NCBI GenBank assembly: GCA_021795215.1
Contig: JAJYPS010000017.1
Span: 1-34,954, forward strand
DNA from: Actinomycetes bacterium
GTDB taxonomy: Bacteria > Actinomycetota > Acidimicrobiia > Acidimicrobiales > JAKAOS01
Reading direction: 5' to 3'
DNA length: 34,954 nt
Both the position numbers and the translations under genes were made by a program. The first letter of the stretch is position 1. Each line of letters begins with the position of its first letter. Under the pieces are notes generated by a model that saw only the letters and a program-made list of their open reading frames with translations, was not told where the DNA came from and did no database searches. Of this stretch, positions 1-34,954 are shown in pieces.

Positions 1-2
1 CC

Positions 3-2021
3 AGCGCGGACGCGGTGTCGCTCGGGCTGCTGTTCGAGCGGTTCCTGTCGCCTGCCCGTGACGGTCCTCCGGACATCGACGTGGACATAGAGAGCGGGCG
101 GCGGGAGGAGGTGATCGGCTACGTGTACGACCGGTACGGCCGCCACCACGCCGCCCAGGTTGCCAACGTGATCACCTATCGCCCCCGGTCGGCGGTCCGG
201 GACGCCGCCAGGGCACTGGGTTACCCGGCCGGGACAGCCGATGTCTGGTCCAGGCAGCTGGAGCGGCACCAGCCGGTGGCTTCGGCCGCTGCCGAAGTCG
301 AACCTTCCGGCGGTCCGGTGCACGACATCCCCCCGGCAGTGGTGTCGTTGGCTTCGGAGCTGGAGGGGTTCCCCCGCCACTTGGGCGTCCACTCGGGGGG
401 GATGGTGATCTGCGACCGTCCTGTCTCGGACGTCTGCCCGGTCGAGTGGGCGACGGCGCCGGGGCGCACCGTGCTGCAGTGGGACAAGGACGACTGCGCG
501 ACGGTCGGCCTGGTCAAGTTCGACCTGCTGGGCTTGGGGATGCTGGAGGCACTGCACCGGAGCATCGACCTGGTCGCGTCCTACCACGGGGTGGAAGTGG
601 ACCTGGCCTGCTTGGAACAGGAGCCGGAGGTGTACGACATGCTGTGCCGAGCCGATACGGTCGGGGTGTTCCAGGTGGAGAGCCGGGCTCAGATGGCGAC
701 GTTGCCCCGCCTCCGACCGAGGAGCTTCTACGACTTGGTGGTGGGGGTGGCGCTGATACGGCCGGGCCCCATCCAGGGAGGTTCGGTTCACCCCTACCTG
801 GCCCGCCGCAACGGAACCGAGCCGGTGACCTACCTTCACCCGCTGCTGGAGCCCTGTCTGCGGAAGACCCTGGGCGTGCCGCTGTTCCAGGAGCAGCTGA
901 TGCAGATGGCGATAGACGCTGCCGGCTTCACCGCTCCCGAGGCGGACAGGCTGCGCCAGGCGATGAGCTCCAAGCGGTCGTCCCGACGGATGGACGAGCT
1001 GCGGGGTCGCCTCTACCAGGGTATGGCCGACCGTGGGATCACGGGGGAGGTTGCCGACCGGATCTTCGCCAAGATGTCGGCGTTCGCCAACTTCGGCTTT
1101 CCCGAGAGCCACTCGGTGTCGTTCGCCTACCTGGTGTACGCCAGCGCCTGGTTCAAGCTGCACTACCCAGCCGCCTTCACGGCGGCACTGCTGAACTCCC
1201 AGCCGATGGGGTTCTGGCATCCCCGGACGCTGGTGGCGGACGCCCGCCGACGAGGGGTGGAGGTGCGGAGGGCCGACGTGAACGCCAGCGAGGTGGGCGC
1301 CTCGCTGGAGCCGGCGGCCGATCCACCTCGGCCGGCTGTACGCCTGGGACTGGGCTCGGTCAGGACTATGAGCGACCGGTCGGCGCGAAGGGTCGTGTCG
1401 AACGCGCCGTACCGGGACATGGAGGATCTGGCTCGTCGCAGTGGGCTGGACGTGGATCAGTTGGAGGCGCTGGCTACGGCTGGTGCGACCGGATCGTTGA
1501 ATGGTGGCGACCGCAGGGGCGCACTGTGGGCTGCGGGGGCGGTGGCCAACTCCGCCGGGCGCCTGGCGGGCATGGCGTTGGGAGCGGACCCGCCTCCACT
1601 TCCGCTCATGAGCCGTACCGAGCAGGTGGTCGCCGACCTGTGGGCGACCGGCGTGTCCGTCGACACCTCACTGACCGAGCTGGCCCGGCCGTACTTGAGC
1701 CGACTGGGGGTGATCCCGGCCGACCGGCTTTCGTCGCTGGCCCATCTGACCCGGGTCGCAGTAGCCGGCGTGGTGACCCACCGCCAACGTCCCGAGACCG
1801 CCAGGGGAATGACGTTCGTCAACTTGGAGGACGAGACGGGACTGGTGAACGTGGTCTGCTCGAAAGGCGTGTGGGCCCGCTACCGGCGGGTGGCCCAGTC
1901 GGCTCCGGCGATGGTGGTGAGGGGAAGGCTGGAGTCGGTGGAGGGGGTGGTCAACGTGGTCGCCGAGCGGATCGAGCACCTGGAGCTGGCGGCGGTCACC
2001 CGTTCGCGGGACTTCAGCTGA
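3..2021 (+). CDS. dnaE2: Error-prone DNA polymerase III alpha subunit DnaE2/ImuC, 5'-truncated by the window edge
   Basis: SADAVSLGLLFERFLSP..GPPDIDVDIES, GFPRHLGVHSGGMVI, KFDLLGLGML, FANFGFPESHSVSFAYLVYASAWFKLHYPAAF, C-terminal OB-fold TFVNLEDETGLVNVV; the frame is open from the window start. Confidence 0.93.
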   Translation, partial: SADAVSLGLLFERFLSPARDGPPDIDVDIESGRREEVIGYVYDRYGRHHAAQVANVITYRPRSAVRDAARALGYPAGTADVWSRQLERHQPVASAAAEVEPSGGPVHDIPPAVVSLASELEGFPRHLGVHSGGMVICDRPVSDVCPVEWATAPGRTVLQWDKDDCATVGLVKFDLLGLGMLEALHRSIDLVASYHGVEVDLACLEQEPEVYDMLCRADTVGVFQVESRAQMATLPRLRPRSFYDLVVGVALIRPGPIQGGSVHPYLARRNGTEPVTYLHPLLEPCLRKTLGVPLFQEQLMQMAIDAAGFTAPEADRLRQAMSSKRSSRRMDELRGRLYQGMADRGITGEVADRIFAKMSAFANFGFPESHSVSFAYLVYASAWFKLHYPAAFTAALLNSQPMGFWHPRTLVADARRRGVEVRRADVNASEVGASLEPAADPPRPAVRLGLGSVRTMSDRSARRVVSNAPYRDMEDLARRSGLDVDQLEALATAGATGSLNGGDRRGALWAAGAVANSAGRLAGMALGADPPPLPLMSRTEQVVADLWATGVSVDTSLTELARPYLSRLGVIPADRLSSLAHLTRVAVAGVVTHRQRPETARGMTFVNLEDETGLVNVVCSKGVWARYRRVAQSAPAMVVRGRLESVEGVVNVVAERIEHLELAAVTRSRDFS

Positions 2022-2042
2022 CGACCGCCGCATTCGGTACTC

Positions 2043-2127
2043 GGCACGTCGCCAGGTCCGGCACATCGACGGGCTCGGCACATCGGCAGGTCCGGCAAAT
2101 GGGCAGGTCCGACACATCGGCAGGTCC
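2043..2127. repeat. Tandem repeat, 5 x 17 bp (consensus GGCACATCGGCAGGTCC)
   Basis: ggcacgtcgccaggtcc / ggcacatcgacgggctc / ggcacatcggcaggtcc / ggcaaatgggcaggtcc / gacacatcggcaggtcc, contiguous, between two convergent genes. Confidence 0.95.
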
Positions 2128-2177
2128 GGCAGCCACCGCTGCCCGACATCCGAAGCCGGGCCGACGCCCGAGCGCTC

Positions 2178-3020
2178 TCAGAACGGCAGGACGGGCGGGA
2201 CCGCTCCAGCAGACGTCTCGCCGACGGGTTCGATCAGATCCGGACCGTCATTGGCGGGACTGTTGACCCGGCTGCCGACCTCCTGCAGGACCAGCAGGCA
2301 GGGGGCCGGAGGGGCCAGCAGTTGCGCTGCCTCCGTCTCGTTCAGCGGGCCGGGACCAAGCCAACGGTTCCACATTTCCGGGGGCAGCACGAGCGGCATC
2401 CTGTCGTGCACCTGGTCCAGGTCCGAGCTTGCGGCCGTGGTGACGATGGTGCAGCTGTACAACGGCTTTTCCTCCGCGTCGTGCCACACCTCCCAGAGGC
2501 CTGCCAGGGCCAGGGGCGAGCCGTCGGCACTGTGCACGTAGAAGGGCTGCCGCGCACCCCCCCTTGTGCCGCTCCTCGATCTTGTTGCCCCGGACCTGGT
2601 CTCCCGGGAGCCGGTTTGCAGGGGGGCCGTTCGGCCGCCAGATCCGGCATGGCCTGCAGGGCCAGTTCGATCGGCGCCACCGGCTTTGCGCCATTCGTAG
2701 AAGCCGCTGGCGGGGATCAGGCAGCGGCGGCTCGCGAACGCCCTGCGGAAAGCGCGGCTGGTCCCGAGCGTTTCCGCTCTGGCGTTGATCATCCGGTTGC
2801 CGACGGACGGGTCGGGAGCCCAGGAGGGAACCAGACCCCAGCGGGGCGCCCACAGCCTACGCTCCTGGCCGTCCCGCCCGGAACTGACCACCAGCACCGG
2901 CTGGGTGGGCGCCACGTTCCACCGAGGACCTTCCCTGTCGACCCCAGGACCGACCTGGTCCACGGAGAACCTGGCAACCAGGTCCTCCACCGGTTCGTGA
3001 AGAGCGAATCTGCCGCACAC
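2178..3020 (-). CDS. yedK: SRAP-family protein (SOS response-associated peptidase, YedK/HMCES-like) with a low-complexity insert
   Basis: MCGRFALHEP (catalytic Cys2), NVAPTQPV, MINARAET, RCLIPASGFYEW, HDRMPLVLP; insert of about 43 residues after FYEWRK. Confidence 0.92.
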   Translation of the reverse strand: MCGRFALHEPVEDLVARFSVDQVGPGVDREGPRWNVAPTQPVLVVSSGRDGQERRLWAPRWGLVPSWAPDPSVGNRMINARAETLGTSRAFRRAFASRRCLIPASGFYEWRKAGGADRTGPAGHAGSGGRTAPLQTGSRETRSGATRSRSGTRGGARQPFYVHSADGSPLALAGLWEVWHDAEEKPLYSCTIVTTAASSDLDQVHDRMPLVLPPEMWNRWLGPGPLNETEAAQLLAPPAPCLLVLQEVGSRVNSPANDGPDLIEPVGETSAGAVPPVLPF

Positions 3021-3074
3021 GGCTCCAGCATGGCACTCCGGGGCGGGTCCCAGACGCCACGGTCGGACGGCCGA

Positions 3075-3428
3075 CTATCCGGCTCTCTCGTGGTCCATCA
3101 GCTCCAGGAGCTTCTGTGCCGCCTCGGCGACCTCGGGATGGTCGTTCTGCACCGCACGCTGCTTGGCATGTACAAGCGCTGCTCGGTTGACCTTCGAGAA
3201 GTCCCCGTAAGGGAAGCGGTAGCGGGCCTTGGTCCGCTCCGAGGCGTCGGAGTCGACGGCAAGGTGCCATTCGCCGAAGCCTTCGTATCCGTGCCGTTTC
3301 ACTTCGTCGTTCGCCTGCGCCGCGGACGGCGCTGCGTCCGACCATTCGGTGCAGTCGTCGTACGCCCCGTCTCTTATGAGCTTCTTCGCCTTGGCCACGC
3401 CAGCATCGTGAACCCGGTATCTGGTCAT
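3075..3428 (-). CDS. Conserved-looking hypothetical protein (117 aa)
   Basis: MTRYRVHDAGVAKAKKLIRDGAYDDCTEWSDAAPSAAQANDEVKRHGYEGFGEWHLAVD...; internal ATG of ORF 3075..3917; ordinary soluble-protein composition. Confidence 0.75.
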   Translation of the reverse strand: MTRYRVHDAGVAKAKKLIRDGAYDDCTEWSDAAPSAAQANDEVKRHGYEGFGEWHLAVDSDASERTKARYRFPYGDFSKVNRAALVHAKQRAVQNDHPEVAEAAQKLLELMDHERAG

Positions 3429-3502
3429 GGCACCTTCGTACCCGGCACGTGCCGGTCCGCGAACAGCAGGCACTTGCAGGCACTTGCCGCCGGTATGGGG
3501 AC

Positions 3503-4621
3503 CTATCCGTCCGACGCGGCTCCGCCGAGGGCAGCGCCGGCGGGGTGGCCGTTGGTTGCATCGCACGAGAGGGACTCGTGTCGAGTCCAGTCGGACCGTT
3601 CGGCGGGAAGCTGGCCCCAGTTCGCCTGCGCCGCAAGAGCCACCGCAGACACCCACAGCGCGGCGGCGAGAGCCAGATGGAGATCTTGAAGGACTGCCGG
3701 GGCGCCGAGGATGGCGACCTCGGCACCTGCCAAAAGCTGCAGACCAGCCAAGCTCATCACGGCAACCGGCAGCAGCTTGGACCAGCCGCGCAGCAGCGCC
3801 TTGGTGGCACCGCCGACGACTAGTGCCACTGCCACGGCGGCCAGTGACCTGTGAAGCAGGTGGGGAGTCAGCACTGCCACAGTCGACCCCGAAGGGCACG
3901 TTGGCAGAGATCGGCACTTGGCGGCCACTCCCGAGTCCACGACGAACCCACCGGCCGCCACGGTGGCAAGGAGCGCAGACACCGCCCAGTTCTCGATCTT
4001 GTGCCCGGTCCGCCGGGGCAGCCCTTCGCCCCGGGAGCTACCGGTGGGCGCTCGACCGATCGACGTCAGCACGGTCGCGACGGCGGTCACCACGCCGAGC
4101 AGGGTGAACGCAGCGACCAAGTGCACGCCGACCGTAACAGGAGCGTTGTGGGCGAAGACGGTGATGGCCCCCAACACGACTTGCACTCCGACGAGAACCA
4201 CCGACCACCGGGTCAGCTTGCGGAGAGCGAGGTAGGGCTTCGGCTGGGGTCGCCTCCCAGCACGGTGGCTCCTGCTTCTCCCGCCCAGCCGTTCGACGCC
4301 GACTGCAGTCACAGCTATCCCGATGGTCACGACGCTCGCCAGGTACCGGTGGGACTGTTCCAGTATTGCGTGGAACCGGTCGACGTAACCGAGGTGCCCG
4401 TAGCAGAGAGGCCAGCTGGGACAGCCCATTCCGGACTTGGTCACTCGCACGGTCGAGCCGAGCACGACGAGCAGGTAAGTCAGCGCCGCAGTCCCTACTG
4501 CCACCGACCGCAGGATGGTGGTTCCGGGTACCTTGCGGTCCAAGTCGTCCGTAGGGTGCCGTGGATGCGAGCCACCATGTCCGCCCGGCAGGGCTCCCCA
4601 GCTTCCTTTCGTATATTGCAC
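3503..4621 (-). CDS. ctaA: Heme A synthase CtaA/COX15 family
   Basis: Multi-TM; GSTVRVTKSGMGCPSWPLCYG, EQSHRYLASVV, VGVQVVLGAITVFAHNAPVTVGVHL. Confidence 0.9.
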   Translation of the reverse strand: MQYTKGSWGALPGGHGGSHPRHPTDDLDRKVPGTTILRSVAVGTAALTYLLVVLGSTVRVTKSGMGCPSWPLCYGHLGYVDRFHAILEQSHRYLASVVTIGIAVTAVGVERLGGRSRSHRAGRRPQPKPYLALRKLTRWSVVLVGVQVVLGAITVFAHNAPVTVGVHLVAAFTLLGVVTAVATVLTSIGRAPTGSSRGEGLPRRTGHKIENWAVSALLATVAAGGFVVDSGVAAKCRSLPTCPSGSTVAVLTPHLLHRSLAAVAVALVVGGATKALLRGWSKLLPVAVMSLAGLQLLAGAEVAILGAPAVLQDLHLALAAALWVSAVALAAQANWGQLPAERSDWTRHESLSCDATNGHPAGAALGGAASDG

Positions 4622-4814
4622 GGGTAAAACTGTAGTAGACCACTCAACGATAGGAAAGTCAGAAGGCTCGATCTACCGACGCCGCCCTCCGGGTGCTCGA
4701 TCTGTCATGCCCGTTCAGCTGCCATCTCGGCTGCCATCTCGGCGAGCAGCACGGACTGGACCTCGCACCGTCGCTCGTCCTCCGTCGTCCGGCCCGCCTA
4801 CTCGCTCGATGGAT

Positions 4815-5573
4815 TCACCATGCCGATGCTCCGATAGCCGTGACTACTGCACTGTCGATGTTCACGACTGCCACGTAGGACCTTGCCGTTCCTATGCGGA
4901 ATCCGGGCATGTCGGGCGCGGGCGTGCTCGTAGGGCCCGGAATACTGACCGTAACGAGCGCAGCCGTCTTGTCAAGTGGATCGGACGTGACAAACATCGC
5001 CGTGCTCTCGCCAGCAATTGCTCCCGAAGACGTAGCGCTCGGCGGGATCATCCCGTGGCTGGCGAGAGCAGTCAGGGCAGCAATGCCCAGTCGGTGAGCC
5101 AGAGGGTTGTTGCTGAGGTCGGCCAGGCACGTGGACAACGCATGGTTTGCCGGTGTCTGGAACACAGGACCAACTGCCTGTACCCCTCCATTTGCCTTGA
5201 TCTGCGACTCGACGAGATTCGGCGCAAGCGTACGATCGGCGCCGAAGATAGATAGGTGCAGTGGACCGCTGATCGTGGTGAGAAGCTTACCTCCTGTGGG
5301 ATGGCTGGACGGGGACACCGAGGCCATATATCCGATTGGCGGCTCAGCCCAGTGAGGGCATCCCTTTATATTGGTGGTCTTTATTCCGGGAAAATATTCC
5401 TTCGGCGCTGGTCCTGCAACCAAGGTTAGGTATCCCGCCACAATCGCGACTGATGCAAGGCCCCCAGCGAAAAAGGTATTTCGGTAATAGTGCTTTCGGG
5501 CGCCCTTTCGATGGAACTCCACTGTCAGGCCCCCTCCCAAGTACGCACTTGAGACTTTACCTCTCGTGATCAT
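4815..5573 (-). CDS. Hypothetical membrane-anchored protein
   Basis: Internal ATG (MITRGKVSSAYLGGG) of ORF 4815..5729; one N-terminal TM segment (NTFFAGGLASVAIVAGYLTLVAG) and a Ser/Thr/Pro-rich exported-type domain; no family recognised. Confidence 0.55.
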   Translation of the reverse strand: MITRGKVSSAYLGGGLTVEFHRKGARKHYYRNTFFAGGLASVAIVAGYLTLVAGPAPKEYFPGIKTTNIKGCPHWAEPPIGYMASVSPSSHPTGGKLLTTISGPLHLSIFGADRTLAPNLVESQIKANGGVQAVGPVFQTPANHALSTCLADLSNNPLAHRLGIAALTALASHGMIPPSATSSGAIAGESTAMFVTSDPLDKTAALVTVSIPGPTSTPAPDMPGFRIGTARSYVAVVNIDSAVVTAIGASAW

Positions 5574-5742
5574 ATACAGCCGAGAACATCCGTCAAGGGG
5601 CACATTTGCCTCCTGACCAATGAAGCCGTGGCTTGCGGCCACACGAAGGCGTAGGGACCGGTCCCAGGGCTCGCCAGAGCTGATCGTTTCAGTCTCTGGC
5701 GTGACAGGCGACCGTGGACCGGCTCGCACAATGGAATCTCGG

Positions 5743-5815
5743 TGGGCCGTGAGGGACTCGAACCCCCGACCCCTTGCGCGTCATGCAAGTGCGCTGCCAT
5801 CTGCGCCAACGGCCC
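5743..5815 (-). tRNA. tRNA-Val(GAC)
   Basis: Reverse strand GGGCCGT TG GCGC AGATGGCA GCGC A CTTGC ATGACGC GCAAG GGGTC GGGGG TTCGAGT CCCTC ACGGCCC A; all four stems pair; anticodon GAC; CCA not encoded (ACCG). Confidence 0.9.
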
Positions 5816-6779
5816 GACGGGTACGCAGCTTAGCACTTTGGTCGTTGCCGGCCCCTGCACCGGCGTCTGCCCGTACCGGGTTCAGTCCCTCGGGAAGCCG
5901 GGACCCCGGAGCTGTGACCTCGCGGAGGATGTCGAGCACGGCACGGGCAGGAGCAGTCGGGCGTCCACGCAGTCGAGTCGTTATGCCGACCTGCCGTCTG
6001 GGCATCTCGCCGACGTGCACCAGGCTCCACGAGTTGCGCATGTACTCCGGCACGGCGGTGGCCGGCAGGATCGCAGGCCCGTGGCCGTCGAACGTCAACG
6101 AAGCGAGCAGCCTGGTGCCGTCCACCTCCGCTCGCCGGAAGAGCACCACGCCGGCCTCGGCGGCCGCGTGGTCTATCTCTGCCCGGAAGGCGGTCCCGGG
6201 AAGGGGCAGAAGCATGGGCAGGGACTCCACGTCTCTCAGGCTCACCTCTTTGCGCTCGGCTATGGGATCGGACGAGGGAACGACGAGAACCAGGTCCTCG
6301 TCGAAGAGGGCTTCGAAGACGAGGTCGTGCGCGTCGTGAGGGCGCGTGCCGACGGCCAGGTCGACGGCCCCGCTCATAAGCGAGGCGTCGTGCGCCCCGG
6401 ACGTGCCCTCGATGATCTCCAGACGCAGCGCCGGGTGTCGTTCGGCGCTGAGAGCCAGCAGTGGTGGTACTAGCCATCGGGCGGTGGTGCCGATCATTCC
6501 GACGCGGGCGGTTCCGATGACCTCGTGGCGGAGAGCGGCCAGGTCCGAGGCGATGGCTTCCAGCTCCATCTCGACCCGGGTGGCGCGGGACACCACCGCC
6601 TTGCCCTGCTCGGTCAGCTGGCCCGTCGCCCGGTCCACCAACACGGCCTGGAGCTCGTTCTCCAACCGCGCCACATGGGCGGAGACGTTGGACTGCACGG
6701 TGTGGAGCACGTCGGCCGCCGCCGAGAAGCTCCCGTACCGGCCGACGGCGCTGAGGGCTCTCAACTGGTGCAAGTTCAT
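5781..6779 (-). CDS. LysR family transcriptional regulator
   Basis: MNLHQLRALSAVGRYGSFSAAADVLHTVQSNVSAHVARLENELQAVLVDR (LysR HTH) plus a LysR effector-binding domain; stop codon lies inside the tRNA-Val gene. Confidence 0.9.
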   Translation of the reverse strand: MNLHQLRALSAVGRYGSFSAAADVLHTVQSNVSAHVARLENELQAVLVDRATGQLTEQGKAVVSRATRVEMELEAIASDLAALRHEVIGTARVGMIGTTARWLVPPLLALSAERHPALRLEIIEGTSGAHDASLMSGAVDLAVGTRPHDAHDLVFEALFDEDLVLVVPSSDPIAERKEVSLRDVESLPMLLPLPGTAFRAEIDHAAAEAGVVLFRRAEVDGTRLLASLTFDGHGPAILPATAVPEYMRNSWSLVHVGEMPRRQVGITTRLRGRPTAPARAVLDILREVTAPGSRLPEGLNPVRADAGAGAGNDQSAKLRTRRAVGADGSALA

Positions 6780-6893
6780 CACTCGAAATGATGCCAGATA
6801 TCGCTGCAGACTGTTGGACAGATGAGCCGGGCTGCTGCATACTGGTCTACGTCCGCAGGACATCGGATCCCCCCTCCGGTTCCTAGCGGTTGT

Positions 6894-6930
6894 GCGAAGG
6901 GGCCGACTTCCCCCCAGTCGGCCCCTTCGC
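6894..6930. promoter_or_regulatory. Perfect 15-bp inverted repeat with 7-nt loop
   Basis: gcgaaggggccgact-tcccccc-agtcggccccttcgc, in the divergent spacer between the LysR gene and the HAD gene. Confidence 0.8.
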
Positions 6931-6959
6931 CGCGTCCGGCGGGCGATCGCGCCCTGTGC

Positions 6960-6995
6960 CGGATTCGCATGGTGCATCGGATTCGCATGGTGCAT
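6960..6995. repeat. Direct repeat, 2 x 18 bp perfect
   Basis: cggattcgcatggtgcat twice in tandem. Confidence 0.95.
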
Positions 6996-7132
6996 CTGGA
7001 CGAGCGGGCCCTCCGTGCGGATCCTCCCGAGCGGGTCCTCCGTGGTGGATCGGTGGGTTCGCCGGGGGCGCCTCGTACCGTGGACGCAAGGTGCACCGGA
7101 AACCTGCGCCTATTGGGTAGAAGAGCGCAGCG

Positions 7133-7903
7133 ATGACGACCGCGCCCCTGCCCACCAGCCCCACCGCTGGCCAACCTACGCCTGACTCGGACCGGAGGGG
7201 CGACCCCGGCCCCTCTTTTCCCCCCGGACGGAGACCCGGCGTGCTGTTCGACTTCGACGGGACACTGGTGGACACCAACTATCTCCATACCTTGGCCTGG
7301 TCGCAGGCCCTTGCGACGGCAGGGGAGTGGGCGCCGATGAACGCCATCCATCGACTGGTCGGCATGGGCGGCGAGCAGCTTCTGGAGGAGCTCCTGGGGC
7401 ATTCGAACGAGGTGGCTCGAAGTGCCCGGCCCGAGTTCTACAAGCGCCTGACGGACCAGGTGCGACCGTTCCCGGGAGCGGGAGAGCTTCTCCGGGCCCT
7501 GCACGACAGAGAGGTGGCGGTGGTCGTGGCGACTTCCGCCCCCGAGGCCGAGCTGACGCCCCTGCTCGACCTTCTCGCCTCCGCTGATGCGATAGATGCG
7601 ATCACCACCGCCGACGACGTGGGGGAAGCCAAGCCGTCGCCAGAGGTGTTCCTGAAGGCCTTGGAGGCGGGGTCGGTGGACCCTGCCCGAGCGCTGGTGG
7701 TAGGCGACAGCGTCTGGGACGTTCGAGCGGCGCAGGCGGCGGGGCTGGGATGTGTGGGTGTGGAGACGGGTGGCTTCAGCCGCCACGAGCTCTCGGAGGC
7801 CGGTGCCGTCGCCGTCTACCGGGACGTCCAGGAGATGGGCCGTCAGCTGTCGACGGGGCCGCTGGCACATCTGGTGGTGGCGGCCGGATGGCAGCCGCAC
7901 TGA
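7133..7903 (+). CDS. HAD superfamily hydrolase (phosphoglycolate phosphatase / beta-phosphoglucomutase-like)
   Basis: VLFDFDGTLVDTNYLHTLAWSQAL, VVVATSAPEAE, AKPSPEVFLKALE, LVVGDSVWDVRAA; start uncertain (ATG 7133 or GTG 7241). Confidence 0.88.
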   Translation: MTTAPLPTSPTAGQPTPDSDRRGDPGPSFPPGRRPGVLFDFDGTLVDTNYLHTLAWSQALATAGEWAPMNAIHRLVGMGGEQLLEELLGHSNEVARSARPEFYKRLTDQVRPFPGAGELLRALHDREVAVVVATSAPEAELTPLLDLLASADAIDAITTADDVGEAKPSPEVFLKALEAGSVDPARALVVGDSVWDVRAAQAAGLGCVGVETGGFSRHELSEAGAVAVYRDVQEMGRQLSTGPLAHLVVAAGWQPH

Positions 7904-7960
7904 TGCACGCCGCTGGCGGCAGTCGAAATCGACTTTGCCCGAGGCGAGTAGGGTTGACCC

Positions 7961-9382
7961 GTGGCACCTGCGCTTTCCCTGCGATCCCGGGCGGCCGCCA
8001 GGGCGGGGGGCTGGGCCGCCGAGGCGTCGCGGCGGCTGGGAGGTGGCGAGGGGCTGGTCATCGGCGGCCGTGTCAGCCTGGCTCTCGATCCGTCTCTGCT
8101 CGCCGGGCTGTCCCGTGACAGGGCCGTAGCGCTCGTCAGCGGGACCAACGGCAAGACCACCACCACCAGGCTGCTCGCCTCGGCGCTCATGGAGTTGGGC
8201 CCGGTCGCCCACAACTCCGGCGGTGCCAACCTGCCATCGGGCCTCGTTCCCGCGCTGGCCGGTTCGCCTGCGGGCTCACCCGCCGCTCTCGAAGTGGACG
8301 AAGGGTGGCTGGGCGCCGTTGCCGATGCGGTCTCGCCGGGATGCGTGGTCCTGCTCAACCTCTCACGGGACCAGCTGGACCGGGTTAGCGAGGTGCGGAA
8401 CGTGGCTTCCCGGTGGAGATCGGTCGTCGAGCGCCTGGGCCATGCCGTGGTGGTGGCCAATGCGGACGACCCGATGGTCGTGTGGGCTTCACGTGACGCT
8501 GCCCACGTTCGTTGGGTCGCTGGTGGCCAGTCCTGGCGGGAGGACGCGGCGGGCTGCCCCTCCTGCTCGGGAAGGATCGACTACGACAGTGAGGGCTGGC
8601 GCTGCGGTACCGGCTGCGGGCTCGAGCGACCGGCTCCTGCGGCGTGGGTGTCCGGAAGCCAGCTCGTGGTTCCGGGCAAGGGGAACCACTCCATCGAACT
8701 GGCCCTTCCCGGCCGGTTCAACCTGGCCAACGCGGCGATGGCGGCTGTCGCCGCCGCCGAGATGGGTGTGCCCCTGGAGCGGGCGACGGCAGCGATGTCC
8801 CAGGTGACCGGCGTGGACGGCCGCTACGAGGTGACGGCGGCGGGTGGTATCTCGGCTCGGCTGCTTCTCGCCAAGAACCCGGCCGGTTGGGCGGAGCTGT
8901 TCGACGTGCTCACGGAGGATGTCGCTCCCGCGGTCTTCGCCATCAACGCCAGGGTGGCCGACGGGAGAGACCCGTCGTGGCTCTGGGACGTGCCGTTCGA
9001 GAGGCTGGCCGGCCGCCTGGTCGTCGCGTCGGGCGAGCGCTGGAGGGACCTGGCTGTGAGGCTGCGGTACGCGGGTGTGGACCACGTCTGTGCCCCGGAC
9101 CCCCTTGCGTCTCTGGAGCTGGCCGCCGAGCACTACGGTACGGGCACGGGCGCAGCCGTACAAGTGGACCGCTGTGCTGATCCGGGCGTCCGTCGAGACT
9201 TCCGATCCGCGTCGGATCGAGAGGGCGAAGGACGGGCGGAGCGGGCCGTCGCCGACGACCGGGGCAGACGCATCGTGGACGTGGTCGCCAACTACACCGC
9301 CTTCCAGCGCTACCGGGCAGCCCTACGCCCCCTGCGGGACGCTCCCCGGCTTGCGGATCAGGCGCCGGTGTCCCTCAAGTGA
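7961..9382 (+). CDS. murT: Lipid II isoglutaminyl synthase subunit MurT (Mur ligase fold, DUF1727 C-terminus)
   Basis: VALVSGTNGKTTTTRLLASAL, Cys4 ribbon CPSCSGRIDYDSEGWRCGTGC, GRFNLANAAMA, LAKNPAGWAELFDVL; directly followed by gatD. Confidence 0.93.
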   Translation: MAPALSLRSRAAARAGGWAAEASRRLGGGEGLVIGGRVSLALDPSLLAGLSRDRAVALVSGTNGKTTTTRLLASALMELGPVAHNSGGANLPSGLVPALAGSPAGSPAALEVDEGWLGAVADAVSPGCVVLLNLSRDQLDRVSEVRNVASRWRSVVERLGHAVVVANADDPMVVWASRDAAHVRWVAGGQSWREDAAGCPSCSGRIDYDSEGWRCGTGCGLERPAPAAWVSGSQLVVPGKGNHSIELALPGRFNLANAAMAAVAAAEMGVPLERATAAMSQVTGVDGRYEVTAAGGISARLLLAKNPAGWAELFDVLTEDVAPAVFAINARVADGRDPSWLWDVPFERLAGRLVVASGERWRDLAVRLRYAGVDHVCAPDPLASLELAAEHYGTGTGAAVQVDRCADPGVRRDFRSASDREGEGRAERAVADDRGRRIVDVVANYTAFQRYRAALRPLRDAPRLADQAPVSLK

Positions 9383-10167
9383 GCCGGGAATCCGCCGTCC
9401 GGATCGTGGTTGTCCACCCCGAGCTTCTCGGCACCTACGGCGACTCGGGGAACGGGCGTGTGCTTGCGACCCGGCTCCGTTGGCGTCGCATACCTTCCGA
9501 GCTGATCATGGCCCCAGCCGATCGTCCACTGCCACAGTCGGGCGACATCTACTGCCTCGGCGGTGGCGAGGACGGCCCGCAGGTGTCGTCCGCGGCGGCG
9601 CTGAACGTCGACGGCTCCCTCGTCAAGGCGGTCGACCGTGGTGCTGCCGTGCTGGCCGTATGTGCCGGGTTCCAGATAATCGGCAAGTCGTTCCCCGGAC
9701 CGGATGGCCGGGAGGTGCCCGGTGTAGGGCTGGTGGACGCGGTGACGCGGAGGGGACGGGGGCCGCGGGCGGTGGGCGAAGTGGTCAGCCGGCCGGTTCC
9801 GGGCCTGAGGCTCGTCCCGTTGAGCGGTTACGAGAACCACGCCGGAGTGACCCGTCTGGGCCCTGAGGCCTCACCTCTGGGAATGGTGCACAGGGGAGTA
9901 GGAAACGGGGGCGGCGACGGGACGGAAGGGGCGTGGCAGGACAAGGTTCTGTGCACCTATCTCCACGGTCCGGTCCTGGCTCGGAATGCCGCTCTGGCGG
10001 ACCACCTGCTGTCCTCCGTGGTCGGTCCTCTGGGCCTGCTGGACGACGCCGAGATGGAGGAGCTGCGCCGGGAGCGCATTCGCAACGGCATAAGTGGGCC
10101 CGCAACCGGCAGGGCCTGGGCGAGACACGTGTGGAGGAGACCCTCGGAGGTGATGACCAGGTTTTGA
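9379..10167 (+). CDS. gatD: Lipid II isoglutaminyl synthase glutamine amidotransferase subunit GatD
   Basis: IVVVHPELLGTYGDSGNGRVLATRLRWR, GDIYCLGGGEDGPQ, VLAVCAGFQIIG (nucleophilic Cys), CTYLHGPVLARN; GTGA overlap with murT. Confidence 0.93.
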   Translation: MSRESAVRIVVVHPELLGTYGDSGNGRVLATRLRWRRIPSELIMAPADRPLPQSGDIYCLGGGEDGPQVSSAAALNVDGSLVKAVDRGAAVLAVCAGFQIIGKSFPGPDGREVPGVGLVDAVTRRGRGPRAVGEVVSRPVPGLRLVPLSGYENHAGVTRLGPEASPLGMVHRGVGNGGGDGTEGAWQDKVLCTYLHGPVLARNAALADHLLSSVVGPLGLLDDAEMEELRRERIRNGISGPATGRAWARHVWRRPSEVMTRF

Positions 10168-10212
10168 TCACCCGCCGGCAGGACTGGTTCACGGGTGCGC
10201 GCGGTCAGACGC

Positions 10213-11133
10213 TCAGACGCCGGGCCAGCGTTTCGAGTCGGACCGGGACCGGCCGTCGTTCGCAGGAAGGGCCCAGGAACGGCGCCAACCGGACCCTTCG
10301 GGACCTTGCAGAGGTGGAGTGCTGTCGGCCGAGGCGCGCAGCCTGGCCGACCACCAGTCGGTGGCACTCTCGTCGGCCAGCTGGGCCACCGCCTGCTCGA
10401 CTCGCACGGCGAACCGTCTGGCATCCTCTCCTCCTCGGGCGCGAACCGGGGCACCGAAGGTGACCACAGTCGGCGCCCGCCGCACCCGCACAGTGCCCTT
10501 GGGCAGTATTGCCCTGGTGCCGCTTATGTGGATCGGCACGACCGGCACTCCTGACTGGATCCACAGATGGGCGGCGCCCGCCCGGAACGGCTGCGCCCAT
10601 CCGTCGGGCGACCGCCCTCCCTCGGGGAAGATGATCAGGTTCCATCCCTCCGCAAGCCGTTCGGCCGCCATCTCCGACGACTGGCGATTGACTCGCTGGC
10701 GCTCCATCGGGATGGCGCCCAGGAGGCCGGCCGAGACGACCGCCTTCCACCCTCTGTCGAAGAAGTAGTCCGCCCCAGCGGCGACGATGCTGGCGTGGCG
10801 GAACCGCGGCGGCAGGACGGACAGCACCAACAGCGTGTCGAGGTGGCTGGAGTGGTTGGCTACGAAGATGGCGGGGGCCTCCAGCTCGCCCAGCCGGTCG
10901 AGCCCTCTCACTTCGGGCGAAGCCACCAGCGACGACACGGGCCTGCCCACCGCCTCCAAGAGGGCGGCCCTCACGGCCCGGGCGACGGGCGTGCGAGCCC
11001 ATGTCGTGTCGTATGCCGCTCCCAGCCCGCCTCTTGCGGCTGGCCGGGGCAGGCTCGTTGGCCACGTCGGGGCGGTCCAGGGGAACCCGGCAGGCACCTT
11101 GGACAGTGCGGCTCGGACCAGTCTCGATCTCAT
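10213..11133 (-). CDS. 1-acyl-sn-glycerol-3-phosphate acyltransferase-like (PlsC/LPLAT)
   Basis: NHSSHLDTLL (HX4D), NLIIFPEGGRSPDG, PVVPIHISGT. Confidence 0.87.
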   Translation of the reverse strand: MRSRLVRAALSKVPAGFPWTAPTWPTSLPRPAARGGLGAAYDTTWARTPVARAVRAALLEAVGRPVSSLVASPEVRGLDRLGELEAPAIFVANHSSHLDTLLVLSVLPPRFRHASIVAAGADYFFDRGWKAVVSAGLLGAIPMERQRVNRQSSEMAAERLAEGWNLIIFPEGGRSPDGWAQPFRAGAAHLWIQSGVPVVPIHISGTRAILPKGTVRVRRAPTVVTFGAPVRARGGEDARRFAVRVEQAVAQLADESATDWWSARLRASADSTPPLQGPEGSGWRRSWALPANDGRSRSDSKRWPGV

Positions 11134-11136
11134 CCC

Positions 11137-12747
11137 CTAGCGGACGTCGGCCATCAGCAGCGGGGGCGTGTGGAGGTGGGTCAGGGTCGGGTCCCGCCCC
11201 ACCACGTCCGAGGCGATCTCCAGCGCGTCCTGCATCGTCGACGCCGAGCGGAAACCGAGCCGACGGACCGCCCTGCGTTCCCCCCCCACCACGATCACCG
11301 CTCCCAGGTGATCCAAGGCGTGGGCAGTCCAGTACCACATGTAGAACGGGTGCACTCCGTGGTAGGCGTTCCCGGTCCGGTAGAGGTGTATGTACCACGG
11401 GTCGGTGGCGAAGGACTCCTCGAACTTGGCCTCCATCTCGGCCGGATCCGTGGTCTCGGTCAGAACCCTCTCGAAGAAGTCGATGTAGCTCGGGTGGTGA
11501 ACCGGATCGAACGCCCACGGCGTCGGGTGGGACATGATCACCACGCCGCCCTGTCGCACCAGCGGCTTGCCGATGTAGCTGTTGAAGAAGTAGCCCAGGC
11601 CCAGGCAGGCCACCAGGACGGGGTTCATGATCGAGTTCACGTTGTAAGGCCCGAGGTAGGTGAGCCCCATCGTGAGGATGTCCGCCTGGCCCTCCACCAC
11701 CACACGCTGTTGGTTCAGCACCACGTCGATCGTGCGGTCGTGCACCGCCTCCACCTCGCCCGCCTGCACGCTCGTCAGCCGGTAGGGGGAGCGGGTCCTC
11801 TGCATCATCGTCTGGGCCAGGCGGGGGGGCAGCCGGTCCAACGCCGTCTTCGCCCCGAGGAACGTCGCCCTGTCCCGTGCTTTCCACTCCCACTCCCGCC
11901 GGTTCAGGAACCCGTAGGCGTCGGGGAAGCTGCGGCCGTCCAGCGTCGTCTCGATCTGGAAGATCTTCACACCGGCGTCCCGGATCAGACGTCCCATCCT
12001 CCAGTTGGAAGAGTGCAGCTCGGAGCTGGCAGGGTCCATGAAGGAGCGGGAATGGACCATGGTGTGGGTGTTGTGGTGATGGCGCAGACTGCGATAGCTG
12101 GCCAGCCCCGTCGCAACGCTCTTGTGGCCGCCGTCCATCGACACCAGGTTGATGTTGACGTACACCAACAGGTCCGACGTGGCGGCCCGCTTGTTCAGCT
12201 CCACGTCCTCGCCCCGGTCGGTCTGGCCGAGATGGATCAAGTTGTCGTGGTCCTCGGCGTCGTGCTGGGTGAGCCGTCCGGTGGGTGCGAACGCGTCGTA
12301 GATACGGTCTCCCAGGACGTGGCGCAGCTCGGCCTCGGTCAGCCTCCGGTGCAGCGCCAGAGCTGCCACCAGCACGACGTCGTCCACCCCGGCTCGGGCC
12401 GCCTCGTCCAGCACCGCCTCGATCACCTGCTGGCGCACGTCGGGCGCCTGCATGGGAGGCAGCGGCAGGGAGACGTCGTCGAACGCGATGGTCAGCCGCA
12501 TCCCGGCCCGCAGCAGCGCCGACAGGGGCTTGGAGTCGCCCAGCGGGTTCTCGAGCGCCTCGCGGATCGCTGCGGTGGGGTCAGAGAGGGGCACGGCCGG
12601 CTCTGGCGGGTAGACCACCCTGGAACCCACCGGCAGCCTCTCCATGCGGAAACCGTCGCCGTGCCAGAACATGGTCGGAGGAGTGGAACGGTCCACCTCC
12701 AGAACAAGGCCAGGTCTTCCAACCGTCCCCGATCTTCCTGCAGTCAT
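11137..12747 (-). CDS. LarA-like protein (nickel-dependent lactate racemase family, DUF2088)
   Basis: LTIAFDDVSLPLPPM, VVLVAALALHRRLTEAELRHVLG, SMDGGHKSVATGLASYRSLRHHH; ATG 12747 with upstream GGAGG. Confidence 0.75.
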   Translation of the reverse strand: MTAGRSGTVGRPGLVLEVDRSTPPTMFWHGDGFRMERLPVGSRVVYPPEPAVPLSDPTAAIREALENPLGDSKPLSALLRAGMRLTIAFDDVSLPLPPMQAPDVRQQVIEAVLDEAARAGVDDVVLVAALALHRRLTEAELRHVLGDRIYDAFAPTGRLTQHDAEDHDNLIHLGQTDRGEDVELNKRAATSDLLVYVNINLVSMDGGHKSVATGLASYRSLRHHHNTHTMVHSRSFMDPASSELHSSNWRMGRLIRDAGVKIFQIETTLDGRSFPDAYGFLNRREWEWKARDRATFLGAKTALDRLPPRLAQTMMQRTRSPYRLTSVQAGEVEAVHDRTIDVVLNQQRVVVEGQADILTMGLTYLGPYNVNSIMNPVLVACLGLGYFFNSYIGKPLVRQGGVVIMSHPTPWAFDPVHHPSYIDFFERVLTETTDPAEMEAKFEESFATDPWYIHLYRTGNAYHGVHPFYMWYWTAHALDHLGAVIVVGGERRAVRRLGFRSASTMQDALEIASDVVGRDPTLTHLHTPPLLMADVR

Positions 12748-12749
12748 GG

Positions 12750-14042
12750 TCAGGCCTCCCTTGCTCGGCTCTGTGCCGAGCGGCTCTGGCGTCCCGATGG
12801 CGGCGTCCGCCTCGCACCGGGCTCGAAAACGATCTTCACTGCACCCCGCCGGCCTGCCGACGAGGCATGCGCCAGTGCCTCCTCGTGGCGGTCCAGGGGA
12901 TAGCTGGCAGACACCAGCCGGCCCAGTCCGGCGGCGGCCACCAGCTCGAATGCCATGTCGAAGCTCGACCGGCGGCCATCGCCGGAGCCGCCATCGCCCG
13001 AGCCGACCCCGCCGGGGCGGCCATCGCCCGAGCGGGCGCCACGGGTTCGGTCCTCGAGGCCGTACGCGTAGGCGCCGGCTAGCTTCACTTCCCGCTGCCA
13101 AAGGGGCGTCAAGTCGACCCTTGCAGGTGATGGCATCCCAGCAAGGACGATGGTGCCCCGGGGCCGCACCACCGCCAGGCTCTCATGAAGTGACTGCGCA
13201 CTACCGACGCAGTCGTACACCACGTCGGCACCGCCGGTCAATCGACCCCCGACCGTCATCGTGCGGGTCACGCGACGGACCGCCGCCACGGTGCCCTCCG
13301 AACCGACCGTCACGTCGGCACCCAGATGCACCGCCAGCTTCTGCTGGTGTGTGTGGCGGGCCGACACGACCAGCGACGCAGGCCGCACGAAGCGGTGAAG
13401 GGCCGCCGTCACGGCGAGGCCGACCGTTCCGGCGCCGACGACGGCCACCGTCGCGGCCTCCGCCTCCGGTGCAGCAAGAGCCGCATGGACCCCGCACGCG
13501 ACCGGTTCCGCCAGCACCGCCTCGGTGTCGCTCAGCTCGTCCGGCACCCGGTGGAGCTGGCTTTCGTGCGCCACGAGTGCACCGGCCCAACCGCCGCCGG
13601 TGTCGCAGCAGAAGCCCGTCTGCAGCCCCGGCGACAGCGCTCCCAGGGAGATGCTCTCGCAGTTGCCGACCCGTCCCGAGGCACACGCTGCGCAGGGCGG
13701 GTCGATCCCCCTGCTGGCACAGCTCAGCACCGCCTCCAGCACCACTCTGTCCGAAGGATCGGAGTCCACGTGTCCCACCACTTCGTGCCCGGGCACGAAT
13801 GGGAAGCTGACGATCGGCTCGAACCAGCGAGAGCTGCGGCCCTCCACGGTCGCCAGGTCCGAACCGCAGATTCCGGACAGGATCGTACGCACCAGGTGCC
13901 AGCCCGGCCCCGGTGGCCGCGGAGCGTCCACGTCGGCCAAGCGGACCGGTGAAACCGCCCCGCCCGGACCCATGCCGAGCGTCGATCTCAGCCGAGCCGC
14001 GGCGAACCTCGGCAGCGACCGCTCCACTACGAGCGCCTTCAT
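12750..14042 (-). CDS. Zinc-dependent alcohol dehydrogenase (MDR family)
   Basis: ILSGICGSDLATVEG, FPFVPGHEVVGHV, PPCAACASGRVGNCE, VAVVGAGTVGLAVTAAL, GTIVLAGMP. Confidence 0.88.
   Translation of the reverse strand: MKALVVERSLPRFAAARLRSTLGMGPGGAVSPVRLADVDAPRPPGPGWHLVRTILSGICGSDLATVEGRSSRWFEPIVSFPFVPGHEVVGHVDSDPSDRVVLEAVLSCASRGIDPPCAACASGRVGNCESISLGALSPGLQTGFCCDTGGGWAGALVAHESQLHRVPDELSDTEAVLAEPVACGVHAALAAPEAEAATVAVVGAGTVGLAVTAALHRFVRPASLVVSARHTHQQKLAVHLGADVTVGSEGTVAAVRRVTRTMTVGGRLTGGADVVYDCVGSAQSLHESLAVVRPRGTIVLAGMPSPARVDLTPLWQREVKLAGAYAYGLEDRTRGARSGDGRPGGVGSGDGGSGDGRRSSFDMAFELVAAAGLGRLVSASYPLDRHEEALAHASSAGRRGAVKIVFEPGARRTPPSGRQSRSAQSRAREA
12971..13033. repeat. Imperfect in-gene repeat (unit approx. 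GCGGCCATCGCCCGAGC, 3 copies)
   Basis: ggcggccatcgccggagc / cgccatcgcccgagc / gcggccatcgcccgagc inside the ADH gene; encodes a Gly/Ser/Asp-rich insert. Confidence 0.8.
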
Positions 14043-16420
14043 CGGCCCCTTCCGGCCATCGGCCTCGCCCCGCCCCGGATCCGAGGGCCCATCGGCAGCA
14101 GCGTCGGTCGAGCGCCCGGAGCCCTGTTCCAGTGCTCGAGGTGCCAGCCCCGCTTCCTCGCCACCGCGGCCAGCTTCGTTTCCGGGTTGACCGCCACGGG
14201 GTAACCGACCGCCTCCAGCATCGGCAAGTCCGACGTGGAGTCTGCGTAGGCGACTGCCTGTCCCAGGTCCAGGCCGTGTCGTGCCGCGTACTCCGCGATG
14301 ACCAGGGCCCTCGCCTCTCCCGTCGGTGGTACGGCCACCATCTCTCCCGTCAGCCTGCCGTTCCTCTCACCCAGCTTCGCACACACCACCTCGTCGAACA
14401 GCGGCCGGATCGGCTCTATGACCAGATCCAACGCGCCGGTGATGAGCAGCGTCCTGTGCCCCAGTCGACGGTGCTCCCGGACCCGGGCCAGCCCGGACGG
14501 GAACGCCTTGGTCATCAGCAGCGTGTTGAACAGCTCCCAGGCATCCTCCCGCAAGCGGGAGACCGGCGCCCCTTCGTAACGGCGGTAGAAGAAGCGCAGG
14601 AAGTCGCCCCTGTCCCTGCGGTCCAGGGCCAGCAGCGACGGTGCCTCCACCATCAGCCGGGCAGCCAGCTTCGCACGCGCCAGGTCCGGAAGGTGCCGGG
14701 TGGCAAGCCAGGCGTACGAATCGACCACGTTCGACGAGATCAGGGTGTTCTCCAGGTCGAACGCCGCCAGGTGCCTCTCCGGCGCCAGCACTGCGCTGCG
14801 GCCCCTCTCGCTCCGCTGCGACCTTCCCTTCCGGGACGGGGCTGTGCGCACCCGGGCGTGGGTCACGATGGACGGAAGGTGCACTTCTCTCACGTAACGA
14901 GACCAGTCGATCACCGAAGGGTCGAAGCAGAACAGCCGGCGATCGTCCTCGCTCAGGGTCTCCCACAACGACGTCAGGTGCTGCACCTGGAAGACCGTCT
15001 CGCACTCGGCGTAGGACCCGTAGAGCTCGACGTAGGACAGAGCCCGTTCGGCCTGCCCCCGACGCTCCTCCAGCTTGCCTGCAACCTCGGCGCGCCTGCC
15101 CCGTACCGGCAGAGCGGACAGCGCCCGCTCGGTGCCCTTCAGCACCTTGGTCGCCCTGGTCAGCTGTCGCTGCACCCGGCCCCGCCCGGGGAAGGACCAC
15201 TCCGGCACGACGATCGGCTGGCCGTGGGAGTCGTAGATGGGGTGCTCGGTGAACCAGCCCTGAACCAGGTCCACCAGCTGCCCGTACCGCAGGGGGTTGC
15301 GGGACCCCGACGCCACCTGGTAGAAGTCCGGCCCGTCCGCCGGCGGACCGGCGGCGGCCACCGCCAGCACCGCTGCGACCACCATGTCGACGGGAATCAC
15401 GTCGATGATCCCCTCCGGCAGTCCGGGGAACTCCCGAAGCAGGCCGCGGGCGTAGGAGATGATGACCGGTTCCGCCATCCGGAACCCTCTGATCCAGCCG
15501 GGCTTCGGCTCGGCCAGCGCCGACTCGATGATCGACGGTCGGACGATGCTGAGCGGCACCTCGCCCCGCTCCGCCACCAGCGCCCGCTCCGCCATCGCCT
15601 TCGTGAAGGCGTACGCGTCCGGCCAGCCGAGCATCCTCGCCCGCGCACGGCCGGCCTCCACCAGTTCGTTGCGGACCCATTCCCCTCTCTGGCGCTCGGC
15701 TCGGGCGGCCAGCAGGGGCGTCCCCGCCGCGCCCAGCTCCGAGGCCGCCTCCCGACGGAACCGGTCCAGCATCTTCGGTCGGCGGCTCTCGGCCTCCGTG
15801 TCCCCCCGAAGGCGATGTGCCGACGCCACCTCCGCTCGCCAGTCGGCCTCGCTGGCGAACGGCGTGTCCTCGAGGCTCGCTTCCGGCGCAGTGCCCCGGC
15901 GGGACCCCGCCACGTACGCCGTCGACACCGCAACCAGGTGCCCCGGGCTGCTGCCCCCGGCCATCGCCCTCGCTACCCGGAGCGGACCGAGCAGGTTCAC
16001 CTCCACGGCGGCGTCCAGTGGAGCGTCGAAGCTCACCGTGGCTGCCGAGTGCACCACCACGTCGGCCGAGGCCAACGCCTCCCTGGCCTGCTGGTCGAGC
16101 CCCACCCCATCCACCGTCACGTCCCCTGCCACAGGATGCACCCGGCGTGCCACCTCGTCGTCGAACCGGTCCCCGAGCTGATCCCGCAGTCGGTCGAAGC
16201 AGTCATTGCGCACGACGTCCCGAGCGAAGCGCGCCTCCGCTCCTCCTCTGCGGCCCGGTCTCACCACCGGTATCACCTCGCATCCCGGCACAGACCGCAG
16301 CAGCCGCTCCACCAGAGCCGTTCCCACGAAGCCCGTCGCGCCGGTGACCGCTATCCGCTTTCCCGACAGCGATTCGGGGATCGTCGGGGCTTCGGAGATC
16401 GCAGGGACCTCGGGCATCAT
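14039..16420 (-). CDS. Fatty acyl-CoA reductase-like extended SDR fused to a C-terminal HAD-IB phosphatase domain
   Basis: KRIAVTGATGFVGTALVERLL, VVHSAATVSFDAPLDAAVEVNLLG, YAFTKAMAER (YxxxK); C-terminal LAAFDLENTLISSNVV, RTLLITGALDLV, VAYADSTSDLPMLE; start ATGATG at 16420. Confidence 0.85.
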   Translation of the reverse strand: MMPEVPAISEAPTIPESLSGKRIAVTGATGFVGTALVERLLRSVPGCEVIPVVRPGRRGGAEARFARDVVRNDCFDRLRDQLGDRFDDEVARRVHPVAGDVTVDGVGLDQQAREALASADVVVHSAATVSFDAPLDAAVEVNLLGPLRVARAMAGGSSPGHLVAVSTAYVAGSRRGTAPEASLEDTPFASEADWRAEVASAHRLRGDTEAESRRPKMLDRFRREAASELGAAGTPLLAARAERQRGEWVRNELVEAGRARARMLGWPDAYAFTKAMAERALVAERGEVPLSIVRPSIIESALAEPKPGWIRGFRMAEPVIISYARGLLREFPGLPEGIIDVIPVDMVVAAVLAVAAAGPPADGPDFYQVASGSRNPLRYGQLVDLVQGWFTEHPIYDSHGQPIVVPEWSFPGRGRVQRQLTRATKVLKGTERALSALPVRGRRAEVAGKLEERRGQAERALSYVELYGSYAECETVFQVQHLTSLWETLSEDDRRLFCFDPSVIDWSRYVREVHLPSIVTHARVRTAPSRKGRSQRSERGRSAVLAPERHLAAFDLENTLISSNVVDSYAWLATRHLPDLARAKLAARLMVEAPSLLALDRRDRGDFLRFFYRRYEGAPVSRLREDAWELFNTLLMTKAFPSGLARVREHRRLGHRTLLITGALDLVIEPIRPLFDEVVCAKLGERNGRLTGEMVAVPPTGEARALVIAEYAARHGLDLGQAVAYADSTSDLPMLEAVGYPVAVNPETKLAAVARKRGWHLEHWNRAPGARPTLLPMGPRIRGGARPMAGRGR

Positions 16421-16478
16421 CGGGCCTCGGGCGTCATGGGGGCCTCGGGCATCGCAGGGGCCTCGGGGCTCGTCGGGC
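16372..16478. repeat. Degenerate about 18-bp tandem repeat, about 6 units, across the FAR/HAD start codon
   Basis: Units such as cctcgggcatcatcggg, cctcgggcgtcatggggg, cctcgggcatcgcagggg, cctcggggctcgtcgggc, cttcggagatcgcaggga. Confidence 0.85.
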
Positions 16479-16511
16479 GGTCCTTGTCGTCCACTCGGTC
16501 GTCCACGCTGC

Positions 16512-17075
16512 TCAGCGCTTCGAACGCTTCGGCGGCGTGTACCGCCTGGAGCGGCCGGGCCCCGAAGCGGCTGCTCCTGTTCTCCTGCTTCGAGCGCCAG
16601 CGGAGTCGGCCGACCGAGTGGTCCGTGCCTGACGCGATCCCGCTGCCCTCGCTTCCCCACGCCTCCCCGACGATCTCCATCCCGTCTCGTCCCCGTTCTG
16701 CTCCGCGAGCGTCCGCCTCGCTTCGACCCGCAGCCCGGCGAAGCGCGCCCAGCGAAGCATCTGCCATCCGGCGAGCAGGAAGAAAGGTATGCCGAAGATC
16801 AGCGGTCTCGCCCACGGTCCGAAGTCCCCCGTGAACAGGGACACGACCGCCAGGAACAGCCGCTTCCGGGTCAGCGACGCCGTCGCCAGGATCAGTGCTG
16901 CACCAAGCCCCACCTCCAGGCCCAGCGTGGGTGTGTAGCTGTTCGCTGCCCGTGCTCGGGGCGTCAGGTGGACATGCTGGCCGACGTGCGGAAGCCAGAT
17001 AGCCAGCGACAGGCCGGCCGCCAGAACCGCTGCCGCGTAGCCTGCCAGCTGCTCCCTGCGCTCGAGCGGTCTCAT
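16512..17075 (-). CDS. Conserved-type hypothetical membrane protein
   Basis: MRPLERREQLAGYAAAVLAAGLSLAIWLPHV..., several TM segments, basic C-terminus RRYTPPKRSKR; ATG 17075 inside ORF 16512..17216. Confidence 0.7.
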   Translation of the reverse strand: MRPLERREQLAGYAAAVLAAGLSLAIWLPHVGQHVHLTPRARAANSYTPTLGLEVGLGAALILATASLTRKRLFLAVVSLFTGDFGPWARPLIFGIPFFLLAGWQMLRWARFAGLRVEARRTLAEQNGDETGWRSSGRRGEARAAGSRQARTTRSADSAGARSRRTGAAASGPGRSRRYTPPKRSKR

Positions 17076-17152
17076 GGTGGCGTACGATGCGAGCTCGTCC
17101 GGCGGTATTGGCACGGTCCGCCAGGCTAGCTGACGGTCGTCGTGGGCGGCAT

Positions 17153-17186
17153 CCCCATCGGGGCGACCTCCCCATCGGGGCGACCT
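17153..17186. repeat. Direct repeat, 2 x 17 bp perfect
   Basis: ccccatcggggcgacct twice in tandem; each copy contains CCCCATCGGGG. Confidence 0.93.
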
Positions 17187-17300
17187 CCTGCCGGTGTACC
17201 GCTTCGGGACTTGCAAGGCGCCGGACGGTGCTGGCCGGTGCCGCCGGCCGTCCGGTCCGCCAAGGGGCCGATCCGCCCGTCGACGTGGCGGCAGCCGCCC

Positions 17301-20300
17301 TCATCTCCTCCCGGGAGGAGTGGTGGGCAGGCAGGCGGACGTCCGAGTGGCGAGGAGCGCCTCGACCTCCCGGTGGGGCCAGGGACCGCCGAACAGCCGG
17401 CCCTGGCCCAGTTCCACCCCCAGGGACGCGAGCGACTCCCGCTGCATCTCCGTCTCGACCCCTACGGCGCAGACCGGGCACTCGAGCGCAGTTCCGAGGG
17501 CGGCAGCCAGACGAAGCACCATCGTCTGGCTCTGACCTTCGGGCACCACCTGCCGGACCAGCCTTCGGTCGATCTTGAGCAGTGAGAACGGGTGCTCCAC
17601 CAGCATCGACAGGGAGGTACCCCCTGCGCCGAGACGGTCCAGGCACGCTTCGACGCCGATGGCGCCGAGCGCTCCGAGCGCGTCCCACGCGATCGCTCCC
17701 GCCTGCGCCAGGGTGTCCTCCGCTACGTCGACCAGCAGCGACTCCGCGGGCACCTCCGCCGACTCGAGGAGGGCTCCGATGCGGTCGGCGATGTCCGATA
17801 CCAGCAGCAGGCGCTGGGAGATGTTGACCGAGATGCGGAGCTGCTCGGGTAAGCGGAGCTGCTCCGACCGGCCCCTCCTGCGGCAGCGCTGGAGTAGTTC
17901 CACGGACCGCTCCAGCATCCACCAGTCGATCCTGCGGATGAGCGAGCTCTGCTCGGCGAGAGCGGTGAACTGCGACGCCTCCACCAGCCCTCTGCTCGGG
18001 CTGTTCCAGCGCACGAGCGCCTCCCACAGCCTGGGCAGGCCGCCTTCGATCGGCACGACCGGCTGCAGCCACAGCTCCAGCTGCCCGGTGGTGATCGCCG
18101 CTGCCAGCTCGTCCTCCTGGCTCAGGCGATCCCGCTCGGCGGTCTCCAGGTTCGCCTGGTACAGCGCCCGGCGGTCCCGCCCCGCCTCCTTGGCACGGTA
18201 CATGGCTATGTCGGCCTGGCGGAGGATGTCGGCCGGCCCGGACCGCTCCTCGGACACCGCCACCCCGATGCTGCCCGTAATCGTCACGCTGTGCCCGCAC
18301 ACCTCGTAGGGAAGCCGCAACAGCGCCACGATCCGGTCCGCCGCCTGGATGGCGTCCTCCGGAGCCGAGATACCGTCGAGCAGCACAGTGAACTCGTCAC
18401 CGGCCAGACGGCTCACGGTGTCTTCCGGGCGCAGGCATGACACCAGCCTCCTTGCGGTCTCGACCAGCAGCGCGTCGCCAACGTGGTGCCCCAGTTGGTC
18501 GTTCACGCTCTTGAAGTGGTCCAGGTCGACGAACAGCACGGCCACCCTGCCGAGGCGCCGGTCGATCTTCGCCAGCGCATGGTCCAGCCGGTCGCCGAAC
18601 AGCGCCCTGTTGGCCAGGCCGGTCAGGGGATCGTGCAGGGCACGGTGCGCCATCTCGTCGAACCGCCGGACCTCCGCCTCCCGCAGCTCGGCATGGGCGA
18701 GCACCAGCGATCCCTCCAGGGCCAGCTGGCCCAGCACCTCCCGTTCCACCGGCTCCCACTTGCGCCCCGCCTCCGCCTGGCCGCAGATCACCACAGCCCT
18801 AAGCTGCTCCCGGACCCTCAACCCGATCGCCAGCCACGCGCCCATGCCGGCCAGCACCGGGTCGTCTTGATCGTCGACCGCCGCCGGGGCTCCGCTCGGA
18901 GCCCTGTCCGGAGCCCTGCTCTGCGCCCCGCTCGGAGCCCTGTCGCCGGTTCGACACCCTTGACGCGCTCCAGAGGCGCCTGGTGTGCTCCACCGGCCCG
19001 CACCGCCGGGCTCGCCAGTGGAGCCGAGCACCGTTGCCGGGGAAGGGGAGTTGGACAGACGGCGCCAGAGCGCAAGATCGGTGGCCGGCTGGCCCAGCAG
19101 CGCCTTGTGCGCCTCTGCCATCCGGTCCAGCGCCGTTCCGCTCGCCGAGATCGTCTCCACCCGCTCCCCAGGGGAGATCAGGATGCCCATCCCTAATTCG
19201 GCCTGGACCGCCTGGCGCATGACATTGCCGACCACCCGAACAGCGTCCGCCGGTGACGAGAGGTTCGGACCCGCCTGCAGCAGCTCCGTCACGGCGTCGG
19301 TCAGGCGAGACCGCACCTTTGCCCGGCCCCTTGCCCGCCAGTCGGCCACGATCCGACCTGTCTGCGAAGCGGTGGCCATCAACAGGCGAAGCTCCGTCCG
19401 CGACAGCGCCGTCCTGCGTCCCAGGTCGACCACCATGGCCCCGAGCGGTCCCGACGACGCCACCACGGGCACGGCCGTCAAGGCACCGGACCTGAGCGCC
19501 GCGGTCCATTCGGGCCCTACCAGGTCCGGGTCGGAGCCGTGCGACATCACGGGCACGCCCGAGTGGAACGCCGCTTCGGCAAGCGGCATCGGCACGCCGG
19601 CGGCGAACACGCCGCTCCACGACTCACGTGCTGCGAAGGGGCGGCACAGCTCTGCCGTCACGGGTGCCAGCGACACTCCGTCAGTCAGCATGACCATCAC
19701 TCCGCGGGCCGATATCCGGTGGGCGACCAGCCCCGTCACCGCCCGCAACTGCTCCTCCAGGCTGCCGGAGTGAAGGTCCAGCTCGGACAGGTCCAGGAGC
19801 AGCTCGCCCAGCGCCCGCCTGTTCTCGGCTGTTTCCGCTGCCCGCGCCAGGGCGGCACTGGAGGCGATCAGGGGCAGGAGAGGCCCCAGCTGCTCAACGT
19901 CCGCCACTCCGGCCGGCTCCACCGTGATGAACCCGACCGGCTGGTGGGAGCTGTAGAGCGACGCCGCGAAGACCGACTCGACCGACAGCTCCTCCACCAG
20001 CGACGCCGGGATGCCCGGATGCGCCGCCGCGTCCGGCACGACCACCATCGAGCCTTCCGTCGCCAGGAGGTCCCTGACCGCTCCGAACGCAGCCAGCGGG
20101 TACCTGCCATACATGCCGACCGGCTCCGACGCTCCCGAGGCGGACGCCACCACGCACGGCGACACCGACGTCTCGTCGTCGTCCAGCAGCCACACCCCGA
20201 TCCTCCGCGCCGACAACGTGTCTCTTACTGCCACGCACAGATGTGCCAACCGGGAACGTGGAGGCGGTGCTCCCGACCCGGGGCTCCCGTCCGAGGCGTG

Positions 20301-20420
20301 TACGTGCGTGTCAGAACGGCCAGCCACGGCAGCTTTCCGAAAGCGAGCGAGCCCCGTCCAAGTCCTGCAGTCGCCGCCCTTCTCGAGCCCGGGCGCCGAT
20401 CGGGCGCCGTTCGCTGCCAA
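17301..20420 (-). CDS. GAF - GGDEF - EAL domain protein with degenerate catalytic motifs
   Basis: GAF-like segments; DPLTGLANRALFGDRLDHAL, VDLDHFKSVNDQLGHHVGDALL, SRLAGDEFTVLLDG; EALVRWNSPSRGLV, LDRLGAGGTSLSML, LLKIDRRLV, CAVGVET; N-terminal start uncertain. Confidence 0.88.
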   Translation of the reverse strand: MAANGARSAPGLEKGGDCRTWTGLARFRKAAVAGRSDTHVHASDGSPGSGAPPPRSRLAHLCVAVRDTLSARRIGVWLLDDDETSVSPCVVASASGASEPVGMYGRYPLAAFGAVRDLLATEGSMVVVPDAAAHPGIPASLVEELSVESVFAASLYSSHQPVGFITVEPAGVADVEQLGPLLPLIASSAALARAAETAENRRALGELLLDLSELDLHSGSLEEQLRAVTGLVAHRISARGVMVMLTDGVSLAPVTAELCRPFAARESWSGVFAAGVPMPLAEAAFHSGVPVMSHGSDPDLVGPEWTAALRSGALTAVPVVASSGPLGAMVVDLGRRTALSRTELRLLMATASQTGRIVADWRARGRAKVRSRLTDAVTELLQAGPNLSSPADAVRVVGNVMRQAVQAELGMGILISPGERVETISASGTALDRMAEAHKALLGQPATDLALWRRLSNSPSPATVLGSTGEPGGAGRWSTPGASGARQGCRTGDRAPSGAQSRAPDRAPSGAPAAVDDQDDPVLAGMGAWLAIGLRVREQLRAVVICGQAEAGRKWEPVEREVLGQLALEGSLVLAHAELREAEVRRFDEMAHRALHDPLTGLANRALFGDRLDHALAKIDRRLGRVAVLFVDLDHFKSVNDQLGHHVGDALLVETARRLVSCLRPEDTVSRLAGDEFTVLLDGISAPEDAIQAADRIVALLRLPYEVCGHSVTITGSIGVAVSEERSGPADILRQADIAMYRAKEAGRDRRALYQANLETAERDRLSQEDELAAAITTGQLELWLQPVVPIEGGLPRLWEALVRWNSPSRGLVEASQFTALAEQSSLIRRIDWWMLERSVELLQRCRRRGRSEQLRLPEQLRISVNISQRLLLVSDIADRIGALLESAEVPAESLLVDVAEDTLAQAGAIAWDALGALGAIGVEACLDRLGAGGTSLSMLVEHPFSLLKIDRRLVRQVVPEGQSQTMVLRLAAALGTALECPVCAVGVETEMQRESLASLGVELGQGRLFGGPWPHREVEALLATRTSACLPTTPPGRR

Positions 20421-20743
20421 GCGTAACTCAAACGCCAGCCGAAGCTCCGAACAAATTGTCTATCTCCTCCCAAACAGCACCACCACGAAGCGTGCCCGTC
20501 CAGGGGAAGCCGAAACCGCGGCTCATTCTGACGTCATGGGTTGAAGCGAGTTGGGGGCTTGCCTCGAGACCGTTACGCAACAGTGTCGAACATCGCGGAG
20601 GACACTTACCGGAGGCGTAATGCAGTCATCCTGTTGGTTATCGGTCTGTTGTCGATCGGAGCATCATGCCCGTGCAAGCTCAGCACTTCCGACAAGGGCC
20701 ACGCACGAGGCTGCTCAGAGAGCTCGAACCGCACGTCGACCGC

Positions 20744-21388
20744 TCACCGACTGCCCTCCTCGGATCCTGCGGCGCCGACCAGCCTCTGCTCCACCAGTTC
20801 ACATATGGTGTGGCCCAGCAGCATGTGGCACTCTTGGATTCGCGGCGTATCGGTGGACGGCACTTCGAGCCAGTGGTCAGCCAGGGCCGCCAACTTACCC
20901 CCGCCCTCCCCAGTCATCGCCACGGTGATCATCCCAATAGCGGATGCCACCTCGAACGCCTTGATCAGGTTCGGCGAGTTTCCGCTTGTCGTCAACCCGA
21001 ATACTAAGTCCCCTTTCCGGCCGAGGCCGGCAAGCTGCCGAGAGAAGACATGCTCGTACCCATAGTCGTTTGCGACCGCTGTGGTCGTCGCAACTTGATC
21101 CGCCAGTGCCATTGCTGCAACGGGACGACGGTCCGCGTAGAAACGGCCGAGAAGCTCACCCGCCAAGTGGCCTGCGTCTGTGGCTGAGCCTCCGTTGCCG
21201 ATGAAGAACACGGTGCCGCCGCAGTGCGCAGTCCGGTACGCGAGGGCGGCCACGACAGCGGTGGTGCCAGGCAGTGCACTGTTACGCAGCATCTGCTCCC
21301 GGACGGTTATGGACGCACGGATGCGATTCGCTACCGCTCCCTCCCACGCGGTCTCAGATCCGTCTTGGGCTTCATCCACAGAGATCAT
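20744..21388 (-). CDS. gmhA: SIS-domain sugar isomerase, GmhA (phosphoheptose isomerase)/DiaA-like
   Basis: GGTVFFIGNGGSATDAGHLAGELLGRF, LVFGLTTSGNSPNLIKAFEVA, HMLLGHTICELVE. Confidence 0.85.
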   Translation of the reverse strand: MISVDEAQDGSETAWEGAVANRIRASITVREQMLRNSALPGTTAVVAALAYRTAHCGGTVFFIGNGGSATDAGHLAGELLGRFYADRRPVAAMALADQVATTTAVANDYGYEHVFSRQLAGLGRKGDLVFGLTTSGNSPNLIKAFEVASAIGMITVAMTGEGGGKLAALADHWLEVPSTDTPRIQECHMLLGHTICELVEQRLVGAAGSEEGSR

Positions 21389-21671
21389 CTCAAGGCACTT
21401 TCCCCTCCGGCACGCAAGATGAATCGGCCGAGACGACCTGCCGGGGAGGATGGCTGCACGCCGACACCGGCCCCGTTCCGACCGGTGGTCGCTGGAACCG
21501 GCCGACCCTCAGCCCTCAGCTGTAGTCGTCACCCCTTGAACTGGCCGTGCTTTCCGGGGATCAGCCGAGGCGAGCGCACCCGAAGCTCGGTCGACAGTCC
21601 CGGAATAGTTGCGGGCTCAATGATGTTTGGAAGCCTGTCGGTCGAGGAGGCCGAAGGTGGAGGAGGTCGCG

Positions 21672-22184
21672 ATGCCGGTTCAGAGGCTCAATCACGCAGT
21701 GCTCTTCGTGGCGGACGTGCCGAGGAGCGTGGCGTTCTACGCCGAGGCGCTCGGGTTCGAGACGGTGATGGCAATTCCGAGCGGTCGTGCGACCTTCCTA
21801 CGTGCTCCTGGGTCTACGAACGACCACGATCTCGGTCTGTTCGGGGCACCGGTGCGGGCGGCGTCGAGCTCGGAGAGACCGACCGCGGGCCTCTACCACC
21901 TCGCATGGGAAGTAGACACTCTTGCGGAGCTGGCGCGTCTGAAGGGAGTCCTGTCCGAGATGGGAGCACTGGTCGGGGCGTCCGATCATGGCACCACGAA
22001 GAGTCTCTACGGTCGTGACCCGGATGGGATCGAGTTCGAGATTGCCTGGGTCGTACCTGCTGCAATGCTGGACGACCAGGCCGTGGCGGCTCGTGCCGCC
22101 GTGAGGCCTCTCGACTTGGAGAGAGAACAGCAGCGCTACGGCGCCGAGACCGTGGGCGGAGTGGGTGTCTCGATCGCCGCATGA
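21672..22184 (+). CDS. VOC family protein (glyoxalase / ring-cleavage dioxygenase-like)
   Basis: RLNHAVLFVADVPRSVAFYAEALGFETV, GLYHLAWEVDTLAEL, SLYGRDPDGIEFEIAW; ATG 21672 with upstream AGGAGG. Confidence 0.87.
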   Translation: MPVQRLNHAVLFVADVPRSVAFYAEALGFETVMAIPSGRATFLRAPGSTNDHDLGLFGAPVRAASSSERPTAGLYHLAWEVDTLAELARLKGVLSEMGALVGASDHGTTKSLYGRDPDGIEFEIAWVVPAAMLDDQAVAARAAVRPLDLEREQQRYGAETVGGVGVSIAA

Positions 22185-22465
22185 ACCTCGCCGCCTCGTG
22201 AACGATCACACTGAGCAGCGGGGATGTTCAGCACCACTGCCTGTCGCGGGTCGACCCGGTCGGGCACCCCGCCAGAGCCCGTCGCGACGGTCCCGCACCC
22301 GAAACTGGCAACCACGGGCGGGCACGGGCGGGCGCGTGCTTCCCGGGGTTGCCACATGACTCGGCCGCCACTCGGACCGGGCGGCCCACTGGACAGTGCG
22401 GGGTGCTGCATCGCGGGGGTCCTGTATGTCGGATGCTCCGCACCGGCTATGGTCGGCGACCAAGC

Positions 22466-22539
22466 GGGCGCTTAGCTCAGTTGGTTAGAGCGCAGCCTTC
22501 ACACGGCTGAGGTCGGAGGTTCGAGTCCTCTAGCGCCCA
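22466..22539 (+). tRNA. tRNA-Val(CAC)
   Basis: GGGCGCT TA GCTC AGTTGGTTA GAGC G CAGCC TTCACAC GGCTG AGGTC GGAGG TTCGAGT CCTCT AGCGCCC A, with encoded CCA at 22540-22542. Confidence 0.95.
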
Positions 22540-22596
22540 CCAGGGAGTTCTCTCCCCAGCAGAGGCTCGTGTGGCTACATGTGCTACGCTCACTGC

Positions 22597-22842
22597 GTGA
22601 GCGATTCGATCTCGGTGCGGGAGTTGCGTAACACGGTCAGCGAGGTGCTTCGCCGGGTCGAAAGCGGAGAACGTCTCACCGTGACGGTCGACCGCCGGCC
22701 AGTGGCCGAGATCGTGCCAATGCGGCGCCGCAGGAGAGTGCCTGCCGGTGAAGCCCTCGGCATCGCTGCGCGCTATGCTTCAGACCCTCGGCTGCTCGAT
22801 GACGTGCGTGAGCTGTTGTCCGATTCGACGGACGAAGCGTGA
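22597..22842 (+). CDS. Phd/YefM-type antitoxin (VapB role)
   Basis: SISVRELRNTVSEVLRRVESGERLTVTVDRRPVAEIVP; GTGA overlap with the PIN gene. Confidence 0.85.
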   Translation: MSDSISVRELRNTVSEVLRRVESGERLTVTVDRRPVAEIVPMRRRRRVPAGEALGIAARYASDPRLLDDVRELLSDSTDEA

Positions 22843-23222
22843 GGGCGTTGCTCGACACGTCCTTCTTTGTCGCCAACGAGGCGGGGCGACCCCTGGGCGA
22901 CATGGCTGGCGTGACGGAGACCGAGGTGTCTGTCGTGACGCTGGCGGAGCTCACGGTCGGGGTGCTGATGGCTGGCGACACCGAGCGTCCGGACCGGGTG
23001 GCAACCCTCTCGGCCGTCGAGTCGACTTGGGATCCGCTGCCAGTCGATGCCAATGTGGCGCGGCAGTTCGCGCGTATCGTTGCAGAGCTGCGGGGTCGTC
23101 GTCGGAGAGTGCCGATTCTCGACGCGCTTGTGGCGGCCACCGCTGCGGTGGAGCAGATTCCTGTGGTCACTCAAGACCGGGACTATGGAGCGATTCCAGG
23201 GTTGGAAGTCATTCGAGTCTGA
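22839..23222 (+). CDS. vapC: PIN-domain toxin, VapC family
   Basis: RALLDTSFFVANEAGRP, VTLAELTVGV, PILDALVAATAAVEQIPVVTQDRDYGAIPGLEVIRV. Confidence 0.88.
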   Translation: MRALLDTSFFVANEAGRPLGDMAGVTETEVSVVTLAELTVGVLMAGDTERPDRVATLSAVESTWDPLPVDANVARQFARIVAELRGRRRRVPILDALVAATAAVEQIPVVTQDRDYGAIPGLEVIRV

Positions 23223-23309
23223 CGGGCGCCGGAAAGGAACGGCCTGGCCGTTTCGCCCGGAAAGAGCCAGTGCATGCTGCGTGGACGGCGGGCAATTACG
23301 TTCGCGACC

Positions 23310-24530
23310 ATGAGAACGTCGCCGGCTCCGAGCGCCGGCGTGCCGTCGCGGGGGGCTTTCGGCTGGGTGGAGGATTCGCGGCGACGCCTGGATCGGGCCG
23401 GCCTCGGTCGCCGGACCACCCGGAGGGTGCGGGGCGGCTCCGCCGTGGGCGGCTCCGCCGTGGGCGGCTCCGCCGTGGTCGGCTCCGCGGTGGTCGACCT
23501 GTCGACGAACGACTACCTGGGCATGTCTGCAAGGCCGGAACTGGTGAGGGCGTCGGCGGAAGCGGCGGAGCGTTTCGGCACCGGCGGCCGCGCTTCCCGG
23601 GTGGTCTCCGGAGGCTGCTCCGTTCACGAAGAGCTGGAGGACGCCCTGGCGGCATTCTGCGGCACCGAGGCGGCGTTGGTGTTCAGCTCCGGCTACCTGG
23701 CCAACATCGGGGCGCTGACGGCGCTGTGCCGTCCCGGTTCGCTGCTGGTATGCGACGAGTCGAACCACGCTTCGCTGATCGACGGGGGCCGGCTCTCGGG
23801 AGCGGAAGTGGTCGCAGTGGCCCATGCAGATCCGGCTGCAACCGCCGTGGCGCTGGCGCAGAAGGGGGCCCGGCGGGCCGTGTACGCCACGGAGTCGGTG
23901 TTCTCGGTGGAAGGGGACGCGCCGCCTCTGCCCCCCTTCCTCGACGCGTGCCGCTCGGCGGGAGCCGGGATGGTGGTGGACGACGCACACGGGTTCGGGC
24001 TGGTCGGCCCCGGTGGTCGCGGGTCGCTGCGGGCCGCTGTCGGCTGCCAGCCCGATGTGGTCGGCGTGGTGACTCTCGGAAAGGCGCTGGGCTCGCAGGG
24101 AGGGGCGGTGGTGGGCACGAGGCAGGTGATCCGGTACCTGGTCAACGTGGCGCGCAGTTTCGTGTTCGATACCGCTCTGGCTCCCCCTTCTGCTGCCGCT
24201 GCCCTGGCCGGACTATCCATTCTCCGGCGGGAGCCGGAACGGTCCCGGCGTGTGCTGCACCTGGCGACCAGGATGGCGGAACTGCTGGCAGACGCGCGTC
24301 TGCCGGTGAGCCGTCCAGGGGCGGCTGTGATGTCGGTGCGCTCGCCTTCGGCCAAGTCCGCCGTGGAGTGGGCTGGCAGGTGCGCCGAGAGAGGGGTCCT
24401 GGTCGGCTGCTTCCGGCCACCGGCTGTGCGGGACGGGATCTCGCGCATCCGCCTCGGGGTCCATGCGGCGCTCTCGGACAGGGATGTCGAACGAGCGGCG
24501 AGCGTGATCGTCGCCACCCGCCCCTGTTGA
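23310..24530 (+). CDS. Alpha-oxoamine synthase, BioF (8-amino-7-oxononanoate synthase)-like, PLP-dependent
   Basis: DLSTNDYLGMSARPELVRA, CDESNHASLIDGGRLSGA, MVVDDAHGFGLVG, VVTLGKALGSQGGAVVG (PLP Lys). Confidence 0.87.
   Translation: MRTSPAPSAGVPSRGAFGWVEDSRRRLDRAGLGRRTTRRVRGGSAVGGSAVGGSAVVGSAVVDLSTNDYLGMSARPELVRASAEAAERFGTGGRASRVVSGGCSVHEELEDALAAFCGTEAALVFSSGYLANIGALTALCRPGSLLVCDESNHASLIDGGRLSGAEVVAVAHADPAATAVALAQKGARRAVYATESVFSVEGDAPPLPPFLDACRSAGAGMVVDDAHGFGLVGPGGRGSLRAAVGCQPDVVGVVTLGKALGSQGGAVVGTRQVIRYLVNVARSFVFDTALAPPSAAAALAGLSILRREPERSRRVLHLATRMAELLADARLPVSRPGAAVMSVRSPSAKSAVEWAGRCAERGVLVGCFRPPAVRDGISRIRLGVHAALSDRDVERAASVIVATRPC
23433..23492. repeat. In-frame tandem repeat, 4 x 15 bp (GGCGGCTCCGCCGTG)
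   Basis: Three perfect copies and one variant (gtcggctccgcggtg); encodes GGSAV-GGSAV-GGSAV-VGSAV. Confidence 0.95.
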
Positions 24531-25801
24531 GTCCCGGGTCGTGCCCCGGCGCCCCCTCGCCGGTTGCTCCGTCCCAGGTTCCGGGGCACACGCCCGACCT
24601 GCTCGGGCAAGACGTGGCGATGGACCCGACCGTGTTGCGGAAGTTCGGCTCCCGGCCCTGGCGGGACCCGGCGACCGGCCTATGGGTGTTGTCCGGCTAC
24701 CGAGCAGTGAGAGCGGCGCTGGAGGATCACGACACGTTCCGCCCGGACAACGTGCTGGACGCGTTGGCGAGCCTGGACTGGGCGTCGAAGCGTGAGCTGG
24801 CGAAGGTTCGCTTCAATCTCCCTCCGACGCTTGCGAACAACTCTTCGGACAGCCATCCGGGGCTGCGGAAGCTGGCATCACGCTTCGTCGGCGGCGCTGC
24901 GGCGAGCCGGGCATCGGAGCGGGTGGCAGACCTTACCCGGTCGGCGCTGGACCGCTTGGAGCAGGAGCTCGATCTGACCGGGTCGGCGGACATGGTGGAG
25001 GTCGTGGCTCGGGACGTTCCCTCCAGGGTGATCCTCGAGGTGCTGGGCCTGTCGCCGGTGGAGCCGGAGCAGCTGGCTCGATGGACGTACGCGTCACTGG
25101 AGCTCTTCTGGGGCATGCCCGACGCCGGGCGTCAGCTGGAGCTCAGCCGTGCCGCGGCCGAGTTCTACGCGTGGATCTGTGAACAACTGTCGCGGTCACG
25201 GAGCGACGAAGGCGACTCCCTTGCCGGGGCACTGCGCGCTCATCGCAAGCCCTGCGGCAGCCGTCTCGGCGCTGCGGAGAAGGCCGCGACGACGTACTTC
25301 TTGATCATCGCGGGACACGTCACCGTGAGCCAGATGCTCAGCATCGCGTTCTCCCGCCTCGTCGCATCGCCCTCCGCCTGGCGGGAGCTCTCGGCAACTC
25401 CCGATTCGGTCGGGCTGGTGGTCGAGGAGCTGCTGCGCTCCGACACGCCGCTTTCGACCTGGCGGCGGATCGTCTCCGAAGCCGTCCGCGTGGAAGGGGT
25501 GGACATCCCTGCCGGGGCACCGGTGCTGCTCGCACTTGGCGCCACAGGCCACGACCCGAACACGTTCGCCGATCCGGGACGCTTGTGCCCCGGTCGCCGC
25601 GACGGGTGGGCTCACCTGGCGTTCGGCTCCGGAAGGCACAGATGTGCTGGAGCTTCTTTTGCACGGATGGAGCTGGCCACGGTGCTGTCTGTCGCAGCAG
25701 CACGCCTGCCCGACCTTCGCATTGTCCGCAGCCCGGCCGTGCACTGGTCTTTTCTGTCGTTCCGGGCCCCCAAGCAGGTGCTGGTCCGGCGGGGCCCGTA
25801 G
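24527..25801 (+). CDS. Cytochrome P450
   Basis: Heme motif FGSGRHRCAGASFARME, helix K EELLR, I-helix IIAGHVTVSQ; possible starts TTG 24527 (TTGA overlap with bioF stop), GTG 24614 or ATG 24620; only the 3' part of ORF 22748..25801 is real. Confidence 0.9.
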   Translation: MSPGSCPGAPSPVAPSQVPGHTPDLLGQDVAMDPTVLRKFGSRPWRDPATGLWVLSGYRAVRAALEDHDTFRPDNVLDALASLDWASKRELAKVRFNLPPTLANNSSDSHPGLRKLASRFVGGAAASRASERVADLTRSALDRLEQELDLTGSADMVEVVARDVPSRVILEVLGLSPVEPEQLARWTYASLELFWGMPDAGRQLELSRAAAEFYAWICEQLSRSRSDEGDSLAGALRAHRKPCGSRLGAAEKAATTYFLIIAGHVTVSQMLSIAFSRLVASPSAWRELSATPDSVGLVVEELLRSDTPLSTWRRIVSEAVRVEGVDIPAGAPVLLALGATGHDPNTFADPGRLCPGRRDGWAHLAFGSGRHRCAGASFARMELATVLSVAAARLPDLRIVRSPAVHWSFLSFRAPKQVLVRRGP

Positions 25802-25862
25802 GGCGCAGCGGCGACGACAGCGCAAGGTCACCGGTGGCGGTGGCCGCCGCTATTTTCGGGCC

Positions 25863-26180
25863 GTGCCCGACGCTCGACCGACTCGTCCGCAGGGCGTTCC
25901 GGCCGCGGGGCCGCACGGGACCATCTCCGGACGGCCGGCCACCGGTGAGGTGTTCGAGACGGTGAGCCGGTGCGTGACGGAGGTGCTGGAGGTCGATGCG
26001 GCGGATGTGAACCCCGACGCACGTTTCGCAGAGGACCTATCGGCCAACAGCCTGACGTTGATCGAGGTGATGATGGCCTTCGAAGAGGCGTTCGGCATCG
26101 AAGTGAGGGAGGCCGACGTGGCGGGCGTGGCGACCGTCGGGGACGCCTGTGCGCTCGTCTCTCGACTGCTCGAACAGTGA
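25863..26180 (+). CDS. Acyl carrier protein
   Basis: VFETVSRCVTEVLEVDAADVNPDARFAEDLSANSLTLIEVMMAFEEAFGIEVREADVAGVATVGDACALV; phosphopantetheine Ser in NSL; GTG start. Confidence 0.87.
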   Translation: MPDARPTRPQGVPAAGPHGTISGRPATGEVFETVSRCVTEVLEVDAADVNPDARFAEDLSANSLTLIEVMMAFEEAFGIEVREADVAGVATVGDACALVSRLLEQ

Positions 26181-26229
26181 CGCCGAGCGCCGAGCGCCGG
26201 GGGCCGCACGGGAACGGACCTGCCGGGGG

Positions 26230-26430
26230 CCGAGATGCTCGCCGTCGGTCGTCAGGCCGCGCCGGCGGGCGTCCGATGCCCGGGCCTTGGCAGAGCACCA
26301 GCCAGGCAGTCCCGGCACCTCGCGGACGTAGTGGCTCGCCGGACCGGTCGGCCGCAGGAGGACGTGGAGGCGGAGCTGGCATCCGGTCGTTGGCTGGACA
26401 GTGGAGCCGCCTTGAGAGGACGGAGCGGAG
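26230..26430 (+). pseudogene. Possible frameshifted remnant of a ClpP-family C-terminus
   Basis: ASDARALAEHQ in one frame continues as RQSRHLADVVARRTGRPQEDVEAELASGRWLDSGAAL in another; resembles the C-terminal part of actinobacterial ClpP-like proteins from memory only. Confidence 0.3.
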
Positions 26431-26460
26431 CTCCCCGAGAAGGAACGATGGGGGTGCGTC

Positions 26461-28057
26461 ATGGCCAGCGCGGTGTCGGTGAGGGACCTGCTCGACAATC
26501 ACGTGGTCTTGGATCTCGAGTGCCTGGATCGGCTCTACCTGAACGCCCTATGTCCCGAACTTGCAGGTGAGCGGGCAGGTGGTCACCTTCATGCGCGATC
26601 ATCTGCGCTGCCCGATCCCTTCCCCGGCGATCATGACCAGGATCGGCGAGCGGTTCCGCGCCGCGGTGACGGCGTTCGCCGAGTCGGCGGACATCCCGGT
26701 GATCCGCTTCAAAGCCGATGACCGCCAGATCGACTTGGCCCGGCCCTACTGGCAACGGGCGACCGGGCCGGGGGTGGTGGCCATCGGGGTGGCACAGGAG
26801 TTCCAGCGGGTCTTCACCGCCCACCAGCGTCCGACGCGCGACCCCAGCGTGAAGCTGTTCGGGTTCGACAAGGCCGACCGGCGAGTCACCGTCTATTACT
26901 TCTATGTCCTCGACGCCGACTTCGGGCCCGGGTTCATCAAGATCTGCTCGTACTTCCCCTACCCGGCGAAGGTGTGGGTCAACGGGCATGAGTGGGCGAA
27001 GCGTCAGGCAGCCAAGGCCGGGATCGGCTTCGCCGAGCTGGCCAACGGGTTCGCCAGCTGCGACGATCCGGTCGGCCTGCAGACGACCTGCGACCAGCTC
27101 GGTCCAGCCCACATCCAGGTGTTCTTCGAGCGTTGGCTACGGGCCATCCCGACCCCCCTCGACGAGATCGACCGAGCAGCGGGCTACTGGTGGGAGCTGG
27201 CGATGCGCCAAGTCGAGATGTCCCGCACGATCGTCTTCGACGCGCCACGCCGTGCCCGGGCGTTCTTCGAGGCGACGGTCGCCGACAACATCGACGTGGG
27301 CCGCCCCGACGAGATCAAGGTGATCTTCGACCGCCAGACCCGCTCCAACACCAAAGGCGAGTTCGCCACCAAGGTCGTCACCCGAGGCACCGACGTGACG
27401 ATCAACGCCTTCTACAAGCACTCACGGATCAAGGAATAATACCTGAAGCAAGGTTGTGCGCTTCGAATCGAGACCGTCGTCAACTCGCCCACCGACTTGG
27501 GCTGCCAGCGACGCCTCATCAATCTCCCCGAGCTCCAAGCCAAGGCCCGAGCGGCCAACCGCCGCCTGCTCGAGGTGCAACGTGCCGGTCAGGGCTGTGC
27601 CATCGAGACCGCTCTGTTCGAGCGGATCTCACAGCCCTCGCTCGAGGAGGGCCAACGAACCGGAGCCTTGCGCTTCGGGGACCCACGCGTCATGGCCCTG
27701 ACCGGCGCCCTCTGCGTCGCCCTGGTGGCCACCGTCGGCTTCACCAACAAGAGCCTTCGCGCCTTGGTGAGCAGCCTGCTCGGTGCCCCCTACGGTCCCG
27801 CGCAGATGACCTATGACCTGCGGCGACTCCGGCTCAAAGGCCTCGTCGTTCGGGTCCCGCACTCCAACACCTACACCCTCACCACCGACGGGTTGAAGGC
27901 AGCGATCTTCTACACCAAGCTCGACCGCCGTCTCCTCCGCCCCCTTCTCGCCGCCGACCAACCCCCTGCTCCAGCGCCACTACGGGCGGCTCTCGCGACG
28001 ATCGACAAGACGTGCACCGACTACATCGCTCGCGGCCGGTTAGCGCCCGCCGCGTGA
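26461..28057 (+). pseudogene. Disrupted gene of an uncharacterised family with a C-terminal winged-helix-like region
   Basis: MASAVSVRDLLDNHVVLDLECLDRLYLNA | (+1 C) | YVPNLQVSGQVVTFMRDHL...HSRIKE | TAA | YLKQGCALRIETVVNS...GPAQMTYDLRRLRLKGLVVRVPHSNTYTLTTDGLK; all pieces rejoin after removing one C and one TAA triplet. Confidence 0.8.
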
Positions 28058-28205
28058 GACTTGCCTCAAACCTAAAGACCACGGCACCAGAGGAGCCCTA
28101 GCGGCGCTCGATCAGTGATGCCCATCGCGTCGCGGGGACGTGGCAATATGGGCCGGCCATGGCGAAGACGCCGACCACGCGCCGTCCGACGAGGGAAGCC
28201 ACACG

Positions 28206-28574
28206 GTGTTGAGGCGCGCAGCGCCGGGCAGCTTGGAGCAGGCCGTGCTGGAGGTGCTGTGGGACGACGGCGGGTGGCTCACGCCTGGTGAGGTGCACGA
28301 ACGCCTCGACGGTGCCCATCCGCTCGGCTACACCACGGTGATGACGGTCCTGGTGCGGCTATGGAGAAAGGGCCGCTTGGAGCGTCAGAAGACCGGGCGT
28401 GCCTTCGCCTACCGTCCCAACTCCAGCCGCGAGCAGAGCGTCGCCGAGCGCATGGAGACCATCCTGGCTGCCGCCGCTGACCGTCCGACCGCTCTCGGGC
28501 ATTTCGTCGAACGCCTCGACGCCGCAGAGCGAGCCCAGCTGCAACGCCTGCTCGGCGCCCGGCGCAAATCATGA
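28206..28574 (+). CDS. BlaI/MecI/CopY family transcriptional regulator
   Basis: GSLEQAVLEVLWDDGGWLTPGEVHERLDGAHPLGYTTVMTVLVRLWRKGRLERQKTGRAFAYRP. Confidence 0.9.
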   Translation: MLRRAAPGSLEQAVLEVLWDDGGWLTPGEVHERLDGAHPLGYTTVMTVLVRLWRKGRLERQKTGRAFAYRPNSSREQSVAERMETILAAAADRPTALGHFVERLDAAERAQLQRLLGARRKS

Positions 28575-29497
28575 TCGCGCTGATCCTGGCCGCCGGCCTC
28601 GTCGTGGCGGTGCCTGGCGCGCTGAGCCGCCACGTCGCACGGCGGCTCCCGCCTCGAGCGTGGGCCATCCTTGCGCTGGCCAGTGTCGTGTCGGCCGGTC
28701 TCTACGTGACGGTCGGCTTGGCGTTGCTGAGCGCACCCGTCGTCCTGCCCGTGCTCGCCGGGTCGTCAGTGGCCGAAACGTGCCGGGTGCTCCTGGAGCG
28801 CTTCGAGCCCGGCGGGGTGGCCACCGCGTGGGCGGCCACCGTGCTCCTCGGCTCTGCCGTTGGCGCGGCCACCGTTCGCCGCTGGCGGTCCCGTCGCCGC
28901 CGGGCGACCCTACGGGTCCCTTCCTACCTCGGCGTCCACGAACAGCAGGGCGGCTTCGAGCTCGTCACGCTGCCGACGCCGACGCCGCTCGCCTACAGCC
29001 TCGGCGGCCCGCATCCCCAAGCCGTGATCTCGGCGGGGCTGCGCTCCCGGCTCGACGGATCACAAATCGCCGCTGTCGTCGCCCACGAGGCTGCCCACCT
29101 CCGCTGGCACCACCAGCGCTGGCTCGACGCCGTAGACCTGGCCACCGGGCTGTTGTGGTTCGTTCCCTGGGCCCGGCGCAGCGCGCACTCCGCTCGGGTA
29201 GCCCTTGAGTGCTGGGCCGACGAAGAGGCCGCGACGGTGACCGGACGCGACGCGCTGCGCAGCGCCCTGCTCCTCGCCGCCGACGTCGCCCCCACCGCCG
29301 CTCACGTCGCCGCCCTCAACGGAGCCGACGCCATCGCCGAACGCGTGACCATGCTCGATCAACCCTCGGGCGGCTCCGGCGGGATCGGGCCCGCGACAGC
29401 GGGGCTGTTCGTCCTCGGTGCCGTCGCCGCGGCGACCGGGGCCGTGGGAGGGGCACCGCAGCTGGCCACACTGTTCTCCCATCTCTGCCCCCTGTAG
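28571..29497 (+). CDS. M56/M48-type membrane metallopeptidase (BlaR1-like, no penicillin-sensor domain)
   Basis: Several TM segments, zinc motif VVAHEAAHLRWHH, downstream ECWADEEA; ATGA overlap with the regulator. Confidence 0.87.
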   Translation: MIALILAAGLVVAVPGALSRHVARRLPPRAWAILALASVVSAGLYVTVGLALLSAPVVLPVLAGSSVAETCRVLLERFEPGGVATAWAATVLLGSAVGAATVRRWRSRRRRATLRVPSYLGVHEQQGGFELVTLPTPTPLAYSLGGPHPQAVISAGLRSRLDGSQIAAVVAHEAAHLRWHHQRWLDAVDLATGLLWFVPWARRSAHSARVALECWADEEAATVTGRDALRSALLLAADVAPTAAHVAALNGADAIAERVTMLDQPSGGSGGIGPATAGLFVLGAVAAATGAVGGAPQLATLFSHLCPL

Positions 29498-29551
29498 ACA
29501 GGGTCGTTCGGCTGTGCCGACTGTTGGCAATCTACGACAGCCGGTACTAGC

Positions 29552-30106
29552 TTGTGGCCCGTGAGCGACGAGGTCACCCACGGGAACGCAACCCCGGACG
29601 CTGCCGTGATCGGCGACACGGCCAACGAGCGGGTCCCATGGCAACGGTTCAGTCTGCTGGCGGTCGGGATGGCGGCAACATATGTCGTGGTCATTGGGGT
29701 GCCCACCGCTATCATCCCGAACCCGCTGTTCCACCGGATGATCTCCGCCGGGGCTTGGAACTACATGGCCTGGCTGCTCCCCGCCGCTCTGTTCGGTCCG
29801 CTGGCGGCCACCTTCTTGGTGCCCTGGCCGCAAACCTGCCGAGTCGACCGCCGACTCGGTGCTGGCGGGCTGGCATCGTTCCTGGCGGTGGGTTGCCCGG
29901 TGTGCAACAAGGTGGTCGTGCTCGCCGTCGGGGTGAGCGGCGCCCTCGACTACTACCGCCCCCTCCAACCTCTCCTCGGAGGGCTGTCTTTCGCCCTACT
30001 CGGCGTGGCCCTGTGGACGCGGTGTCGGACCAGGCCCGTCGCCCTTCGCGCCCGACCCGGCGCTCCGGCCGGCCTCTGTGCAGACGCGGACCCCAGGCCT
30101 CGATGA
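29552..30106 (+). CDS. Hypothetical membrane protein with CPVCNK motif
   Basis: Multiple TM segments, GGLASFLAVGCPVCNKVVVLAVGVSGALDYYRPLQPLLGGLSFALLGVAL; ATGA overlap with the SCO1 gene. Confidence 0.75.
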   Translation: MWPVSDEVTHGNATPDAAVIGDTANERVPWQRFSLLAVGMAATYVVVIGVPTAIIPNPLFHRMISAGAWNYMAWLLPAALFGPLAATFLVPWPQTCRVDRRLGAGGLASFLAVGCPVCNKVVVLAVGVSGALDYYRPLQPLLGGLSFALLGVALWTRCRTRPVALRARPGAPAGLCADADPRPR

Positions 30107-30852
30107 GCACCGCTGCCGAGCCGTCCACGACCCAGGAGCGTCCGCAACGGCAAGCCCAGCCGCTCCTGCCACGCTGGGTGAGCTTCGGAGTGATGCCCTT
30201 CGCTCTCGCCGCTGCGATCTCGATGGCGGCGAGCGCCTACCTCTACGTCCATGCGCGCAACGCCGCGGCGGTCCCGAGCCCCATGGTGCAGCTGATGGGC
30301 CTCTCCGACGGCTCAGGGCACCCCGCCCCCGGCTTCACGCTCACCGACCAGCACGGCCGGCCGGTCTCGCTTTCGAGCTTCCGGGGCAAAGCGGTCCTGG
30401 TCGCCTTCATGGATTCGCGCTGCACCCAGGTGTGCCCGGTGCTCGCCCAGGAGTTCCTCCTCGCCCAGCACGACCTCGGCCGGGCGGCCCCCCACGTCGC
30501 GTTCGTCGGTGTCAACGTCGACCCGATGGGTGAGTCGGTGGCAGCCGTCGAGCACTTCACCCAGCTCCACGGCCTCTCCCGGCTGCCCAATTGGTACTTC
30601 CTCACCGGGCCGACCGCCGCTCTCAAAGCGGTGTGGAGCGCCTACGGGATCCAGGTGTTCCTCCCCAAGGGCGCCACCCAGACCGTGCACGCCGACTACT
30701 TGTACTTCCTCGGCCCCCACGGGCGCGAACGCTACATAGCGAGCCCCCAGGTCGACCAACGCAAGAACGGCACCGGCTACCTCCCCCAGAGCGACCTCAA
30801 CAAATGGGGGCGGGGCATCGCCACCTACCTGCGCCGGTCGCTCGCGAAGTGA
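30103..30852 (+). CDS. SCO1/SenC family copper chaperone-like protein
   Basis: PAPGFTLTDQHGRPVSLSSFRGKAVLVAFMDSRCTQVCPVLAQEF (CxxxC), downstream His in TVHADYLYFLGPHG; N-terminal TM. Confidence 0.87.
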   Translation: MSTAAEPSTTQERPQRQAQPLLPRWVSFGVMPFALAAAISMAASAYLYVHARNAAAVPSPMVQLMGLSDGSGHPAPGFTLTDQHGRPVSLSSFRGKAVLVAFMDSRCTQVCPVLAQEFLLAQHDLGRAAPHVAFVGVNVDPMGESVAAVEHFTQLHGLSRLPNWYFLTGPTAALKAVWSAYGIQVFLPKGATQTVHADYLYFLGPHGRERYIASPQVDQRKNGTGYLPQSDLNKWGRGIATYLRRSLAK

Positions 30853-30896
30853 CCCGCCTGGCTCTGCCCGAGCGGACCCGAAGGTAGGCGAGGCCG

Positions 30897-31622
30897 GTGT
30901 CACCGCTGTTGCCGCTGCTCGCCGTCGTCGCCGGGATCCTGTCGTTCAGCTCCCCGTGCGCGTTGCCGCTCATCCCGAGCTATCTCTCCTACGTGTCGGG
31001 CCTGCCCATCTCCGAGCTCGACCACCGACAGGCGACACCGCTCGTGCTGCGCTCGTCGCTGGCCTTCGTCGGCGGGTTCACAGTCGTGTTCACCGCGCTC
31101 GGCGCGTCGGCCACCCTGGTCGGCTCGCTGCTGCTGCGCAACCTGCCGGTCATCTTGGACGTCGCCGGGGTGTTCATCATCGTGCTCGGCCTAGCCTCCG
31201 CGGGACTGCTGCGCGTCCCGTTCCTCGCCAGGGAGCGACGCTTCGACCTCTCCCGGGTCCCCAAGGGACCCAAAGGGGCGTTCCCGTTGGGCATGGCGTT
31301 CGCTTTCGGCTGGACGCCTTGCATCGGCCCGGTCCTCGCCACTGTGCTAGCCGTCGCCAGCGCCACCAACACGGTCCTGGACGGAGCGGTGCTCTTGGCG
31401 TTGTACTCCCTCGGTCTCGGGCTGCCCTTCCTCGCCCTCGCTGTCGGGTTCTCCCGGGCCCGGACCTCGCTGTCCTGGCTGCGCCGCCACGGCCGGGCGA
31501 TCGAGGTGGCAGGCGGCCTGCTGCTCGTCGCCGTCGGCGTCATGTTCGTCACCGGAGAATGGAAAAGCCTTTTCATCCCCCTCCAAGCCCGCTTCGCCCG
31601 CCTGGGATGGCCGCCACTGTGA
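30897..31622 (+). CDS. ccdA: Cytochrome c biogenesis protein CcdA (DsbD transmembrane family)
   Basis: AGILSFSSPCALPLIPSYLSYVSGL, FAFGWTPCIGPVLATVLAVAS; six-TM pattern. Confidence 0.9.
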   Translation: MSPLLPLLAVVAGILSFSSPCALPLIPSYLSYVSGLPISELDHRQATPLVLRSSLAFVGGFTVVFTALGASATLVGSLLLRNLPVILDVAGVFIIVLGLASAGLLRVPFLARERRFDLSRVPKGPKGAFPLGMAFAFGWTPCIGPVLATVLAVASATNTVLDGAVLLALYSLGLGLPFLALAVGFSRARTSLSWLRRHGRAIEVAGGLLLVAVGVMFVTGEWKSLFIPLQARFARLGWPPL

Positions 31623-32302
31623 CCACTGAGCATCTTGACCAGAAGCCTGGAAGCGACCAGCCAGTCACTCCGGACGCGGCGACGCCCGTTCGCTGGCGTG
31701 CCGGGAAGCGATGGTGGGCACTTGCTGCCGCCGCGGTGGTGGTCGGCTCGCTCACCGGGGTGACCGCCTCGTACCTGGCCAGGCCGAGCACCACGTTGCA
31801 CGCCACCTCCAACAAGATCATCACCTCCACCGGCGGGGTGTTCACGAAGGAGACTGGCCAAGTAGCCCCGGTCTGGTCGCTGCCCGACCTTCGCAACCCT
31901 TCCACAGCCGTGGCACTAGCCCAGTTCAAAGGGCACCCGGTCGTGGTGAACTTCTGGGCGTCGTGGTGCCCGCCGTGCCGCAAGGAGATGCCCGCCTTGG
32001 AGGCCACCGCCCGGCGTCTCGCCGGCAAAGTCGACTTCGTCGGTGTCGACACCAACGACAAGCGCAGCGCAGCGCTCAGCTTCGCTGCCAAGACCGGGGT
32101 CTCCTACCCCCTCGTCTTCGACCCTCGCTCAAAGGTCGGCGGAAATTACGGCGTCTACGGGTTGCCCACCACGTTCTTCGTCTCTGCCCAAGGCAAGCTC
32201 CTCGGGCGCCAGGTAGGCGGCATGACCGAACAGCGACTGGCCCAGCTGATCAACCAAACCTTCAAAGTGCCGGTAGCGGCCAGGGCGGGATCACCGGGAT
32301 GA
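31607..32302 (+). CDS. TlpA/ResA-type membrane-anchored thiol-disulfide oxidoreductase
   Basis: GHPVVVNFWASWCPPCRKEMPALEA, VYGLPTTFFVSAQGKLLGRQVG; N-terminal TM; overlaps the ccdA 3' end. Confidence 0.9.
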   Translation: MAATVTTEHLDQKPGSDQPVTPDAATPVRWRAGKRWWALAAAAVVVGSLTGVTASYLARPSTTLHATSNKIITSTGGVFTKETGQVAPVWSLPDLRNPSTAVALAQFKGHPVVVNFWASWCPPCRKEMPALEATARRLAGKVDFVGVDTNDKRSAALSFAAKTGVSYPLVFDPRSKVGGNYGVYGLPTTFFVSAQGKLLGRQVGGMTEQRLAQLINQTFKVPVAARAGSPG

Positions 32303-32913
32303 CTCTCAGACTCAGGCAGTCCCGAGGTGGCGCTCGGAAGCTGATGCTCGTGACCAAGGTCGCCCTTGCTGTAGGCGCTGCGCTCGGGATGCTCGCAGCC
32401 TTCGCGGTTCCCAGACCGGGAGCGACCAGGTCACCGCCGCAACCATCCCAGCCCCAAGGCCCGCTCAAGAGCATCTCAGTTCTCCCCACCAAGGTTGACC
32501 GACCCGCGCCAGGCTTCATTCTCCCGCTCTTGAACGCCCATGGCACCCAAAGCCTCACTTCACTGCGGGGAAAGGTCGTAGTGCTCAACTTCTGGGCAAG
32601 CTGGTGCGTGGCCTGTCGAGCCGAGGCACCTCAACTCGAGGCGCTGTGGCGCCGCTATCGCCGCCGGGGAGTGGTGTTTCTCGGCGTGGACGTCAAAGAC
32701 ACCGCTCCGGCTGCCTCTGCCTTCGCCCGCCGGTACGGGGTGACCTACGCGAGCGTCGTGGATGCTGCGGGGTCCACGACAGCCACGTACGGGATACTGG
32801 GGCTCCCGGATACGTACATCGTCGACCCACACGGCAACATCCGCTTCATCATCATCGGCGAGATCGACCCCGCTTCGTTCCGCTCGGCCCTCGATCGGGT
32901 TCTAGCGTCGTGA
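32299..32913 (+). CDS. Second TlpA-like thiol-disulfide oxidoreductase
   Basis: GKVVVLNFWASWCVACRAEAPQLEALWRRY, ILGLPDTYIVDPHGNIRFIIIG; ATGA overlap with the preceding gene. Confidence 0.88.
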   Translation: MTLRLRQSRGGARKLMLVTKVALAVGAALGMLAAFAVPRPGATRSPPQPSQPQGPLKSISVLPTKVDRPAPGFILPLLNAHGTQSLTSLRGKVVVLNFWASWCVACRAEAPQLEALWRRYRRRGVVFLGVDVKDTAPAASAFARRYGVTYASVVDAAGSTTATYGILGLPDTYIVDPHGNIRFIIIGEIDPASFRSALDRVLAS

Positions 32914-32976
32914 TACCGGACCCGGAACAGCCAACGACATCGCCAGCAGCCGCTGGCACTGTCTCTGGAGGCTGAC

Positions 32977-34311
32977 GTGCTCATGCGGGTGCTGGATGCG
33001 TTGGGTCACGCGCTGGCAATTGCCGCTTCGATGACCTGGGAGATCCTCTGGGCGCTGATCTTGGGCTTTGCGCTGTCCGGGGTGGTCCAGGCACTGGTCC
33101 GTAAGTCCACGATCGTGCGCCTGCTCGGCGACTCCTCGCCCCGCACGCTGGTCATGGCTTCCGGGCTCGGTGCCGCCAGCTCTTCCTGCTCCTACGCTGC
33201 GGTCGCACTGTGGCGCACGCTCGTCCGCAAGGGAGCCGACTTCACTGCGGCGATGGCCTTCGAGATCGCCTCCACCAACTTGGTGGTCGAGCTCGGGATC
33301 ATCCTCGCGCTGTTGCTCGGCTGGCAGTTCACGCTCGCGGAGTTCGTGGGCGGGCCGCTCATGATCGCGTCAGTCGCCGTGCTGTTCAGGTTATTCCTGC
33401 GAAGCCGACTGCTCGACGGCGCCCTCCGCCAAGCGGACCTTGGGCTCGCGGGCTCGATGGAGGGCCACGCCGGAATGGACATGTCGGTTACCGGGGAGGG
33501 CGGCCTGTGGGCCCGGCTGCGCTCCCCCGAGGGCCTGACCGCTGTCTCGCACGTCTTCGTGATGGAGTGGGCCGCGGTGCTGCGAGATATCGTGGGCGGC
33601 CTGCTCATCGCAGGCGCGCTCGCTGCATGGGTACCGGACGCCTTCTGGCAGCACTTGTTCTTCACCGGCCACCCCTTGGCCGCGAAGTTGTGGGGTCCGC
33701 TCATCGGGCCGGCGATCTCTGTGGTCGCCTTCGTATGCAGCATCGGCAACGTGCCGCTGGCCGCTGTGCTTTGGAACGGCGGTATCAGCTTCGGCGGCGT
33801 CGTGTCGTTCATCTTCGCCGACCTGATCATCATCCCGATCCTGTCGATCTACCGGAAGTACTACGGCACCCGCATGACCGCTTTCATCTTCGCCACCTTC
33901 TACGCCACGATGAGCCTCGCTGGGTACCTCGTAGAGATCATCTTCGGAGGCGCGGGCATCGTGCCGACAGCGCGCAGCGCTCATGTGATCGAAGCTCATA
34001 TCTCGCTGAATTACACAAGCGTACTGAACATCATCTTTCTCGCATTGGCGGCCACATTGGTGTGGCGCTTCGTGCGTACCGGCGGCATCGGCATGCTTCG
34101 AATGATGGGTGGTGCCCCCAGTGGCGAGCCACAGAACATGTCCGCGATGAACCACGGCGAGGTGATGCCGGGTGGCAATGGTCACCACGGCGGCGGTGGC
34201 CACAGCGTGCCAAGCGATAGCGGCACCGATGGAGAGGATGTGGACCGCGCGGGCGACCTGCCGAACGGCGGCAGCGAGCCAGACGAGCGGCACGGCGGGA
34301 AAGGCGCATAG
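32977..34311 (+). CDS. Permease of the UPF0718/ArsP-like (COG0701-type) family with His/Met-rich tail
   Basis: ALSGVVQALVRKSTIVRLLGDSSPRTLVMASGLGAASSSCSYAAVALWRTLVRKGADF, VCSIGNVPLAAVLWNGGISFGGVVSFIFADLI; C-terminus MSAMNHGEVMPGGNGHHGGGGH. Confidence 0.82.
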   Translation: MLMRVLDALGHALAIAASMTWEILWALILGFALSGVVQALVRKSTIVRLLGDSSPRTLVMASGLGAASSSCSYAAVALWRTLVRKGADFTAAMAFEIASTNLVVELGIILALLLGWQFTLAEFVGGPLMIASVAVLFRLFLRSRLLDGALRQADLGLAGSMEGHAGMDMSVTGEGGLWARLRSPEGLTAVSHVFVMEWAAVLRDIVGGLLIAGALAAWVPDAFWQHLFFTGHPLAAKLWGPLIGPAISVVAFVCSIGNVPLAAVLWNGGISFGGVVSFIFADLIIIPILSIYRKYYGTRMTAFIFATFYATMSLAGYLVEIIFGGAGIVPTARSAHVIEAHISLNYTSVLNIIFLALAATLVWRFVRTGGIGMLRMMGGAPSGEPQNMSAMNHGEVMPGGNGHHGGGGHSVPSDSGTDGEDVDRAGDLPNGGSEPDERHGGKGA

Positions 34312-34825
34312 GCGCAAGGAGGCCATCAAGACCGCCGGAACGACCGCACCGGCATCCGGGCATCGGCGGCCAACCTGCGGACCTGGCAAGCCAGCGTTAC
34401 GGTCGTGAAGCGCTGATGCTCGGCGTTCTCCGCCCCACCAGGGACGAACGCGCCGCCTGGGCGCCCCAACGGTCTGCGACGTTCGTCGGGCCGAGGTGAT
34501 CGTCTGCGGTGGTTGCCGCAGCGTACCCAGAGCTGCCGGACACGGTCACCACGGGGGTTCACAGGTGGGGAATCACTCTCGATGAGTCGATCTGCTCCCA
34601 GTAGCGCAGAATCCGGACCACCAAAGAGACCACCCCATGACAGCGCATCCGCCGCCTGACCCGCCCGCCCGGCTTCTCCTCCCGCGCGCTCAACAGCCGG
34701 GAACGGCCCAAAACGGGGCCGAAAGAAGTCAAGAGCGGGCGGGGACAGGCACACACGGCCGTCTGTGAACAGCTCAAGCCAACAGGACCCCTTCACCAGC
34801 AAGAGTTTTTCGGGGCGAAGTAGTT

Positions 34826-34848
34826 AGTGACACACTCGGAGCGTCACT
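34826..34848. promoter_or_regulatory. Candidate operator-like inverted repeat AGTGAC-N11-GTCACT
   Basis: agtgacacactcggagcgtcact about 80 bp upstream of the putative start at 34929. Confidence 0.35.
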
Positions 34849-34928
34849 GAGGATCCCCTACCTGTCATACTAGGACTTGCCGCTCGGCAGGGCTGGTAAT
34901 CGATGAGGGCGGAGGAGGTGAACGAGAA

Positions 34929-34954
34929 TGACGGTAGTGACGACAGATGACGCG
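34929..34954 (+). CDS. Start of a truncated CDS (MTVVTTDDA...)
   Basis: ATG preceded by ggaggaggtgaacgaga; runs off the window. Confidence 0.4.

Follow-up and report, generated by a model that had tools for sequence, protein, structure and literature searches.

The classical hydroxy-acid racemases among the nickel-pincer-nucleotide (NPN) enzymes of the LarA superfamily (LarA, Mar, GntE) are marked by two catalytic histidines, His108 and His174, and by Arg75, an anchor for the carboxylate or a cofactor phosphate. Groups 14 and 15 are described in PMC12611868 as being without His174. According to Desguin et al. 2020 (PMC7583248), loss of such residues may leave LarA homologues unable to invert a centre, and they could catalyse another hydride-mediated reaction; the same source reports that the group-14 enzyme of Frankia (LarAH14) was inactive on seven hydroxy-acid reactions. 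LarA_Sp, which has a single histidine, does not racemise lactate (PMC12611868). Groups 14-16 make up LarAH14/15/16, an orphan family; the main-text passages of PMC7583248 that deal with it describe no lipid cassette.

The established routes to ether glycerolipids use AGPS (alkyl-DHAP synthase) or Ger/PlsA (glycerol ester reductase). In myxobacteria, the elb operon (ElbB, ElbD, ElbE; PMC9131029) makes alkyl ether lipids with parts that, compared by description, resemble those of the locus presented here: a fatty acyl reductase (FAR)-like element, an acyltransferase, a HAD domain and an NAD-dehydrogenase. LarA is not named among the elb components, and ElbD adds acyl-CoA synthetase and carrier domains, whereas the present cassette encodes a protein that is FAR-HAD only and a separate PlsC.

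The locus places a LarAH14/15/16 protein in a conserved lipid cassette. With a probability of about 0.5, we read this cassette as a module for a glycerophospholipid with a fatty-alcohol-derived chain, likeliest a mixed 1-O-alkyl/2-acyl (ether/ester) lipid, in which the LarA-like enzyme would shuttle hydride with its nickel cofactor. The cassette sets an orphan group of nickel enzymes in a concrete biological context and supplies ether-lipid synthesis in aerobic Actinobacteria with a candidate gene set that would operate by a route not yet described. If the reading is correct, bacteria would possess an additional ether-lipid route besides AGPS, Ger and Elb, and the LarA superfamily a non-isomerase reaction. 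A LarA step that shuttles hydride instead of isomerising would widen the known NPN repertoire.

The four genes and their products

The window, meaning the whole stretch of 34,954 nucleotides that was analysed, corresponds to contig C151 in an assembly of 2.6 Mb and 152 contigs with 92.7% completeness. As the original prediction held, it contains a tightly packed operon of four genes, all on the minus strand, listed here in operon order with the domains of the first product:

14039..16420, minus strand: FAR-HAD fusion, 793 aa, a fatty acyl reductase with FAR_C followed by a HAD-IB phosphatase-like domain (Pfam, 7eoz match)
15371..16348, minus strand: NAD(P)-binding catalytic domain of the FAR part, residues 25-350, with YxxxK at 270-274 (Pfam)
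14213..14767, minus strand: HAD-IB domain, residues 552-736, with motif I (DxExT) immediately before the domain (Pfam)
12750..14042, minus strand: MDR zinc-type alcohol dehydrogenase (ADH), 430 aa (ADH_N, ADH_zinc_N)
11137..12747, minus strand: LarA-like nickel-pincer-nucleotide enzyme of the LarAH14/15/16 family, 536 aa (NF052592)
10213..11133, minus strand: PlsC-type acyltransferase, 306 aa (PF01553, 7.1e-23)

The predicted spacing is also found: the stop codon of FAR-HAD and the start codon of ADH share an ATGA, 2 nt separate ADH from the LarA-like gene and 3 nt separate the latter from PlsC. So are the predicted families, each domain scoring above its curated cut-off (NAD_binding_4, FAR_C (Sterile), HAD, ADH_N/ADH_zinc_N, Lar_N and Acyltransferase). 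A promoter scan found nothing, and the terminator-like matches fall within genes. On the plus strand, a MurT/GatD-like pair (window 7961-10167) converges with the operon and terminates near its end; upstream of the operon the minus strand encodes a GAF-GGDEF-EAL protein (window 17301-20420).

The FAR-HAD fusion matches NAD_binding_4 (1.6e-56), HAD (1.6e-26) and Sterile (36 bits), and among solved structures it is most closely related to 7eoz, a fatty acyl-CoA reductase (1.4e-67). Tyr270 and Lys274 of the reductase are invariant among 69 aligned sequences. In the HAD domain D10, D182 and D186 (numbered in the HAD fragment) are essentially invariant; the first Asp of motif I is present in 74 of 74 sequences and the second acid is Glu in 63 and Asp in 11, making the motif mostly DxExT instead of DxDxT. 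The catalytic-zinc residues C59, H86 and E87 of the ADH are essentially invariant across its relatives, as are the NHxSH and PEGxR motifs that PlsC has kept.

The LarA-like protein

Membership of LarAH14/15/16 follows from the NF052592 score of the whole protein, which at 870 bits exceeds the cut-off of 740; NCBIfam names this model 'hydroxyacid isomerase'. A PHROGs search with the protein gave no match. Its AlphaFold2 model (pLDDT 87.8, pTM 0.90) is closest in fold to 9q3k (TM 0.84 by target), with 9q3j also among the best matches. LarA or malate racemase accounts for 18 of the 19 fold matches at E<=0.001; the other, 4nar, is titled only Q9WYS3. LarA_Sp and LarA_Bw (9q2u/9q3k, 9q3j) are the best matches by both sequence and fold; they likewise have about 500 residues and an Asn for the second histidine. 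However, structure alignment gives only some 20-24% identity to them, their gene context is one of sugar metabolism, unlike the cassette, and the Arg75 position is Lys in both but Leu here.

Key residues were assigned by alignment with LarA, Mar2 and 9q2u, and their conservation was counted over about 80 sequences from the phylum:

12466..12468, minus strand: Leu94, in place of Arg75, the carboxylate or cofactor phosphate anchor (register from the Mar2 alignment)
12349..12351, minus strand: His133, equivalent of LarA His108 and the single catalytic histidine left (81/81)
12148..12150, minus strand: Asn200, in place of the catalytic His174 (Asn in 81/81; a one-residue gap lies beside it in the alignment)
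12121..12123, minus strand: Lys209, equivalent of Lys184, the cofactor tether (81/81)
12073..12075, minus strand: His225, equivalent of His200 and, from spacing and alignment, the probable nickel ligand (80/80)

At the Arg75 position 74 of the 81 sequences have Leu, four Ile, two Cys and one Val; Arg never occurs there. The two-histidine arrangement of LarA, Mar and GntE is thus reduced to His133, and the arginine that these racemases share is missing. The C-terminal half of the protein (the Lys298 region) did not align by sequence with LarA or Mar2.

Conservation, variants and cofactor genes

The class was searched through 247 genomes, 56 of which have a strong and three a weak LarA match. 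FAR-HAD occurs in all 56 genomes with a strong match and in none of the 191 others (Fisher p ~6e-57, a statistic that ignores kinship). The order FAR-HAD, ADH, LarA, PlsC on one strand is found at every fetched Acidimicrobiales locus with sufficient contig (about 55 loci), except that five Acidimicrobiales loci (L064, L066, L073, L078, L082) have no ADH. One carrier, L143, is from the cultured species Ferrithrix thermotolerans. The genome_contigs collection, with at least 80 loci, agrees except at contig ends, at loci that have lost ADH and at one locus with two ADH matches. The searches for the cassette covered Actinomycetota, and the genome_contigs scan alone extended beyond this phylum. Several other actinobacterial families keep the order as well. 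Among 398 genomes of the phylum, LarAH14/15/16 is above cut-off in 87, FAR-HAD is present in 94 and both are present in 85; several of the genomes with only one of the two hold LarA fragments or are incomplete. In one genome (G308, locus L212) both are present yet unlinked.

Order and strand kept over dozens of diverged genomes exclude chance. The conserved neighbourhood on which the original prediction had staked itself therefore exists, in Acidimicrobiales and beyond, and the co-occurrence of LarA and FAR-HAD together with the kept gene order makes it nearly certain that the cassette is, as had been supposed, a single functional module. A fifth conserved gene was sought and rejected, as the genes farther out are either generic or particular to one lineage (Ddl, aconitase, regulators, MFS).

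The cassette varies between families. Five Rubrobacteraceae loci (L209-L211, L213, L221) have PlsY immediately upstream of FAR-HAD and no adjacent PlsC. At L209, L210 and L222 of the same family, ADH and LarA are separated by MOSC, protoglobin or GAF genes. The rhodopsin of one Rubrobacteraceae genome, G285, matches 6KFQ (RxR), the Rubrobacter xylanophilus rhodopsin (PMC6959264), without a difference over 239 aa, and the genome is therefore assigned to that species; it carries FAR-HAD, ADH and LarA with PlsY. In family f63 LarB (L205) or LarE (L206, L207) adjoins the cassette. As called, these LarB and LarE proteins (L205:11810-13318, L206:7503-8879, L207:7344-8768) have about 180-280 additional N-terminal residues.

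Absence of larB, larC and larE from the genome had been named as an observation that would count against the original prediction; all three are present above cut-off, on other contigs, and the genome encodes one Lar_N protein only. Within the class, larC occurs in 50 of the 56 LarA genomes versus 4 of the 191 others, and LarC was not found in six LarA-bearing genomes (G075, G087, G177, G221, G223, G246). The accessory genes beside a lone Lar_N protein, the co-occurrence of larC, the larB or larE genes next to the cassette in f63 and the invariant Lys and nickel His together make it very probable that the LarA-like enzyme is NPN-dependent.

The lipid product and competing readings

The lipid context proposed originally is upheld by FAR, ADH, HAD and PlsC or PlsY, a combination suggestive of a glycerophospholipid in which a chain derives from an alcohol. 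PlsC in most loci and PlsY in the Rubrobacter version argue that the scaffold is glycerol-phosphate and not a free hydroxy acid. The product is probably a glycerolipid, and the chances that it is an ether lipid are about even.

About 46% of the core lipids of Rubrobacterales are reported to be ether-linked (PMC10821996). A protein with PF06050 (HGD-D, Ger/PlsA) was not found in G000, R. xylanophilus or G257. AGPS is not evident among the three FAD-oxidase_C proteins of R. xylanophilus, as read from family and best match; for one of these the best matches among solved structures are D-lactate dehydrogenase and glycolate oxidase, and the sequence was the sole basis for judging the other two. The sole FAD-oxidase_C protein of G000 has glycolate oxidase as its best match. 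Neither an AGPS nor a Ger/PlsA route was thus evident in R. xylanophilus, and an Elb-type route is conceivable there; the leading candidate for making the ether lipids reported for its order is the cassette, which combines a fatty acyl reductase with a glycerol-phosphate acyltransferase (PlsC or PlsY). This link comes from one group with a differing cassette, in which PlsY is present, PlsC is not adjacent and some loci have inserts before LarA. A 2023 paper on Rubrobacterales lipids reportedly proposes an ether-lipid operon.

In the pathway that we envisage, FAR would reduce an acyl-thioester to the fatty alcohol, with ADH finishing or recycling the aldehyde, while PlsY or a housekeeping equivalent would supply 1-acyl-glycerol-3-phosphate. 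The NPN-loaded LarA-like enzyme would abstract a hydride from the C2-OH of the glycerol unit, and the transient ketone would permit exchange of the C1 substituent for the fatty alcohol before the hydride is given back to the same face. PlsC would then acylate sn-2, and HAD may strip phosphate from an intermediate or by-product. A single acid/base histidine could be sufficient, because the hydride would return to the face that it left. To our knowledge, no NPN enzyme has been described that acts on the backbone of glycerol. The specific exchange chemistry assigned to LarA is a tentative hypothesis, and it is similarly doubtful that aerobic Actinobacteria owe the alkyl ether bond of their phospholipids to an NPN enzyme performing such a hidden-redox (hydrogen-borrowing) exchange on the glycerol backbone.

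The end product could instead be fatty alcohols, or a storage or surface lipid derived from an alcohol (a wax ester, 1,2-diol or acylated diol), in which case LarA would act on an intermediate that is a diol or carries a 2-hydroxyacyl group. A reductase with FAR_C whose best solved match is a fatty acyl-CoA reductase would suit such a product, as would the adjacent ADH, and PlsC-type enzymes are able to acylate hydroxyls besides that of lysophosphatidate. However, the Rubrobacter cassette contains PlsY, a glycerol-3-phosphate enzyme, a conserved wax synthase was not found beside the cassette in the neighbourhoods examined, and the carboxylate-anchoring Arg has been lost from the LarA-like protein. 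We regard this product as possible but not probable.

The superfamily, the NPN genes and the NCBIfam name would accord with an ordinary racemase or epimerase of hydroxy acids that fixes the stereochemistry of a hydroxy-acid precursor. A standard hydroxy-acid racemase is nevertheless unlikely, as this is a single-His enzyme with an invariant Asn for His174 and, in most sequences, Leu for Arg75. The reported inactivity of the Frankia LarAH14 and the failure of LarA_Sp to racemise lactate weigh in the same direction, leaving this explanation quite improbable. The original prediction thus holds for the functional unit, its lipid context, its neighbourhood and larB/C/E, and is not supported where it let LarA set alpha-hydroxy-acid stereochemistry.

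Isomerisation or inversion of a glycerol(-phosphate) unit by the LarA-like enzyme, to produce a lipid whose backbone has an unusual stereochemistry and for which the ester/ether question is secondary, is very improbable: glycerol-phosphate acyltransferases do lie in the cassette, and the ligand of one nearest solved relative has been speculatively modelled as a phosphorylated open-chain sugar (PMC12611868), but inversion normally requires two acid/base groups where one His remains, and PlsY and PlsC normally act on sn-glycerol-3-phosphate lipids.

Apart from the cassette proteins, a second LarA group (L223, L224, L226, L227) is about 42-44% identical, scores under the NF052592 cut-off and has no FAR-HAD nearby; the LarA paralogues of family f69, at about 44% identity, likewise lack a FAR-HAD neighbour. 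At L223 a CoA-transferase III gene adjoins the LarA gene of this group and the gene of an AMP-binding enzyme lies close.
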